Below are positions 1 to 64,000 of a stretch of 64,000 nt of DNA, piece after piece. Under the pieces are notes generated by a model, which saw only the letters and a program-made list of their open reading frames with translations, was not told the origin of the DNA and did not search any database. The translations under genes were made by a program, and so were the position numbers. The stretch is taken from the NCBI GenBank assembly GCA_020354125.1, contig CP070643.1, positions 3,291,694-3,355,693 of the forward strand, read 5' to 3'. Each line of letters begins with the position of its first letter. Within the stretch, counting starts at the first letter, position 1. Origin of the DNA: Betaproteobacteria bacterium. Its GTDB lineage: Bacteria > Pseudomonadota > Gammaproteobacteria > Burkholderiales > Eutrophovitaceae.

Positions 1-435
<435 letters not shown>

Positions 436-515
436 CGTTCAACGCAGTTGCTCCGCGGTGAGAGATTTTTGACGCCTGAACAGCCGAAAGTATTCGAACC
501 TGACTCGAACGTTAC

Positions 516-1574
516 TTAACCTATGCCGGCCTTCTGGGCGGCGCGATAGTTGGCGGTGTAGCCCTTGTAAACGTCAACGCCAATCGAGAAAAAGCGTGCG
601 TTTTCTTCTGACAGGGGTCGAGACCGGCGCGCCGGGTTGCCGGCCCAGATGGTGCCTGCAGCCACCTCGGTGCCCGGTGCGGTGACGGCTCCGGCGGCAA
701 CGACGCCGCCTTTGCGCACGATGGTTCCTTTGCCGACGATGGAGCCCATGCCAATGATGGCTTCGTCCTCGATCTCGCAGGCATGCATACGAACATTGTG
801 TCCCACGGTCACGCGGCGCCCGATGCGCATTGTTTCCCCTCTATCGAGGTGAATTCGCGAACCGTCCTGAATATTGCTCGCTTCGTCAACTTCGACATTT
901 GCGCCTTCAGCGTCGATCTCGACGGAAAACCAGATACTCGAATAAGGCGCCATTTTCAGATTCGCGGCAATTGAGGCCGTGGGCGCAATGTATGTTTCAT
1001 CGGTTTGAATGGCGTTTACGTTGGTACCGGGGTCGCGGTGAAACTCACCAATTGGTGTTCGGGCGCGAAGAAACTCGGCATTGTCGATGGGCGCCCGATT
1101 ACGGACTGACTCATGCAATTCGGCCAGCCTTGCAGGCGAGATCTCTTCTACCGGTTTTGCCGGCACGCCGGCATACAACCAGCCGCCTTCAAGTGTTTTG
1201 CCAGGCGGTACTACGCTCTCCGCAGCAATGGCTGCACCGGGGCCAACCACTGAGCCATCCATGACCACGGCGTGTTCGCCGAGTACGCAATGGTCTTCGA
1301 TCGTACAGGCGTGCACCAATGCATAGCGACCGACCGAGACGTGGGTGCCAACGCGTGTGCCGTAAACGCTGTCGGCAATATGCACCGTCGTCGCGTCGCC
1401 GAACCAGCACTCCGAACCGATGCGAATGTGCTCGCCATCAGCGCGCAGCGTGGCGAGTTTGCCGAAGTAACAGCCGGCACCGATCTCGGCACGGCCGATG
1501 ATTGTGACCCAATCCTCCGCCGTGACGTTGGATCCGATCTGCGGTTCAAACTCCAGATAGGGTATGACGTTCAT
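516..1574 (-). CDS. Tandem gamma-carbonic-anhydrase-like hexapeptide-repeat protein
   Basis: This 352-residue protein is built of two left-handed beta-helix (hexapeptide) halves, about residues 1-145 and 185-320. Single gamma-CA proteins are usually about 170-200 residues, so this is a fused duplication. The second half has NIQDGSRIH and VGHNVRMHAC, giving the complete zinc triad His242, His259 and His264. The first half has His65 and His88 but Arg83 where the middle zinc His should be, so only one site looks able to bind metal in the classical way. The gene starts 31 bp after hcmA stops and is probably the last gene of that operon. Its role is unknown: a carbonic anhydrase, an acyltransferase-like scaffold or a CoA-related accessory are all possible. 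Confidence 0.75.
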   Translation of the reverse strand: MNVIPYLEFEPQIGSNVTAEDWVTIIGRAEIGAGCYFGKLATLRADGEHIRIGSECWFGDATTVHIADSVYGTRVGTHVSVGRYALVHACTIEDHCVLGEHAVVMDGSVVGPGAAIAAESVVPPGKTLEGGWLYAGVPAKPVEEISPARLAELHESVRNRAPIDNAEFLRARTPIGEFHRDPGTNVNAIQTDETYIAPTASIAANLKMAPYSSIWFSVEIDAEGANVEVDEASNIQDGSRIHLDRGETMRIGRRVTVGHNVRMHACEIEDEAIIGMGSIVGKGTIVRKGGVVAAGAVTAPGTEVAAGTIWAGNPARRSRPLSEENARFFSIGVDVYKGYTANYRAAQKAGIG

Positions 1575-1605
1575 TCAGCTCCTTGTATCTCGTAACACGG
1601 CCCGA

Positions 1606-3297
1606 TTAGAACACCGGATTTTCGCGGTAAGTCCCCCAGACCGTCTTCAGTTTCTCGACGATATCACCCATCGACGCGCCTGCCCGAACCAGTTCGATGG
1701 TCACCGGCATGATGTTGCGGGTCTCGTCTTTCGCTACTGTAACCAATTCCTCCAGTAGCGCTTGTACTTTTGCCTCGTCGCGTGTTTTGCGCACCTGTTT
1801 GAGCCGCTCGATCTGGCGCTCGGCCGTAGTCGGATCGTAGGGGTGGGTTTCGATATCGACTTCCTCGTCCGTCTCGACGTACTTGTTCACGCCAATCACG
1901 GGTTTTTGTCCGCTTTGCTTGCGCAATGCTGTTTCGTAGGCGAAGTCGGAAATGTGCTTCTGGAACCAGCCTTCCTCGATCAGCATTATGGTACCGCCGC
2001 GTTCTTTCACTTCGTCAAGAATCTCAAAGATCTTATTCTCGTATTCTGTGGTCAGACTTTCGAGGTAATAAGAACCACCGAGTGGATCGATCACGCTGGC
2101 AATCCCGGTTTCATCGGCGATGACCTGCTGGGTACGCAGCGCAATCTTCATCGCTTCTTCGGTCGGGATGGCGAACGCCTCGTCCATGCCGTTCGTGTGC
2201 AAGCTCTGGGCGCCGCCGAGCACGGCAGCCAGTGCTTGCAGCGTAGTGCGCATGACGTTGACCTTGTATTGTGGTTTGGTCAGCGATGCCGCTGCGGTTT
2301 GGCAGTGGAAGCGCAAGCGCATCGATTCCGGTTTCTTCGCACCGAAGCGTTGTTTCATGATCTTGGCCCATACCCGGCGAGCAGCGCGGAACTTGGCGAT
2401 CTCCTCGAAAAAGTCCGACTGGCAGACAAAGTAAAACGCCAGCCGCGGCGCAAAGATATCGACATCCATGCCGGTTTTCAGCACTTCCTCGACGTAGGTC
2501 ACGGCGTTGGCCATGGTGAAGGCAACTTCATGAATGGGTGAGGCACCCGCTTCGCTGATGTGATACCCGGAGATGTTGATCGGGTTGTAGCGCTTCATGT
2601 TCTCGGCGCAGTAGGTGATGCAGTCGCGGACGATACGAACCGATGGCGCAATCGGATAAATGTATTCTTTTTGCGCCATGTACTCCTTGAGAATGTCAGC
2701 CTGGATGGTGCCCGAGAGCTTGTTCAGGTCATTGCCGCGTTGTTGGGCCAGCGCGACGTACATCGCCAGCAGAATCCACGCGGTGGGATTAATGGTCAGC
2801 GATACCGAGATATTCTCCAGATCGATGCCGTCGAACAGTGCTTCCATGTCGGCCAGCGTGTCGACTGCCACACCTTCGCGACCGACCTCGCCTTCGCTCA
2901 TCGCATGATCTGAGTCATAGCCCATCAGGGTCGGCATGTCGAAGTCGGTCGACAGACCAGTCTGGCCTTGCGAGATAAGGTATTTGAAGCGGTTGTTGGT
3001 GTCTTCACCTGTGCCGAAGCCGGCAATCTGACGCATGGTCCAGAAGCGGCTGCGGTACATGGTTGGGTAGGGGCCACGGGTGAACGGGTATTGACCCGGC
3101 AGACCGATGTCTTCAAGTGGTGTATCGGCGATATCGAGCGCTGTGTAAGTGCGCTTGACCGGAAAACCACCGAGCGTCTCGAATTGTTCCTCGCGCTCCG
3201 GCTGCCTTCTCAGGAAGCTATCAACCTCGTTCTTTTCCCACAGCTCCAGTTGTTCCTGTAACGCTGCGACTTGTTTCGGATCAGTTGGTGCGTTCAT
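1606..3297 (-). CDS. hcmA: 2-hydroxyisobutyryl-CoA mutase, large (substrate-binding) subunit
   Basis: This 563-residue acyl-CoA mutase TIM-barrel subunit lacks the C-terminal B12 domain, which is encoded separately at 5732-6139. In methylmalonyl-CoA mutase the substrate-contact motifs read RQYAGF and SVAFDLPT; here they read RQIAGF and STDFDMPT, giving Ile91 (codon 3025-3027) and Asp118 (codon 2944-2946). The Ile90/Asp117 pair is the known signature of Aquincola tertiaricarbonis HcmA, whose length (562) is almost the same. The predicted reaction is the reversible conversion of 2-hydroxyisobutyryl-CoA to (S)-3-hydroxybutyryl-CoA using adenosylcobalamin. I prefer the ATG at 3297, preceded by AGGGG, over an in-frame GTG at 3303. 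An automatic methylmalonyl-CoA mutase label would be misleading. Confidence 0.88.
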   Translation of the reverse strand: MNAPTDPKQVAALQEQLELWEKNEVDSFLRRQPEREEQFETLGGFPVKRTYTALDIADTPLEDIGLPGQYPFTRGPYPTMYRSRFWTMRQIAGFGTGEDTNNRFKYLISQGQTGLSTDFDMPTLMGYDSDHAMSEGEVGREGVAVDTLADMEALFDGIDLENISVSLTINPTAWILLAMYVALAQQRGNDLNKLSGTIQADILKEYMAQKEYIYPIAPSVRIVRDCITYCAENMKRYNPINISGYHISEAGASPIHEVAFTMANAVTYVEEVLKTGMDVDIFAPRLAFYFVCQSDFFEEIAKFRAARRVWAKIMKQRFGAKKPESMRLRFHCQTAAASLTKPQYKVNVMRTTLQALAAVLGGAQSLHTNGMDEAFAIPTEEAMKIALRTQQVIADETGIASVIDPLGGSYYLESLTTEYENKIFEILDEVKERGGTIMLIEEGWFQKHISDFAYETALRKQSGQKPVIGVNKYVETDEEVDIETHPYDPTTAERQIERLKQVRKTRDEAKVQALLEELVTVAKDETRNIMPVTIELVRAGASMGDIVEKLKTVWGTYRENPVF

Positions 3298-3305
3298 GTT
3301 CACCC

Positions 3306-4277
3306 CTACAAAGCAATATTGCTCATCAATTCATCAGAGGCCGCGAAAGGATCGAGCTCGCGCCTCGAAATGCGTTCGACCATGGCCGTCACACGCTCAC
3401 TGGTCGAGGTAAAGAAGCGTCCGCGCAGCAGGTCTTCCGCAGTCTTGAAAGTGCGGTACTCGGCGATCCGGCGCAGCCGTTCCGGCCCGAGTGCGGTGGA
3501 GCGGTGAGCGTCACGGTGGCGGTCAATCGTCTCGAGCAATTTGCCAATGCCTTCACCTGTCTCCGAGCTGGTTCCGACCACGGGCACTTGCCACAGCGGT
3601 TTGTCGTCCTTGTTCTTGATCGAAACATTGATACCCATCGCCAGCATGGTCTTGAGATCGGTAATCGTACGATTGGCATCCGAACGGTCACACTTGCTCA
3701 CAACGTGTATATCGGCGATTTCCAGGATCCCGGCTTTGATTGCCTGTACGTCGTCACCCAGTCCCGGTGCGGAGACGACCAGTACGCTGTGGGATGCGCG
3801 AGCAATCTCAACCTCGTCTTGCCCGACACCGACGGTTTCAATAATGATCAGATCAAAACCAGCTGCATCGAGGATGTCGACCGCTGCCAACGCAGAGCGC
3901 GCCAGCCCGCCGGTGGAGCCACGCGTGGCCATGCTACGAATATAGACGCCGTCGTCCATAGCCAGGTTAGTCATGCGGATTCGATCGCCCAGTATCGAAC
4001 CACCAGAGAATGGGCTCGACGGATCAATCGCAATAACGCCGACTCTGCGACCGTCTTCTCGGATCGCTGCCACCAGTTTGCTAACCAGGGTCGATTTGCC
4101 ACTACCCGGCACGCCGGTCAAGCCAACAATGTGTGCCTTGCCTGCGGCCTTGTAGATTTCGCCGAGTGCGGACCGCACTTCGCCGGAGCCGGCCTCAGCG
4201 CGCGACATCAGGCGCCCGGCAGCGCGCAGGTCGCCCTTGATCAGACGCTCGAACAACTCCATGGATGGTACTGGCAC
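3306..4277 (-). CDS. meaH: MeaB/ArgK-type G-protein chaperone of the mutase (MeaH-like)
   Basis: This 323-residue SIMIBI GTPase has a P-loop (GLTGVPGSGKST, about residues 53-64), a DPSSPFSGGSILGDRIRM switch segment and IETVGVGQDE, all typical of MeaB. Such proteins gate adenosylcobalamin loading and protect or reactivate B12-dependent acyl-CoA mutases in the cytoplasm. It lies between hcl and hcmA: it begins 5 nt after the hcl stop and ends 8 nt before the preferred hcmA start, so translational coupling is likely. The start shown is GTG; an ATG five codons downstream (4262) is an alternative. Its presence inside the hcm operon, as in Aquincola, supports dedication to HCM rather than to IcmF, which carries its own G domain. 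Confidence 0.9.
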   Translation of the reverse strand: MPVPSMELFERLIKGDLRAAGRLMSRAEAGSGEVRSALGEIYKAAGKAHIVGLTGVPGSGKSTLVSKLVAAIREDGRRVGVIAIDPSSPFSGGSILGDRIRMTNLAMDDGVYIRSMATRGSTGGLARSALAAVDILDAAGFDLIIIETVGVGQDEVEIARASHSVLVVSAPGLGDDVQAIKAGILEIADIHVVSKCDRSDANRTITDLKTMLAMGINVSIKNKDDKPLWQVPVVGTSSETGEGIGKLLETIDRHRDAHRSTALGPERLRRIAEYRTFKTAEDLLRGRFFTSTSERVTAMVERISRRELDPFAASDELMSNIAL

Positions 4278-4282
4278 CGTGA

Positions 4283-5716
4283 CTACCCGCTGTGCAGTTT
4301 CTGATTCAGTTCGCGGAAAACTTCGCGATCGTCCACCACGCGGCGCGCCTTGAAGTCAGTGCGCGGAATCGATCGTGGCTCGACCAGTTCGATGGCGGTT
4401 CGCAGGGCCAGCGTTTTCAGTATCCGCCGGCCGACCTCGTCCTTAAACTTCTGCGCGCGTGTGGCGTCGGCATGCGCATCGGGACTAGGCTCGACGCGCA
4501 GCAACAGCTCGTCCATCGCACCGTCGCGCGTGATGTGGATGCGGTGTTCGCCGCCGTAGTCGGGAATTTCATTCAACACTGAGTCGATCTCGCTCGGATA
4601 GACGTTTTCGCCTCGAATCGTGAACATGTCATCGATCCGCCCGAATACGCCGAGCGGCAAGCGCGGGTAGGTGCGCCCGCATGGATTTGGCTCATTCTCC
4701 CAAATGGTCAGGTCACCCGAAACCAGCCGGATCATCGGTTGCGAAGTTCTTTCCAGATGCGTGTAAACGGGCGTTCCGCGCGAACCATATGGCACGCGGC
4801 GGAAAGTCGCCGGGTCGCAGACTTCGGTATAGACCATGTCTTGCCAGAGCAACATGCCTGGTGACGATTCCAGTGTGCCGGCGGCATTCATCCACGGCGT
4901 CATTTCGGCCATTGATCCAGCATCAAACACCTTTGCGCCAAATGCTGCCTCAAGCTTCTCGATCACGGACGGAATCGAGGCGCCTGGCTCGCCGGAAAAA
5001 ATCAATTGTCTCAATCCGAAGTCACGCGCTTCGAGTCCTTCCTTGATTGCAGTTTCAGCGAGATGCAGTGCGTAAGTGGGCGTGCCATAGAACGCAGTCG
5101 GTCTTACCTGTGACATCCAACTCACGGCCCGGGCACTCATACCACTGGCGCCCGCGCCGAACGGAAATGATGTTGCGCCGAGCCGCTCGGTACCGGCCAG
5201 AGCGCCCCAGCTACCAAGATAAAGACTGAAAATGGCTGCCAGGAATACAGTGTCGCCGGGACGGACCCCCATGCCCCACATGACTCGCGCCTGTGCGTTG
5301 GCGATCGCGTCCCAGTCATTGCGGCCGATGGCGAACGCGGTTGGACGACCGGTTGTGCCCGACGTGCCGTGCACGTGATACACGTCTTCCCTGGGGATAC
5401 ACAGGTAGTCCCCGAAAGGTGGGTTGTCCGCCTGCGACGCGCGTAGGTCGGGCTTCTTGATAACCGGTACTTTCTCCTCGAAGTCCTCCAGTGATTTCAG
5501 CTGATCCGGATGGAAACCGGCCTCGTCCCAATTGCGTTTGTAGAACGGCGCGTGCTTGTAGGCGTAAGTGCATACTTCCTGCAAGCGCTTTACGATCGCT
5601 GCGTCCCGGTCACCAGCTGGCATCGTCTCACGCACCGGAAACCAGTAGCGGCTGGATGGATCAGGGCGATAGCTGCGGTCGTAACGTGGTGGAAACGTCC
5701 AGTCTTCCATTTCCAT
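4283..5716 (-). CDS. hcl: PaaK-like acyl-CoA ligase, probable 2-hydroxyisobutyrate-CoA ligase
   Basis: This 477-residue AMP-forming ligase belongs to the phenylacetate-CoA ligase (PaaK) branch. The P-loop-like motif HGTSGTTGRPTAF is near residue 118, and the C-terminal region has GRIDDMFTIRGENVYPSEID. It should convert a free acid, ATP and CoA to acyl-CoA, AMP and PPi. PaaK-like ligases of this size next to hcmA/hcmB are known as HCL and activate 2-hydroxyisobutyrate. Substrate assignment here comes from the operon (15 bp after hcmB, followed by meaH and hcmA) and not from a residue code I can read. GGGAG precedes the ATG; a second ATG lies two codons in. Confidence 0.8.
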   Translation of the reverse strand: MEMEDWTFPPRYDRSYRPDPSSRYWFPVRETMPAGDRDAAIVKRLQEVCTYAYKHAPFYKRNWDEAGFHPDQLKSLEDFEEKVPVIKKPDLRASQADNPPFGDYLCIPREDVYHVHGTSGTTGRPTAFAIGRNDWDAIANAQARVMWGMGVRPGDTVFLAAIFSLYLGSWGALAGTERLGATSFPFGAGASGMSARAVSWMSQVRPTAFYGTPTYALHLAETAIKEGLEARDFGLRQLIFSGEPGASIPSVIEKLEAAFGAKVFDAGSMAEMTPWMNAAGTLESSPGMLLWQDMVYTEVCDPATFRRVPYGSRGTPVYTHLERTSQPMIRLVSGDLTIWENEPNPCGRTYPRLPLGVFGRIDDMFTIRGENVYPSEIDSVLNEIPDYGGEHRIHITRDGAMDELLLRVEPSPDAHADATRAQKFKDEVGRRILKTLALRTAIELVEPRSIPRTDFKARRVVDDREVFRELNQKLHSG

Positions 5717-5731
5717 AGATCCGATCTCCCG

Positions 5732-6139
5732 TTAGCGGGGACCGCGCTCCTCGACGAGACGCTCGAGTGTCTCGACGATTTGCTTCGGAGGCGTGTCCTG
5801 CAACAGCAGTTCCTTTACGCCCATTTCTTTCAAAGGCGCGACGTCCTCGTCAGGCACAACGCCGCCGACTACAACGATGGTGTCTTCGGCGTCCTGCTCC
5901 TTGAGTAGCTTCATGATCTTCGGACAAATGGTCATGTGCGCGCCGGACAACAGGCTGATGCCGAGAACATCGACATCTTCCTGGACTGCAGAGTGCACCA
6001 CTTCTTCCGGGGTGCGATGCAGCCCTGTGTAGATGACGTCCATGCCGGCGTCGCGCAATGTGCGTGCGACGACTTTGACGCCACGATCGTGGCCGTCCAA
6101 CCCGACTTTGGCGAGTAGCACGCGGATAGGTGAGCTCAT
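5732..6139 (-). CDS. hcmB: 2-hydroxyisobutyryl-CoA mutase, small B12-binding subunit
   Basis: This 135-residue stand-alone cobalamin-binding domain carries the base-off/His-on motif KVGLDGHDRG (D-x-H-x-x-G; the His is the lower axial cobalt ligand), followed by the SLLSGAH and VVVGGVVPDED segments typical of mutase C-terminal domains. It pairs with the large subunit at 1606-3297 to form the holo-mutase. It is the first gene of the minus-strand operon hcmB-hcl-meaH-hcmA-gammaCA and has a good AGGAG Shine-Dalgarno sequence before its ATG. The same short domain serves isobutyryl-CoA mutases of the two-subunit type, so identity rests on the partner's Ile/Asp signature. Confidence 0.88.
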   Translation of the reverse strand: MSSPIRVLLAKVGLDGHDRGVKVVARTLRDAGMDVIYTGLHRTPEEVVHSAVQEDVDVLGISLLSGAHMTICPKIMKLLKEQDAEDTIVVVGGVVPDEDVAPLKEMGVKELLLQDTPPKQIVETLERLVEERGPR

Positions 6140-6315
6140 GTTGTGCTCCTATGATCGAACTTCTGTTGTCTGTATGTAAGTCTTTGCTTCGCTGTGAAGC
6201 GACGCCAGATGGAGTTCATGGCTTAACCGTGGCTTTGTGATGTGCCATTGGCGACCATGGCTGGAATCAGGGATTTGCGTGCCTTTGCGCGCAGTGGGCC
6301 GTTCGAAGCAAGGCT

Positions 6316-6332
6316 TTGTATACAGAATACAA
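6316..6332. promoter_or_regulatory. Near-palindrome TTGTATACAGAATACAA in hcm/globin divergent region
   Basis: The arms TTGTATAC and GAATACAA are inverted with 7 of 8 matches around one central base. The site lies 177 bp upstream of hcmB and about 50-70 bp upstream of the globin start. TTGTATAC-type palindromes are typical operators of FCD-subfamily GntR regulators. The window contains one FCD GntR gene (19303-20037), whose own upstream palindrome shares the half-site GAATACA. That this regulator acts here is inference. Confidence 0.4.
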
Positions 6333-6383
6333 AACTTGCGGTTCGGCATCAAGCCCTGCATACCTGCGGTCCAGTGCCCGCGC

Positions 6384-6800
6384 ATGATGGACAATATGGC
6401 TATGGATGCGAGCAAAGAGCAGGAAGCGGCGATTGAGCGCATGGTGCGCGTTTTTTACGAAAGGGCGCTGGCGAACGAGACACTGGGGCCAATTTTTCGC
6501 GACGCGATCCATGACTGGGAGCCCCACATAAAAACGGTCAGCGACTTCTGGTCTGGTGTGGTTCATGGCACTGGACGCTACCAGGGCAATGCCTACGCGC
6601 CGCACATTAAATTGAAATTCGAAGCCGAAGCCTTCGACGATTGGCTCGCAGTGTTTCAAAGTGCGGCAAGTGATGAGCTGGCCCCAAAGGATGCCAAGGA
6701 AGCGATCCGTGTTGCTCACCACATGGCGGGCAGTTTCAAGGCGGGACTATTTCCGTTCACTGACAAGGACGGGAGGCCGTCGAGAACGCCGCCGGCCTGA
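6384..6800 (+). CDS. Truncated hemoglobin, group III-like
   Basis: The protein has about 138 residues with the short 2/2 globin pattern: MVRVFYERALANETLGPIF near the N-terminus, FWSGVVHGTGRYQGN (E-helix region) and RVAHHMAGSFKAGLFPF, which holds the proximal histidine. It probably binds heme and handles O2, NO or peroxide in the cytoplasm. Several ATGs (6384, 6387, 6396, 6402) are possible and none has a clear ribosome site; family length favours a start at 6384-6402. It is divergent from the hcm operon and shares its upstream region, so co-regulation is possible. There is no obvious enzymatic partner. Confidence 0.75.
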   Translation: MMDNMAMDASKEQEAAIERMVRVFYERALANETLGPIFRDAIHDWEPHIKTVSDFWSGVVHGTGRYQGNAYAPHIKLKFEAEAFDDWLAVFQSAASDELAPKDAKEAIRVAHHMAGSFKAGLFPFTDKDGRPSRTPPA

Positions 6801-6890
6801 GCAGTGTGCAGCCCAAGGGTGGTTAGCGCCGGTTTGCTGAAAGGCGGCCTCGTTGTGCTATCGGAAAAGCTGATTGGCGGGCCCGGCGCG

Positions 6891-7355
6891 CTAACTGCAG
6901 GCGGTGATGGTGTACGGCTTTCTGAACAGTGTCCTTCCAACGCCGCGAGACGATTTTTCCTTTACCGGGATGTTGTACTCCAGCCCAGTCTCGACGGTTT
7001 CGGTCTTCCAGGTGCAATTGCGACCATCCGCTACGCATCGCCGCTGGGTAAAAGTCCGGTCAGTGAACAGAAAATCGTTGCCCATCGAAACACTATTGTC
7101 CACCCGCCCCGACGTGGGACGGCTGCGAAGGGCGACTTTTTCCTTGGTGCGAAAAGTGTTCTCGTCGGCCAGGCAGACATCAGTGACGGGAATCGAATAG
7201 GTGCGCTCGCCTGATTGAAAGGCAATCTCGGGAATTCTTACATCAATATCTCGCGCTGCCCTGATTTCATCCCACGAGCTGTCGGCGTTCAGTCGAGCAG
7301 CAGTTGCGACGGATGCGAGCGAGAGAGCGGCAAGAAGAAAAATGAATCGCAACAT
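6891..7355 (-). CDS. Small secreted protein of unknown function
   Basis: This 154-residue protein begins with a clear signal peptide (MLRFIFLLAALSLASVATA, cleavage after Ala19 likely). The mature part has five cysteines, including CLADENTF, RRCVADGRNC and a terminal TACS, which could form disulfides in the periplasm. The start at 7355 is supported by GAGGTG six bases upstream; an upstream in-frame ATG at 7391 would bury the signal peptide. I do not recognise the family. It stands alone between the globin and a 345 bp gap. Confidence 0.6.
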   Translation of the reverse strand: MLRFIFLLAALSLASVATAARLNADSSWDEIRAARDIDVRIPEIAFQSGERTYSIPVTDVCLADENTFRTKEKVALRSRPTSGRVDNSVSMGNDFLFTDRTFTQRRCVADGRNCTWKTETVETGLEYNIPVKEKSSRGVGRTLFRKPYTITACS

Positions 7356-7701
7356 GCATTCACCTCTAAAACGGATTCCAAAAAACATCATCGCTCAGTC
7401 ATCAACGACAGCTATTGACGCGAATCAACTCGAGCACATGCTCTGCTATGACACTAAGATGGCGGCCACATTAATTCAGGTGCAATCTGCTTTCCGATTC
7501 TTCTGACTAGCCGCCACCGATACGGGTAGACATGCTAACCAGGCGATGGTTCAGCAAGGTATTGGCTGCGAAGACGCGGTATATACGCGCGTGCTGTGTT
7601 GAAGGGATGCAGGCAAACAGCTCTTATACAAGCTGCGGAGGTGAGGATGAAAGGCGAAGCTCTTGCTCCGCCTGCCAAAGCGTTGAAGTTGGAGATGCTT
7701 C
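7356..7701. other. Intergenic stretch, no gene seen
   Basis: These 346 bases lie between the secreted-protein gene and the racemase-like gene. I see no convincing coding frame. A 67-codon frame on the minus strand overlaps the 3' end of the racemase-like gene and has no family features. There is no strong terminator and no repeat. Part of it must hold the promoter of the secreted-protein gene. Confidence 0.5.
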
Positions 7702-8793
7702 CTAAATGGCGTACTTCTTCACCGCCGCTTCGTCCCATGCGATACCGTTTCCAGGACGATCGGGAACGATAATCTTGCTGTCCTTGATTTCGAAGGGCTC
7801 AGCAAGGATTGGGTTACCCCAGTCGCGTGATTCGATCCAGTCGGCCGTTTCGTTGGCGCGCAACAGGTGTGCGGATACCTCGGGATAAAGATGGCTCGAT
7901 AACGGCAAACCGGCGGCGCCGGCAATCGCGGCCGAGCGCATCCATCCGGTAACACCGCCGATGCGCATCAAGTCAGGCATATACATGTCGGCCGCATGGG
8001 CAACAACTGCCTTGTAAAACTCGCGCGGACCATAGATGTTCTCGCCGATCTGTATCGGTGTTTTTACTTCGCGCGCGAGTTGCGCGCATGCTTCGATGTT
8101 GTCGTAAACGATCGGCTCTTCAAACCAGTAAAGGCCCTGATCGTCGAGTCCGTGCAAGCGCAACAGCGCTTCACCGAACGGCAGACATTGGTTGAAGTCC
8201 GTCATGATGTGCACGTCTTCACCGACCGCTTCGCGCACATTGGCGATCGCCTGAATATCGTCCTTGATCGATGGCCGCCCGAGCCGAAGCTTGACACCAG
8301 CGTAGTCGCCCTCGGCGACCAAAGCAGCGGCTTCATCGCCCAGTTTCTCCAGCGGAATTCGCCACAGGCCATTGGTGTTGTAGGCGCGTAATGGGCCCGG
8401 GCTTCCTCCGAGCAGCGTTGCGAGCGGCATGTTCGCAGCTTTTGCCAAGGCATCCCAGATCGCCATGTCCAATCCCGCCATGGCGATTAGCGTGATGCCC
8501 TCGCGCCCGACAGTGTGTAGCGAGCGCATGCTCGCATCGTAGATGTCCAGCGGGGCGAGCTGCTGACCCTTGAATAGATCTCCAAGGTCTTCAATCGAGT
8601 GTTTGATCGCGGCAATGGAACGAGGGCGGTACGGCTCGAGATAGGCACTCCCGACGATGCCTTCCTTGGTGCGAACGTCGACCAGTACCAGTGCCCACTC
8701 CTTGAACGTGCCGACCGCTGCCACAATCGGGCGCTTCAAAGGTATCGATACGGCGCGGACCTGGACGCTTTCCAGTGTTAGTGTTTGTGTCAT
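7702..8793 (-). CDS. Mandelate racemase/muconate lactonizing enzyme family protein with Lys166-to-Arg change
   Basis: This 363-residue enolase-superfamily protein is collinear with mandelate racemase (359 residues) at a constant offset of four. Metal ligands are Asp199, Glu225 and Glu251; the acid/base dyad is Asp274/His301; Glu321 matches MR Glu317; Lys168 matches Lys164. Arg170 (motif VKLRLG) stands where MR has its second catalytic base, Lys166. The fold should abstract the alpha-proton of a carboxylate with Mg2+. Because one base is changed, dehydration or one-sided epimerisation is as plausible as racemisation. It starts 52 bp after icmF stops on the same strand, with GGAGGAG before the ATG, and is probably co-transcribed. 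The substrate is unknown. Confidence 0.8.
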   Translation of the reverse strand: MTQTLTLESVQVRAVSIPLKRPIVAAVGTFKEWALVLVDVRTKEGIVGSAYLEPYRPRSIAAIKHSIEDLGDLFKGQQLAPLDIYDASMRSLHTVGREGITLIAMAGLDMAIWDALAKAANMPLATLLGGSPGPLRAYNTNGLWRIPLEKLGDEAAALVAEGDYAGVKLRLGRPSIKDDIQAIANVREAVGEDVHIMTDFNQCLPFGEALLRLHGLDDQGLYWFEEPIVYDNIEACAQLAREVKTPIQIGENIYGPREFYKAVVAHAADMYMPDLMRIGGVTGWMRSAAIAGAAGLPLSSHLYPEVSAHLLRANETADWIESRDWGNPILAEPFEIKDSKIIVPDRPGNGIAWDEAAVKKYAI

Positions 8794-8845
8794 TGTTACT
8801 CCTCCGATTGGATCTTTTTATTGCGCTCTTCCTGGAGCATCGAAG

Positions 8846-11800
8846 TTACATGTTTCTGCGATACTTTCCGCCGACTTCGAACAAAGCGTGAGTAATCTGG
8901 CCCAGTGAGCAAACGCGCACTGCATCCATCAGCACCTCGAACACATTGCCATCGTCGATGACGGTCTGCTTGAGCCGATCGAGCATCGGACCGCTCTCGG
9001 CCTTGTGCGCTTCGTGGAATTCCGATAGCCGCTTGAGCTGTGACTGCTTCTCTTCTTCCGACGAGCGGATCAGATCAACTGTCTCCGGTATCGAATCGCC
9101 ATGCGGATTGCGGAAGGTATTGACGCCGATGATGGGGTGCGAGCCGTCGTGTTTCTTGTGCTCGTAGTACATCGACTCTTCCTGAATCTTGCCGCGCTGG
9201 TAGCCCAGCTCCATGGCGCCGAGTACACCGCCGCGTTCGGATATCGATTCGAATTCTTTCAGTACTGCTTCTTCGACCAGATCAGTCAGTTCCTCGACAA
9301 TGAAGCTGCCCTGATTGGGGTTCTCGTTCTTCGCTAGTCCCCATTCGCGATTGATGATGAGCTGGATTGCCATTGCACGCCGCACGCTTTCCTCAGTCGG
9401 TGTCGTAATCGCTTCATCGTAAGCGTTGGTATGCAGCGAGTTGGCATTGTCATAGGTTGCGATCAGTGCCTGCAGCGTGGTGCGAATGTCGTTGAATGCG
9501 ATTTCCTGCGCGTGCAACGAACGGCCTGAAGTCTGGCAGTGATACTTTAGTTTCTGCGAGCGTTCATTGGCACCGTAACGGTTTTTCATTGCGACCGCCC
9601 AGATGCGCCGCGCAACGCGGCCGATTACCGTGTACTCGGGGTCCATGCCGTTACTGAAGAAAAAGCTCAGGTTTGGCGCGAAATCGTCGATGTGCATGCC
9701 GCGCGCCAGATAAGCTTCGACAAAAGTGAAGCCGTTACTCAGCGTGAACGCCAACTGCGAGATGGGATTGGCACCCGCTTCGGCGATGTGATAACCGGAA
9801 ATTGACACCGAGTAGAAATTCTTCACGTTGTGATGGGTGAAGTGCTCCTGAATGTCTCCCATCACCTTGAGGCTGAATTCGGTCGAGAAGATGCAGGTGT
9901 TCTGGCCCTGATCTTCCTTGAGAATGTCTGCCTGAACGGTGCCGCGCACGGTCTCAAGCGTCCATTCCTTGATTTTCTCTGCTTCGTCTTCGGTCGGTTC
10001 GCGGCCGTTGTCTTCGCGGAACTTGTCGAGCTGCTGGTCGATCGTCGTGTTCATGAACATCGCCAGGATGGTCGGTGCCGGACCGTTGATGGTCATTGAT
10101 ACGCTGTTATTGGGTGCGCACAGATCAAACCCCGAGTAAAGCACCTTCATGTCGTCGAGCGTGGCGATCGACACCCCGGAATTGCCAACCTTGCCATAAA
10201 TGTCCGGGCGCAGATCCGGGTCGAAACCATATAGCGTTACCGAATCAAAAGCGGTTGACAGCCGCTTCGCCGGCATGTCCTTCGAGAGCAGATGGAACCG
10301 TTTGTTGGTTCGGAAGGCATCACCTTCTCCCGCAAACATCCGCGTCGGGTCTTCATTCTCCCGTTTGAAGGCGAACACCCCGCCAGTGAACGGGAACGAC
10401 CCCGGCACGTTTTCCAGCATCATCCACTTCAGTAGCTCGCCGTGATCCTCAAAGCGCGGCAGCGCAACGCGCGGGATGTCGGTACCCGACAAGGATTTGT
10501 AGGTGAGCTTGGTGCGAATCTCCTTGTCGCGGATTCTCACCACGTATTCGTCGCCGGCGTAGGCCTTCTGCATGTCCGGCCACATGGCAAGCAGTTTCTT
10601 CGCGCCAGCATCGAGTTTGCTGTCGCGTGCATCGGCGAGCACGCTCAGGTTACCGACCTCTTCACCGCACTCGGCGGACAGCATCGCCTTGGCCGCGCGC
10701 AACTGTTGGCGTTCACGCGCGATGTGCGCCTGTTCGAGCGCGTGCTGTTTATAGCCGCGCACTGTTGATGCGATGTCGGCAAGATAGCGCGCCCGCTCTG
10801 GCGGCACCACACTGGACACTTTGCTCGAAGCGCGCAGCGAAACTTTCTCCAGGCGCCCCTTCTTCAGTTTCAGGCCGTTCGGCTTGAGGGCTTCGACGAT
10901 GGCCTGATACAAGGCCGTCACGCCATCGTCGTTGAACCTTGAAGCAATGGTGCCGAACACCGGCATCGTGTCGGGAGCCTGCGAGAACAGTTGGTGATTA
11001 CGTTGATACTGTTTGGATACGTCGCGCAGTGCATCTTCGGCACCACGGCGATCAAACTTGTTGATGGCAACGAAGTCAGCGAAATCGAGCATGTCGATTT
11101 TCTCGAGTTGACTGGCAGCGCCGTACTCCGGCGTCATCACATAGAGCGAAGTATCGACGTACGGCACGATCGCTGCGTCGCCCTGTCCAATTCCCGAGGT
11201 CTCGACAATGATCAGATCAAAACCAGCACATTTGCACGACGCAATCGCGTCGGGCAGACAGGCAGCGATCTCGCTGCCACCGCCGCGGGTGGCGAGCGAG
11301 CGCATATAGATGCGCTCGCCAGACAAGGCATTCATCCGGATCCGGTCACCGAGCAGCGCGCCGCCGGTCTTGCGCCGTGACGGATCGACAGCGATGACGG
11401 CGATGTTGAGTCGGTCGGACTGATCGAGGCGGAAGCGGCGGATCAACTCGTCAGTGAGCGAGGATTTGCCTGCGCCCCCGGTGCCGGTGATTCCCAGCAC
11501 GGGTACCTTGGCGAGCTGTTCAGCTTTTGCCAGCAACGCCTTGTGCAGTTTTTCGGGTAGCGCCGAACCTTCGATCGCGGTAATCATCCGGGCAAGGTCG
11601 CGATGAGTCTCGGTAGAGAGATTGTCGAGCGTAGTTGGCAGTTCGGCGCAAAGATCCTGGTTGGCACGCGCCAGCATGTCATCGATCATGCCTTGCAGCC
11701 CCATGGTCGCACCATCCTCCGGCGAATAGACGCGGGCTACACCATAGTCATGCAACTCTTTTACTTCTGCCGGAACAATCACGCCGCCCCCGCCACCGAA

Positions 11801-12109
11801 GACGCGGATATTGTCAGCGCCGCGCTCGCGCAGCAGGTCGATGACATATTTGAAGTACTCGATGTGTCCGCCCTGGTAGGAGCTGACGGCAATGCCATGC
11901 ACATCCTCTTGTAGGGCCGCGGTGACGATTTCCTCCACCGAACGGTTGTGGCCGAGATGGATGACCTCGGCGCCACTGGCCTGCAGCATGCGGCGGATGA
12001 TATTGATCGATGCGTCGTGTCCGTCAAACAGGCTGGCAGCCGTCACGAAACGGATTCTTTGGGTCGCACCGTGTTTGGCGGCGGCGGGCTTGAGGCTTAG
12101 ATCGGTCAT
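8846..12109 (-). CDS. icmF: Fused isobutyryl-CoA mutase IcmF (B12 domain, G-protein chaperone, mutase barrel)
   Basis: The 1087-residue protein has three parts: an N-terminal cobalamin domain with DGHDAS (His31 is the axial ligand), a MeaB-like GTPase with P-loop GTGGAGKSS (about 209-217) and [10 protein letters not shown], and a C-terminal acyl-CoA mutase barrel. The substrate-site residues Phe592 (RMFAGEG) and Gln736 (DQGQNT) match Phe598 and Gln742 of Cupriavidus IcmF at a fixed offset of six, supporting isobutyryl-CoA to n-butyryl-CoA isomerisation (isovaleryl/pivalyl-CoA is a known side activity). A LiuR-like palindrome lies 80-100 bp upstream. The 2-oxoacid ferredoxin oxidoreductase gene immediately upstream could supply isobutyryl-CoA from the valine 2-oxoacid. 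Confidence 0.95.
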
Positions 12110-12188
12110 TGGCGTGGAGAAAGCGTTTTGTTTTCAGTAGGGTAGGCTCCGCATTGACGGAGCCTTTGCGCGCAAAAGCGCATTATGA

Positions 12189-12210
12189 TTGACGTTTACG
12201 TCAACGTAAA
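12189..12210. promoter_or_regulatory. LiuR-like operator upstream of icmF
   Basis: The sequence contains TTGACGTTTACG followed by TCAACGTAAA, an imperfect palindrome with 18 of 22 positions symmetric. It shares TTGACGTTTACGT exactly with the sites before liuR (32877) and liuA (33370). It lies 80 bp upstream of the icmF start and 20 bp beyond the stop of the preceding oxidoreductase gene, so icmF probably has its own LiuR-controlled promoter. Confidence 0.65.
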
Positions 12211-12229
12211 TCCCGGTCGGACGTTTTTC

Positions 12230-15200
12230 TCAGGCTGCTCGTACCAGTGTGGAGACGTTGAGCTGGCAAAGCAAGGCTTCACGATCGCGATAGAAAGCTT
12301 CGACATTGTCGGCCTTGACGTGACCAAAGCCGCGAACGTGTTCAGGTAGTGACGCGAGCTTCAGAGCGATCTCGCCGTTGTCGGCTGACAGCACCTGCAG
12401 GCAATGGTCAATGGTTGACTCGTAGTCGCGGATCAGCTGCCGTTCTGCTTTGCGCTCTTCAGTATGGCCAAACGGGTCGAAGGCGGTTTGGCGCAGCCAT
12501 TTGAGTCGGGCGAGCAAGGCAAAAACCGGTTTCATCCAGGCGCCGTACTCTGCTTTGACGGGCTGGCCGTTGCTGTCACGCTTGGCGAGGAATGGCGGTG
12601 CCAGGTTGTATTTGATACTGAAGTTGCCCTCGAAAGCAGCGCGCAAACGCTTCTCGAATTGTCGGTCGGAATACAGTCGTGCAACCTCATATTCGTCCTT
12701 GTATGCCATCAGCTTGAACAGGTTCTTCGCCACCATCTTGGCGAACGAATCATCCAGACCGGCTTTGTCGGAGCTGGCTCGCACTTTCTCGACGATGTCG
12801 CGATAGCGCCGGGCATACGCGGCGTTTTGATACGCAGTGAGAAACTCGGCGCGGCGCTCAACCAGCTTGTCCAGCGTCTCTGGCATCGTCACGATCACCG
12901 GTTGAGCGGGGGCGACGACTCTTTCAACGGCCTTCAAATCAAACGCGGCGCGACGGCCCCACAAGAATGAATGTTTGTTCGCGTCGACCGCGACACCGTT
13001 CAACTCGATTGCGCGTATCAGCGAGTCTTCGGTCAGCGGGATGAGACCTTTCTGGAACGCGAAGCCAAGCATGAACAGATTGGTGGCGATGGAATCACCC
13101 ATCAGCGCCGTGGCGATGCGTGTGGCATCGACAAAATGAACCTTGCCATCGACTGCCTCTTCCAGCTGGTCACGCACGCGGTCCGTCGGGAAGGTCCAAT
13201 CTGCGTTTTGCGCGAAATGTCCGGTTGGTTGCTCGTGTGAATTGATGATTGCCACGGTGCGCCCGGCGCGCGTTTTGGCAAGTGCTTCCCAGGCACCTGC
13301 GGTGAGCATATCGCAGCCGAGGATGAGGTCAGCCTCTCCAGCGGCAATACGCTGTGCGCGGATGTCTTCTGGGGCTCGTGCAATGCGCACATGCGAGGTG
13401 ACTGCTGCGTTCTTCTGTGACATTCCGGTCATGTCGAGAGCGGAGGCGCCTTTGCCCTCGAGATGAGTGGCCATGCCGAGCAATGCGCCGACCGTGATGA
13501 CGCCAGTGCCGCCGATACCGTTAATGAGAATGTTGTATGTCGACGATGTGAGTTGCGGCAACTCAGGTTGCGGCAGGGGGGGAAACGCGGTTTGGTCCGC
13601 ATTGTTGGATTTTTTTTGCTTTCTGGGCTTTCCGCCATTGACGGTGACGAAGCTCGGGCAAAAGCCTTTGACGCAAGAATAGTCCTGATTGCATGCGGAC
13701 TGATCGATCATTCGCTTGCGTCCGAACTCAGTCTCCAGTGGCAGAAGTGATACACAGTTGGACTGCACACCACAGTCACCACATCCCTCGCAGACAGCTT
13801 CATTAATGAACAGCCGTTTTGTTGGTGTCTCGAGTTCGCCTTTTTTGCGGCGACGGCGTTTTTCGGCAGCACAGGTCTGGTCATAGATCAATACTGAAAC
13901 GCCGGGCACCTCGCGCAATTCCTTTTGCACTTGATCGAGGCCGCTGCGATCGTATACCGGTACCGTGGACGGCAACCCAGACTCACTGGAATAGCGCGAC
14001 ACATCTTCGCTGACGACGACAATGCGCTTAATACCTTCGCCGGCCAGCTGCTGGGCGATCATTGGTACGGTGAGTGTGCCGTCAATCGGCTGGCCGCCTG
14101 TCATGGCGACGGCGTCGTTGTAAAGCAGTTTGTATGTGATATTGACGTTTGCGGCCTGCGCGGCGCGAATTGCCAACAATCCAGAGTGGAAGTAGGTGCC
14201 GTCACCGAGATTGGCGAACACATGATTGCGCTTCGAGAACGGTGCTTGTCCGATCCAGCTCGCACCTTCGCCGCCCATATGACAAAACGTCTTGGTGCTA
14301 TTGGGGTAGATCGCGGTAGCCATGATATGGCAGCCGATTCCACCCAATGCCAAGCTGCCCTGGGGCACTTTGGTCGAGGTGTTGTGAGGGCAGCCCGAGC
14401 AATACCATGCCGGACGCGGCGGTGTGTCGACCGTCTTTTGTAGCGCCGCTTCCTTGGCATCGAGAAAGGTCAGACGTGCCTTGATCAAATCACTTTGATG
14501 AAAACGTGCAATGCGCGAGGCAATTACGCGCGCAATCTGCGCGATAGAGAAATCCGATTTTGCTGGCAACAGCCACTCGCCACGCGGGGGAACCCATTCG
14601 CCTTTGTCGTCAAACTTGCCGATGATGCGTGGCCGAACATCCGGGTCCCAGTTGTACAGCTGCTCCTTGAGCTGGTACTCGACCAGTTGGCGCTTTTCCT
14701 CGACCACCAGAATCTCGTCGAGACCGCGTGAAAACTCACGAATGCCGTCGGGTTCAAGCGGCCACGGCATCGATACCTTGAACAAGCGAATACCAATTGT
14801 GGCGGCCTGTGACTCGGCGATACCGAGCTCTTCCAGTGCTTCGAGCACATCCATGTACGATTTACCTGACGCGACGATACCGAGCCGGGCGTTGGGAGAA
14901 TCGATGGTAGTGCGGTTGAGCCGGTTGGCGCGCGAATAGGCGAGCGCGGCGTAGATCTTGTAATCCTGCATCAACGCTTCCTGCTTGCGTGCCTGAACGC
15001 GCAGCCCGTCGCTGGACCATTGGCAATTCAGACCTCCTTCCGGCATGTCAAAGTCTTCGGGAAGCAGGATTTCCGGCTTGCCGATGCTGGCATCAATGGT
15101 GGCAGACGATTCGACGGTGTCGGCAAGCGCCTTGAATCCGACTGCACAACCAGAAAAGCGCGACATGGCGATGCCGTGCAGCCCCAGTTCCATGTATTCG

Positions 15201-15724
15201 CTGACATTGCATGGATACAGCACCGGGATCATTGAAGCGGAAAAAAGGTGGTCACTCTGATGCGGCAAGCTGGATGAGTAGGCGCCGTGATCGTCGCCTG
15301 CGATAAGTAGTACACCGCCGTGCCTGGCGGTACCGGCAAAATTCATGTGCTTGAATACATCACCACAACGATCAACACCGGGTCCTTTGCCGTACCACAT
15401 GGCAAACACGCCGTCATAGTCGGAATCGCCGGTGATGTGCAGCTGTTGCGTCCCCCAAACGGCGGTTGCGGCCAGTTCCTCGTTGACGCCGGGCTGGAAC
15501 TTGATGTGATTGGATTCGAGGAGAGAGCGGGCTTTCCACAAGGTTTTGTCGAGGCCGCCGAGCGGTGAGCCGCGGTATCCGGAAACAAAGCCTGCGGTGT
15601 TGAGACCGGCAAGCGCATCGCGCTGGCGCTGCACGAGCATCAGGCGCACCAAAGCCTGAATGCCGGTCAGGTAGACGTGCCCGTCGGTGGACACGTATTT
15701 GTCGTCAAGTGTGACGTCGAGCAT
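12230..15724 (-). CDS. Fused indolepyruvate (2-oxoacid):ferredoxin oxidoreductase
   Basis: This 1164-residue single-chain enzyme of the IorAB-fusion type has an N-terminal pyrimidine-binding region, a ThDP-binding region (CPHNTSTKVPQGS and GDGTYFHSG), a ferredoxin-like cysteine cluster (CEGCGDCGVQSNC plus later cysteines near CNQDYSCVKGFC) and a C-terminal gamma domain beginning NILINGIGGTGVITVG. It oxidatively decarboxylates aryl or branched 2-oxoacids to acyl-CoA, reducing ferredoxin. Position between an acetolactate synthase-like gene and icmF suggests a role in amino-acid-derived 2-oxoacids such as 2-oxoisovalerate, but the family annotation 'indolepyruvate' does not fix the substrate. 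The gene is 105 bp downstream of the acetolactate synthase-like gene. Confidence 0.88.
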   Translation of the reverse strand: MLDVTLDDKYVSTDGHVYLTGIQALVRLMLVQRQRDALAGLNTAGFVSGYRGSPLGGLDKTLWKARSLLESNHIKFQPGVNEELAATAVWGTQQLHITGDSDYDGVFAMWYGKGPGVDRCGDVFKHMNFAGTARHGGVLLIAGDDHGAYSSSLPHQSDHLFSASMIPVLYPCNVSEYMELGLHGIAMSRFSGCAVGFKALADTVESSATIDASIGKPEILLPEDFDMPEGGLNCQWSSDGLRVQARKQEALMQDYKIYAALAYSRANRLNRTTIDSPNARLGIVASGKSYMDVLEALEELGIAESQAATIGIRLFKVSMPWPLEPDGIREFSRGLDEILVVEEKRQLVEYQLKEQLYNWDPDVRPRIIGKFDDKGEWVPPRGEWLLPAKSDFSIAQIARVIASRIARFHQSDLIKARLTFLDAKEAALQKTVDTPPRPAWYCSGCPHNTSTKVPQGSLALGGIGCHIMATAIYPNSTKTFCHMGGEGASWIGQAPFSKRNHVFANLGDGTYFHSGLLAIRAAQAANVNITYKLLYNDAVAMTGGQPIDGTLTVPMIAQQLAGEGIKRIVVVSEDVSRYSSESGLPSTVPVYDRSGLDQVQKELREVPGVSVLIYDQTCAAEKRRRRKKGELETPTKRLFINEAVCEGCGDCGVQSNCVSLLPLETEFGRKRMIDQSACNQDYSCVKGFCPSFVTVNGGKPRKQKKSNNADQTAFPPLPQPELPQLTSSTYNILINGIGGTGVITVGALLGMATHLEGKGASALDMTGMSQKNAAVTSHVRIARAPEDIRAQRIAAGEADLILGCDMLTAGAWEALAKTRAGRTVAIINSHEQPTGHFAQNADWTFPTDRVRDQLEEAVDGKVHFVDATRIATALMGDSIATNLFMLGFAFQKGLIPLTEDSLIRAIELNGVAVDANKHSFLWGRRAAFDLKAVERVVAPAQPVIVTMPETLDKLVERRAEFLTAYQNAAYARRYRDIVEKVRASSDKAGLDDSFAKMVAKNLFKLMAYKDEYEVARLYSDRQFEKRLRAAFEGNFSIKYNLAPPFLAKRDSNGQPVKAEYGAWMKPVFALLARLKWLRQTAFDPFGHTEERKAERQLIRDYESTIDHCLQVLSADNGEIALKLASLPEHVRGFGHVKADNVEAFYRDREALLCQLNVSTLVRAA

Positions 15725-15829
15725 ATTCGACTCCTTTTGGGATTCGATCGGACCGCTTTTAACGGGTCGAAGCCTGCGGGCCGGTAAGCCCAGTGGCTGT
15801 GTACTTTTATTAGAGTGTAATAACCGCCC

Positions 15830-17599
15830 CTAGTTTTCGTAGAAACGATCTTTTTCAAGCAAGATTCGATCGTGCGAGCAACCTGGTGGCATCATCGGGA
15901 AACAGTTTTCCTGTGGTTGTACTGCCACGTCGAGGAAGCAGGGACCGTCATGTGCAAGACAGCGCGCAATTGCAGCATCGAGCTCCTGCGGGTCAGTTAC
16001 GCGTTCGGCGCCCCAGCCAAATCCGCTGGCGATGGCCACGAAATCGGGCAACGCTGCCGTGTAGCTATGGCTGTATCGTGCGCCGTGATCGAATTCCTGC
16101 CACTGCCTGACCATGCCCATGTAACCGTTATTTGATAGAACGACTTTGACCGGCGTACCGTGCTGTGTCGCAGTCGACAACTCCTGAATATTCATCAACA
16201 CCGACGCGTCGCCGCTAACGCAGACGACGGTTTTCTCGGGGTGCGCGATTTGTGCGCCAATTGCCGCCGGAAGTCCGTAGCCCATGGTGCCGGCGCCACC
16301 GGATGTCAGCCAGCGGTTGGGGCGATCGAAACACAAATGCTGGGCGGCCCACATTTGATGTTGTCCAACATCGGTTGACACGATGGCATCAGTTTCACTG
16401 AGTGCGTTGCGCAGGGAACGCATGAGTTGCTGCGGCACAATGTAATCGTCGCGTGAGGAAAATGACAGGGAATCCTCACTGCGCCATTTCTCGATTGCAG
16501 ACCACCATTCGTTGAGTGCACCAGCGGGCGGGTCAACTTTTTCAACCTCGGGAATGAGTGCTTGGAGCACCTTCTCACTGTCACCGGCCAGAGCGACATC
16601 GACTTTGACCAATTTGTTGATGCTGGTTGGGTCAATGTCGATATGAATCTTCTTTGCACGCGGCGCAAAGCCGGAAAGCTCTCCCGTCACACGATCGTCA
16701 AATCGCGCGCCAACGCAAATGATCAAATCGGCGTCGTGCATTGCCAGGTTCGCTTCAAGCGTACCGTGCATTCCAAGCATGCCAAGGAACTGCGGGTCTG
16801 AGCCGGGGAAAGCGCCCAAACCCATTAACGTCAGGGTGCAGGGTGCGCCGGTAAGTCGTACTAGTCTGGTGAATGCTTCGCACGCATCTGGTCCGGAATT
16901 GATCAACCCGCCACCGCCATAGAACACAGGCCGCTTTGACTCGGCGATCAGTGATGCCGCCTGACGTAGCGCGGACACTGGCGGAAGCGGCGCAGGCGCG
17001 GAGACCGGCGATGCTTTCGGTCGACGCTCTCGTTTCGTCGGTGCTGCTTGGAGATCCTTCGGAAAGTCGATCAGAACCGGTCCGGGCCGACCGGAAGTTG
17101 CCATGTGAAATGCATCGCGCAACACGTTGTTGATCTCGCCACTGTTGCGAATCTGCGCATTCCATTTGGTGACAGGCCGCGAAATCGCGAGTGCATCGCA
17201 CTCCTGGAAGGCATTGGTGCCGATCAGTGACGTCGACACCTGGCCGCTAATACAGACAACGGGAATCGAGTCGCAAAGCGCGTCGAGTAACCCAGTGGTG
17301 GTGTTGCTCATTCCCGGGCCGGATGTCACCAGCACCACGCCCGGCTTTCCGGTCGTCCGCGCATAACCTTCAGCGGCATGTACTGCTGCTTGCTCGTGGC
17401 GGACCAATACGTGGCGCAAGCGGGCATCGGCGAACAATGCATCGTATAGCGGCAGTACGGCGCCGCCCGGATAGCCGAATATCACCTCGACACCGAGCTC
17501 TACCAGCGCATCGACCATGATCTTTGCGCCAGGCGCCAACACGCTCTCGGCCGTGTCGGCGGAAGCAGCTACCGTGGAAGAAGGGCAACAAGTGTCCAT
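15830..17599 (-). CDS. ilvB: Acetolactate synthase-like large subunit (ThDP enzyme)
   Basis: This protein of about 589 residues has the AHAS layout: FGYPGGAVLPLYD, catalytic Glu in RHEQAAVHAAEGYAR, VTSGPGMSNTTTG, and the ThDP/Mg motif GDASVLMNIQE...NNGYMGMVRQWQ. The C-terminal ENCFPMMPPGCSHD segment is typical of biosynthetic-type large subunits. It would condense two pyruvates, or pyruvate and 2-oxobutyrate. No small regulatory subunit (IlvN) or ilvC is nearby; instead it faces an Lrp/AsnC regulator and precedes a 2-oxoacid oxidoreductase. It may therefore be a second, unlinked isozyme. The ATG at 17599 is preferred over an upstream in-frame GTG at 17605. Confidence 0.85.
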   Translation of the reverse strand: MDTCCPSSTVAASADTAESVLAPGAKIMVDALVELGVEVIFGYPGGAVLPLYDALFADARLRHVLVRHEQAAVHAAEGYARTTGKPGVVLVTSGPGMSNTTTGLLDALCDSIPVVCISGQVSTSLIGTNAFQECDALAISRPVTKWNAQIRNSGEINNVLRDAFHMATSGRPGPVLIDFPKDLQAAPTKRERRPKASPVSAPAPLPPVSALRQAASLIAESKRPVFYGGGGLINSGPDACEAFTRLVRLTGAPCTLTLMGLGAFPGSDPQFLGMLGMHGTLEANLAMHDADLIICVGARFDDRVTGELSGFAPRAKKIHIDIDPTSINKLVKVDVALAGDSEKVLQALIPEVEKVDPPAGALNEWWSAIEKWRSEDSLSFSSRDDYIVPQQLMRSLRNALSETDAIVSTDVGQHQMWAAQHLCFDRPNRWLTSGGAGTMGYGLPAAIGAQIAHPEKTVVCVSGDASVLMNIQELSTATQHGTPVKVVLSNNGYMGMVRQWQEFDHGARYSHSYTAALPDFVAIASGFGWGAERVTDPQELDAAIARCLAHDGPCFLDVAVQPQENCFPMMPPGCSHDRILLEKDRFYEN

Positions 17600-17611
17600 G
17601 GGCACATCTTA

Positions 17612-17681
17612 TTGGTAATGCAGCGGAAAAGGCTCCCTTATTTTCTGGTAATCTGAGCTTGATGAAGAAAAATTTTCTGGT
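17612..17681. promoter_or_regulatory. Three phased TGGT direct repeats between ilvB-like gene and asnC-type regulator
   Basis: Copies read TTGGTAATG (17612), TTTTCTGGTAAT (17641) and TTTTCTGGTTTT (17673). The shared TGGT cores are at 17613, 17646 and 17678, that is 33 and 32 bp apart, close to three helical turns. Lrp/AsnC octamers bind arrays phased this way. The region is the 100 bp divergent promoter of the regulator and the acetolactate synthase-like gene, so autoregulation and control of that operon are plausible. Confidence 0.4.
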
Positions 17682-17699
17682 TTTTGGCGAAGGAAGAGA

Positions 17700-18197
17700 A
17701 TGAATCTGAGTAAGCATGATCTGGCTATTCTTGCCGTCCTGCGTGAAGATGCGCGTGCTAGCCTGCAGGAAATCAGCTCGCGGGTCGGGCTATCGACGAC
17801 GCCGTGCTGGAACCGCATCAAGAAAATGGAAGCGGAAGGGGTCATTCAGGGATATACCGTGCGTGTTGATCCCAGCGCCATCGGTTTCACTGAAACGGTG
17901 ATTGTGCAAGTCACTCTGGATAGCCACACCGAAGAAACGCTGTTTGATTTCGGAAAGCAACTCGAACAGATACCCGAAGTGCTCGAGGCTTACCTGGTAT
18001 CGGGCGACTACGACTATTACATCCGCATCGCGGTGAAAGATACCCGCGATTATGAGCGGTTGCTGCGTGAGAGCCTTTACCGTATTCCGGGCATCCAGCA
18101 CAGTAAGTCTGCGTTCGTGTTGCGCACACTGAAAGAAAGTGAGATTCCGTTGCCGGAGTCGCCGCCAGCTAAAGAACGAAACAAATCAAAGAGCTGA
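17700..18197 (+). CDS. Lrp/AsnC-family transcriptional regulator
   Basis: This 165-residue protein has an N-terminal winged helix-turn-helix (DLAILAVLREDARASLQEISSRVGLSTTPCWNRIKKMEAEGVI, about 7-49) and a C-terminal RAM/effector domain (VLEAYLVSGDYDYYIRIAVKD). It resembles Lrp or BkdR-like regulators that sense amino acids, often leucine or branched 2-oxoacid-related signals. It is transcribed away from the acetolactate synthase-like gene. A GAAGGAAGAG ribosome site precedes the ATG. The tail after residue 150 is basic and serine-rich and is probably disordered. Confidence 0.9.
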   Translation: MNLSKHDLAILAVLREDARASLQEISSRVGLSTTPCWNRIKKMEAEGVIQGYTVRVDPSAIGFTETVIVQVTLDSHTEETLFDFGKQLEQIPEVLEAYLVSGDYDYYIRIAVKDTRDYERLLRESLYRIPGIQHSKSAFVLRTLKESEIPLPESPPAKERNKSKS

Positions 18198-18253
18198 TGC
18201 GTTGGTGTGTCGCCTCGATTGCTACCTAATATATGGAACGGGAAGACACGCCA

Positions 18254-19081
18254 ATGACATCCGCGCCTGCCGATATCGTCGATGCGATCGGAATCCGTCA
18301 CCAGAAGGTCGTCGGGCGGGCGCGCATCATTAGCGTGGTTCCCAGCATCACCGAGCTGCTGTTTGACCTTGGCCTCGGTAACGAGGTCGTCGGGCGGACC
18401 GGTTTCTGTTTTCACCCCAAAGCGAAGGTCAAACAAGTCGCCAAGGTAGGCGGCACCAAGGACTTTGATCTGGAGAAAATTCGTGCCCTCGAACCGACTC
18501 ACTTGATCGTCAACGTCGACGAGAATCCGCGTGAGTTGGTTGAAGCGGCGGGACAGTTTGTGCCGGATGTGATTGTCACTCATCCGATGGGACCGCTCGA
18601 CAATATTGCCTTGTATCAACTTTTGGGCGCAGTCTTCCGGCGCGAGAGGGAAGCGCAAGAATTAACGACGTGGTTCGAAGCGGCCTATCAGGAGGCGGTC
18701 GATGTGACGTGCAGTCTCCCGCGTGAGCGCGTGCTCTACATCATCTGGAAGAAACCCTGGATGACCATTTCGCGTGACACATATATTGCTCGAACGCTGG
18801 CGGCGATTGGCTGGGAGCAGGCGGAAGTCGATAGCCCAGCGCGCTATCCAGAGATTGAAATTCAGTCCTTGTTGAACACGGTTGACCGTGTGCTGCTGTC
18901 CAGCGAGCCGTACGCTTTCAGGCCGCGCGACGTTTCCGAGCTTGAGGCGATGGCCGGTGGAACGAGCGGGCCAGAAGTGTCCCTGATTGACGCCGAAATG
19001 ACCTCCTGGTATGGCAGCCGGGCGATTGCCGGGATGCGGTATCTGGCGCAATTGCGCGGCGATGGAGTTACGCAAGCTTGA
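18254..19081 (+). CDS. BtuF-like helical-backbone metal receptor domain protein, no signal peptide
   Basis: A protein of about 275 residues of the periplasmic-binding type II fold (PF01497-like): RIISVVPSITELLFDLGLGNEVVGRTGFC, VGGTKDFDLEKIRALEPTHLIVNVDEN and a C-terminal SSEPYAFR segment. Family members bind cobalamin, ferric siderophores or heme for ABC import. This one has no signal peptide or lipobox, and no BtuC/BtuD genes are near. It may be a cytoplasmic corrinoid- or metal-binding protein, which is notable beside several B12 enzymes. I chose the ATG at 18254 because GGGAAG precedes it; an ATG at 18233 is in frame. It follows the regulator by 56 bp. Confidence 0.7.
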   Translation: MTSAPADIVDAIGIRHQKVVGRARIISVVPSITELLFDLGLGNEVVGRTGFCFHPKAKVKQVAKVGGTKDFDLEKIRALEPTHLIVNVDENPRELVEAAGQFVPDVIVTHPMGPLDNIALYQLLGAVFRREREAQELTTWFEAAYQEAVDVTCSLPRERVLYIIWKKPWMTISRDTYIARTLAAIGWEQAEVDSPARYPEIEIQSLLNTVDRVLLSSEPYAFRPRDVSELEAMAGGTSGPEVSLIDAEMTSWYGSRAIAGMRYLAQLRGDGVTQA

Positions 19082-19241
19082 TCCGATTGCGGTTTTGATC
19101 TGCCTCACCAACGTCCAGCGCCGCGGTCAAGTGTGTGCGCACTTTCAGCTAATGCGCATAAAACTAGGGCATTAGATTAAACCGCCGTTTCCGTGGCACT
19201 GCAGTCTTGAAAATTCCGGCTAGCCTCGTTTCCAGCAAGGT

Positions 19242-19263
19242 TGCATTCTGAATTCAGAATACA
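19242..19263. promoter_or_regulatory. Palindromic operator candidate upstream of the GntR gene
   Basis: The core ATTCTGAATTCAGAAT is a perfect 16 bp palindrome, and the outer bases TGC...ACA extend it to 22 bp with one mismatch pair. It ends 39 bp before the GntR start and is well placed for autoregulation of the GntR-ligase-lyase operon. The half-site GAATACA recurs in the palindrome upstream of hcmB (6316-6332), with a different arm spacing. Confidence 0.5.
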
Positions 19264-19302
19264 TAAACTCGCGACTCCTGAAATCTGCAGGTCCCCAGCG
19301 CG

Positions 19303-20037
19303 ATGCGACGACTCCAACCGCAGCCAACCCTGGCCGACCAGGTCTATGAGGCAATACTTTCTGACATCACTGCCGGCAAGTTTGGCCACGATGCTCGCCT
19401 GATCCAGGAGGATCTGGCCGAATCGCTTGGTGTGTCGCGGCAACCGGTACAGCAGGCCCTATTGCTGTTACGTAACCACGGCATCTTGCGCGACGCGCCG
19501 GGACGTGGATTGATGGTTGCACCGCTAGAGGCCGAGTTCGTTCGCAATCTCTACGAAGTGCGTGCCGTACTTGACGGACTTGCCAGCGGCAAGGCGGCCG
19601 AGCGTGGCCGCGAAATCGCGGAGAAAGACGGGCCATCTCTCATTGCGCGCGGCCGCGCAGCAGTGGCGAGTGGATCAATCTCGAAAATGATCGGCGCCGA
19701 CATGGATTTTCACTTCTTTCTGTACGCGCTGTCGCACAACCCGATGATCGCTGAAACGAGCTTGCCGCACTGGAGCTATCTGCGCCGCGTCATGGGCGAA
19801 GTTCTGTTGCATGGCGAAACACCTGCGGAGATCTGGGACCAGCATGAAGCGATACTGAATGCGGTAATTGCCGGCGATCCGCAGGACGCGGAGCGACTGG
19901 CTCGTGACCACATTGCCCGGGCATCAGAAACCCTCACCGCACGTCTGCCGGACGATACGGGTTCTGAATCAATCGCGATCTCGAAGTCGCGTCGCGCAAG
20001 AAAGGGCGCTAGCGCATCTACTAAATCACTGGCTTGA
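19303..20037 (+). CDS. GntR-family regulator, FCD subfamily
   Basis: This 244-residue protein has an N-terminal winged helix (LADQVYEAILSDITAGKFGHDARLIQEDLAESLGVSRQPVQQALLLLRNHGIL) and an FCD effector domain. The likely metal-binding residues of FCD proteins can be seen: the DMDFH segment and later histidines in WDQHEAIL and ARDHIARA. Such regulators typically repress small carboxylic-acid catabolic operons and release on binding the acid. The ligase gene begins 16 bp downstream, so regulator, ligase and ThDP enzyme form one unit. The C-terminal 25 residues are basic and low in complexity. Confidence 0.9.
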   Translation: MRRLQPQPTLADQVYEAILSDITAGKFGHDARLIQEDLAESLGVSRQPVQQALLLLRNHGILRDAPGRGLMVAPLEAEFVRNLYEVRAVLDGLASGKAAERGREIAEKDGPSLIARGRAAVASGSISKMIGADMDFHFFLYALSHNPMIAETSLPHWSYLRRVMGEVLLHGETPAEIWDQHEAILNAVIAGDPQDAERLARDHIARASETLTARLPDDTGSESIAISKSRRARKGASASTKSLA

Positions 20038-20053
20038 TAAGAAGACATTGACT

Positions 20054-21706
20054 ATGGACGCCTCGAAATACGGAACCTTGTACCAATCCCTGCAACGGAC
20101 TGCGGAGAAATTCGGCGATCGGCCGGCCTACGTCGTGCCGCCGTTGGCGGGTCGCACCTATCATCCCGACGGCTGGCAAGTCAGCTGGGCTGAGACCTTG
20201 GCCGCTGTTGAAGAGAAGAAACGCATTTATGCGCAAGCGGGTTACGGGCTCGGGCACCGGGTTGCGATCTTGTTCGAACAGCGCCCGGAGTTCTTTTTTC
20301 ACTATTACGCGCTCAATTCGCTTGGTGTCGGCATTGTCCCGATCAATCCTGATTACCGTGTCGACGAAATCCGCTACGTCGTCGAGCACTCGGAAGCGAG
20401 CCTCGCCCTTTGTGTCGATCATCGCTTGAACGAAATGAACGTCGTTGCCGAACAGATCGGAAACGGCCTACCGGTGGTTTCTTTTGACAATTTCCCCGCT
20501 GTGTTGCCGTCGCCAAAAACGCCGGCACAATCCGGAACGCCTGGCCCGGAAACCGAGGCGGCGCTGCTCTATACCTCCGGCACTACCGGACGCCCAAAGG
20601 GCTGCATCCTGACCAACGAGTACTTCCACACATTCGGTGCCTGTTATCTGTCGCTCGGTGGGCGGCTCGATTTTCGCGAGGGCCGGGAGCGGCTCTACAA
20701 TCCGTTGCCATTGCATCATGCCAATTGCCTGTCGATATCGGTGCCGGCTATGTTGCTGAACGGGGGGTGTTTGATATTTCCAGATCGTTTCCACGCCAGT
20801 ACCTGGTGGCAGGATCTGGTCGCTACGCGTGCAACTGCGGTGCAATTTCAGGGGATCATCCCCAATATCTTGCTCAAGCTGCCGGTCTGTGCTCAAGAGC
20901 GTGAGCACCAGGTGCGCTTCGCCTTGTGCGCCGGGGTTGAGCCAAGTCAGCACGAAGTGTTCGAAAAGCGCTTCGGATTTCCGGTCGTCGAAATGTGGGC
21001 GATGACCGAAACCGGTCGCCTGATCAGCGACAATCACGAACCTCGTTCCATCCATACGCGGGCCTTCGGTCGCCCGAACCCCTGGATCGAAGCACGTGCT
21101 GTGGACGAATCGGATCGCGACGTTCCGGCCAATGTCCCGGGTCAACTGATTATTCGCCATAGCGAGGCGACACCACGCAAGGGTTTTTTCTCCGGCTACT
21201 TGAAGAACGAGCAGGCGACCGAAGAAGCCTGGCGTAACGGCTGGTTTCACACTGGCGACGCTGTAGTTCGCGATGAGTCAGGGATGTTCTATTTTGTTGA
21301 TCGGAAGAAGAACATCATTCGCCGTTCTGGCGAAAATATCGCAGCGGCCGAAATTGAAGCCTGCATTACTTCACATGACAAGGTGAAGCAGGTTGCGGTG
21401 ATTGCCGCGCCCGACGAAGTGCGCGAGGAAGAGGTCATGGCCTGCGTGATCGCCAAGTCACCTGACGACGTGACCGATGCAACGGAGCGCGAAGCGCTCG
21501 CCGGCGAGTTGTTCGACTGGTGCTATGAACGCATGGCCTATTTCAAGGCGCCGGGTTGGATACTGTTTGTCGATAGCCTGCCGATGGGTACATCGGCAAA
21601 GGTGCAGAAGATCCACATATTCCCGGCGGGAACGGATCCGCGACAACAGCCTGGCGCGATCGATCTGCGCAAGCGTAAGAAGCAAAAGCAAACCGCTACC
21701 CATTGA
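20054..21706 (+). CDS. AMP-forming acyl-CoA ligase (CaiC-like)
   Basis: This 550-residue ANL-superfamily ligase has the P-loop LLYTSGTTGRPKGCILT (about 174-190), WAMTETG and GWFHTGDAVVRDESGMFYFVDRKKNIIRRSGENIAAAEIE, all in the usual order. It makes acyl-CoA from a carboxylate, ATP and CoA. It is closest in look to crotonobetaine/carnitine-CoA ligases, but that label does not set the substrate. Translation ends 20 bp before the ThDP enzyme, so its product is likely that enzyme's substrate, possibly a 2-hydroxyacyl-CoA. I chose the ATG at 20054; the frame is open further upstream but overlaps the GntR gene. Confidence 0.85.
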   Translation: MDASKYGTLYQSLQRTAEKFGDRPAYVVPPLAGRTYHPDGWQVSWAETLAAVEEKKRIYAQAGYGLGHRVAILFEQRPEFFFHYYALNSLGVGIVPINPDYRVDEIRYVVEHSEASLALCVDHRLNEMNVVAEQIGNGLPVVSFDNFPAVLPSPKTPAQSGTPGPETEAALLYTSGTTGRPKGCILTNEYFHTFGACYLSLGGRLDFREGRERLYNPLPLHHANCLSISVPAMLLNGGCLIFPDRFHASTWWQDLVATRATAVQFQGIIPNILLKLPVCAQEREHQVRFALCAGVEPSQHEVFEKRFGFPVVEMWAMTETGRLISDNHEPRSIHTRAFGRPNPWIEARAVDESDRDVPANVPGQLIIRHSEATPRKGFFSGYLKNEQATEEAWRNGWFHTGDAVVRDESGMFYFVDRKKNIIRRSGENIAAAEIEACITSHDKVKQVAVIAAPDEVREEEVMACVIAKSPDDVTDATEREALAGELFDWCYERMAYFKAPGWILFVDSLPMGTSAKVQKIHIFPAGTDPRQQPGAIDLRKRKKQKQTATH

Positions 21707-21726
21707 CTGAACAAGGAACCTTGCCC

Positions 21727-23454
21727 ATGGCTCCATCTCCACTAACCCCGGATACCGCGGCAGGTGTCATCGCCCGCTTCCTCAAAGCCCGCGGCGTTGA
21801 TCGTATTTTCGCGCTGTGCGGCGGTCACATCATGCCAATGTGGATGCGTGCTGATGCGGAAGGCATCCGCATCATCGACGTGCGTGACGAGCGGGCCGCG
21901 GTATACATGGCACACGCACACAGTGAATTGACCGGACAACTCGGCGTGGCGCTGGTGACAGCGGGACCGGGCGTCACCAATGCGATGACCGGTATCGCCA
22001 ACGCACACGTTGCGCGCGCACCGGTGCTGGTTCTGTCGGGATTGCCGCCGCGACCGCAGGAAAACCGCGGCGCCTTGCAAGACATTGACCACACTGATCT
22101 GGTGAGCTCGATTACCCGCTACGCGCGCACCGTGCGTGAAGCATCACTTGTGCTTCAGGAACTCGATGAGGCAGTGTCGCGCGCGTTTGGTCAAGGCGGT
22201 GAGCCAGGTCCGGTTTATCTGGATTTCCCAACCGACACGTTGCGCGCCGAAGTGCCCAAGGCGCTGCAGATGCAAGAGCACTTCGAAGCGAAAGCGCGGA
22301 GACCATTGCTACCTGACGATGATGATGTAGCGGCTGCCGTGGACTTGCTTTGGTCAGCAAAAAAGCCACTCGTGATCAGCGGCCGCGGCGCACGCGGCGC
22401 CGCTTCCGAACTGGGCGCTTTTCTCGATGCGCTCGGTGCGGTTTATCTCGACACTGGCGAGAGCAAGGGCGTCATCTCCGACGATCACCCGAGCGTGGTC
22501 GCGGCCATGCGTGGCAAGGTCATGACTGAGGCGGATGTTGTGCTAACAGTCGGGCGGCGTCTCGACTTCCAGCTTGCCTACGGCTCGCCGGCGGTATTCG
22601 GTGAGGCGAAGTTCGTGCGCATTGGTGACGTGCCTTCGGAAATGCGTGACAACCGGCGTGGCACTGTGGAGTTGTTTGCTGAGCCGGCGGCTGCACTCGC
22701 AGCAATTGTGCGTGCCGCAGGTGGCCGCAAGCCTGCCGTTGATCGTGCTTGGGCCGACGGCTTGCGCCAAAAGCATGAAGAGCGTGCGCGCAAGCTGCAA
22801 GAAACAATGAAAACGGCGCCGTCGGACTCCGAGGGGCGCATTCATCCGAACCGGGTGCTGGCGGAACTGCAAGCGCAATTGAAGCCGGACGCGGTGGTCG
22901 TTGCAGACGGCGGCGATTTTCTCAGCTTTGCTCGCATCGGACTGAGTTCGTCGACCTATCTCGATCCCGGTTCGCTCGGTTGTATTGGTATCGGTACGGC
23001 CTTCGGTATTGCCGCCAGCCTGGCACGGCCGGACAAGCAGGTAGTCGTGGCAACCGGTGACGGTGCGTTTGGCTTCAATGCGATGGAGATTGACACCGCT
23101 GTACGTCATAACGCTCCGGTACTGGTTGTTGTAGCCAACAATGGCGCCTGGCAAATCGAGGTGCACGATCAGACCGATACCCACGGCAAGGTGGTAGGCA
23201 CGCGGTTGCAGTTCTCCGATTACGCAGCTATGGCACGTGCCTTCGGTATGCACGCAGAGCGGGTAGAAAAGCACGAAGATCTGGCGGGGGCGATCGATCG
23301 GGCGATGGCAAACAGGCCAGCACTGCTCGATGTTGTCGTCTCGCCGGAAGTGCGTTCATCGGATGCCAAGACCGGCCTTGCCTGGGTGCCCGATTTGCAG
23401 CCGCTGGCGGCGTGGGACGAGGCCGAGCGCCAATGGCGTGAGAAGGCGAGTTAG
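21727..23454 (+). CDS. ThDP-dependent enzyme, possible 2-hydroxyacyl-CoA lyase
   Basis: This 575-residue enzyme has the AHAS/oxalyl-CoA decarboxylase/HACL architecture: FALCGGHIMPMW, catalytic Glu55 in VRDERAAVYMAHAHS, AGPGVTNAMTGIANAH and the ThDP/Mg motif GDGAFGFNAMEID...NNGAW. It has no FAD-type or regulatory-subunit clues and lies directly behind an acyl-CoA ligase and a GntR regulator. That context favours C-C bond cleavage of a CoA ester (2-hydroxyacyl-CoA to ketone or aldehyde plus formyl-CoA), as known for HACL enzymes. A synthase or decarboxylase of unknown substrate remains possible. The ATG at 21727 has AAGGA upstream. Confidence 0.6.
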   Translation: MAPSPLTPDTAAGVIARFLKARGVDRIFALCGGHIMPMWMRADAEGIRIIDVRDERAAVYMAHAHSELTGQLGVALVTAGPGVTNAMTGIANAHVARAPVLVLSGLPPRPQENRGALQDIDHTDLVSSITRYARTVREASLVLQELDEAVSRAFGQGGEPGPVYLDFPTDTLRAEVPKALQMQEHFEAKARRPLLPDDDDVAAAVDLLWSAKKPLVISGRGARGAASELGAFLDALGAVYLDTGESKGVISDDHPSVVAAMRGKVMTEADVVLTVGRRLDFQLAYGSPAVFGEAKFVRIGDVPSEMRDNRRGTVELFAEPAAALAAIVRAAGGRKPAVDRAWADGLRQKHEERARKLQETMKTAPSDSEGRIHPNRVLAELQAQLKPDAVVVADGGDFLSFARIGLSSSTYLDPGSLGCIGIGTAFGIAASLARPDKQVVVATGDGAFGFNAMEIDTAVRHNAPVLVVVANNGAWQIEVHDQTDTHGKVVGTRLQFSDYAAMARAFGMHAERVEKHEDLAGAIDRAMANRPALLDVVVSPEVRSSDAKTGLAWVPDLQPLAAWDEAERQWREKAS

Positions 23455-23480
23455 GTAAACGATTAACAGTCTCCCTTTTT

Positions 23481-23544
23481 GGAAAAGCTACTGCGCAACC
23501 CGATTGCTGTGTCGTGTGCTTGCTACGCTTTTCGAAACTGCAAG
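23481..23544 (+). repeat. Dispersed intergenic repeat, copy A
   Basis: It contains GGAAAAGCTACTGCGC and then CCGATTGCTGTGTCGTGTGC, ending near TTTTCGAAACTGC. The same blocks occur at 37853-37965 on this strand and at 47320-47411 on the other strand. It lies between the ThDP-enzyme stop and the di-heme peroxidase gene and is shorter than the other two copies. Confidence 0.6.
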
Positions 23545-23593
23545 AAAGGTGAGACCACTAACAATCTGAAGAAGTAAAACTCGAGAGGTATTT

Positions 23594-24670
23594 ATGTTCC
23601 GAAAAAATAGCGTCATGTTTGCCGGTTTCCTCGTTTTGGGCGTATCGGCAGTCTCGGTCTCTTCATTTGTGTCCGCCGATAATGGCGAAGTCGATTTGCT
23701 GGCGCGAGCGCAGTCGGTATTCAAGCCATTACCCAAGACGGCGGAAACGTCCGAACGACCTGTCACCCAGGCGCGCGTCGAGTTGGGACGGGCATTGTTT
23801 TTTGAGACACGCGTGTCCACTGACGGCAAACAAAGTTGCGCACAGTGCCACCAACCGATGTTTTACGGCACCGACGCACTCGCCGAATCGGTCGGTAATC
23901 AAGGCAAGCGTATCCCTCGTAACGTTCCTTCGGTGCTGAACACCGCCCTGCAGTTCGCCCAGCACTACGGTGGCAACCGTGTTGACGTTGAAGAGCAGGC
24001 GGTCAAAGCGCTACCGTCCGGCCTGGCGTACGGCAATGCCGATCTGGCCAGCGCAGAACAGAAGCTACGTGCTATTCCCGGCTACCGTGCCATGTTCGAG
24101 AAAGCGTTCCCGGGTCAGTCGGAGCCGGTCACCGCAGAGAACTGGGGGTTGGCGATCGGTGCTTATGAGCGCACCTTGCTGACACCAGCGCCGTTCGACA
24201 ACTACCTCAAAGGCAACAGCTCAGCAATTAGCAGAAAAGCGAAACGCGGACTCGACAAGTTCATGAGCTATGGATGCTCGGGCTGCCACAGCGGTGTCGT
24301 ACTTGGTGGACAGATGTTTCAGAAATTCGGCATTACCCAGAACTACTGGGAGCTGACCGGCAGCACTGAAAAGGAGCTGTTGAAAGGGAGGGACAAAGGC
24401 CGATTCCACGACACGAAAGACGAGACCGACGCCTTCATGTTCAAAGTTCAGCAATTGCGCAATGTCGCGGTAACGCCGCCTTACTTCCACGATGGTTCGG
24501 TCGAGACGCTGCCCGAAGCGGTGCGCATCATGGCGAAGCTGCAGTTGGGCCGCGACCTCAGTGACGCCGATGTTTCGGACATCGTCGCTTTTCTGGATAC
24601 GTTGACCGGCGAAATGCCCGAGCACTTTGTTAATGCGCCGGTGCTACCAATCGCGCCATTCATCAACTAG
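23594..24670 (+). CDS. Periplasmic di-heme cytochrome c peroxidase/MauG-family protein
   Basis: This 358-residue protein has a signal peptide (residues 1-28, ending SFVSA) and two c-type heme motifs, CAQCH at 82-86 and CSGCH at 228-232. The spacing and the surrounding segments (RVELGRALFFETRVSTDGKQSC, LRNVAVTPPYFHDGSVETLPEAV) match bacterial di-heme peroxidases. It should reduce H2O2 in the periplasm with electrons from cytochrome c or a copper protein. It stands alone, with GAGAGG upstream and a strong terminator hairpin 54 bp after the stop. MauG-like oxidases share this layout, so peroxidase activity is not certain. Confidence 0.88.
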   Translation: MFRKNSVMFAGFLVLGVSAVSVSSFVSADNGEVDLLARAQSVFKPLPKTAETSERPVTQARVELGRALFFETRVSTDGKQSCAQCHQPMFYGTDALAESVGNQGKRIPRNVPSVLNTALQFAQHYGGNRVDVEEQAVKALPSGLAYGNADLASAEQKLRAIPGYRAMFEKAFPGQSEPVTAENWGLAIGAYERTLLTPAPFDNYLKGNSSAISRKAKRGLDKFMSYGCSGCHSGVVLGGQMFQKFGITQNYWELTGSTEKELLKGRDKGRFHDTKDETDAFMFKVQQLRNVAVTPPYFHDGSVETLPEAVRIMAKLQLGRDLSDADVSDIVAFLDTLTGEMPEHFVNAPVLPIAPFIN

Positions 24671-24724
24671 CGCGTCTTTGCAAGAACCCCGCTTGATGCA
24701 GTATCGCGAGAACGGGCTCGCAGA

Positions 24725-24762
24725 AAATAATCGGCCCTGCCAATTGGCGGGGCCGATTATTT
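24725..24762. terminator. Strong bidirectional hairpin terminator
   Basis: Two perfect 13 bp arms, AAATAATCGGCCC (24725-24737) and GGGCCGATTATTT (24750-24762), enclose an inner palindrome GCCAATTGGC, giving a very long stem. A- and T-rich ends make it act in both directions. It serves the peroxidase gene on the plus strand and the genes ending to its right on the minus strand. Confidence 0.8.
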
Positions 24763-24797
24763 GACTTCTGTCGGGCGCCAGTACCTCAGACTGCACC

Positions 24798-24876
24798 TCA
24801 CGCTGTCTTACGTGCCCATTGCTCCAGTGCGTCGGCGTCGCCGGCGTCTTTTGCGCCCGCTGATGAATGCCTGCGG
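24798..24876 (-). pseudogene. Decayed 3' remnant of a peroxiredoxin-glutaredoxin gene
   Basis: Read on the minus strand, this stretch matches the last 26 codons of the intact hybrid gene at 26776-27516: CCGCAGG...TTCATCA.CGGGC, then GGCGACGCC and a nearly matching tail coding GDADALEQWARKTA before TGA at 24798. A net gain of four bases in the middle breaks the frame. The two sites are 2 kb apart. No further similarity is visible upstream of 24876, so only the glutaredoxin end survived. It lies just after the 3' end of the NADP-binding protein gene. Confidence 0.7.
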
Positions 24877-24926
24877 AATTGGTTGAGCGCGCCCTGTGCG
24901 CTGTAGCTGGAACGAGTCTGAGGCAA

Positions 24927-25640
24927 CTATTTGACCCGCTTGCTTCTCGGGTAATTCCACTCAAAGTAGATGTCGTCCCGCCGTGCATTAATACGCAACA
25001 GGTAAAACCCTTCGATGATATGGGCGTAACGAACTGGTCCGAAATCGATAGTCTCAAAACCCAGCCGATGGCAAATATCAGCCACAAGTGACTTGGCGTC
25101 AGGGTCGTTCCCGGCAATGGGAACAGTAATAGGGTGGTTCACCAAGCCAGGGTCGGCCATGGTGTCGGCGCTGAAAGTACTAAAGGCTTTTACGACCTTG
25201 GACCGGGGCGCGAGGGCCTGCATACGTTCGGCGTTGGAAACGTGGGTGGGATAGTCTGCCAAGCCCTCCTCGGTAATTACACGCGGATTAACCGGATCGA
25301 TAATGATCTTGCCGGACAGGTCGCCCAGATTGATCAGCACATCTTCCGCAGCTGTCCAGGGCACTGCCAAAAGAACGATGTTCGCCATTTGGGCCGCTTT
25401 GGATGGCGTGGTTGCGGTGGCGTCATTCGATGTTGCGGCGACCAGCGCCCGCACGTCCTCGCGCCCGGGTGTGCGCGAGCCGTAAACAACCGTGTAGCCG
25501 ATTTCCGCAAAGCGAGGCCCCAAAGCGCTACCGACCGAGCCTGTCCCAATCACTGCAATGGTTTCTGCGCTTGAACTGGTTTGTGCTCCAAAGCCAAAGC
25601 AAACAGCAAGAACAATGGGGAATAATCTGCGGAAATTCAT
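24927..25640 (-). CDS. NADP/F420-dependent oxidoreductase-like Rossmann protein with export signal
   Basis: This 237-residue protein begins MNFRRLFPIVLAVCFGFGAQ, a signal-like N-terminus with an Arg-Arg pair, then the dinucleotide-binding motif VIGTGSVGSALGPRFAEIGYTVVYGSR, as in F420:NADP oxidoreductases and prokaryotic ferric-reductase relatives. DPVNPR and VVKAFSTFSADTM also match the family. Most members are cytoplasmic; an export signal is unusual because NADP is not normally available in the periplasm. The twin-arginine context is weak, so Tat export is only a possibility. GTAGGAAAAC precedes the ATG. Downstream lies the glutaredoxin remnant. Confidence 0.7.
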   Translation of the reverse strand: MNFRRLFPIVLAVCFGFGAQTSSSAETIAVIGTGSVGSALGPRFAEIGYTVVYGSRTPGREDVRALVAATSNDATATTPSKAAQMANIVLLAVPWTAAEDVLINLGDLSGKIIIDPVNPRVITEEGLADYPTHVSNAERMQALAPRSKVVKAFSTFSADTMADPGLVNHPITVPIAGNDPDAKSLVADICHRLGFETIDFGPVRYAHIIEGFYLLRINARRDDIYFEWNYPRSKRVK

Positions 25641-26051
25641 GTTTTCCTACCTCATGCGCTTTTGGATGGTGACAATTGTTTTCCGTCTGGACGCACGATT
25701 CTATAGAACTTTCTCGTTTCGGAGCGGTGGTGATGCGCATCATTGCGCGTGCCTGGAAGACCTGGTCGTGATCTTGGTGATCCTCGAGCATCACGGCTGC
25801 CGACCGGCCGGACGCTGCTTGCGCCGCCGTGTTTCCTGTAGTGTTGTGAAGATGATGGCGCCGTGATCATAGACAGTTCGCTGGAACTTGGCGCGGCTTT
25901 GCGTGCCTGAAAAATCTCGGTCGCGCCGCACTTTTTCACAAACGGTAGGCAGGTTGTTGGGCCGCTCGGCGCGGTCCGCATGCCAATAGCGATTTGGTCT
26001 GATATGGTCTGCAACTTGACGAAAGCTATGGGTGTTTTAGGGAATGTAGTG
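25641..26051. other. Intergenic stretch, no gene recognised
   Basis: These 411 bases separate the exported NADP-binding protein gene from the divergent lipoprotein gene. A minus-strand frame runs through it into the lipoprotein gene but shows no family features and is dominated by Ser, Arg and Ala, as expected of a shadow frame. Promoters for both flanking genes must lie here. I see no strong repeat or hairpin. Confidence 0.45.
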
Positions 26052-26582
26052 ATGAAGAGTACAAGCAGAATTGCACTGATATCGATACTTGTTTTGGGTC
26101 TTGCCGCCTGCGTCACACCGGACGCGGAGAAGGGCCGTAAAGTCGATGCGTCCGGCAAGGAAGACATAGATCTCGATGCCGTGCCGGCGGAGGTCCTTGC
26201 AGCGGCAATGGCATCGCAGCCCGAACTGGATTTGAGCGAAGCGGAATACGAAACGCGGGACGGCAACGAATACTACGATGTCGGGGGCACAATGCCGGAC
26301 GGTAGCGAGTTAGAACTCGACATCACGAGAATCGACGGTGTCTGGACTGTTGTGGAAACGCAGCGCGATATTGAAATCGAGGCAACGCCCGAGTCAGTTG
26401 CCAACGCGCTCCATGGCAAGGTCCCCGGCTGGAGCCCTGATCGAATCATTGAAAGTGATCAGGGGGATGGCGTAGTTATCTATGAGTTCTTTGGCAAAGA
26501 TGCTGATGACCAGGAAACAAAGATCGAAGTTAAATTTGAGGGCGGTCAGGCGGAAGTTTTGGTCGACGAGTGGTTGCACTAG
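26052..26582 (+). CDS. Lipoprotein with PepSY-like domain
   Basis: This 176-residue protein has a lipoprotein signal peptide MKSTSRIALISILVLGLAAC with lipobox LAAC (Cys20). The mature acidic part has two similar segments: VPAEVLAAAMASQPELDLSEAEYETRDGNEYYDVGG with TVVETQRDIE, and then ESVANALHGKVPGWSPDRIIESDQGDGVVIYEFFGK. They read as two PepSY-like repeats. Probably anchored to the inner or outer membrane; function unknown. The start at 26052 is fixed by the signal peptide, although the frame is open from 25980. Confidence 0.75.
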   Translation: MKSTSRIALISILVLGLAACVTPDAEKGRKVDASGKEDIDLDAVPAEVLAAAMASQPELDLSEAEYETRDGNEYYDVGGTMPDGSELELDITRIDGVWTVVETQRDIEIEATPESVANALHGKVPGWSPDRIIESDQGDGVVIYEFFGKDADDQETKIEVKFEGGQAEVLVDEWLH

Positions 26583-26715
26583 ATGAGTCGAGGATTGATC
26601 GGTTTAACCGCGGTTCTTGTATTGAAACACCATAAACAGAGGCATCGAGTGCGGGTAGTCAAAGCCAACCCGGGTCTCGCGGACACTTTATTGGGGAGCG
26701 ATAATTAAAAGGTGC

Positions 26716-26742
26716 CGATGCCCGGCCATCAGGCCGGGCATC
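26716..26742 (-). terminator. Terminator of the peroxiredoxin-glutaredoxin gene
   Basis: GATGCCCGGCC and GGCCGGGCATC form a perfect 11 bp stem with a short loop. On the minus strand it is followed by CACCTTTTAATTATC. It begins 34 bp after the stop of the hybrid peroxiredoxin gene. Confidence 0.8.
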
Positions 26743-26775
26743 GCACACAGTGTGTGCCTCAAGCCGATAAACAGC

Positions 26776-27516
26776 TCACGCTGCTTTGCGCGCCCACTGA
26801 TCGAGTGTTTCGGCGTCGCCGATGTGCTGCCCGTTGATGAACACCTGCGGCACAGTCTGCTGACCGGTCACCGCACCAATGACCTTGCTTCGAATCTGGT
26901 GTGTGAGGGGGATCTCGACGTATTCATAACCCAATTCAGTCAACTTCGCCTTCGCCCTGGCGCAGAAGCCGCAACCTTCGCGCGTGAAGATGGCGACCTG
27001 ATCGGGCTTTTTCGCCTGCGGGTTGATGAAATCGAGCATGGTGTCGGCGTCAGACACTTCGAACGGGTCGCCCTCTTTCTCTGGCTCGATGAACTGTTTG
27101 ACGATGATGCCGTCCTTGACCAGCATCGAGTAACGCCACGAGCGCTTGCCGAAACCGAGGTCGGACTTGTCGACCAGCATGCCGATCTGTTCGGTGAATT
27201 CGCCGTTGCCATCGGGGATCAGTCGCACGTTCTGCGACTCCTGGTCCTTGGCCCACTCATTCATGACAAAGGTGTCGTTGACCGAGACACAGACGATCTC
27301 ATCGACACCGTTAGCAAAAAACGCCGGCGCCAACTCGTTGTAGCGCGGCAGGTGGGTCGAAGAGCAAGTCGGTGTAAACGCGCCGGGCAGCGAAAACACC
27401 ACGACAGTTTTGCTGGCAAAAATCTCTTTGCTGGTCACGGTCTTCCATTCATCATCTTCGCGAATGCGAAACGACACCTCAGGTATTGGACGGCCTTCAC
27501 TATTGGGTAACGACAT
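26776..27516 (-). CDS. Hybrid peroxiredoxin-glutaredoxin (Prx5/Grx)
   Basis: This 246-residue fusion has an N-terminal Prx5-type domain with peroxidatic Cys51 in PGAFTPTCSSTH, and a C-terminal glutaredoxin domain (about 172-246) with Cys182-Gly-Phe-Cys185 and TVPQVFINGQHIGDAE. It reduces peroxides using glutathione, the glutaredoxin part recycling the peroxidase part. The CGFC active site differs from the CPYC/CPFC usual in glutaredoxins. AGGAGA precedes the ATG. A decayed copy of its 3' end lies at 24798-24876. Confidence 0.93.
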   Translation of the reverse strand: MSLPNSEGRPIPEVSFRIREDDEWKTVTSKEIFASKTVVVFSLPGAFTPTCSSTHLPRYNELAPAFFANGVDEIVCVSVNDTFVMNEWAKDQESQNVRLIPDGNGEFTEQIGMLVDKSDLGFGKRSWRYSMLVKDGIIVKQFIEPEKEGDPFEVSDADTMLDFINPQAKKPDQVAIFTREGCGFCARAKAKLTELGYEYVEIPLTHQIRSKVIGAVTGQQTVPQVFINGQHIGDAETLDQWARKAA

Positions 27517-27753
27517 GTTTAATCTCCTGTTTGATGGGTGGATAAGGCAAATTCAAGCCTGATGAAATGAATTATCCTGAACCACCATTAATCAATCCAA
27601 CGAGTTATTTTTGTCATTTTGATCCAAGAATCCGATCAGTAAGCGTCCTGGACTGCGTCGCTTTGCTGACCTTGGCGTCGCGATTTCGCGTTATTGCCGA
27701 TTCTTCTTCGTTTCAGATGCTCGCAGCCACGAAGGAGAACACAGGTTCGTACT

Positions 27754-27780
27754 ACCTGCGCGCAACAAGCGCGCGCAGGT
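27754..27780 (-). terminator. Hairpin downstream of phaC
   Basis: ACCTGCGCGC and GCGCGCAGGT form a perfect 10 bp GC-rich stem with a 7-base loop, 34 bp after the phaC stop. No clear T-run follows, so termination may be weak or Rho-aided. The remaining bases up to the next gene hold no visible gene. Confidence 0.5.
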
Positions 27781-27813
27781 TACTGAAGCTGGGGAGCGTT
27801 CTCGAATATGCCG

Positions 27814-29766
27814 TTAACCGGCGCTGCTTTTCGCGTTCTTCTTGGGTTTGGCCGCTCTCTCAGGTTTCGCTGCGGTTCGCTTTCGCGCCGCCGGCTTTTC
27901 GGTGGACGGTTCCTCGACTTTCGGAGTTGCGCCGGCAGTGGTTTCTGTGTGGGTGTCCAGCCTGAAACTGGCATAGCTTCCCGGCGCGTCTTCCAGCGCT
28001 TTCAGCCCGGCATCACCCGGTTTGCGCGCTGGTACCTTCTTGCCGCCAAACTCGGCAATCCAGTCAAGCCAGTCGTTCCACCAGGAACCCGGGTTTTTCT
28101 CGGCGGCTTCCAGCCAGCCGTCAGCGTCATCGGCGAGAGACGGATTGGTCCAATACCAGTACTTGTTCGATTTTGGCGGGTTCACAATGCCGGCGATATG
28201 CCCGGACCCCCCGAGTACGAACTTGACGGGTCCCTTGAATAACTTGGCGCCTGCGTAAGTCGACTTCCACGGCGCGATGTGGTCCTCCAACGTAGAGATG
28301 AAGTAGCTTGGCGTTTCCACCTGCGACAAGTCAATCGCCTCACCCGCCAGCGAAATGCCTCCGGGTTCGCGCAACTCGTTGCGGATGTACATGTGACGCA
28401 GATAGAACGTATGCATGCGCGCCGGCATGCGGGTGGCATCCGAATTCCAGTACAGCAAGTCGAACGGCATCGGTTCACGGCCAAGCAAATAATTGTTAAC
28501 CACGAACGACCAGACCAGGTCATTGGCGCGCAGCAAATTGAAAGTCGACGCCATTTCCGAACCTTCGAGGAAACCGCGTTGCTGCATTTTCTTCTCGAGG
28601 TTGGCAAGCACGCCCTCATCAACGAATACACCCAGTTCCCCGGGTTCTTCGAAATCAATCATGGTCGTGAAGAAGGTCGCACTCTTGACGCGGTCAGCTT
28701 GGCCGCGTGACCTCAACCAACCCAGTGCGGTTGCGGCCAGAGTGCCACCGAGGCAGTAACCGATCAGGTTGATCGATTCTTCGCCGGTTGCTTTCTTGAC
28801 GGCGTCCATTGCTGCCAAAGGCCCTTCGATCAGGTAGTCGTCGAAGGTCTTTTCCGCCAGCTTCTCGTCGGGATTGACCCAGGAAATGACGAACACGGTA
28901 ATGCCTTGGTCGACGGCCCATTTGATGAACGAGTTGCTTTGGCGTAAGTCGAGTATGTAGTACTTGTTGATCCACGGCGGCACTATCAGCAGTGGCGTGC
29001 TGTAGACATCGGGAGTGGTCGGTTCATATTGGATCAGTTGCATCAGTTCCGTCTGGAACACAACTTTGCCAGGCGTGGTCGCAACGTTCTCGCCCATCTT
29101 GAACGCCTTGTTATCGACCATTTTGATGGCCAGTTTGCCCTGGCCGCGATCAATGTCGTTGAGCAGGTTGTTCAGGCCGTCGAGCAAGTTCTTGCCACCG
29201 GTTTCGATGGTGGCTTTCAGCACGTCCGGGTTGGTCAGCACAAAGTTGCTGGGCGCCAAAGCGTCGACATACTGCTTGGTGAAGAACTGGACTTTGCGGG
29301 CGGTCTGTTGGTCGAGCCCTTCGACTTCGGCAACAGTGTTCTGTACGTCCTCAGCTGCGACGAGGTAGGCCTGCCGGATGTAGTCGAACATCCAGTTATT
29401 CCACAAGTCGCTGCGGAAGCGCGGATCCGATTTTTGCTGTGGCGCCAGGGAAGTCGTCTCGGCGCCGGTCACCTGCTTTACCCACGATTGCCAAAGATCG
29501 AACTGGCTTTGCCACATCTTCATGCCTGCCTCGGCAAGTTTGTACGGATCTGACATCATGCGTGTCGCCAAATCCGCAAATGCCTTGCTCACGCCAATCT
29601 CGTCGGGGTGCTCCTCGTGCAGTTTCCTGGCCTGGTGGGCAAGATGAGTTTTGACGATGCGGTCGCTGCGTAAAGCAATTTCGGCAAGTGTCCGCGCCAC
29701 CTCGTTGGGCTCGGTTGCTGCTCCTTTATCTGCAGCATCGCTGGATTTTGTTGGTTGGTCTGCCAT
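27814..29766 (-). CDS. phaC: Class I poly(3-hydroxyalkanoate) synthase
   Basis: A 650-residue PhaC that polymerises (R)-3-hydroxyacyl-CoA into PHB on granules. The lipase-like box GYCLGGT holds the catalytic cysteine (residue 338 from this start); EDHIAPW and GGSGHIAGIVNPP carry the catalytic aspartate and histidine regions. The extreme C-terminus is a Lys/Ala/Pro-rich tail (about 40 residues), longer than usual for class I synthases and probably disordered. The ATG at 29766 is preferred over a GTG five codons upstream. No phaA, phaB or phasin gene is adjacent, but 3-hydroxybutyryl-CoA from the mutase pathway would be a precursor after stereochemical adjustment. Confidence 0.93.
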   Translation of the reverse strand: MADQPTKSSDAADKGAATEPNEVARTLAEIALRSDRIVKTHLAHQARKLHEEHPDEIGVSKAFADLATRMMSDPYKLAEAGMKMWQSQFDLWQSWVKQVTGAETTSLAPQQKSDPRFRSDLWNNWMFDYIRQAYLVAAEDVQNTVAEVEGLDQQTARKVQFFTKQYVDALAPSNFVLTNPDVLKATIETGGKNLLDGLNNLLNDIDRGQGKLAIKMVDNKAFKMGENVATTPGKVVFQTELMQLIQYEPTTPDVYSTPLLIVPPWINKYYILDLRQSNSFIKWAVDQGITVFVISWVNPDEKLAEKTFDDYLIEGPLAAMDAVKKATGEESINLIGYCLGGTLAATALGWLRSRGQADRVKSATFFTTMIDFEEPGELGVFVDEGVLANLEKKMQQRGFLEGSEMASTFNLLRANDLVWSFVVNNYLLGREPMPFDLLYWNSDATRMPARMHTFYLRHMYIRNELREPGGISLAGEAIDLSQVETPSYFISTLEDHIAPWKSTYAGAKLFKGPVKFVLGGSGHIAGIVNPPKSNKYWYWTNPSLADDADGWLEAAEKNPGSWWNDWLDWIAEFGGKKVPARKPGDAGLKALEDAPGSYASFRLDTHTETTAGATPKVEEPSTEKPAARKRTAAKPERAAKPKKNAKSSAG

Positions 29767-30009
29767 ATTCGTCTTCGCCACGTTGTTGAGTCGGCATACT
29801 AAGCGCCAGCTCCGGGTGTGATCGGCACGTCCTCCTGTGCCGGGTGAGCTGTCGGGATCGTGTGAACATTGAGCTTCGGCTGCAGGCCTTGGCTCGGTCT
29901 GTCTATTCTATTCCAATATTTGATTGGCAAGCTCCCCGATGGTGCTCGGGGATGCTGAACGAATTAGCTTGTCACAGACAGGTTTCAGAAGCGTGATATC
30001 CGCTGCCGC

Positions 30010-30663
30010 CTATTTGTCGCTTGTTCGGCTGGGTGTTCCGTAACTTCGGAATTTCCTGAGGACCGTATTCATCTCCCGCACAGAGAGAATCTTCGGCTTT
30101 CCGATCTGCAGGGCGCGCCAGTATTGTTCGCACAGCGCCTCGACTTCGATTGCCAGTGACAGCGCTTTCTCCAGTTCGGCGCCAGTGGCGATCATTCCAT
30201 GATTGGCAAGCAGACAGGCCTTGCGATCCGCCAGTGCTTTGAGTGCGTTATTCGACAACTTCTGTGTTCCGAAGGTGGCGTAGGGGGCGCATCGGATGTT
30301 GTTACCGCCGGCCACAGCAATCATGTAGTGAAAAGCTGGGACGTCTTTGCACAGGCAAGCGATCGTTGTGGCAAAGCTCGAGTGGGTGTGAACCACTGCT
30401 CCAACGTCGCTACGGTTGTGGTAAATATCGTGGTGAAAGCGCCACTCTGAAGAAGGCGCCCACTTTCCGCTTGGCTTTCCCGCCGCGTTGACGAAGACGA
30501 TGTCCGCCGGCCGGGTGTTCTCATAGCGACGCCCGGATGGCGTGATGAGAAAGCCGGTTTTCCAGCGCGCGCTGACGTTACCGGAAGTTCCGCGATTGAT
30601 GCCGAGCGAATTCATCGCCAGTGCCGTGCGGATGATGTCCTTGCGCAGCTGCTGCTCAGTCAC
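30010..30663 (-). CDS. Class II aldolase (Ald2/fuculose-phosphate aldolase type)
   Basis: This 217-residue zinc aldolase of the FucA/MtnB/AraD family shows RGTSGNVSAR, TPSGRRY, SSEWRFHHDIY and the metal-binding VHTH, with a later HG pair. It follows mtnA with only two bases between them, beginning at a GTG. Class II aldolases beside mtnA act in the DHAP shunt, splitting 5-deoxyribulose-1-phosphate or 5-methylthioribulose-1-phosphate to DHAP and an aldehyde; the MtnB dehydratase of the methionine salvage pathway is a relative. No mtnC, mtnD or mtnK is visible, which favours the aldolase reading. Confidence 0.75.
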   Translation of the reverse strand: MTEQQLRKDIIRTALAMNSLGINRGTSGNVSARWKTGFLITPSGRRYENTRPADIVFVNAAGKPSGKWAPSSEWRFHHDIYHNRSDVGAVVHTHSSFATTIACLCKDVPAFHYMIAVAGGNNIRCAPYATFGTQKLSNNALKALADRKACLLANHGMIATGAELEKALSLAIEVEALCEQYWRALQIGKPKILSVREMNTVLRKFRSYGTPSRTSDK

Positions 30664-30665
30664 GA

Positions 30666-31736
30666 TTACTTGCCGGCGATGGAAGCAAGTCCGTCGCGGG
30701 TTGCCGGTATCACGCCGAGTTCAGTGATGATGCCGGTAATCAGCTCGGCGGGTGTGACGTCGAAGCCCGGATTTGCCACCTGCATGTCATCGGTTCCAAT
30801 GGTGACCCGGGCTATTTGCCCATCGCTGTCGAGGCCTTGCACAAAGCGTATCTCGTCGCCACTGCGCTCCTCGATGGGTATTTCACTGAATGCATCATCA
30901 ATGCTCCAGTCGATCGTCGGGCTAGGTACCGCTGCATAGAACGGAACCGCGGACTGCTTTGCTGCCAGCGCCTTGAGATAGGTGCCGATTTTGTTGCAGA
31001 CGTGACCGTCGCGGGTGACGCGATCGGCACCGACGATTACCAGATCGACCTGACCTCTTTGCGTCAGGTGTCCACCGGCATTGTCGGTAATCAACGTGTA
31101 TGGCACGCCGTGGGCGGACAATTCCCAGGCGGTGAGAAATCCCTGGCTTCGAGGCCGCGTTTCGTCGACCCAGACGTGAACCTGTATGCCCTCGTCATGC
31201 GCCAGGTAGATCGGCGCAAGTGCCGTTCCGTAATCGACCGTCGCAAGCCAGCCGGCGTTGCAATGGGTCAATATGTTCACGACATCGCGATGTTTGGCGA
31301 CTTCACGAATCAAAGGTAAGCCATGATCGCCGATTGAACGATTCAGCTCGGTGTCTTCGTCGGCTATGCGCCCTGCTTCGCTCCAGGCGACATCTACCCT
31401 CGCCGCTGGATCCAATGAGCCGAGTTGCCTGAGCATGCGGTCCAGAGACCATCGCAGGTTTACCGCTGTTGGGCGCGTGTCAGCGAGAGTGTCGATCGCA
31501 GCGGCAAGAGCGTTGTCGCTGGCATCCTTGTGCAACGCCAAAGCGACTCCGTACGCGGCGACCGCGCCGATCAGTGGCGCACCGCGAACCTGCATTGTCT
31601 TGATCGCATGTGCCACTTCTTCGCAGGTGCGCAAAGTCAAGGTGCGAAACTCGTAAGGCAGGCTAGTCTGGTCGATAATGCCGACGCTGTCGCCGTCGCG
31701 CCAGACGCTTCGATAGCTGACGTCGCCGACTTTCAT
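30666..31736 (-). CDS. mtnA: Methylthioribose-1-phosphate isomerase
   Basis: This 356-residue aldose-ketose isomerase of the eIF2B-like family has VRGAPLIGAVAAYG, THCNAGWLATVDYGTAL (catalytic Cys region), ETRPRSQGFLTAWEL and VGADRVTRDGHVCNKIGTY (catalytic Asp). It converts 5-methylthioribose-1-phosphate, or 5-deoxyribose-1-phosphate, to the ribulose form. It lies 17 bp after the MBL hydrolase gene and 2 bp before the class II aldolase. Together they could recycle 5'-methylthioadenosine or 5'-deoxyadenosine, the latter a by-product of radical enzymes. Confidence 0.92.
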   Translation of the reverse strand: MKVGDVSYRSVWRDGDSVGIIDQTSLPYEFRTLTLRTCEEVAHAIKTMQVRGAPLIGAVAAYGVALALHKDASDNALAAAIDTLADTRPTAVNLRWSLDRMLRQLGSLDPAARVDVAWSEAGRIADEDTELNRSIGDHGLPLIREVAKHRDVVNILTHCNAGWLATVDYGTALAPIYLAHDEGIQVHVWVDETRPRSQGFLTAWELSAHGVPYTLITDNAGGHLTQRGQVDLVIVGADRVTRDGHVCNKIGTYLKALAAKQSAVPFYAAVPSPTIDWSIDDAFSEIPIEERSGDEIRFVQGLDSDGQIARVTIGTDDMQVANPGFDVTPAELITGIITELGVIPATRDGLASIAGK

Positions 31737-31753
31737 TGGTTCTTCATGCTGCG

Positions 31754-32818
31754 CTATTGGGCGAGCACGAATCGGCGCACACCATCGTCGCTTCGGCCTA
31801 GGAACTCGAGTTCGGACTGATACCAGAGGTTGTGTAGATGCGCGATCGATTCGCCCATGGCGAAAAAAAGCTGATGGGTGTCGAGCTTGCGGCGAAACAG
31901 GATCGGAAGCAAGTCAGCCGCGCAAGTTGGCGATTCGCAGGCAGCGCGAACATCCGCCAGCCGTTCTGCGTGATGCTGGTGCAGCATGTCGACTCTGGTA
32001 TGCGCGCCTATGAACGGCAGCCCATGGGAAGGCAGCACCAGGGTGTCGGCGGGAAGTTCGGTGAAGCGGTCAATGGATCGCAAAAACAGTTTCAGTGGGT
32101 CACCGAGGGGTTCAAACGGCCAGACGCTGACATTGGTGCTGATCTTCGGCAGTAACATGTCTCCCGAGATAAGCACGCCCAACGATGCGCAGTACAGTGC
32201 CGAGTGCTCCGGCGCATGTCCGTAACCGGTCATAACGCGCCAGGTATTGCCACCGATGTCGATTTCGTCGCCGTCGAGCAGCCGGATGTACTGATAGGGC
32301 GGCTCGGAGATGATGCGGCGATAGCCGTTGCCGCGTCCATCGATTGCCGCGCTGCGTTCCGTATCGAGACCGTGTTCGCGGAACAGGTCGGCGACCGCGC
32401 GCGCCGTGTTGCCGGCCTTGTCGTTGTAATTGGTATGGGCGGACAGGTACTCCGACTCGCTGGTCCACATCGGTACATTGAATCGCCGGGTTAGCCAACC
32501 GGCGTTGCCCATGTGGTCGGGATGATAGTGAGTGACGATGATCCGCTTCAAAGAACCGGCGATCTCCGGAGCTGAGAGGACGCGATCCCAGTTCTGTCTC
32601 GTTTCGTCGTTTGACAATCCGGTGTCGACCGCGGTCCACTGCTCGCCGTCGCGCAGCAGCCACAAATTGATGTGATCAAGCGCGAATGGCAGGTGCATGC
32701 GTAGCCAGAACACGCCGTTGGCGACCTCACGTACGGTGCCCGCCTCGGGCACTTGGGGAAACGGGAAGTTAAGCGCTGCGGGCGCGTCGGCCGCCTGCGC
32801 GGCAGCGGATTCAGGCAT
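31754..32818 (-). CDS. Metallo-beta-lactamase-fold hydrolase
   Basis: This 354-residue MBL protein has the zinc motif THYHPDHMG (about residues 95-103), the later GYGHAPEHSALYC and LPSHGLPF histidines and the GDMLLP aspartate. It resembles glyoxalase II-like/RNase Z-like hydrolases with a C-terminal helical extension, often acting on thioesters or lactones. It is the first gene of a minus-strand unit with mtnA and the aldolase and is divergent from liuR; the LiuR site at 32877 lies between them. No substrate can be deduced. Confidence 0.85.
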   Translation of the reverse strand: MPESAAAQAADAPAALNFPFPQVPEAGTVREVANGVFWLRMHLPFALDHINLWLLRDGEQWTAVDTGLSNDETRQNWDRVLSAPEIAGSLKRIIVTHYHPDHMGNAGWLTRRFNVPMWTSESEYLSAHTNYNDKAGNTARAVADLFREHGLDTERSAAIDGRGNGYRRIISEPPYQYIRLLDGDEIDIGGNTWRVMTGYGHAPEHSALYCASLGVLISGDMLLPKISTNVSVWPFEPLGDPLKLFLRSIDRFTELPADTLVLPSHGLPFIGAHTRVDMLHQHHAERLADVRAACESPTCAADLLPILFRRKLDTHQLFFAMGESIAHLHNLWYQSELEFLGRSDDGVRRFVLAQ

Positions 32819-32876
32819 TTTGTCGTGTCAAATGTTTAGTCAGATTGCGCCCAGAAGGGCATAATTCGGATTCTAC

Positions 32877-32895
32877 TTGACGTTTACGTAAACTG
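32877..32895. promoter_or_regulatory. LiuR operator in the liuR/MBL-hydrolase divergent region
   Basis: TTGACGTTTACGTAAACTG contains the core GTTTACGTAAAC palindrome. It ends 7 bp before the liuR ATG and begins 58 bp upstream of the MBL-hydrolase gene. Steric autorepression of liuR is likely, and control of the divergent MBL-mtnA-aldolase operon is possible. Confidence 0.75.
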
Positions 32896-32902
32896 TTCCT
32901 CA

Positions 32903-33334
32903 ATGGCTGATATTACCTTTACGATCACGGATCTGGCCCGCGAATTTGGCCTGACCACCCGTGCTATCCGTTTTTACGAGGACCAGGGCCTGCTGCACCC
33001 GCAGCGGGTTGGTAGAAGCCGTGTCTATGCCAACCGGGATAGAGTGCGCCTGAAACTGACGCTGCGCGGCAAGAGGCTTGGACTGTCGCTGTCGGAGATC
33101 CGTGAACTGCTCGATATGTACGACGCTGCCAAAGGTGGCCGGGGACAACTCGAGCGGTTCCTTGAAGTGCTGCAAAAGCGGCGTAGCGCGCTGGAACAGC
33201 AGCGCGAGGATATCGAGGCGGTGCTCGGCGAAATCTTGAGTTTCGAGAAGCAGTGCCATGAACTGCTGCAAAAGAAGCGCGAGGCCTCGGCGAAAAAGCA
33301 GACCGGTAACAGAGATTCTGAAGCAACAGTATGA
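32903..33334 (+). CDS. liuR: MerR-family regulator of leucine/isovalerate catabolism
   Basis: This 143-residue MerR protein has FTITDLAREFGLTTRAIRFYEDQGLL (winged helix), the second helix pair around RGKRLGLSLSEIRELLDMYDA and a coiled-coil dimerisation stretch to the C-terminus. Only one cysteine is present, late in the coiled coil, so it is not a metal sensor. LiuR controls branched-chain amino-acid degradation in proteobacteria through TTTACGTAAA-type sites, and such sites occur before this gene, before liuA and before icmF. Confidence 0.92.
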   Translation: MADITFTITDLAREFGLTTRAIRFYEDQGLLHPQRVGRSRVYANRDRVRLKLTLRGKRLGLSLSEIRELLDMYDAAKGGRGQLERFLEVLQKRRSALEQQREDIEAVLGEILSFEKQCHELLQKKREASAKKQTGNRDSEATV

Positions 33335-33369
33335 TTAAAAGAAATAATTTGTATGGCGACCAAACTTTG

Positions 33370-33391
33370 TTGACGTTTACGTAAACGTCAA
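33370..33391. promoter_or_regulatory. LiuR operator upstream of liuA
   Basis: A perfect 22 bp palindrome centred on GTTTACGTAAAC, with TTGAC and GTCAA outer arms, 78 bp before the liuA ATG. It is the best copy of the three LiuR-like sites in this window. Confidence 0.85.
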
Positions 33392-33469
33392 ATAGAGTCG
33401 CTTTTCGCTCAGCTATGTGCACGGCTTTGGCGGGTGCCGGGCATGCCAGAGACAACCGGAGCTTGAGAC

Positions 33470-34657
33470 ATGAAACCAGGTGATTCTTTCCTCAAAGAGT
33501 TCCCCTCCCTGAATTTCGGCTTGGGAGAGGACATCGACATGTTGCGCGAAGCCGTCAAGGCCTTTGCCTCCGAACAGATCGCGCCGCGGGCAGCGCAGAT
33601 CGACCGCTCGAACGAGTTTCCGATGGACTTGTGGCGCCAGTTCGGCGATCTGGGTCTGCTCGGAATCACGGTGGAAGAAGAGTACGGCGGTAGCAACATG
33701 GGTTATCTGGCCCACGTCGTCGCGGTGGAAGAGATCTCCCGCGCATCGGCCGCGGTAGGTCTGTCTTACGGCGCGCATTCCAACCTTTGCGTCAACCAGA
33801 TCCGTCGCAACGGCTCGCCTGCGCAGAAGACCAGGTATCTACCGAAGCTCATTTCCGGCTTGCACGTCGGTGCGCTCGCCATGAGCGAACCCAATGCCGG
33901 ATCTGATGTGGTCAGCATGAAATTGCGTGCCGACAAGCGGGGTGACCGCTACGTACTCAACGGCAACAAGATGTGGATCACCAACGGACCCGACGCGGAC
34001 GTGCTGGTCATCTACGCCAAGACCGATATTGACGCCGGGCCCCGTGGCATTACCGCGTTCATTGTCGAAAAGGGGTTCAAAGGGTTTTCCACGGCGCAGA
34101 AGCTCGACAAGCTCGGAATGCGCGGTTCGAATACCTGCGAGCTGGTGTTCCAGGACTGCGAAATCCCCGAACAGAACGTCCTCGGCGAAGTGAATAAAGG
34201 TGTGCACGTGCTGATGAGCGGACTCGATTACGAGCGCGCAGTGCTTGCCGGTGGGCCGCTGGGCTTGATGCAAGCTTGCATGGATGTAGTCCTTCCATAC
34301 GTGCACGACCGGGTGCAGTTCGGTCAGCCGATTGGCGAGTTTCAGCTCATGCAGGGCAAACTGGCTGATATGTACACCACCATGAATGCCTGCAAAGCGT
34401 ACGTCTACGCTGTTGGCCGCGCTTGCGACCGTGGGGAAACGACGCGCAAGGACGCCGCTGGCGCAGTTCTTTATGCAGCCGAAAAATCGACTTGGATGGC
34501 CGGAGAGGCGATCCAGGCGCTCGGAGGTATGGGATACATTAATGAAACACCAACCGGCCGTCTTTGGCGCGACTCCAAACTGTACGAGATCGGGGCAGGA
34601 ACGTCCGAGATTCGCCGCTGGTTGATTGGCCGCGAGCTCTTCTCCGAAACCAAGTGA
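33470..34657 (+). CDS. liuA: Isovaleryl-CoA dehydrogenase
   Basis: This 395-residue FAD acyl-CoA dehydrogenase oxidises isovaleryl-CoA to 3-methylcrotonyl-CoA, passing electrons to ETF. The catalytic base is at the IVD position: Glu255 in [15 protein letters not shown]. Other motifs include [32 protein letters not shown] and, near the end, [17 protein letters not shown], where the MCAD-type Glu position is Gly-Ala. It is the first structural gene after the LiuR site, in the usual liu order, but is cut off from the other liu genes by aceK and a thiolase. Confidence 0.95.
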
Positions 34658-34665
34658 TCTCAGGA

Positions 34666-34836
34666 TCTCACCGCGGAGCACGCGAAGGACGCGCAGGGCA
34701 ATGAAAAGAATGCGCCTTACTGGGGTCGAAAATCATGCAGGTACAGTGAGCGCGGCCGCCTCTGACACGATGGTCGATGGACTTCAATTCGAATCGGTTA
34801 TTCCTCTGCGCCCTCGGTGTACTCGGCGGTTAGAGA
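34666..34836. repeat. Inverted-repeat intergenic element between liuA and aceK
   Basis: The left arm TCACCGCGGAGCACGCGAAG (from 34668, followed by GACGCGCAGGG) is mirrored at 34799-34836 by CCTCTGCGCCCTCGGTGTAC and CTCGGCGGTTAGAGA. The arms match imperfectly over about 35 bp with two small gaps. About 95 bp of unrelated sequence lies between. This pattern fits a REP/MITE-like element or a very long transcript hairpin. A short similar piece, CTCCGCGGTGAGAGA, is at about 449-463. Confidence 0.55.
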
Positions 34837-34849
34837 GTTTGTAGTTGCG

Positions 34850-36655
34850 ATGACAACAACAGCTGCGCAAACTCATAACGACCTTGCATTCCTGATTGCC
34901 CAGGGAATGCTCGATGGTTTCAATCGCCACTATCGGCTGTTTCGCGAAATAAGCCGGCATGGAAAGACGCTGTTTGAGAAAGGTGATTGGCACGAGCTGC
35001 AACGCATCTCGCGCGAGCGCATCGCCTTTTACGATAAGCGCGTCATCGAATGCGAGGAATACCTGCGTCGTCGTTACGATACGGATTCGCTTGATGACGC
35101 GATCTGGCAGCAGGTCAAGCTGCATTACATCGGGTTGCTCGCCAGTCACAAGCAACCGGAACTGGCCGAGACGTTCTTCAACTCGGTGAGCTGCCGCATG
35201 CTCCATCGCAGCTATTACCACAACGACTTCATATTCGTCCGCCCGACGCTCTCGACCGAGCACATTGGATCGGACCCGCCCGTCTACCGCAGCTACTACC
35301 CGGCGAAGTTTGGATTGCGCACCTCGATCAACCAGATCCTGAGCGACTTCGGTTTGCGCAACCCGTTTCGGAATCTCAACCGTGATTTGCGCTCGCTGCT
35401 GAGCGCGCTGCGCACGCGGCTGCCGCGGCCATTTCAGCTGGAGGCTAATCACCAGATCCAGTTGTTGTCGTCGCTTTTCTTTCGTAACAAGGGTGCTTAC
35501 ATCATTGGCAAGGTGATTAACGGTGACGCCGAGTACCCTTTTGCCATTCCGATTCTGCGCAATGACGACGGATCGGTTTATGTCGATAGCGTGCTGCTAA
35601 GCACAGCAGAGCTTGAAATCCTGTTCGGATTCTCGCGCGCCTATTTTCTGGTGGATATGGAAGTGCCGTCGGGCTACGTGTCTTTTCTCAGCAGCCTGTT
35701 GCCGCGCAAGCCGGCCGCCGAGCTATACACGATGCTAGGTTTACAGAAGCACGGAAAGACACTCTTCTACCGCGATTTCCTGCATCATCTGCGCCATTCG
35801 AGCGACCAGTTCGGGGTTGCTCCCGGTATTCGCGGATTGGTCATGCTGGTCTTTACCTTGCCGTCATATCCGTACGTGTTCAAGGTGATCAAGGATGAGA
35901 TCTCACCGCCGAAGGAGATCACCCGGAAACAGGTCAAGGATAAGTACTTGCTGGTCAAACGCCATGACCGTGTCGGGCGCATGGCGGACACCCTCGAGTA
36001 CACCGACGTGGCGTTGCCGATTGAGCGCTTCGCGCCGGAATTGATTGAAGAACTGCGCGCACTTGCGCCGACTGTGATTGACGAAGACGGCGATACGCTG
36101 CTCATTCATCATCTCTATGTCGAGCGCAGGATGACACCGCTGAACATTTACCTGGACCAAGCATTGCCGGCGGAGCTCGAACGCGCCGTCGACGATTACG
36201 GGTTGGCCATCAAACAACTCGCGGCGGCGAATATTTTTCCCGGAGACATGCTGTTCAAGAATTTCGGCGTCACTCGCCACGGCCGCGTGGTTTTCTATGA
36301 CTATGACGAAATCGCTTATATGACCGAGTGCGATTTCCGCCGCATTCCGGAGCCGCGTACTCCGGAACAGGAAATGTCGGCCGAACCCTGGTACCCGATT
36401 GGCCCGGGTGACGTTTTCCCGGAAGAGTTCGGGACTTTTCTTCTAAACAATGAAAAAGTACGCGCAAGTTTTAACAAGCATCATGCCGACTTGCTCGGCC
36501 CGCAGTTTTGGAACCAGGCCAAGTCACGCATTCTTGCGGGGCACGTGGAGGACGTATTTCCGTATCCGGAGGCACAGCGTTTTCGTAACAGACCGATCCG
36601 CGATACCAATTATTCAGAACAACTTCGTCATCAGGAAAATCGAGAACAGGGGTAA
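34850..36655 (+). CDS. aceK: Isocitrate dehydrogenase kinase/phosphatase
   Basis: This protein of about 601 residues controls isocitrate dehydrogenase by reversible phosphorylation, diverting isocitrate to the glyoxylate shunt during growth on acetyl-CoA-forming substrates. Recognisable AceK features include FKVIKDEISPPKEITRKQVKDKYLLVKRHDRVGRMADTLEY (ATP/kinase region) and FKNFGVTRHGRVVFYDYDEIAYMTECDFR (catalytic Asp region). I chose the ATG at 34850 because the upstream codons belong to the inverted repeat. The thiolase begins 3 bp after its stop, so the two are coupled. Location within the liu cluster fits a life on acyl-CoA substrates. Confidence 0.95.
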   Translation: MTTTAAQTHNDLAFLIAQGMLDGFNRHYRLFREISRHGKTLFEKGDWHELQRISRERIAFYDKRVIECEEYLRRRYDTDSLDDAIWQQVKLHYIGLLASHKQPELAETFFNSVSCRMLHRSYYHNDFIFVRPTLSTEHIGSDPPVYRSYYPAKFGLRTSINQILSDFGLRNPFRNLNRDLRSLLSALRTRLPRPFQLEANHQIQLLSSLFFRNKGAYIIGKVINGDAEYPFAIPILRNDDGSVYVDSVLLSTAELEILFGFSRAYFLVDMEVPSGYVSFLSSLLPRKPAAELYTMLGLQKHGKTLFYRDFLHHLRHSSDQFGVAPGIRGLVMLVFTLPSYPYVFKVIKDEISPPKEITRKQVKDKYLLVKRHDRVGRMADTLEYTDVALPIERFAPELIEELRALAPTVIDEDGDTLLIHHLYVERRMTPLNIYLDQALPAELERAVDDYGLAIKQLAAANIFPGDMLFKNFGVTRHGRVVFYDYDEIAYMTECDFRRIPEPRTPEQEMSAEPWYPIGPGDVFPEEFGTFLLNNEKVRASFNKHHADLLGPQFWNQAKSRILAGHVEDVFPYPEAQRFRNRPIRDTNYSEQLRHQENREQG

Positions 36656-36658
36656 ACC

Positions 36659-37843
36659 ATGGCAAAAGATCCGGTCGTTATCGTCTCTGCAGTACGCACG
36701 CCAATGGGTGGATTGCAGGGTGTACTCAAAGGCTTCGCGGCGCCAGAGCTTGGCGCCAATGCGATCAGGGCGGCGGTCGAACGTGCTTCACTGAAGCCGG
36801 AAAAGATCGACGAAGTCATTATGGGTTGCGTCCTGCCGGCCGGTCAGGGGCAAGCACCGGCGCGCCAGGCCTCGCTCGGCGGCGGTCTGCCTATGTCCAC
36901 CGGTTGTACAACCATTAACAAGATGTGTGGTTCCGGAATGAAAGCGGCGATGTTGGCACATGACCTGTTGGTTGCCGGCACCAATGACATCATGGTTGCC
37001 GGCGGCATGGAAAGCATGAGCAATGCGCCGTACCTGTTACCAAAAGCGCGCACCGGCTACCGCATGGGGCACCAGCAAGTACTCGATCACATGTTCTACG
37101 ACGGTCTGGAGGACGCCTACGACAAGGGTCGGCTGATGGGTACTTTTGCCGAGGACTGCGCAGAGAAATACGGCTTTGCACGCAATCAACAGGACGAGTT
37201 TGCAATCTCATCGTTACAGCGCGCGCAGAAGGCAAACGAGAACGGCAGTTTTGCCTGGGAGACTATTCCCATTGCCATCAAGGCCGGCAAGGAAGAACGG
37301 TTCGTCGAGCGGGACGAACAGCCGTTCAAGGCCAACTTCGAAAAGATTCCTTTGTTGAAGCCGGCATTTCGTAAGGACGGTACCGTGACTGCAGCCAATT
37401 CGAGTTCGATCTCCGATGGGGCAGCGGCACTGGTCATGATGCGCCAATCCACGGCCGGGCAGCTTGGTGCGAAATCGCTGGCGACCGTGATCGGGCATGC
37501 CACCCACGCCCAGGAGCCGGGTTTGTTTACCACGGCGCCGGTAGGAGCGATTCGCAAGCTGTTCGACAAGACGGGTTTGAGCACGGACACGGTCGACCTG
37601 TTCGAGGTCAACGAAGCCTTTGCAGTTGTGACGATGGCAGCTATGAAAGAACACGCAATTGCGCATGAAAAGGTCAACATCCACGGCGGCGCCTGCGCGC
37701 TCGGACATCCGATCGGGGCTTCCGGTGCCCGCATCCTGGTGACGCTAATCGGTGCTTTGCGGGCGAGTGGTGGCCGGCGTGGCGTCGCGTCGCTTTGTAT
37801 TGGAGGGGGTGAGGCTACGGCTATGGCAATCGAAATGGCCTGA
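36659..37843 (+). CDS. Acetyl-CoA acetyltransferase (thiolase)
   Basis: A 394-residue thiolase. The acylated cysteine lies in TTINKMCGSGMKAAM (about residue 88); the C-terminal NIHGGACALGHPIGASGARILVTL has the second catalytic His and Cys. It interconverts two acetyl-CoA and acetoacetyl-CoA. In this context it would thiolyse acetoacetyl-CoA from leucine or 3-hydroxybutyryl-CoA, or start PHB synthesis. It is translationally close to aceK and is followed by a dispersed repeat, which may end the transcript. Confidence 0.93.
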   Translation: MAKDPVVIVSAVRTPMGGLQGVLKGFAAPELGANAIRAAVERASLKPEKIDEVIMGCVLPAGQGQAPARQASLGGGLPMSTGCTTINKMCGSGMKAAMLAHDLLVAGTNDIMVAGGMESMSNAPYLLPKARTGYRMGHQQVLDHMFYDGLEDAYDKGRLMGTFAEDCAEKYGFARNQQDEFAISSLQRAQKANENGSFAWETIPIAIKAGKEERFVERDEQPFKANFEKIPLLKPAFRKDGTVTAANSSSISDGAAALVMMRQSTAGQLGAKSLATVIGHATHAQEPGLFTTAPVGAIRKLFDKTGLSTDTVDLFEVNEAFAVVTMAAMKEHAIAHEKVNIHGGACALGHPIGASGARILVTLIGALRASGGRRGVASLCIGGGEATAMAIEMA

Positions 37844-37852
37844 CAGTTTGTC

Positions 37853-37965
37853 GAAAAAGCTACTGCGCCGATTCTTCTTCTTGGGCCGATTGCTATGTCG
37901 CGTGCTCGCTTAGTCCTCGCCTGCCAATTTTGGTATGCGTCCTTCGCAGGGTTCTTTCGAAACTG
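37853..37965 (+). repeat. Dispersed intergenic repeat, copy B
   Basis: GAAAAAGCTACTGCGCCG at 37853, CCGATTGCTATGTCGCGTGC at 37886 and TTTCGAAACTG at 37955 match copy A (23481-23544) and copy C (47320-47411, other strand). It is the longest copy and fills most of the 212 bp gap between the thiolase and the DsbA-fold isomerase gene. Confidence 0.6.
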
Positions 37966-38055
37966 GCGGCTCCTTGCACTCGGGCTGCTCGCCACTCTTT
38001 CTCCAACAAACTGCGAATTTGCGGTCACGCGCTGAGATACATTACCGAGCGAGCA

Positions 38056-38703
38056 ATGGCTGAGCCAGTTTCAACAGAACCGAGTACAGAAAAACCGGTC
38101 AGGAAAGAACCGATCGAGTTCTATTTCGACTTCTCTTCGCCGTACGGCTACTTCGCGGCGACGCGTATCGGCGCAATAGCGAGGGAGCACGGCCGTGAGG
38201 TACTGTGGAAACCGTATCTGCTGGGTGCCGTTTTCAAAGTCACCGGCGGTGCTCCGGTGCCGAGCATCCCGCTCAAGGGGGAGTATCAAAAGCGCGATAT
38301 GGAACGTGTGTCACGGCTATGGCGGATTCCGTATAAAGAGCCTTCCAGGTTCCCGGTTGGCGGACAAGCGCCGAGCCGTATTGTCTACTGGTTACAGGAG
38401 CACCATCCGGACAAGCAGGAGGGCGCTGTACTTGCACTTTTTCACGCCTACTTCGTTGAGGACCGTGATATCTCCACGCCGGAGATTGCTGCTGACGTCG
38501 TCGCATCGCTGCATCTGAATCAGGACGAGCTTCTGGCTGCGACACAGGCGCCGGAGATGAAAGAGCGGCTCAGGCAAGAGTGCGATGCAGCGATAAAGAA
38601 AGGTGTGTTCGGTTCACCATTCATCATTGTCGATGGCGAACCATTCTGGGGCGCTGACAGGCTGGCGCAGGTTGAAGAGTGGCTTGAAACCGGCGGATTT
38701 TGA
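38056..38703 (+). CDS. DsbA-fold 2-hydroxychromene-2-carboxylate isomerase-like protein
   Basis: This 215-residue kappa-GST/DsbA-fold protein has EFYFDFSSPYGYFAATRIGAIA in place of a CxxC active site; the serine after DFSS is the usual catalytic residue of the HCCA-isomerase family. VFGSPFIIVDGEPFWGADRLAQVEEWL closes the fold. It binds glutathione in known members. Its role within a leucine cluster is unknown; similar genes are often found near fatty-acid degradation. The ATG at 38056 is chosen by family fit. The rhodanese gene follows after 10 bp. Confidence 0.82.
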   Translation: MAEPVSTEPSTEKPVRKEPIEFYFDFSSPYGYFAATRIGAIAREHGREVLWKPYLLGAVFKVTGGAPVPSIPLKGEYQKRDMERVSRLWRIPYKEPSRFPVGGQAPSRIVYWLQEHHPDKQEGAVLALFHAYFVEDRDISTPEIAADVVASLHLNQDELLAATQAPEMKERLRQECDAAIKKGVFGSPFIIVDGEPFWGADRLAQVEEWLETGGF

Positions 38704-38713
38704 GAGGACTGAA

Positions 38714-39124
38714 ATGGTACTGAAGAAAGGCTGCAAGCAACTGGTTGCCGAGGCTAACGAGAAGATTCGCACTATTCCCTTGCAGGAAGCGATGAAGCGA
38801 CATGGGAATCCCGACGTGGTTTTTGTGGATATACGTGATGTGCGCGAGTTGCAACGCGAAGGCATGATTCCTGGTGCAGTACACGCGCCGCGCGGAATGC
38901 TCGAGTTCTGGGTCGATCCCGAAAGCCCCTACTACAAGGACATATTCGGCAGTGGCAAGGAGTTCTATTTCTACTGCGCTTCGGCGTGGCGATCGGCACT
39001 GGCCACGCTGGCTGTTCAGGAAATGGGCCTTGAGCCTGTTGCTCATATCGAGGGCGGGTTCAGTGGATGGAAGAAAGCCGGTGGACCTGTAGGGGAGAAA
39101 CCGGAGAAAGCCTCCGCCAAGTAA
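38714..39124 (+). CDS. Rhodanese-domain protein
   Basis: This 136-residue single rhodanese domain has [46 protein letters not shown] and the active-site loop [12 protein letters not shown] with its catalytic cysteine, which carries persulfide sulfur. It lies 10 bp after the DsbA-fold gene and 14 bp before liuB, in one transcript. The link between sulfur transfer and leucine catabolism is not evident; this pairing is seen as a passenger of acyl-CoA clusters. Confidence 0.88.
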
Positions 39125-39138
39125 GCAGTCTTCACGAG

Positions 39139-40746
39139 ATGCCGGTTATTCAAACCAAACTCAACACTCGTTCAGCGGAATTCAAAACTAACCGCGACAG
39201 CATGAGTGGTCTGGTCGCCGACTTGCGCGACAAGTTCGCGATTGTCAGTCAGGGCGGACATGAAGCAGCGCGCGCCAAGCACGAGGCACGCGGCAAATTG
39301 TTGCCGCGTGAGCGTGTGCGCAAGTTGCTCGACATTGGATCGCCGTTTCTCGAGTTGTCACAGCTTGCTGCCTGGAACATGTATGACAACGCCGTACCTT
39401 CGGCGGGGATTATCACCGGCATTGGCCGTGTCTCAGGGCGCGAGTGCGTCATCATCGCCAACGATGCGACCGTCAAAGGCGGTACCTATTATCCGACCAC
39501 TGTGAAGAAACACTTGCGGGCGCAGGAGATTGCCTGGCAAAACCGCTTGCCCTGTATCTATCTGGTTGATTCCGGCGGCGGCAACTTGCCGAATCAGGAC
39601 GATATCTTTGCCGATCGCGAACACTTCGGCCGCATATTCTTCAATCAGGCCAATATGTCCGCGGCCGGAATTCCGCAGATCGCCTGTGTGATGGGTTCGT
39701 GTACAGCCGGTGGCGCTTACGTGCCGGCGATGTCGGACGAGGCTGTGATCGTCAAGAATCAGGGAACCATTTTTCTTGGCGGCCCGCCGCTGGTCAAGGC
39801 GGCGATCGGCGAAGTGGTGAGCGCTGAACAGCTCGGTGGCGCAGACGTGCATGCACGCACCTCAGGCGTGGTCGACCATTACGCACTGAACGACCAGCAT
39901 GCGCTGGAAATGGTGCGCCGTATTGTCGCGCATCTCAATCTGCGCAAAGTGGTCTCGCTTGACGTACAGACGCCTCGCGAACCGTTGTACGCAACCGAAG
40001 AAATGCACGGCGTCATTCCCACCGACAGCCGCAAACCGTACGACGTCAGAGAAGTGATTGCACGCATTGTCGACGGCAGCGAGCTGGATGAATTCAAACC
40101 GCTCTACGGAACCACTCTTGTGACCGGGTTCGCGCACATCTTTGGCTACCCGGTCGGTATTGTCGCGAACAATGGCATTCTGTTTTCGGAGTCTGCGCTC
40201 AAAGGCGCGCACTTCATCGAGTTGTGCGCGCAACGTGGCATTCCGTTGTTGTTCCTGCAGAACATCACCGGCTTCATGGTCGGCGAGAAGTACGAGTCGG
40301 GCGGCATCGCCAAGGATGGCGCGAAGATGGTCACGGCGGTTGCCTGTGCCCAAGTGCCGAAGTTCACTGTCATCATTGGCGGCAGCTTTGGTGCAGGTAA
40401 TTATGGCATGTGCGGGCGCGCCTATTCGCCTCGCTTCTTGTGGATGTGGCCGAACGCGCGTATCTCGATCATGGGCGGCGAACAAGCGGCGAGCGTGCTT
40501 GCCACCGTCAAGCGCGACGGTATGGAGAAAGCTGGCAAAAAGTGGAGCGCGAAAGAAGAGGCAGCTTTCAAGGCGCCGTTACTGGAGCAATACGAGACAC
40601 AAGGCCATCCCTACTATGCCTCGGCACGGCTGTGGGACGATGGTGTAATCGATCCAGCTGAGACACGCATGGTGCTCGGACTGGGCATTTCCGCCGCCGT
40701 CAACGCGCCAATTCGTGAAACACGCTTCGGCGTATTTCGGATGTGA
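39139..40746 (+). CDS. liuB: Methylcrotonyl-CoA carboxylase, carboxyltransferase (beta) subunit
   Basis: This 535-residue biotin-dependent carboxyltransferase has acyl-CoA and carboxybiotin half-sites: [47 protein letters not shown], and the oxyanion-hole glycines in the later [24 protein letters not shown] and [22 protein letters not shown]. It transfers CO2 to 3-methylcrotonyl-CoA, giving 3-methylglutaconyl-CoA, together with LiuD. The ATG at 39139 gives the usual length; the frame is open upstream into the rhodanese gene. The next gene follows by 10 bp. Confidence 0.95.
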
Positions 40747-40756
40747 GATAGCTTGA

Positions 40757-41911
40757 ATGCAAGATACCGCATACACCACAGAGGAACACGAAGCGTTACG
40801 CGAACAGGTGGCACGCTTTCTCGAGCGCGAAGTCGAGCCGGTTGGTGAGCAATGGGAAGAGCAGGGTTTCACGCCGCGTGAAGTGCTGCGCGAGATGGGC
40901 CGGCTCGGCTGGCTCGGGATGATGTATCCGTCCGAGTATGGCGGCGCCGAGGCCGACATTATGACGTCGGTGGTGTTTCAGGAAGCGCTGTCATTGTCGA
41001 CCTTCGCTGGCTTCGTAGTCACGGTGTTGGTGCACACCGACATGGCATCACCACACCTGGTCAACGCGGGCAGCAAAGCGCAGATCGAGAAGTACCTGCC
41101 ATCAATCACCGCCGGTGAAGCAATTACCGCGGTTGCCATATCGGAGCCGGACGCCGGATCTGATGTCGCCGGTATTCGCACCCGTGCCCGCCGCGATGGC
41201 GACGATTGGGTGATTGATGGCAACAAGATGTTCATTACCAACGGCGTGCATGCCGACCTGTACTTCGTTGCGGCCAGAACTGATCCGGACGCGAAGGGAT
41301 CACGCGGCATGTCGATGTTCATTGTCGAAAAAGACATGCCGGGTTTTCGTGTTGGACGCGCGTTGAAGAAACAGGGTTGGAATTCGTCGGACACGGCTGA
41401 GCTTGTCTTTGATGGCTGTCGGGTGCCCGCCGAGAACCTGCTGGGCGAGGAAAACCAGGGTTTCTACGCGGTGATGAAGAACTTTCAGATTGAACGCATC
41501 GCGCTCGGCGCCATGGCCATAGGACACGCGCGTACCGCGTTGCGGTTAACGGCACAGTGGGTCAAACAACGTAAGGCATTTGGCGGTGTGCTGTTCGACA
41601 AGCAGGTGATCCGCCAGCGGCTGGCGATGCTGGACGCCAAGACACAGGCGGCGCGGGCGTTTCTGTATCACTGCGCATGGCTTGTCTCGCAGCAGCGCGA
41701 GTGTGTTCGCGAAGTGTCGATGCTCAAGGCGCTGACCGGTGAGCTGGTAAACGAAGTGATGTATTCCTGCCAGCAGTTTCATGGCGGCATGGGCTACATG
41801 CGCGAAACGCCGATCGAGCGTCTGGTCAGGGACGCGCGCGTGCTCGCGATCGGTGGTGGTGCCACTGAAGTGATGCTCGAAGAAGTCGCAAAGCGGTTTT
41901 ATTTCGACTGA
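40757..41911 (+). CDS. Second acyl-CoA dehydrogenase
   Basis: This 384-residue FAD acyl-CoA dehydrogenase has AISEPDAGSDVAGIRTRA and FITNGVHADLYFVAA motifs and the C-terminal flavin-contact QQFHGGMGYMRETPIERLVRDARVLAIGGGATEVM. The usual MCAD/SCAD catalytic Glu (before Gly-Thr-Ser) is Gly here; Glu in NFQIERIALGAMAIG matches the LCAD/IVD/citronellyl-type position. Its substrate may be a branched or longer acyl-CoA. It is inside the liu operon between liuB and liuC, so a substrate from branched-chain or isoprenoid acid breakdown is likely. Confidence 0.88.
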   Translation: MQDTAYTTEEHEALREQVARFLEREVEPVGEQWEEQGFTPREVLREMGRLGWLGMMYPSEYGGAEADIMTSVVFQEALSLSTFAGFVVTVLVHTDMASPHLVNAGSKAQIEKYLPSITAGEAITAVAISEPDAGSDVAGIRTRARRDGDDWVIDGNKMFITNGVHADLYFVAARTDPDAKGSRGMSMFIVEKDMPGFRVGRALKKQGWNSSDTAELVFDGCRVPAENLLGEENQGFYAVMKNFQIERIALGAMAIGHARTALRLTAQWVKQRKAFGGVLFDKQVIRQRLAMLDAKTQAARAFLYHCAWLVSQQRECVREVSMLKALTGELVNEVMYSCQQFHGGMGYMRETPIERLVRDARVLAIGGGATEVMLEEVAKRFYFD

Positions 41912-41963
41912 TGCCATTTCTGATCGCAGCTATTCTCAATTAACGCGATATTGAGCGAGACAG

Positions 41964-42758
41964 ATGAGTAACTATCAGACACTTGAACTTGAAACGCATC
42001 GCGACGTAGCGGTGATCTGGATGAACCGGCCGGATGTGCGCAATGCATTCAATGAAACCATGATTGCCGAGTTGTCTGCCGCATTTCGCTCATTGGATGC
42101 AGATGATGAAGTCAAGGCTGTGGTTCTGGCAGGACGCGGCAAGTCGTTTTGCGCTGGTGCGGATCTGAACTGGATGAAAAAGATGTCCGGCTACAGCGCC
42201 GAGCAGAACTACGAGGACGCACTCGGACTGGCCAGCATGCTGCACACCTTGTATTCGATGACCAAACCGACGATTGCCCGCGTTCACGGCCACGCCTTTG
42301 CCGGCGGCATGGGTCTGGTGTCGGCTTGCGATATGGCGGTTGCAGCATTCGAAGCTGAATTTTGCTTGTCCGAGGTGAAAATCGGCTTGATTCCGGCGAC
42401 TATCGGACCTTATGTCGTGGCAGCGATGGGCTCGCGCGCCTGTCGCCGTTACATGGTGACCGGCGAACGGTTTGCCGCTTCCGAGGCATACCGCGTTGGG
42501 CTCGTTCACGAGATCGCACCACTGGACAAGATCGACGAGAAGATCGACGAGTTGTTGATCCATCTGGTGGTTGGCGGAAGTGCCGCGCACGCAAAAACAA
42601 AATCTTTGATCGATCTGATTGCGCGCTCGACGCTGGGTCAGACGTTGATGGAAGAGACGGCACAACGCATCGCGCAAGTGCGCGCCTCGGAAGAGGGCAA
42701 GGAAGGCATTCGCTCGTTTCTCGATAAACGCAAGCCGAACTGGGTACCGGGAGACTAG
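41964..42758 (+). CDS. liuC: Enoyl-CoA hydratase family, methylglutaconyl-CoA hydratase
   Basis: This 264-residue crotonase-fold protein has GRGKSFCAGADLNWMKKMSGYS (CoA oxyanion hole), VHGHAFAGGMGLVSACDMAVAAFEAEFCLSEVKIGLIPATIGPYV and the catalytic-region glutamate in LSEVKIG. Position between liuB and liuD identifies it as the hydratase making HMG-CoA from 3-methylglutaconyl-CoA. A small membrane-protein gene begins one base after the stop codon. Confidence 0.92.
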   Translation: MSNYQTLELETHRDVAVIWMNRPDVRNAFNETMIAELSAAFRSLDADDEVKAVVLAGRGKSFCAGADLNWMKKMSGYSAEQNYEDALGLASMLHTLYSMTKPTIARVHGHAFAGGMGLVSACDMAVAAFEAEFCLSEVKIGLIPATIGPYVVAAMGSRACRRYMVTGERFAASEAYRVGLVHEIAPLDKIDEKIDELLIHLVVGGSAAHAKTKSLIDLIARSTLGQTLMEETAQRIAQVRASEEGKEGIRSFLDKRKPNWVPGD

Positions 42759-42759
42759 C

Positions 42760-43191
42760 TTGTCAGAACTCACCGCTCTGGACCGGCAAAAAACCAAGCT
42801 GCTGGTGTTCTTCAGTGCGCTTGGCCTGGCCGGTTTCGTTCTCAATCTGTTGGCCGGGATCGGCCTGTGGTCTCATGCTGGCGCTAGTACCCTCGAAGTG
42901 CCGACCTATGACCGGTTCGTCAGTCAACTGCGTTATACAGATCAGGCGCAGATTCCGGAGCTGGCCAGATCAACTTTCGAGAACTGGTCGGCATGTGAAT
43001 CGAAGCGCGCCGGCATGACGACAGTTGCTGTGCACGCGCTTGTAACCGGCTCCGTCGCGGGTATTTTGTTCTTCGCTATCTGCCTGGTACTGGGCTGGCA
43101 AGTGCATCAGAAAGTGAGCAGCATTTCTGCCGCCGGGGCACCGCCTCAGCCACCCGAGTCGGTCGATGATACTTGGCGCTCGGGGCGCTAG
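42760..43191 (+). CDS. Small two-TM membrane protein inside the liu operon
   Basis: This 143-residue protein starts at TTG, one base after liuC's stop. It has two hydrophobic helices (about 14-37 and 89-113) with a short periplasmic loop rich in charged residues and a Pro-rich cytoplasmic tail ending TWRSGR. No ATG is available before the first helix. I do not recognise the family. Co-transcription with liuC and liuD suggests an accessory role or simply a passenger. Confidence 0.6.
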   Translation: MSELTALDRQKTKLLVFFSALGLAGFVLNLLAGIGLWSHAGASTLEVPTYDRFVSQLRYTDQAQIPELARSTFENWSACESKRAGMTTVAVHALVTGSVAGILFFAICLVLGWQVHQKVSSISAAGAPPQPPESVDDTWRSGR

Positions 43192-43220
43192 ATCGTCTAT
43201 ACCAGGACCAGGTCGCGGAT

Positions 43221-45230
43221 ATGTTTGAAAAGATCCTCATAGCTAATCGCGGTGAAATCGCGGTGCGCGTTGCCCGCACCGCGCGGCGCCTCGGTATCCG
43301 TTCTGTCGCTGTTTATTCCGAAGCTGACGCCGGCGCCATGCATACCGAAGTTTGTGACGAAGCTTATTTGATTGGTGGTGCAGCGGCACGAGACTCTTAC
43401 CTGCACGGCGAACGCATTATCCAGGTCGCGCGAAAGACCGGTGCGCAAGCGATCCACCCGGGTTACGGATTTCTCTCGGAGAATGCCGCATTTGCCCGGG
43501 CCTGTGATGAGGCTGGCATCGTGTTTATCGGCCCGCAGGCGTCGGCGATGGAGGCGATGGGTTCAAAGAGTGCGGCGAAGAAGCTGATGGAGCAAGCCGG
43601 CGTGCCGTTGGTGCCGGGTTATCACGGCGAGAATCAGGACGATGCGCTGCTTGAACTTGAAGCTGATCGTATCGGCTACCCAATACTGATCAAAGCAGTT
43701 GCCGGTGGTGGCGGCAAGGGAATGCGAATTGTCGAACAGCGCAAGGCGTTCCGTGATTCGCTCGACGGCGCCAGGCGCGAAGCCAAGTCAAGTTTCGGTG
43801 ACGATCGCGTGCTGATCGAAAAATACCTGGAGCGGCCACGTCATATCGAGATCCAGGTTTTTGCTGATCACAATGGTAATGCCGTCCATCTGTTCGAGCG
43901 CGATTGTTCCTTGCAGCGCCGCTACCAGAAAGTCATCGAAGAGGCGCCGGCGCCAGGTATCGCCGAAGCGCGCCGACAGCAAATGGGGGAGGTGGCGCTA
44001 AAGGCGGCACGAGCGGTCGGTTATGTGGGCGCAGGCACGGTTGAGTTCATCGTCGACGCGAGCGGTCAGTTCTATTTCATGGAAATGAATACACGCTTGC
44101 AGGTTGAGCACCCGGTCACCGAAATGATTACCGGCATCGATCTTGTCGAATGGCAATTCTGTGTGGCGGCGGGACAAAACCTGCCGCTCATGCAGCCGGC
44201 GCTGGAACATCACGGCCACGCGTTCGAAGCGCGTGTTTACGCTGAAGACCCGGAGAACGGTTTTCTACCGGCTGCGGGCACCATCAGTCACCTGCGCCAA
44301 CCGGGCGAGTCTGAACATGTTCGTATTGATACCGGTGTGCGCGCCGGAGACGAGATTGGTACCAATTATGATCCGATGATCGCCAAAGTCATTGCTTGGG
44401 ACGTCGACCGTGCCTCGGCCTTGCGCAGGCTGCGTAGCGCACTTGCCGAATACCAATTGGCGGGCGTGAAAAACAACATTGCATTCTTGCTCAACCTGAC
44501 CGCGCTTGGCGCTTTTGAGGGTGCCGATGCGGAGCCGTCGTTGCTCGATACCGGGCTAATCGAACGTCATAGCAACGATTTGTTTCCGGAGGCGCAACCC
44601 GCCTCCAACACGGTGCTGGCGCTGGCAGTTCTGTCTGAAGTGTTGCGCGAACGCGAACGAGCCAGAAATCTTGCCAACGCCAGTACCGATCCGTACTCAC
44701 CCTGGCATCTTAGTGATGGTTGGAGGCTGAACGAGGACAATCACCATACGTTCGTGTTTCTCGACAATGGACGCCAAGTTACCGTTACCGCGCACTATCG
44801 GGCGGGCGGTTTTTTGCTCGAGTTGCCGGATGGCGAGATGCTGGTGCGTGGAGAGGACGAGGGCGACAATCACTTGGTTGCCGACCTTGATGGGGTGCGC
44901 GTTACCGCAACTGTCGTTCATGAGGCAGACGCACTAACGGTATTCGTGTTTGGTGCGTGCCATCGCCTCGAACGGGAGCGACTTGCCACTGTCGAAGACG
45001 AGGAACCGGGCAGACTACTGGTGTCGCCGCTACCGGGCAGCGTGGCTCAGGTGCTGGTCGAAGAAGGTCAGACCGTTGATAAGGGGCAGGCTTTGATGAT
45101 TGTTGAGGCGATGAAGATGGAACACACCATCGCGGCCCCACATGGCGGCCGGGTCGCGCAGATTTATTATTCTGCCGGTGAGCAGGTTGCCGAAGGCGCG
45201 CAACTGCTGGCAATGGAGGAAGAGGCATGA
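43221..45230 (+). CDS. liuD: Methylcrotonyl-CoA carboxylase, biotin carboxylase/BCCP (alpha) subunit
   Basis: This 669-residue protein has an N-terminal biotin carboxylase (FEKILIANRGEIAVRVARTARRLG, then AVAGGGGKGMRIV and EMNTRLQVEHPVTE), a BT-like linker and a C-terminal biotinyl domain with VEAMKMEH, the biotinylated Lys being residue 632. It carboxylates biotin with ATP and bicarbonate for transfer by LiuB. The ATG at 43221 gives the typical start; upstream codons overlap the membrane-protein gene. It overlaps liuE by four bases (ATGA). Confidence 0.95.
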   Translation: MFEKILIANRGEIAVRVARTARRLGIRSVAVYSEADAGAMHTEVCDEAYLIGGAAARDSYLHGERIIQVARKTGAQAIHPGYGFLSENAAFARACDEAGIVFIGPQASAMEAMGSKSAAKKLMEQAGVPLVPGYHGENQDDALLELEADRIGYPILIKAVAGGGGKGMRIVEQRKAFRDSLDGARREAKSSFGDDRVLIEKYLERPRHIEIQVFADHNGNAVHLFERDCSLQRRYQKVIEEAPAPGIAEARRQQMGEVALKAARAVGYVGAGTVEFIVDASGQFYFMEMNTRLQVEHPVTEMITGIDLVEWQFCVAAGQNLPLMQPALEHHGHAFEARVYAEDPENGFLPAAGTISHLRQPGESEHVRIDTGVRAGDEIGTNYDPMIAKVIAWDVDRASALRRLRSALAEYQLAGVKNNIAFLLNLTALGAFEGADAEPSLLDTGLIERHSNDLFPEAQPASNTVLALAVLSEVLRERERARNLANASTDPYSPWHLSDGWRLNEDNHHTFVFLDNGRQVTVTAHYRAGGFLLELPDGEMLVRGEDEGDNHLVADLDGVRVTATVVHEADALTVFVFGACHRLERERLATVEDEEPGRLLVSPLPGSVAQVLVEEGQTVDKGQALMIVEAMKMEHTIAAPHGGRVAQIYYSAGEQVAEGAQLLAMEEEA

Positions 45231-46141
45231 AATATCCCGGTCAGGTCAAGATGGTCGAAGTGGGTCCCCGCGATGGTTTGCAGAATGAGAAGAAAACCGT
45301 GCCCACCGAGATCAAGGTCGAACTGATTGATCGGCTTGCTGCAGCCGGTTTGCCGGTGGTTGAGGCCGGCAGTTTTGTTTCTCCCAAGTGGGTGCCCCAA
45401 ATGGCCGACACTGGTGAGGTGATGAGCCGGATTCATCGCCGCGACGGCGTGTCGTACCCGGTGTTGGTGCCAAACATGAAAGGTCTTGAAGCGGCGATTG
45501 CAGCCGGCATGACTGAGGTCGCCGGTTTTGCCGCAGCGACCGAAACGTTTTCACAGAAGAACACCAACTGCTCAATCGCTGAATCGCTGCAACGTCAGGA
45601 AAACGTGTGTCGGGCGGCGCTTGATGCCGGCTTGCGCGTGCGCGGCTACATCTCGGTCGTTCTTGGGTGCCCTTACGAAGGGGAAGTCAAGCCTGATCAG
45701 GTTGCCGACGTGGTGAGGCGCCTGTGGGAGATGGGCTGTTACGAGATCTCTCTCGGCGATACGGTTGGTATGGGAACGCCGGCGAAGACGCAGCGCATGA
45801 TCGAGGCAGTGTGCGCGCATGTGCCGGTCGAGAAACTAGGCGGGCATTTTCACGATACCTATGGCCAGGCGATCGCAAATATCCTGGCGTCGATGGAAAT
45901 GGGTATGGCGACATTCGACAGCTCGGTTGCGGGGCTGGGAGGCTGTCCATACTCACCGGGCGCAACAGGGAACGTCGCCACCGAAGATGTGCTCTACATG
46001 CTCGACGGAATGGGTATCGAGACCGGCGTCGATATGGATGCTCTCCTCGATGCCGCCGAGTTTATCTGCACGCATCTGGATCGTCCGACAGTATCGCGCG
46101 CTGGACGTGCTCTGGCATTGAAGCGCCGCAAGGCAGCTTAG
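45227..46141 (+). CDS. liuE: Hydroxymethylglutaryl-CoA lyase
   Basis: This 304-residue TIM-barrel lyase cleaves HMG-CoA to acetoacetate and acetyl-CoA. It has VEVGPRDGLQNEKK (metal and substrate contacts), FHDTYGQAIANILASMEMG (metal His) and the flexible active-site loop GLGGCPYSPGATGNVATED with the catalytic Cys. The start overlaps the liuD stop, so the two are coupled. It is the last enzyme of the leucine route. Confidence 0.96.
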   Translation: MKYPGQVKMVEVGPRDGLQNEKKTVPTEIKVELIDRLAAAGLPVVEAGSFVSPKWVPQMADTGEVMSRIHRRDGVSYPVLVPNMKGLEAAIAAGMTEVAGFAAATETFSQKNTNCSIAESLQRQENVCRAALDAGLRVRGYISVVLGCPYEGEVKPDQVADVVRRLWEMGCYEISLGDTVGMGTPAKTQRMIEAVCAHVPVEKLGGHFHDTYGQAIANILASMEMGMATFDSSVAGLGGCPYSPGATGNVATEDVLYMLDGMGIETGVDMDALLDAAEFICTHLDRPTVSRAGRALALKRRKAA

Positions 46142-46217
46142 CCACGAAACGTGGCCTCCACCAACTGACGGACACTAAAACTGCATTCGCTTTGGGAGCA
46201 AATTCAGAAACAACAGT

Positions 46218-46403
46218 ATGGGACGAATGACAGAGCAAGTCGCATCGCCATGCGTGAACATATGCCAGCTTAATCCGGAGACCGGTTATTGCATTGGCTG
46301 TATGCGCACGATTGATGAAATTGCCGACTGGCTCGAGATGACAAATGAGGAAAAGCGACAAGTGTTGAACCAGCTTGAAGAACGCAGAAAGGCGGCAGCG
46401 TGA
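46218..46403 (+). CDS. DUF1289-type small Cys-rich protein
   Basis: This 61-residue protein has the DUF1289 cysteine set SPCVNICQLN...GYCIGCMRT (C-x3-C, then C-x2-C), probably a metal or Fe-S site, followed by a helical segment EIADWLEMTNEEKRQVLNQLEERR. An ATG at 46227 is an equally good start. It overlaps the next gene by four bases. Function in the family is not known. Confidence 0.85.
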   Translation: MGRMTEQVASPCVNICQLNPETGYCIGCMRTIDEIADWLEMTNEEKRQVLNQLEERRKAAA

Positions 46404-46972
46404 GTGAGAGCCCGTTGCCAACTCCGGCTCCGCGGGAGCCACTGCACACGCGCAAAGTAAAGTGCCAAGGCTATCGGCGTGAGGACGGTCTATACGACAT
46501 TGAAGGCACGCTGATCGATGTCAAGAGTATGGATTTCCACAACATGGATCGTGGTCACGTGAAGCCCGGCGAGCCGATTCACGAAATGTGGATCAGGCTT
46601 ACAGTCGACATTGATTTCAACGTGATCGACGTTGAAGCGAGAAACGTGTGGGGGCCCTACACCATTTGCGGCGACATCACGCCAAACTTCAAGCGTCTCA
46701 AAGGACTGACGATCCAGCGCGGCTGGACCCAGAAAACCCGCGCGTTAGTCGGTGGCACCGAGGGCTGCACGCATCTGGTGGAACTGCTTGGACCGATTGC
46801 GACGACCGCCTTTCAAACGATCCATGGCGACCGGGTTGAACGCGATCAGCGGAAGGGCAGAAAACAAAAGCCGGTACTCATCGGTTCGTGTCATGCATAT
46901 GCCCCGGACAGCATCGTCGTCCTGAAACGGCATCCCGAGTACTATACCGGCGCAAAGAAACAAGTAGGCTGA
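46400..46972 (+). CDS. DUF2889-type protein
   Basis: This 190-residue cytoplasmic protein begins at a GTG that overlaps the preceding stop (GTGA). It matches DUF2889 by its KVKCQGYRREDGLYDIEGTLIDVKS, HEMWIRLTVDIDFNVIDVEA and TEGCTHLVELLGPIATTAFQTI segments. No catalytic motif is clear. It is the last plus-strand gene of the liu cluster and shares a transcript with DUF1289. Confidence 0.8.
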   Translation: MSESPLPTPAPREPLHTRKVKCQGYRREDGLYDIEGTLIDVKSMDFHNMDRGHVKPGEPIHEMWIRLTVDIDFNVIDVEARNVWGPYTICGDITPNFKRLKGLTIQRGWTQKTRALVGGTEGCTHLVELLGPIATTAFQTIHGDRVERDQRKGRKQKPVLIGSCHAYAPDSIVVLKRHPEYYTGAKKQVG

Positions 46973-47021
46973 TGCCTATCCGCTTTTAGGTGGCGTAGCC
47001 GGTTTTTTTCCATGCGCCAGC

Positions 47022-47306
47022 CTAGCGGTGGCGATAACCGAACAACCAGTGACTCGTTACTGAACCGACGTTACGCACCGTGTGTGAGGCATGTGCCGGG
47101 ATAATCAATTCCTCGCCCGGCTTGGGACGGTAGGTCTTGCCACCGAACTCGAATTCGACATCCCCATCGATGACCATGACCACTTCATCGACATCATGGA
47201 CGAAGTCAGCCCACACCTGTCCGGGCGAGTCGGTCCATACTTGACAACTGAAGCCACGTGCGCGCCAGTCTGCTTCTACTACTTTGACGTCAGGCGGGCT
47301 GCTCAT
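47022..47306 (-). CDS. Small cupin-domain protein
   Basis: This 94-residue single-cupin beta-barrel has VHDVDEVVMVIDGDVEFEFGGKTYRPKPGEELIIPAHASHTVRNVG, with the two cupin motifs and possible metal ligands. It resembles small cupins of unknown role that bind metals or small ligands. It ends 49 bp from the convergent DUF2889 gene. Its upstream region contains dispersed repeat copy C. Confidence 0.85.
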   Translation of the reverse strand: MSSPPDVKVVEADWRARGFSCQVWTDSPGQVWADFVHDVDEVVMVIDGDVEFEFGGKTYRPKPGEELIIPAHASHTVRNVGSVTSHWLFGYRHR

Positions 47307-47319
47307 GTCATTACACCCA

Positions 47320-47411
47320 TCGCAAAGATCCTAGAAAAATCGCCACAAGCGGCCCGAGCACGCGACACAGCAATCCATCGGTCGCAGCGTACTGGCGCAG
47401 TAACTTTCTGA
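47320..47411 (-). repeat. Dispersed intergenic repeat, copy C
   Basis: On the minus strand it reads AGAAAGTTACTGCGCC (from 47406), CCGATGGATTGCTGTGTCGC (from 47381, continuing GTGCTCG) and a run ending GATTTTTCTAGGATC. It matches copies A (23481) and B (37853). It lies between the binding-protein stop (47414) and the cupin start (47306). Confidence 0.55.
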
Positions 47412-47413
47412 CT

Positions 47414-48286
47414 CTATTCCGCGTCGATCCAGTATTCCACGGTATACGGATGCTGCGCCATCCATACACGGGCAGCAACATCCGGGGGCAATTTCTCTAC
47501 GCTGATCATGTAGTCGAGTTCAGTGACCCATTTCACCGTCAGCTCCATCCGTTCCAGGATTTCATAGATGTGCTTTGCAATCTTCCTCTTCGCCGATTTG
47601 TGCGCAACCAGCCAGGCCGTATCCGCTTCGCCGAGAATATTCTGCGGCTCTTCGAGAATGCGCAACTTTGCCACCTTGTTCAGGTATTGCGGTTGCCACA
47701 ATGGCATGACGAACCAGTTCTGCGCTTCGATGTTCTGATTGAAATATGCAATCCAGTCCTGTGCCTTCCCGGGCGCGAGATCGTAGCCTGCCTGAGACAG
47801 TGCGTATTCTTCCATCAGTGTCTTTGACCGCATCATCAGTCCGGAATCGGCACCGGGGCCGCGAATGGTTTTCTGCATCTTGGCTGCTACCTCGGGCTTC
47901 GCCAGATCGGCGACGCTCTTGACGGCGGATGCCGGGACATATTCGGGCACCGCCCAGAACAACTTCGCGTCCGAGTACAGCGGTGTTACCAGGGACAGAT
48001 TCTCTCCGTACTCTTCCCAGTACTTCTGATGTGTGTTCGGCAGCCACGCCGCTACAAACAAATCGAATTCACCGTCGGCGAGGAACGGATACATCACGCT
48101 GTGCGGACCTTTCTTCAACACGACGTTGTAGCCGGAGCGTTCCAGCGCATGCTTGAATAAGGCGGCGGTAGCCTCATAGAAGGACAAATTGACGTGTCCG
48201 ATCACAATCGTGTCTGCCCTAACAGTGGAGGCAGCGAAAAAGGCGGCTGCCAGCACGGTGCAGCACAAGCGCGAAACAAGCTTCAT
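47414..48286 (-). CDS. Glycine betaine/choline-type ABC transporter substrate-binding protein
   Basis: This 290-residue OpuAC-type periplasmic protein has a signal peptide (MKLVSRLCCTVLAAAFFAASTVRA) and IVIGHVNLSFYEATAALFKHALERSGY, AAWLPNTHQKYWEEYGENL and WQPQYLN segments with aromatic residues suited to quaternary amines. No permease or ATPase gene is adjacent in this window, so it is an orphan component. GGGAGA precedes the ATG at 48286; the frame is open further upstream but the signal peptide fixes the start. Confidence 0.88.
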   Translation of the reverse strand: MKLVSRLCCTVLAAAFFAASTVRADTIVIGHVNLSFYEATAALFKHALERSGYNVVLKKGPHSVMYPFLADGEFDLFVAAWLPNTHQKYWEEYGENLSLVTPLYSDAKLFWAVPEYVPASAVKSVADLAKPEVAAKMQKTIRGPGADSGLMMRSKTLMEEYALSQAGYDLAPGKAQDWIAYFNQNIEAQNWFVMPLWQPQYLNKVAKLRILEEPQNILGEADTAWLVAHKSAKRKIAKHIYEILERMELTVKWVTELDYMISVEKLPPDVAARVWMAQHPYTVEYWIDAE

Positions 48287-48385
48287 TGGATTGATCTCCC
48301 GTAGTCTTCTATAGCGAGAATGTTGTTGTTGGGTTACGGCCTGTTTGGATGGTGCCCGACCGCGCAGGTTCCCCGTCATTCGATG

Positions 48386-49006
48386 TCAGCTGAGCGGCTT
48401 CATAACCACTTTTTGATAACAGGGTCGCTGACACAATCTGTCGAACCAGCTCTTCAGCGCGGTGTGTTGCGGACGCTCGATCGGCAGCGACATCCAGCGC
48501 CACACGGCGCAGCCCATCGGAATGTCGCCCATGGTGAATCGACTTCCGGCAATGTAGTCACGATCCGACAGATGTACGTCGAGATAACCAAGAACTTCTG
48601 CACTTCGTGCGTGTGAGCGTTCGATTGCAGGCTGATCGCGCTGCTCGGGAGGTGTTCGCACCAGGTTCCAGAACAAGTCTTTGAACGCAGGCCAGAACAC
48701 GGTGTTCATCCAGTCCATCCAGCGATCGGCAACGGCGCGCACCGCAAGGTCTTCCGGCCATAGCTCGCCAGCGCTGTCCCTGGCGGTGAGATAACGAACC
48801 ACCGAATTGGATTCCCATAACACCAGACCATCAACTTCGACCGTTGGCACCAACCCATTCGGATTCAGCGCACGATACTCCGGCGTGTCGACAATGCCGA
48901 ACTCGCCACCGGCATCGATTCGCTCATAGGCAATGCCAAGTTCTTCGCAGGTCCACAGCACCTTACCGACATTGACCGAATTGTCGCGCCCCCATATTTT
49001 CAACAT
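48386..49006 (-). CDS. Glutathione S-transferase
   Basis: This 206-residue cytoplasmic GST has an N-terminal thioredoxin-like domain (LKIWGRDNSVNVGKVLWTCEELGIAYE, then VPTVEVDGLVLWESNSVVRYL with the glutathione-binding Glu-Ser) and an all-helical C-terminal domain. The catalytic Ser is likely in the RDNS segment. It begins 9 bp after nudC, so the two are co-transcribed. Substrate unknown. Confidence 0.9.
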   Translation of the reverse strand: MLKIWGRDNSVNVGKVLWTCEELGIAYERIDAGGEFGIVDTPEYRALNPNGLVPTVEVDGLVLWESNSVVRYLTARDSAGELWPEDLAVRAVADRWMDWMNTVFWPAFKDLFWNLVRTPPEQRDQPAIERSHARSAEVLGYLDVHLSDRDYIAGSRFTMGDIPMGCAVWRWMSLPIERPQHTALKSWFDRLCQRPCYQKVVMKPLS

Positions 49007-49015
49007 CGTGTGTCC

Positions 49016-49864
49016 CTAGTGCACGCTTTTCAGTTCTTCGAGCGCGTCTTCGATGAGCCGGCGCGATATGCTGATGGTGCCGGGCAGTCTCTCGGGCAGT
49101 CGCTCGAGACTGAACCATTCTGCGGCCTCGATTTCACTGGGATCGGGTGTGATCTCACCTTTCGCGTAGTCGGCATGAAATGCAATCATCAGCGAGTGTG
49201 GAAATGGCCACGGTTGGCTTGCGAAATAGCGGATGTTGTTTATTTCGAGCCCGACCTCTTCGTGCACCTCGCGAACGATTGTCTGTTCCAAAGTTTCTCC
49301 GGGCTCAGTAAAGCCGGCCAGCGCTGAATACATACCCGGCGGAAAATGTGGTGATCGTGCCAGCAGGAACTCCGGCCCGCGGCGTACCAATACCATCACC
49401 GCCGGCGCGATGCGAGGATAGTGTAATTGCGCGCAGGAAGGGCACACTCTCGAGCGTTCGCCTTCTTTCAGCACCGTGCGGCTTCCGCAACGCCCGCAGA
49501 ATTGGTGAGACCGGTCCCAGTCGACGATTTGAAACGCCCGTCCCGCCAATGCGAAGAGCATGTCGTCGAGCGCACCATACACGGCGCGCAAACCCGACCA
49601 TTCCATACCCTTCGGAGCCGGAGTCGAGTCCTCGACTTCCGCGGCAAAACAGTGTTGTCCGCTCAGCTTGCCGAGGTATTGCTCGCGCAACGTTGTGAGG
49701 CCCAGCTGGCGGGGATCACGCACGGCAGGAATTTGTGCGCCGGTGTCGTCGCGCGCAACCAGAATCTGGTTGCCAAGATAGATGAACCACAGCGCTGGCT
49801 CATCCACTTTTTCCGGCGCCGTGTATGACGCGACGAATCCCTTCGGTGCGGACAGAATCATCAT
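49016..49864 (-). CDS. nudC: NAD+ diphosphatase (NADH pyrophosphatase)
   Basis: This 282-residue Nudix enzyme has a zinc ribbon (CGRCG...CPSC, about 122-140), the Nudix box GFTEPGETLEQTIVREVHEEVGLEI and the NADH-specific segment SQPWPFPHSLM downstream. It hydrolyses NAD(H) to NMN(H) and AMP, and may remove NAD caps from RNA. It is upstream of a GST gene with a 9 bp gap. No adjacent regulatory site seen. Confidence 0.93.
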   Translation of the reverse strand: MMILSAPKGFVASYTAPEKVDEPALWFIYLGNQILVARDDTGAQIPAVRDPRQLGLTTLREQYLGKLSGQHCFAAEVEDSTPAPKGMEWSGLRAVYGALDDMLFALAGRAFQIVDWDRSHQFCGRCGSRTVLKEGERSRVCPSCAQLHYPRIAPAVMVLVRRGPEFLLARSPHFPPGMYSALAGFTEPGETLEQTIVREVHEEVGLEINNIRYFASQPWPFPHSLMIAFHADYAKGEITPDPSEIEAAEWFSLERLPERLPGTISISRRLIEDALEELKSVH

Positions 49865-49957
49865 GGCTGCTTGGACAACAAGTAACTGTGCGTATCGCGT
49901 TCGGCGGCGACGGTCACGACCGGTGGACAGTGTCCAGAGCCTCCGGCTCGCATCGAG

Positions 49958-51787
49958 TTAGCCTTTCTTCTTTTTGGGCATATACAGATCAGTAATCGAA
50001 CCTTCTGCGATTTCCGCCGCAAAGAAGACTGTTTCAGACAGAGTCGGGTGTGGATGAATGGTTAGGCCGATGTCCTCAGCATCGGCGTCCATCTCGAGCG
50101 CCAGTACCGTTTCGGCGATCAGCTCACCAGCATTGGGTCCAACCATGCCAGCTCCGAGCAATCGCTTATTGTTTTTGTCGAATAGCAATTTGGTCATGCC
50201 CTCGTCTCGCGCGGTTGCCAGCGCGCGTCCGCTCGCCGCCCACGGAAACGTCGCTTTCTCGACGGCGATTCCCTGTGCTTTCGCCTGAGTTTCAGTCAGA
50301 CCCATCCAGGCAATTTCCGGATCGGTGTAGGCGACCGACGGAATCGTGCGCGCGTCAAACGCAGCTTTATGGCCGGCGATCACTTCTGCGGCGAGCTTGC
50401 CTTCATGGGTTGCCTTGTGTGCCAGCATTGGCTCGCCGACGATGTCGCCAATGGCGTAGATGTGCGAAACGTTGGTGCGCATCTGCTTATCAATCGGAAT
50501 GAAACCGCGGTCATCGACGTTCACGCCGGCAAACTCGGCACCGATATGCTTTCCGTTCGGCCGCCGACCTACGGCAAGCAGTACGCGATCGTAAACCTGC
50601 GGATCGGGCGCGTTGTCACCTTCAAAGGTGGCTTTGAGTCCGCTCTTCTGTGCCGTGAGCGAGGCTACTTTGGTTTTGACGTAAATGCCTTCATAGCGCT
50701 TTTCGAGACGCTTTTGCAGTGGCCGGATCAGATCGCGGTCAGCGCCGGGGATAAGACCGTCAGCGAGCTCCACCACTGATATCTTGGTGCCGAGTGCGTC
50801 ATACACCGTGGCCATTTCCAGACCGATGATGCCGCCGCCAATGACGAGCATGCTCTTGGGCAGTTCGGTGAGCTTCAGCGCATCGGTCGAATCCATCAAA
50901 CGCGAATCGTCGTAGGGCAAATCGGGAATGCGGGCTACCTCCGAGCCGGCAGCAATGATCGCCGAGTCGAACGAAATTTTCTTGATGCCATCGCGCGTCT
51001 GAACTTCGATCATTCGGGGCGAGACAAACTTGCCTGTGCCGTTCACGACTTGCACTTTGCGCTGTTTGGCGAGTCCCGCAAGCCCGCGCGTCAGGCGCTC
51101 GACGACGCCGTTCTTCCAGTTGCGCAGTTTGTCGACTTCGATCTTTGGCTTGGAGAACGCAACGCCAAACTCACTCATCTCCTCCGCTTCGGATATGACC
51201 CGCGCGGCGTGCAGCAAGGCTTTGGACGGAATGCAACCGACATTCAGGCACACTCCGCCGAGTGTGTCGTAGCGTTCGATAAGCACAACGTTTAATCCGA
51301 GGTCGGCGGCGCGGAAAGCAGCGGTATAGCCGCCGGGTCCGGAACCGAGCACCACCACCTGACCATGGATATCTCCCTTGTCCGCCGCAGCCAGCGGCGC
51401 GACCGCAGCCGGCTGCGGGGGCGTTGCCTGTTTCGGCTCTGCTTGTTTTGACTCGGCAGCCGACGCCGCCTCTTTCGCAGTTGCCGCCGCGGGAGCCGGT
51501 TGTGCAGCCTTTGTTTCGGGCGCCGGTTTGGCCTCAGCCGCCTCGCCGGCGGCGGCATCCAGCGTCAGGATCAGACTGCCTTCCGATACTGTTTCGTCGA
51601 CTTTGACTTTCAGCTCTTTGACAGTGCCCGCTTCGGGTGAGGGCACGTCCATGGTCGCTTTGTCCGATTCGAGCGTGACCAGCGAGTCTTCTTTTTCAAC
51701 GCGATCGCCCGGCTGAACAAGGATTTCGATGACAGGAACGTCTTTGAAATCGCCAATGTCCGGGACTTTCACCTCAATCAGTGGCAT
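49958..51787 (-). CDS. lpdA: Dihydrolipoamide dehydrogenase with N-terminal lipoyl domain
   Basis: A 609-residue enzyme: N-terminal lipoyl domain with LESDKATMDVPSPEAG (lipoylated Lys43), an Ala/Pro/Lys linker (about 85-135), then a flavoprotein disulfide reductase with VVLGSGPGGYTAAFRAADLG, the redox disulfide GGVCLNVGCIPSK and HPHPTLSE at the end (catalytic His). It is the E3 of pyruvate dehydrogenase in betaproteobacteria, usually behind aceE and aceF; those genes are not next to it here, and proA is upstream across 206 bp. Confidence 0.95.
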   Translation of the reverse strand: MPLIEVKVPDIGDFKDVPVIEILVQPGDRVEKEDSLVTLESDKATMDVPSPEAGTVKELKVKVDETVSEGSLILTLDAAAGEAAEAKPAPETKAAQPAPAAATAKEAASAAESKQAEPKQATPPQPAAVAPLAAADKGDIHGQVVVLGSGPGGYTAAFRAADLGLNVVLIERYDTLGGVCLNVGCIPSKALLHAARVISEAEEMSEFGVAFSKPKIEVDKLRNWKNGVVERLTRGLAGLAKQRKVQVVNGTGKFVSPRMIEVQTRDGIKKISFDSAIIAAGSEVARIPDLPYDDSRLMDSTDALKLTELPKSMLVIGGGIIGLEMATVYDALGTKISVVELADGLIPGADRDLIRPLQKRLEKRYEGIYVKTKVASLTAQKSGLKATFEGDNAPDPQVYDRVLLAVGRRPNGKHIGAEFAGVNVDDRGFIPIDKQMRTNVSHIYAIGDIVGEPMLAHKATHEGKLAAEVIAGHKAAFDARTIPSVAYTDPEIAWMGLTETQAKAQGIAVEKATFPWAASGRALATARDEGMTKLLFDKNNKRLLGAGMVGPNAGELIAETVLALEMDADAEDIGLTIHPHPTLSETVFFAAEIAEGSITDLYMPKKKKG

Positions 51788-51993
51788 ATCGTGTTTTCTT
51801 CTAGCGCTAGTTAATCAAAAATCAGTTACAAAGAAAGTTCGCACCAGGCTACATGCTTGCGAGCTTAGCAGTGTACCCGCAGTTGGTCGGTTGCAGTGGG
51901 TCCTAATGGATAAGGCGCACGGAGTGCAACCATGCCGCGCTTTGCGGCGGCGCTTGTTACTTTATTTGTTCCGACAGCAGGACCGATTGAGCG

Positions 51994-53250
51994 TCAGGAC
52001 CGGATATGACCGTCGCCCAATACGATCCACTTCAGTGACGTCAGACCTTCGAGGCCGACTGGACCACGCGCATGTAGCTTGTCGGTTGCAATGCCGATTT
52101 CCGCCCCAAGGCCATACTCGTAGCCGTCGGCAAATCGCGTTGAAGCGTTGACCATAACCGAACTGGAATCGACTTCCCGAAGAAAGCGCCGCGCCCTGCT
52201 CCAGTCTTCCGTGACGATCGTATCGGTATGTTGCGAGCCATACTGCGCGATGTGATCCATCGCCTGATCGATTCCGTCGACCACGCGAATTGCCAGAATC
52301 GGCGCCAGATACTCCTCGTACCAGTCTTCCTCGGTTGCTGCGTTCATGCCCCCAACAATTGCGCTCGCCGCTGCGTCGCCGCGCAATTCCACACCCTTGT
52401 CGGTGTATATCTTCGCCAGCGGTGGAAGGATCTTTGTCGCGACGTCTTTGTGCACCAGCAGCGTTTCCATCGTGTTGCAAGTCCCGTAACGCTGGGTTTT
52501 GGCGTTGTCGGCGATGCGCAACGCTTTATCGGTGTCGGCGCGATCATCGATGTAGACGTGACACACGCCGTGCAAATGCTTCAGCACTGGTATACGAGCC
52601 TCGTTGCTTACGCGTTCGATCAGACCTTTGCCCCCGCGCGGCACGATGATGTCAACGTAATCCCGCAACGTGATCAGTTCACCAACCGCAGCCCGATCGG
52701 TCGTCTCGACTACTTGCACTGCATGCTCTGGCAGGCCTGCGGCGCGCAAACCCTCGTGCACGCAGGCGCCGATTGCCTTGTTCGAGTGAATCGCTTCGGA
52801 ACCACCACGAAGAATCGCCGCGTTGCCGGCTTTCAAACACAATCCCGCTGCGTCTGCAGTGACGTTTGGACGCGACTCGTAGATGATGCCGATCACCCCC
52901 AGCGGCACGCGCATGTGCCCGACCTGAATGCCTGTTGGTCGGTACCGCACATCGCTGATTTCACCTACCGGGTCGGGCAACTGTGCAATCTGGCGCAACC
53001 CGTCCGCCATCGCCGCAATTCGACTGTCGTTGAGCGTCAACCGGTCAACCAGGGCGGCTTCCAGTTCCCGGGTCTTGGCAGATTCCAGGTCCCTGGCATT
53101 GGCCTGCACCAGGGTGCTGGCATTGCGCTCGACGGCATCAGCAATGGTCTCCAGTGCCAGATCCTTGGCGCGGGTCTCGGCACGCGCCAGTTCACGCGCA
53201 GCAACGCGCGCCGCACGCCCTACCGAGTACATGTAAGACTGAATATCCAT
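51994..53250 (-). CDS. proA: Glutamate-5-semialdehyde dehydrogenase (gamma-glutamyl phosphate reductase)
   Basis: This 418-residue enzyme makes glutamate-5-semialdehyde from glutamyl-5-phosphate and NADPH for proline synthesis. Features are [47 protein letters not shown] and the catalytic cysteine in [15 protein letters not shown], ending [11 protein letters not shown]. It is directly downstream of holA (56 bp), the usual beta arrangement. Confidence 0.95.
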
Positions 53251-53306
53251 TTGAATCGGCCCCGAAAGTGAGAGGCGATTTTACCGCTATTCCGACAGCG
53301 GAAGGA

Positions 53307-54314
53307 TCACTGTTGGGGCATGAGTGACATGCCCAGCTCTAGTAGAGCGTCCCACACATCACCCTTGGCCAGCCCTTTGGCCATGCGATCCACGCGGGCT
53401 GCGTTTCTCAGCGCGGAGAGTAGCTGCTGGCGGTCGAGCCTGCGCAGTGCCTGCGGCAGCAATTTCTGACGCGCGCCCCAGACACGGGCCTGCTGCATTG
53501 CTTGGTTTAGTGAAACTCCGTTATCAACCAGAGTCCTGACGCGGCTCAGTGCCCGTGCTTCTTCGGCGACGGCCCACAACACCAGGGGTATCGCAGCACC
53601 TTCACCGCGCAGCCCATCAAGCATGCGCAGGAAATGGTTGCGGTCGCCGCGCAGCAGCGTGGCCCCCAGCTCGAAGACGTCGAAACGGGCAACGTCGAGC
53701 ACAGCACTCTTGACGTCGTTAAAAGCCAGCTCTCCAGGCGGGAACAACAAGGCCAGCTTTTGTACTTCCTGATAAGCCGCCATCAAATTACCTTCGACGC
53801 GCTCAGCAATGAAGGCCACCGTTTCTCGCGATGCCTTTTGTTCTTGCTGCGCAAGTCGCTGCGAAATCCACGCCGGCAGACGTTCACGCGCAACGCTCTT
53901 CGCGTGCACCGTTTCACCGGCCCTTTCCAGCGCACCGAACCACTTGGAGGCCAATGCGTGACGATCCAGCGCCGGCAGGCTCACCACTGTGACGGCGTCG
54001 TCCGGCAGGGTGTCACAATAGCCCACCAGGGCGTCGGCGCCGTTCTTGCCAGGTTTGCCACTGGGAACTCGCAGGTCAACAATGCGCTTGCTGGCAAAAA
54101 GCGAAAGGCTGTGACCCGCCTCTCGCAAAGCTCCCCAATCAAATCCGGCGTCTGCGATCAGAATCTTGCGCTCTTCGAAACCGGCTGCCAGCGCGGCTGT
54201 GCGGATGCGGTCGGCTGCTTCCAACGCGAGTAACAGTTCTTCGCCGAATACGACGTACAGCGGCGCCAGTTCACGCTCGAGCCGCTGCGCAAGCTGATCA
54301 GTGTCGAAACGCAT
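53307..54314 (-). CDS. holA: DNA polymerase III delta subunit
   Basis: This 335-residue clamp-loader subunit has an N-terminal RFC-like AAA+ fold without a functional P-loop (LAPLYVVFGEELLLALEAADRIRTAA) and a helical C-terminal collar domain. Its N-terminus contacts the sliding clamp. In betaproteobacteria leuS and lptE usually lie upstream; here ptsI lies upstream instead, 50 bp away. The ATG at 54314 is well supported. Confidence 0.93.
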   Translation of the reverse strand: MRFDTDQLAQRLERELAPLYVVFGEELLLALEAADRIRTAALAAGFEERKILIADAGFDWGALREAGHSLSLFASKRIVDLRVPSGKPGKNGADALVGYCDTLPDDAVTVVSLPALDRHALASKWFGALERAGETVHAKSVARERLPAWISQRLAQQEQKASRETVAFIAERVEGNLMAAYQEVQKLALLFPPGELAFNDVKSAVLDVARFDVFELGATLLRGDRNHFLRMLDGLRGEGAAIPLVLWAVAEEARALSRVRTLVDNGVSLNQAMQQARVWGARQKLLPQALRRLDRQQLLSALRNAARVDRMAKGLAKGDVWDALLELGMSLMPQQ

Positions 54315-54364
54315 ACACCGGAGCCTACCTCATGTCTGGTCACACATGCGACGATGAGACGGGT

Positions 54365-56098
54365 TCATACGTTCATCTTCTGCAGCAGGTTCTCAATTCG
54401 ATCGGAAACATGGCTGCGGAGAATTCTCTGTGTCGTTCCGACCAGGTCTGACACCCCTGTCTTGAGCACAACCTGCTTTACCGCCAAGAGATAAGCCGGG
54501 TGCATCGAGAACTGGCGCAGACCGAAGCCAAGCAGCAATCGCGTCAGACGGGTGTCGCCCGCCATTTCGCCGCAGACAGCGACTGGCTTGCCGACCCGAT
54601 TGGCGCTGCGGATGATGTGTGAAACCAGCTCCAGTACCGCCGGGTGCAAAGGGTCGTACAGGTGCGCAACGGTGTCGTCGCTGCGGTCAATCGCCAGCGT
54701 GTACTGAATCAGGTCGTTGGTGCCAATTGACACGAAATCGAGCTTACGCATAAACATGTTGACCGACAGCGCGGCGGCCGGAACTTCGATCATGCCGCCG
54801 ACTTCGACGTTGTTGTCATACGGAATGTTGTCCTCATCCAACGATTCCTTGGCCTCGGCAATCAGGTGCAACGCCTGTTCGATCTCGTGCATCGACGACA
54901 GCATCGGGATCAGTATCCGGATTTTGCCGTAGTGCGACGCGCGCAGAATCGCGCGTAACTGGTGATGAAACAGTCGCGGTTCGGCCAAACACAAACGAAT
55001 GGCGCGCAAACCGAGCGCCGGGTTCGGTGCGACACGGCTTGCATCGGCTACTTGTTTGTCGGCACCAAGATCGAAAGTGCGGACGGTGACCGGATTACCC
55101 TCCATTTCGACCGCAACGCGGCGATAAGCTTCAAACTGCTCATCTTCACTCGGTAGGTCACCGCGATTGAGGAACAGGAACTCGGTGCGGAACAGTCCGA
55201 TACCGGTTGCGCCGTTGTCTCTTGCGACGGCCACGTCTTCGGGTAATTCGATGTTGGCGTGCAGGTCGACCTCAATGCTGTCAAGCGTGGCAGCCTTGGT
55301 GCGCGTGATGCGCTTGAGTTTCTCGCGCTCGAGTTGCCATTGCTCCTGTCGCAGCTTGTACTCGGTCAGAACGGCATCATCGGGATTGACGATTACCACG
55401 CCGTGGTTTCCGTCGACGATCAGCGTCTCGTTCTCGCGAATCAGCGTGCGCGCCTGATGCAGTGCTACCACCGACGGGATGTTGAGACTGCGCGCAACGA
55501 TGGCGGTATGTGACGTGGCGCCGCCAAGATCGGTTATGAAACTGGCGAAATGGTGTTGCTTGAAAACGATAACATCGGCCGGCGAAAGATCATGCGCTAC
55601 CAGAATCGCATTTTCTTCCGGGATGTTGCGCACTGTATAGCCGGGCTGTCCCAACAGAGCCTTGAGAACGCGCTCCACGACTTGTTGAATGTCGGCTTTG
55701 CGCTCTCGCAGATATATGTCTTCGATGCGGTCGAATTGCTCGACCAACGCTTCCATCTGCAGTTTCAACGCCCATTCCGCGTTGCAATGCATCGACTCGA
55801 TCAGTTGCTTGGGGACCTCCGAGAGCGTCGAGTCCTCGAGAATCATTCGATGCAAGTTGAGAAACGCCTCGAACTCCGCCGCTGGTACTCCGGGTGGTAT
55901 GTGATCTGCAAGTTCGCTGAGGTCTTCGCGAACCTGTGCGATAGCTGCGTCAAAACGGGCTTTCTCGGTCGCTACCTGTGATTCCGGTATGTCATAGTGC
56001 GCCACCTCGAGCTGTGCGTGAGATACCAGCTGCGCCCTGCCGATGGCGATGCCACCCGAGACCCCTACGCCATGAATGGTAAAACTCATGTGCTGCAT
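54365..56098 (-). CDS. ptsI: PTS enzyme I (phosphoenolpyruvate-protein phosphotransferase)
   Basis: This 577-residue enzyme I has the phosphorylated His in GGATSHTAIVARSLNIPSV, a PEP-binding barrel with GIGLFRTEFLFLNR and the C-terminal VAVCGEMAGD and catalytic Cys region. With HPr and the mannose-type EIIA it forms an incomplete PTS, since no sugar permease is present; such chains in betaproteobacteria are regulatory and respond to carbon or nitrogen state. An ATG at 56089 is an alternative start. Confidence 0.95.
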   Translation of the reverse strand: MQHMSFTIHGVGVSGGIAIGRAQLVSHAQLEVAHYDIPESQVATEKARFDAAIAQVREDLSELADHIPPGVPAAEFEAFLNLHRMILEDSTLSEVPKQLIESMHCNAEWALKLQMEALVEQFDRIEDIYLRERKADIQQVVERVLKALLGQPGYTVRNIPEENAILVAHDLSPADVIVFKQHHFASFITDLGGATSHTAIVARSLNIPSVVALHQARTLIRENETLIVDGNHGVVIVNPDDAVLTEYKLRQEQWQLEREKLKRITRTKAATLDSIEVDLHANIELPEDVAVARDNGATGIGLFRTEFLFLNRGDLPSEDEQFEAYRRVAVEMEGNPVTVRTFDLGADKQVADASRVAPNPALGLRAIRLCLAEPRLFHHQLRAILRASHYGKIRILIPMLSSMHEIEQALHLIAEAKESLDEDNIPYDNNVEVGGMIEVPAAALSVNMFMRKLDFVSIGTNDLIQYTLAIDRSDDTVAHLYDPLHPAVLELVSHIIRSANRVGKPVAVCGEMAGDTRLTRLLLGFGLRQFSMHPAYLLAVKQVVLKTGVSDLVGTTQRILRSHVSDRIENLLQKMNV

Positions 56099-56150
56099 TT
56101 CAGTTTGAGATAAGCGAAACGCTCAGTCGCTAGTCGAAGTTGAGAATGTT

Positions 56151-56420
56151 TCATTCTCCCTCTCCGAACTTGTCCTCGATCAATGCAACGAGAGCATCCA
56201 TTGCAGCCTGTTCGTCGGGCCCTTCCGTTTCGAGTTCAACGCTGCTGCCTTTGCCGGCGGCGAGCATCATCACCCCCATGATGCTCTTGGCATTGACACG
56301 CCGTCCGTCCCGGGTCATCCACACTTCACACTGGAAACTGCCGGCAAGCTGGGTCAGCTTCGCTGAAGCCCGTGCATGCAGACCCAGCCGGTTAACGATT
56401 TCGATTTGCTGACGCAGCAT
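56151..56420 (-). CDS. ptsH: HPr phosphocarrier protein
   Basis: This 89-residue HPr has the phosphorylatable His in GLHARASAKL (about residue 15) and the regulatory serine in NAKSIMGVMMLAAG (about residue 46). It passes phosphate from PtsI to EIIA. Its start overlaps the end of the EIIA gene by 29 bp, coupling the two. PtsI starts 52 bp downstream. Confidence 0.95.
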   Translation of the reverse strand: MLRQQIEIVNRLGLHARASAKLTQLAGSFQCEVWMTRDGRRVNAKSIMGVMMLAAGKGSSVELETEGPDEQAAMDALVALIEDKFGEGE

Positions 56421-56817
56421 TGCGCAACTGGGAGAACGGTATTTGCATTACGCCTTCCGCACCTCCCGAAAGCGCTTTGTCAACGACCGTGCGCAACGGC
56501 TCTGTGCGGTAGGTCAGGGCGCGGATTAGCATTGGAAGATTGACGCCGGCCACGCCTTCAACCTTACCGGGCGTGAGAAGCCGGCTCGCGATGTTGCAGG
56601 GTGTGGCACCGTAGATGTCGGAAAACACCAGCACGCCGTCGCCCTGATCGAGCGTGCGCAACAATTTGATTGCCTGCGGCAGAATCTGGTCAGGATCTTC
56701 CTGCGGCGTGACGCCGATCTGCATGACGTAGGGCGGCCGTCCGCCCATCACGTGGCTTGCGGAATGAATCAGACTCTCGCCGAGAGTGCCATGAGTAATC
56801 AGCAATATTCCAACCAT
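56392..56817 (-). CDS. Mannose-type PTS EIIA component
   Basis: This 141-residue EIIA(Man) domain has the phosphorylated His in VGILLITHGTLGESL (about residue 10) and DIYGATPCNIASRL. No EIIB, EIIC or EIID genes are nearby, so it has a regulatory role in this PTS branch. I prefer the ATG at 56817 since it gives the standard N-terminus; the frame extends to 56868. It follows gshB by 78 bp and overlaps HPr. Confidence 0.93.
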   Translation of the reverse strand: MVGILLITHGTLGESLIHSASHVMGGRPPYVMQIGVTPQEDPDQILPQAIKLLRTLDQGDGVLVFSDIYGATPCNIASRLLTPGKVEGVAGVNLPMLIRALTYRTEPLRTVVDKALSGGAEGVMQIPFSQLRNAASANRNR

Positions 56818-56895
56818 TGTCCGTGCAGATGCCGAATCGGCTATTTGGTGATTGTACTCCGGGGTCACGCAATGACCATGCTCACCTGATGGCGG

Positions 56896-57864
56896 TTAGC
56901 GCACCGCAGCGCCCGTCGTCTGTCGGGCAAGGTTACGTTCCAGGGCGTCGATGAATATGCCGGCGACGTTGCAGCCGGTCTGGTCGTGTATCTCACGCAT
57001 GCATGTCGGGCTCGTTACATTGACTTCCGTGAGGAAGTCGCCGATCACGTCGAGACCGACCAACAGAAGTCCGCACGCCTTTAGCTCAGGACCGAGCGTT
57101 TCGGCAATTTCGCGTTCGCGCTCGGTGATGGGCATCGCTACACCCCGTCCACCGACCGCCAGGTTGCCGCGGTGCTCGCGTGGCTTCGGGATGCGTGCCA
57201 GCGTGTACGGCACCGGTTCACCATCGATTACCAGTACGCGCTTGTCGCCTTCGCTGATTTCCGGAATGTAGCGCTGTACCATGATCGTTCGGCTTCCCAT
57301 CAAAGTCAGGGTTTCAATGATGACGCCCAGATTGGGGTCATCGGCGCCGGACCGGAAAATCGAGGCGCCTCCCATGCCATCCAGCGGCTTGAGGATGACA
57401 TCGGCATGCTCGTCGGCAAAATCGCGAATCAGCGATTCATGCCGGGTGACGAGCGTCGGGACTGTGAACTGTGCGAAGCGCGCAATCGACAGCTTCTCGT
57501 TGAAATCGCGTATCGCTGCCGGCCGATTGAAAACAGGGGTGCCGAGCTTCTCGGCCATTTCCAACAGGTAAGTGCTGTAGACATACTCCATGTTAAACGG
57601 AGGATCCTTGCGCATGATGATGCAATCGAAATCGAGAGGCGACTGAGCGCTCCGTTCGCTGGCCCGATACCAGTCTTTTTCATCGCCGGTTAGTTCGAGA
57701 TCCTGGGCGAAGCAAATCACCTGTCCGCTTTGCCACACCAGATCTTCTTGCCGCATGGCTGCGAGGTGGTGGCCGCGGGCAACCGCTTCGCGCATCATCG
57801 TGTAAGACGTGTCCTTGTACGTCTTGATGCTGTCGAGCGGGTCGAGTACGAAAAGAATTCTCAT
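56896..57864 (-). CDS. gshB: Glutathione synthetase
   Basis: This 322-residue ATP-grasp enzyme joins gamma-glutamylcysteine and glycine. It begins MRILFVLDPLDSIKTYKDTSYTMMREAVARGH and has DCIIMRKDPPFNMEYVYSTYLLE, KPLDGMGGASIFR and EVNVTSPTCMREI segments. It heads the gshB-EIIA-ptsH-ptsI series, a betaproteobacterial hallmark. gshA is not adjacent in this window. Glutathione production fits the neighbouring GST and glutaredoxin-type enzymes. Confidence 0.95.
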   Translation of the reverse strand: MRILFVLDPLDSIKTYKDTSYTMMREAVARGHHLAAMRQEDLVWQSGQVICFAQDLELTGDEKDWYRASERSAQSPLDFDCIIMRKDPPFNMEYVYSTYLLEMAEKLGTPVFNRPAAIRDFNEKLSIARFAQFTVPTLVTRHESLIRDFADEHADVILKPLDGMGGASIFRSGADDPNLGVIIETLTLMGSRTIMVQRYIPEISEGDKRVLVIDGEPVPYTLARIPKPREHRGNLAVGGRGVAMPITEREREIAETLGPELKACGLLLVGLDVIGDFLTEVNVTSPTCMREIHDQTGCNVAGIFIDALERNLARQTTGAAVR

Positions 57865-58021
57865 GCGGGTTTTGCTGTCTTGCCGTCTGGTGGCGATAAA
57901 CGCTACCTGAAGGGGCGAGGAAATCGGGTCTGGTGAGCTGCCTGGGTCTGCGCGGATTGTAGCAGAGGCGAATTTCAGGTCGCTTCAGAATTGTGTTCCC
58001 GGACAGCTAAAGCGAAATGCG

Positions 58022-58891
58022 TTATGTGACGGCGGCCTGTCGCATCACCGCTTCCTGGTCCTCGGGAACATAGAAGTAGGAACCCGGCCGGAACTCGTAA
58101 CCAAGGTCACCAAGAAGACGGCGCTGCCGCGGCGTACAGCGGTCCATGACGTCTTTGCGTGGTGCCGCAAAGTCGTACCAGCGAACGAACATCTGGCAAT
58201 AGTTGTAGAGCAAGGTCTTGCGTGCCGAGCCTGAGTTATTGGGTGCCGGGCCATGCCACAGGGCATGCGAGAACAGGTAACAGTCGCCAGCTTTGCCTTT
58301 CAGCTGCACAGCGCCCGGCGCGTGTGGATTCGGCACTCGTCCCCTGGACTCCGGAAACGGGCGCATATGACTGCCGGGAAACACCGTAAAGTTGCCGCTG
58401 TCTTTTTCGGTCACGTCGGTCAGCAGGTACATCGCCTTGATCGCGATTGGCCAACTCGTTTCCGTTACCCGGATGTGTCGCTGAGCCTCTCCACCATCGG
58501 TGTGGGTGTAACCCGGGAATCCGTCGCCAGAGGCACGCACGATTGCCTGCGACATTGAGAACTGGATATACGGCCCCATGATATCGAGCACCAGGTCGAA
58601 AATGCCGGGGCGGTCAATGAGATCAATGAACGCCTGGTGATATGGCAACAGATCGCGCCGGTCCATGAACGCCTCGGGATCCGGGTCGGCGTGTTCAACC
58701 CATGCGTAGTGACCAAGTGGCATCTTGTCGAATAACGGCTCATATCCTGGCAGATTGCGTATACGGTCGATCTCATTACTGAAGAAGCTGACCTCATCAG
58801 GGTCGAGTACGCCTTCCAGTTGAAGATATCCATCTACAGCCCATTGCTCCCGCTGTGATTCGGTCAGCGTTTTCATGTTCTTCTGATTCAT
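58022..58891 (-). CDS. Phytanoyl-CoA dioxygenase (PhyH)-family protein
   Basis: This 289-residue double-stranded beta-helix Fe(II)/2-oxoglutarate-type oxygenase has the H-x-D of the iron facial triad in PGYTHTDGGEAQRH and a distal His in FSHALWHGPAPNNSG. Substrates of PhyH relatives range from fatty acyl-CoA to ectoine and small metabolites. The start at 58891 is set by AGGAGGAG just upstream; an ATG at 58915 is less likely. It stands alone between gshB and amtB. Confidence 0.8.
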   Translation of the reverse strand: MNQKNMKTLTESQREQWAVDGYLQLEGVLDPDEVSFFSNEIDRIRNLPGYEPLFDKMPLGHYAWVEHADPDPEAFMDRRDLLPYHQAFIDLIDRPGIFDLVLDIMGPYIQFSMSQAIVRASGDGFPGYTHTDGGEAQRHIRVTETSWPIAIKAMYLLTDVTEKDSGNFTVFPGSHMRPFPESRGRVPNPHAPGAVQLKGKAGDCYLFSHALWHGPAPNNSGSARKTLLYNYCQMFVRWYDFAAPRKDVMDRCTPRQRRLLGDLGYEFRPGSYFYVPEDQEAVMRQAAVT

Positions 58892-59130
58892 AGCTCCTCC
58901 TGCCTTGCGGCGCATAGACAGGTCCCGTCATCGGGACGTTCGCCTGTTTGCGTAAGCGACTCCCTCTGTCGCCTCGCTACGCGGGTTGCCTCGGAGAACG
59001 GATTTTATCAGCGACCTTATGGTACTGGCCCAATAGGCAAGCCGGGCCTGACAGACGAACGACGGCAATTACCCCGGCGACGCGGCGCACGGTACCAATC
59101 CGTGTGGCGTTTCGTTTGATGGGACTTGGT

Positions 59131-59160
59131 AAAAAAACGGGCGCCCCGAGAGGCGCCCGT
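59131..59160 (-). terminator. Rho-independent terminator of amtB
   Basis: ACGGGCGCC and GGCGCCCGT (59137-59145 and 59152-59160) form a 9 bp stem with a 6-base loop, followed on the minus strand by seven T. It begins 26 bp after the amtB stop. The rest of the 295 bp gap to the PhyH-like gene shows no gene. Confidence 0.92.
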
Positions 59161-59185
59161 AAGGGGAGGAGAGTTATTGCAGGTA

Positions 59186-60478
59186 TTACAGGTGGTAAGC
59201 GACCTCGCCGTGCTGGGTCGAGTCGAGGCCTTCACGTTCCTCGTCTTCCGGCACGCGGAGTCCAATCACAACATCGATGATCTTGAACAGGATGAAGCTG
59301 ATGATGCCTGTCCAGACGATGGTGACCAGCACGCTGACGATCTGCACCCAGACCTGGCCACCCATGGACACGCCCTCGCCGTAGCCACCGCCACCGAAGG
59401 CAGTCGAGGCGAGGAAGCCAGTGCCGATGGCGCCGATGATGCCGCCGACACCGTGCACCCCAAACACATCGAGCGAGTCGTCATAACCGAACATCGACTT
59501 CAGGCCAGTGACCGCCCAGAAGCACACGACACCGGCGACGATGCCGAGGACGATTGCGCCCATCGGACCGACGAAGGCACAAGCGGGCGTGATCGCCACC
59601 AGACCGGCGACTGCACCGGAAGCTGCACCCAGCATGGTTGGTTTTCCGCGCGCGATCCATTCAATGAACAGCCAGCCCAGCACTGCCGCAGCCGTGCAAA
59701 GCTGTGTGTTGATCAGCACCAGGCCGGCAGTGCCGTCAGCCGCGAGCTCACTGCCGACGTTGAAGCCGTACCAGCCGACCCACAGCAGCGCTGCGCCGAC
59801 CATGGTGAAGGTCAGGTTATGCGGCGGCATCGCTTCCTTGCCGTAGCCAATCCGCTTGCCAATTACGATGCAGCCAACCAGTGCCGCGATACCGGCATTG
59901 ATGTGAACCACGGTTCCACCGGCGAAATCCATCGCGCCCATGTCGGCGAGGAAACCGCCGCCCCATACCATGTGCGCGATCGGGATGTAGCAAAGGAACA
60001 GCCAGAACACCATGAACCAGAGTACCGCCGAGAACTTGATGCGTTCGGCGAATGCGCCGACGATCAGTGCCGGTGTGATGCAGGCAAAGGTGAGCTGGAA
60101 GGTAACGAATACATACTCGGGAATGGTGCCGCTCAGCGTGTCGGGCGTGATGCCGGACAGGAACGACTTGCTGAAGCCACCGTAGATCGAGTTGAACGGT
60201 CCCTCAGTGAAGGCTAGGCTGTAACCGAACAGCGCCCACAGAATTGACATCAGCGCGAAGACGGCGAAAACCTGCATTAACACCGACAGCATGTTCTTGG
60301 CGCGTACCAATCCGCCATAAAACAGCGCGAGGCCAGGGATCGTCATCATGATGACCAGTACCGTGGCGACGATCATCCAGGCCGTGTCGCCTGAATTCAG
60401 TACGTCCTCGGCCAAAGCCGGCGTCGAAGCGGTGAACAGGCCCGCCAGCATCGACAATGAAAGAAACTTTCTAAGCAT
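59186..60478 (-). CDS. amtB: Ammonium transporter
   Basis: This 430-residue Amt/MEP/Rh channel has a signal peptide (1-23, ending ALA) and 11 membrane helices. The pore histidine pair is in VVHINAGIAALVG and GVHGVGGIIGAIG. It imports ammonium and is blocked by GlnK. It starts 12 bp after glnK with AGGGAGAATAATA before its ATG, so it is under the glnK promoter. Confidence 0.97.
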   Translation of the reverse strand: MLRKFLSLSMLAGLFTASTPALAEDVLNSGDTAWMIVATVLVIMMTIPGLALFYGGLVRAKNMLSVLMQVFAVFALMSILWALFGYSLAFTEGPFNSIYGGFSKSFLSGITPDTLSGTIPEYVFVTFQLTFACITPALIVGAFAERIKFSAVLWFMVFWLFLCYIPIAHMVWGGGFLADMGAMDFAGGTVVHINAGIAALVGCIVIGKRIGYGKEAMPPHNLTFTMVGAALLWVGWYGFNVGSELAADGTAGLVLINTQLCTAAAVLGWLFIEWIARGKPTMLGAASGAVAGLVAITPACAFVGPMGAIVLGIVAGVVCFWAVTGLKSMFGYDDSLDVFGVHGVGGIIGAIGTGFLASTAFGGGGYGEGVSMGGQVWVQIVSVLVTIVWTGIISFILFKIIDVVIGLRVPEDEEREGLDSTQHGEVAYHL

Positions 60479-60490
60479 TATTATTCTCCC

Positions 60491-60973
<483 letters not shown>

Positions 60974-61019
60974 TTATTCATGTAGTTATAGAATTTTTGG
61001 CCTTGCTCGCCGGAATCTG

Positions 61020-61067
61020 TGCACAAGTTTGGTGCGGCGCCCTCACGTCTCGCACCATGCTGGGGCG
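61020..61067 (-). promoter_or_regulatory. Two NtrC-like enhancer sites upstream of glnK
   Basis: TGCACAAGTTTGGTGCG (61020-61036) and CGCACCATGCTGGGGCG (61051-61067) match the NtrC pattern TGCAC-N7-GTGCA, the first with all but its last base. Their centres are 31 bp apart, three helical turns. The nearer one begins 63 bp from the sigma-54 promoter. The other bases of this 406 bp gap hold no gene; a hairpin lies at 61185-61206. Confidence 0.7.
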
Positions 61068-61184
61068 TCTTACCGATTGGCTCCCGTTGTCGTCTTGTGG
61101 GCCGGCGGACTACTGGTTTGTCGCCAACCAGGGGCCGCGCTGCGCAACCTGATCGGACCGATCGAGCCCTTGGTCCGCTTGGCG

Positions 61185-61206
61185 CGGGCCACAATCGCGT
61201 GGCCCG
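61185..61206 (-). terminator. Hairpin after the TorF-like gene
   Basis: CGGGCCAC and GTGGCCCG form a perfect 8 bp stem with a 6-base loop, 30 bp downstream of the TorF-like stop. No T-run follows on the minus strand, so it is a weak or Rho-aided terminator. Confidence 0.4.
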
Positions 61207-61235
61207 GCTTGCCCGCTGCTAGAGATTCACGGTTG

Positions 61236-61973
61236 TTAGAAATTTTTGGTGATCGAGAAGTAGACTCTGCTATCTGCAATCGTGGTCGCGCCCTCGATAT
61301 CGGTGTCAGTCCAGGCCAGCTCATAATCCAGCCCGGTATAGATGGCGTCGCTATAGCCGACATAGACCTTGTAGTCGTCGTAGTCGGCTTGGCTATTCTC
61401 ACCGGCGATTGAGGGGTCGTTGCCGCTTAACCTCGTCGCCCCATAGCTGCCTCCAATAGTGATGCCATTCGAGAAGGTGTAGTCAGCGCCGACCAGTGTA
61501 TAGCCTGAACCCCGAGCGTCCTGAATGGAGAAATATCCCTCACTGATAATGGAGTAGTAGCCGAGGTAGAACCATTTCCACGAGCCAACGGCGTAGATTT
61601 CGTCACTGTTGGCAATGCTGGCGCCGGGATAGTTGAAGTGGATATAGCCAAGGTCCACGCCCCAGTCGCCCCAGTTCTTCTTCCAGCCGATGTAGGCGTC
61701 GATTTCTACGGATGACGACTCTGCGAGAAGATCGCTTGTCCAGCTGACGTTCGAAGCCCAGGTACCGATGTAGATACCGTAATCGGCGCTCTCCCAATCG
61801 AAGCCACCTTGGACAGCGAACTTTTCGTTAGTCTGGGAAAGCCCGCGGAATACGTAGTCGGTAGTGAACGTCAGGTTCGCGCTGATCGGAATCTGCGGAT
61901 CCTCTGCTAATGCGACGCCAGGCAGGGCGAGCGCAGCGGCTGCGACCAGAGCAGCTTTTTTGTGCGTGGACAT
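61236..61973 (-). CDS. TorF-like outer-membrane protein, nitrogen-regulated
   Basis: This 245-residue protein has a signal peptide (MSTHKKAALVAAAALALPGVALA) and a beta-barrel pattern of alternating aromatic strands (TDYVFRGLSQTNEKFAVQGG, YIGWKKNWGDWGVDLGYIHF), ending in Phe as outer-membrane proteins do. It fits the TIGR02001/TorF putative porin family, often found next to glnK-amtB. A sigma-54-like promoter and two NtrC-like sites upstream suggest induction by nitrogen limitation and uptake of a nitrogen compound. Confidence 0.85.
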   Translation of the reverse strand: MSTHKKAALVAAAALALPGVALAEDPQIPISANLTFTTDYVFRGLSQTNEKFAVQGGFDWESADYGIYIGTWASNVSWTSDLLAESSSVEIDAYIGWKKNWGDWGVDLGYIHFNYPGASIANSDEIYAVGSWKWFYLGYYSIISEGYFSIQDARGSGYTLVGADYTFSNGITIGGSYGATRLSGNDPSIAGENSQADYDDYKVYVGYSDAIYTGLDYELAWTDTDIEGATTIADSRVYFSITKNF

Positions 61974-62026
61974 TTAGTTCTCCTGTTTAGGTTTGATGAC
62001 AATGCGAAAAAGCGATGCTGCACTGC

Positions 62027-62041
62027 GCATAAGGCATGCCA
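62027..62041 (-). promoter_or_regulatory. Sigma-54-like promoter of the TorF-like gene
   Basis: On the minus strand it reads TGGCATGCCTTATGC, matching TGGCAC-N5-TTGC except for the last base of -24 and the first of -12. It is 54 bp upstream of the ATG. The same distance to paired NtrC-like sites as in glnK supports it. Confidence 0.65.
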
Positions 62042-62104
62042 GGAGCTGTGACGTAACGTATTCAATAGGTTAATAAATTTAGTACAAAAGAAATGCTGCA
62101 GCGC

Positions 62105-62152
62105 CGCACCACCATGATGCGAATTGTTCTCAACATGCACTGACTTGGAGCG
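62105..62152 (-). promoter_or_regulatory. Two NtrC-like sites upstream of the TorF-like gene
   Basis: CGCACCACCATGATGCG (62105-62121) and TGCACTGACTTGGAGCG (62136-62152) keep the TGCAC...GTGC-type dyads with few mismatches. Their centres are 31 bp apart and the nearer begins 64 bp from the sigma-54-like promoter, almost the same as at glnK. The far site ends 50 bp before the ubiK start. Confidence 0.6.
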
Positions 62153-62201
62153 GCGAGCCTTTCGCGCTTTGGTTACACTCGGCGGGGAGGAGACAAGCGA
62201 C

Positions 62202-62450
62202 TTGGACAATAAAACCCTTGATGACATCAGTCGCCGGGTAGACGAACTGATGGCCAATACGCCGGTTGAAGATGTGCAAAAAAATCTCCGTGCGTTGCTC
62301 TCATCCTGGTTCGCGCGGCTCGATCTGGTCACGCGCGAAGAATTCGATGTTCAGCAGGCCGTCTTGCAGCGCACCCGAGAGAAGTTGTCGCAAATGGAAG
62401 CACGCGTTGCCGAGTTGGAGCGTTTGCTCGGTGATAGCAGCGAAAGCTGA
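62202..62450 (+). CDS. ubiK: Ubiquinone biosynthesis accessory factor UbiK (BMFP domain)
   Basis: This 82-residue protein has an amphipathic N-terminal helix and C-terminal coiled coil (FARLDLVTREEFDVQQAVLQRTREKLSQMEARVAELERLLG), typical of YqiC/UbiK, which assists the aerobic ubiquinone pathway with UbiJ. I start it at TTG 62202, since GGGGAGGAG lies 9 bases upstream and the usual N-terminus begins here; an upstream ATG at 62124 would run through the NtrC sites. YifB follows. Confidence 0.85.
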   Translation: MDNKTLDDISRRVDELMANTPVEDVQKNLRALLSSWFARLDLVTREEFDVQQAVLQRTREKLSQMEARVAELERLLGDSSES

Positions 62451-62464
62451 CTGAACGAAAGCCG

Positions 62465-63961
62465 ATGTCTCTCGCGGTCCTCTATAGCCGGGCGCTCTCG
62501 GGCATGGATGCGCCGCTGGTGACGACCGAAGTCCATCTAGCGGCGGGGCTGCCAAGTTTCACCATCGTTGGTTTACCCGAAGCCGAGGTCAAGGAAGCGC
62601 GCGACCGGGTGCGCTCAGCGTTGATTAATTGCCGGTTTGAGTTTCCGGCACGACGCATCACCGTCAATCTCGCTCCGGCCGATCTGCCCAAGGAAAGCGG
62701 CCGTTTTGATTTGCCGATCGCGCTTGGCATCCTGGCCGCCTCCGGTCAGCTGCCCAAGGATCAACTCGATAGCCACGAGTTCGCCGGCGAACTGGCTTTG
62801 ACCGGCGAGTTGCGGCCTATCCGTGGTGCGCTTGCCATGACCTGGCGCGCCTACGGCTCGGGGCGCGCCTTTATTCTGCCGGTGGCGAGTGCCGACGAAG
62901 CCGCCCTGGTTGCTGACGCCGAGGTGTACGGTGCCCGGAGCTTGCTGGAAGTTGTTGCACACCTTGCTGATCGAGAGCTGCTGGCGCGACACCAGCGTTC
63001 GCATACAGAAACTGCTATTGCTGCTGCCGATATCGCCGAAGTGAAAGGGCAGCTCGAAGCAAAGCGTGCGCTTGAGATTGCAGCGGCCGGGGGGCACAGC
63101 ATTCTGATGGCGGGTCCACCGGGCAGCGGCAAGACGATGCTCGCCGAACGTCTGGCCGGTATTCTTCCGCCGATGACCGAGGCCGAAGCGCTGGAGTCGG
63201 CTGCAATACAGTCGCTCGGATCGCAGGGTTTTGACGTTGCCAAATGGAATCAGCGTCCGTACCGGGCGCCGCATCACACCGCGTCGGCGGTGGCGCTGGT
63301 GGGCGGCGGTAGTCAGCCGCGCCCGGGTGAAATTTCAATGGCGATGCACGGCGTGCTGTTTCTCGATGAGTTACCCGAGTTCGCGCGCAGTGTGCTGGAG
63401 GTGCTGCGTGAACCACTGGAGTCGGGCCGTATCGTCGTGTCGCGTGCGGCAAGGCAGGCGGAATTCCCGGCGCGGTTTCAACTCGTTGCCGCAATGAATC
63501 CTTGCCCGTGTGGTTATCTTGGCCACTATTCGGGCAAGTGCAGATGTACACCGGAACAGGTTTCACGCTACCGCAATCGCATCTCGGGACCGTTGATGGA
63601 TCGGATCGATATCCAGATCGAGGTACCGGCAGTGGCGGAAAGTGAAATCACCGACAAACAAGCCAGAGAGTCAAGTGCAAAGGTGCGCGAGCGTACGACT
63701 CGTGCGCGAGAGATACAGGTCGCACGCCAGGGAAAGCCCAACGCAAGGTTGAGCGTAAAGGAAACGGAAAACTACTGCGGGACCGATTCCGAAGCAGAGA
63801 AGTTGGTTCGCTCCGCACTAACCCGGCTTGGTTTGTCGGCGCGGGCCTATCATCGTGTGCTCAGACTGGGACGTACCATTGCTGATCTCGCCGGAAGCGA
63901 ACCTGTCACTGCGCAACATCTTGGTGAAGCGATACAGTACCGGCGTCTCTCGATCGACTAA
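62465..63961 (+). CDS. YifB/ComM-family Mg-chelatase-like AAA+ ATPase
   Basis: This 498-residue protein has an N-terminal Lon-like domain (ALSGMDAPLVTTEVHLAAGLPSFTIVGLPEAEVKEARDRVRSAL), a P-loop GPPGSGKTMLAERLAG, Walker B FLDELPEFARSVLEVLREPLESG and a C-terminal Mg-chelatase domain with NPCPCGYLGH and CRCTPEQVSRYRNRISGPLMDRIDI. ComM homologues drive branch migration in natural transformation. It is 14 bp downstream of ubiK, the common proteobacterial order, and complete here. Confidence 0.95.
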   Translation: MSLAVLYSRALSGMDAPLVTTEVHLAAGLPSFTIVGLPEAEVKEARDRVRSALINCRFEFPARRITVNLAPADLPKESGRFDLPIALGILAASGQLPKDQLDSHEFAGELALTGELRPIRGALAMTWRAYGSGRAFILPVASADEAALVADAEVYGARSLLEVVAHLADRELLARHQRSHTETAIAAADIAEVKGQLEAKRALEIAAAGGHSILMAGPPGSGKTMLAERLAGILPPMTEAEALESAAIQSLGSQGFDVAKWNQRPYRAPHHTASAVALVGGGSQPRPGEISMAMHGVLFLDELPEFARSVLEVLREPLESGRIVVSRAARQAEFPARFQLVAAMNPCPCGYLGHYSGKCRCTPEQVSRYRNRISGPLMDRIDIQIEVPAVAESEITDKQARESSAKVRERTTRAREIQVARQGKPNARLSVKETENYCGTDSEAEKLVRSALTRLGLSARAYHRVLRLGRTIADLAGSEPVTAQHLGEAIQYRRLSID

Positions 63962-64000
63962 TCTGCGTTCAGCAACGCGGATAACAAGACTCCTATTACA

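Follow-up and report, generated by a model that had tools for sequence, protein, structure and literature searches.

The gene that ends the 2-hydroxyisobutyryl-CoA mutase (HCM) operon in the window, by which we mean the whole 64,000-nucleotide stretch of DNA analysed here, encodes a 352-aa protein made of two fused gamma-carbonic anhydrase (gamma-CA) halves, and it is best explained overall, with a probability of about 0.6, as a fused split-site zinc enzyme of the gamma-CA fold, most likely with the role of a PaaY-like CoA-thioesterase. Among its full-length relatives, eight active-site positions are partitioned between the halves in complementary invariant sets, the family traces to one ancient fusion, and the genes lie at the ends of HCM operons belonging to one clade of HcmA. 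The fusion is an unstudied component of the 2-hydroxyisobutyrate pathway, which degrades the fuel additives MTBE and tert-butyl alcohol, and its gene occurs in model strains with operons that have long been under study. An earlier note on this DNA knew of no described role for such a protein in mutase operons, and our search of the open-access literature, with most subscription journals lying outside it, likewise found no paper that deals with the two-domain fusion, with the division of its site or with its position in HCM operons. The features of the locus are as follows.

516..1574, minus strand: two-domain gamma-CA-like protein, 352 aa, ATG start (ORF, Pfam, NCBIfam)
1125..1574, minus strand: N-half left-handed beta-helix, residues 1-150, with Arg44, Asp46, His65, Arg83 and His88
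516..1001, minus strand: C-half left-handed beta-helix and C-terminal helix, residues 192-352, with Asn234, Gln236, Asp237, His242, His259 and His264
1579..1582, minus strand: GGAG ribosome-binding site of the gamma-CA gene, in the gap 3' of hcmA
1606..3303, minus strand: hcmA, 2-hydroxyisobutyryl-CoA mutase large subunit (4R3U match, Ile90/Asp117)
3306..4277, minus strand: meaH, MeaB-type mutase-associated GTPase (Pfam, NCBIfam)
4283..5716, minus strand: hcl, PaaK-type acyl-CoA ligase (Pfam, NCBIfam)
5732..6139, minus strand: hcmB, B12-binding small subunit (Pfam, NCBIfam)
8846..12109, minus strand: IcmF-type fused B12-binding/GTPase/acyl-CoA mutase, upstream of the HCM operon

The neighbour of the gamma-CA gene is a genuine HCM large subunit, scoring 1021 bits against the solved Aquincola enzyme 4R3U and carrying the Ile90/Asp117 signature, and with hcmB, meaH and hcl present the operon reads hcmB-hcl-meaH-hcmA and then the gamma-CA gene, all on the minus strand. 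The earlier note had placed a fused double gamma-CA at the end of an HCM operon, 31 bp after hcmA, and both the placement and the two-halved architecture are borne out by the open reading frame, Pfam, NCBIfam and the sequence itself. The case for co-transcription with hcmA is limited to this 31-bp spacing, the shared strand and the ribosome-binding site, whose GGAG ends four bases 5' of the ATG; these are consistent with a common transcript. The same four genes, hcmB, hcl, meaH and hcmA, make up the canonical operon of Aquincola and Methylibium, for which the published description (PMC7176365) names no gamma-CA, although the Methylibium cluster does contain one. The complete IcmF gene just upstream of the operon places two B12 acyl-CoA mutases side by side.

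Both halves have the gamma-CA fold by sequence and profile, that is, a hexapeptide left-handed beta-helix followed by a C-terminal helix, and databases already label such proteins "gamma carbonic anhydrase family protein". Pfam Hexapep matches four stretches of the protein, and the best NCBIfam matches are gamma carbonic anhydrase (1.1e-51, two stretches), PaaY (1.4e-34, two stretches) and CaiE, in that order. The curated cut-offs lie well above its scores, at 250 bits against 175 for the gamma carbonic anhydrase model NF050158 and at 319.6 bits against 119 for the PaaY thioesterase model TIGR02287; the protein is therefore at most PaaY-like in its action and not a member of the PaaY family. 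PaaY, from the phenylacetate operon, and CaiE, from the carnitine operon, are likewise gamma-CA-fold proteins of acyl-CoA catabolic operons, but they are single-domain proteins with all three zinc histidines in one chain, and the window protein falls far under both cut-offs. A separate single-domain PaaY/CaiE-like gamma-CA (locus L002, G000:C1:3258056-3258547) is encoded in the same genome about 34 kb before the window.

The residues of the zinc site were compared in an alignment of 22 full-length two-domain proteins, with positions given in Methanosarcina Cam numbering and matched by motif and by alignment to plant gamma-CA1; a profile alignment to Cam itself (1THJ) was left out because it appears to be one coil out of register. 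The codons for the positions of the three zinc histidines are as follows.

1380..1382, minus strand: His65 codon, equivalent to Cam His81, His in 22/22
1326..1328, minus strand: Arg83 codon, equivalent to Cam His117, His in 0/22
1311..1313, minus strand: His88 codon, equivalent to Cam His122, His in 22/22
849..851, minus strand: His242 codon, equivalent to Cam His81, His in 3/22, the window and its 2 nearest relatives
798..800, minus strand: His259 codon, equivalent to Cam His117, His in 22/22
783..785, minus strand: His264 codon, equivalent to Cam His122, His in 4/22, the window and its 3 nearest relatives

The N-half keeps Arg59, Asp61, His81 and His122 (Cam numbering) in all 22 proteins and lacks His117 in every one, mostly with Arg in its place. 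The C-half, conversely, keeps Asn73, Gln75, Asp76 and His117 throughout and has lost His81 in 19/22 and His122 in 18/22, with varied replacements. Each of the eight site positions is thus invariant in exactly one half and none is invariant in both. No N-half (0/22) has all three zinc histidines, and among the C-halves only those of the window and its two nearest relatives do; at the level of sequence, the three that are invariant in all 22 proteins are His65 and His88 from the N-half and His259 from the C-half.

The metal in a gamma-CA trimer has ligands from two monomers, with His81 and His122 belonging to one and His117 to its neighbour (PMC4519908). With this 2+1 division of the zinc histidines between subunits, and with the fusion keeping one face of the site in each half, a composite site between the N- and C-domains is the best reading, and the presence of two zinc histidines in one half and the third in the other across the 22 relatives argues that the two halves probably form a single active site together, as opposed to one working and one dead copy. 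The alignment upholds the earlier note in placing His242, His259 and His264 in the second half and Arg83 at the middle position of the first; the catalytic/pseudo-catalytic pair that the note drew from these residues is not sustained. It fails once the relatives are aligned: Arg44, Asp46 and two zinc histidines are invariant in the half taken as broken, the N-half, while the C-half, taken as complete, retains the middle histidine alone in 18/22. The two sets are complementary and correspond to the opposite faces of a single site between subunits.

We propose an obligately heteromeric zinc enzyme of the gamma-CA fold with its two domains covalently fused. One face of the active site between subunits would come from the N-domain (His65 and His88, along with Arg44 and Asp46) and the opposite face from the C-domain (His259, along with Asn234, Gln236 and Asp237), so that zinc would sit at a contact between an N-domain and a C-domain, whether of the same chain or of two different ones. 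That the two domains pack as in gamma-CA trimers and bind zinc at this junction seems to us highly probable, and the conservation of the site residues speaks for a metal enzyme. Against a composite site it can be said that a three-fold trimer built from two-domain chains would need an asymmetric arrangement, or else the use of a single N-C interface. Structure prediction gave AlphaFold models with pLDDT of 58 and 53, from an alignment that is shallow on the N-half, and no usable N-C interface; both being poor, the interface is argued from the sequence and the known trimer geometry. In the first of these low-confidence models, the order of the strands assigns the N-set to one corner of the prism and the C-set to another, which supports a composite site, short of proof, and Foldseek with the same model matches gamma-CAs, which confirms the fold only.

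A precedent for such a site exists in plant mitochondrial complex I, where only one of the three gamma-CA interfaces has all the ligands and zinc (PMC7447434; PMC7567890), with Gln and Arg also seen around the zinc site (PMC7567890). The plant heterotrimer (CA1/CA2/CAL2) likewise combines degenerate subunits, just one of its interfaces having a complete zinc site, but its subunits are separate gene products on complex I, whereas the window has two domains in one bacterial chain encoded at the end of a mutase operon. The CamH-type gamma-CAs (YrdA 3TIO, 3R1W) have the fold and all active-site positions in common with the fusion and differ in being one-domain homotrimers with both faces of the site on each chain. 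The fusion, with one separately mutable face per half, offers a single-chain system for the function and evolution of gamma-CA interface sites.

What such a site would do is less clear than its likely architecture. Our preferred role, held tentatively and at somewhat under even odds, is that of a zinc-dependent, PaaY-like CoA-thioesterase, which would release CoA when acyl-CoA intermediates of the 2-hydroxyisobutyryl-CoA/isobutyryl-CoA pathways stall. The same composite site might instead belong to a genuine carbonic anhydrase that supplies or removes pathway bicarbonate, a possibility that we rate as serious if less probable. All of the carbonic anhydrase positions compared (the zinc histidines, Arg59, Asp61, Asn73, Gln75 and Asp76, in Cam numbering) have one conserved copy between the two halves, but PaaY-type thioesterases retain the same site residues as carbonic anhydrases, so these residues do not separate the two activities. 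In one HCM cluster without the fusion (locus L108, genome G1198), a beta-CA gene (13916-14608, minus strand) lies between GntR and TPP-lyase-like genes, which speaks for carbonic anhydrase and against the thioesterase, and in three other HCM clusters the fusion directly follows a TPP-lyase-like gene; the beta-CA beside HCM is, however, a single locus found after the fact. It may represent a non-homologous replacement of the two-domain gamma-CA. A beta-CA was not detected in 3/10 close genomes, whose assemblies are incomplete, but the window's own genome does carry one, and the HCM route has no carboxylation step that calls for bicarbonate. We lean slightly toward the thioesterase on account of the acyl-CoA operon setting, the survival of the fusion with IcmF, the rank of PaaY as second-best NCBIfam match, and the precedent of PaaY, a zinc-containing CoA-thioesterase of the gamma-CA fold from an acyl-CoA operon (PMC9493321). 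Counted on the same side are genes for an acyl-CoA dehydrogenase and a phytanoyl-CoA dioxygenase that lie close to the two mutase-free alphaproteobacterial copies.

The distribution of the fusion was followed by tblastn against plasmid records, in a 399-genome sample of the window's order and in 205 alphaproteobacterial genomes. Within the order, the full-length fusion occurs in 15/399 genomes; HCM is found in 11/399, spread over six families, and each of these 11 has the fusion, adjoining hcmA or one gene away, as compared with 4 of the 388 genomes without HCM. HCM clusters with a full-length relative also occur in Methylibium petroleiphilum PM1, Xanthobacter autotrophicus Py2 and Agrobacterium deltaense; for a further relative, from Methylobacterium bullatum, no mutase was detected in the neighbourhood of the plasmid tblastn match. 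The alphaproteobacterial sample yielded the full-length fusion in 2/205 genomes, both without a mutase nearby, and HCM-like genes without the fusion in 3/205. The loci without the fusion were found with an HcmA query and some fusion loci with the fusion gene itself; only the order-level and plasmid comparisons, which used both queries, are free of query bias. Every sampled HCM operon of one HcmA clade (SH-aLRT 94), Methylibium PM1 and Xanthobacter Py2 included, has the fusion, and this clade also contains the characterised Aquincola enzyme, whose own operon lies outside the collections searched. The association with HCM, which tabulation of the neighbours shows to be real, is therefore strong, confined to one HcmA clade and not exclusive.

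Ten sampled HCM or HCM-like loci lack the fusion, which rules out gamma-CA as a universal HCM component and means that the fusion is not needed for HCM as such. The notion that these loci are false HCMs is rejected for 8 of the 10, which have Ile90/Asp117; the other two have Val/Asp. Two loci (L068, L069) encode HcmA-like mutases with Val for Ile90 and no detected hcl, possibly of different acyl-CoA specificity. Three HCM operons that do carry the fusion (L054, L055, L056), from genomes of ~1.8-1.9 Mb, contain hcmB, meaH, hcmA and the gamma-CA gene but no hcl, so that the CoA ester must come from elsewhere. Around the gamma-CA gene, the Methylibium PM1 cluster (L070, 9625-13603) encodes a TPP-dependent lyase-like protein and two cobalamin adenosyltransferases.

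The company that the fusion keeps could also be explained by a non-catalytic scaffold or chaperone of the B12 acyl-CoA mutases HCM and IcmF that has lost its enzyme activity. A mutase gene is close by in 19/22 fusion loci, and in four HCM-less genomes of one genus (L057-L060) the fusion is kept directly behind IcmF, with the HCM genes missing where sister genomes carry them; a plant gamma-CA, moreover, is required for complex I even when inactive (PMC7567890). We nonetheless consider a scaffold unlikely, as invariant zinc histidines on complementary faces would be unexpected in a dead protein and three of the homologues have no mutase near them. Pairwise dN/dS is 0.05-0.20 wherever dS could be estimated, HCM-less genomes included (0.08-0.20 among L057-L060), and the fusion genes of the latter remain under purifying selection.

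The N-halves form one clade and the C-halves another (SH-aLRT 99), the C-half branching among single-domain gamma-CAs, and since each half is monophyletic one fusion event is the simplest reading. The window's genus is nested within the C-half clade and has histidines at two positions that its relatives have lost; its complete C-half triad is, in the alignment, a peculiarity of the genus and not a family trait. It might suggest that the C-half forms an active homotrimer site beside an inactive N-half, given that the window's C-half has His242, His259 and His264 all to itself, but one or both of the His242 and His264 positions are lost in 19/22 relatives, the N-half positions of His65 and His88 in none, and the Arg59/Asp61 pair is missing from the C-half in 22/22 (an isolated Arg occurs in L106 and an isolated Asp in L062), which makes this very improbable. 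Under a composite N/C site the full triad of the window's genus may instead permit an extra C-C site. By fewest changes we favour the view that His242 and His264 were regained there, with several independent losses as the alternative; the Tyr codon TAT in L053 and the Asn codon AAT in L054 are each one base from the His codon CAT. The fuller history, in which fusion and complementary ligand loss would have turned a bacterial gamma-CA family into an obligate split-site accessory enzyme of HCM/IcmF, with one genus regaining a homomeric zinc site, is offered as plausible at a little less than an even chance.

That such proteins are common hexapeptide acyl-/acetyltransferases labelled gamma-CA and unrelated to mutase operons, the outcome against which the earlier note had set its proposal, can be dismissed as having a negligible chance, since the hexapeptide repeats are common to both groups but gamma-CA, PaaY and CaiE outscore all acetyltransferase families in NCBIfam, the halves score best as gamma-CA/PaaY-type, and the best solved relatives are gamma-CA-type proteins.

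IS110-family transposase remnants run towards the end of the gamma-CA gene, converging with it, in the window (1-435, plus strand) and in locus L051 (4717-5829, plus strand), with a second IS110-like open reading frame ~2.5 kb further out; in the relatives L053 and L054 the next gene after the gamma-CA gene, on the same strand, encodes a MATE-type transporter.
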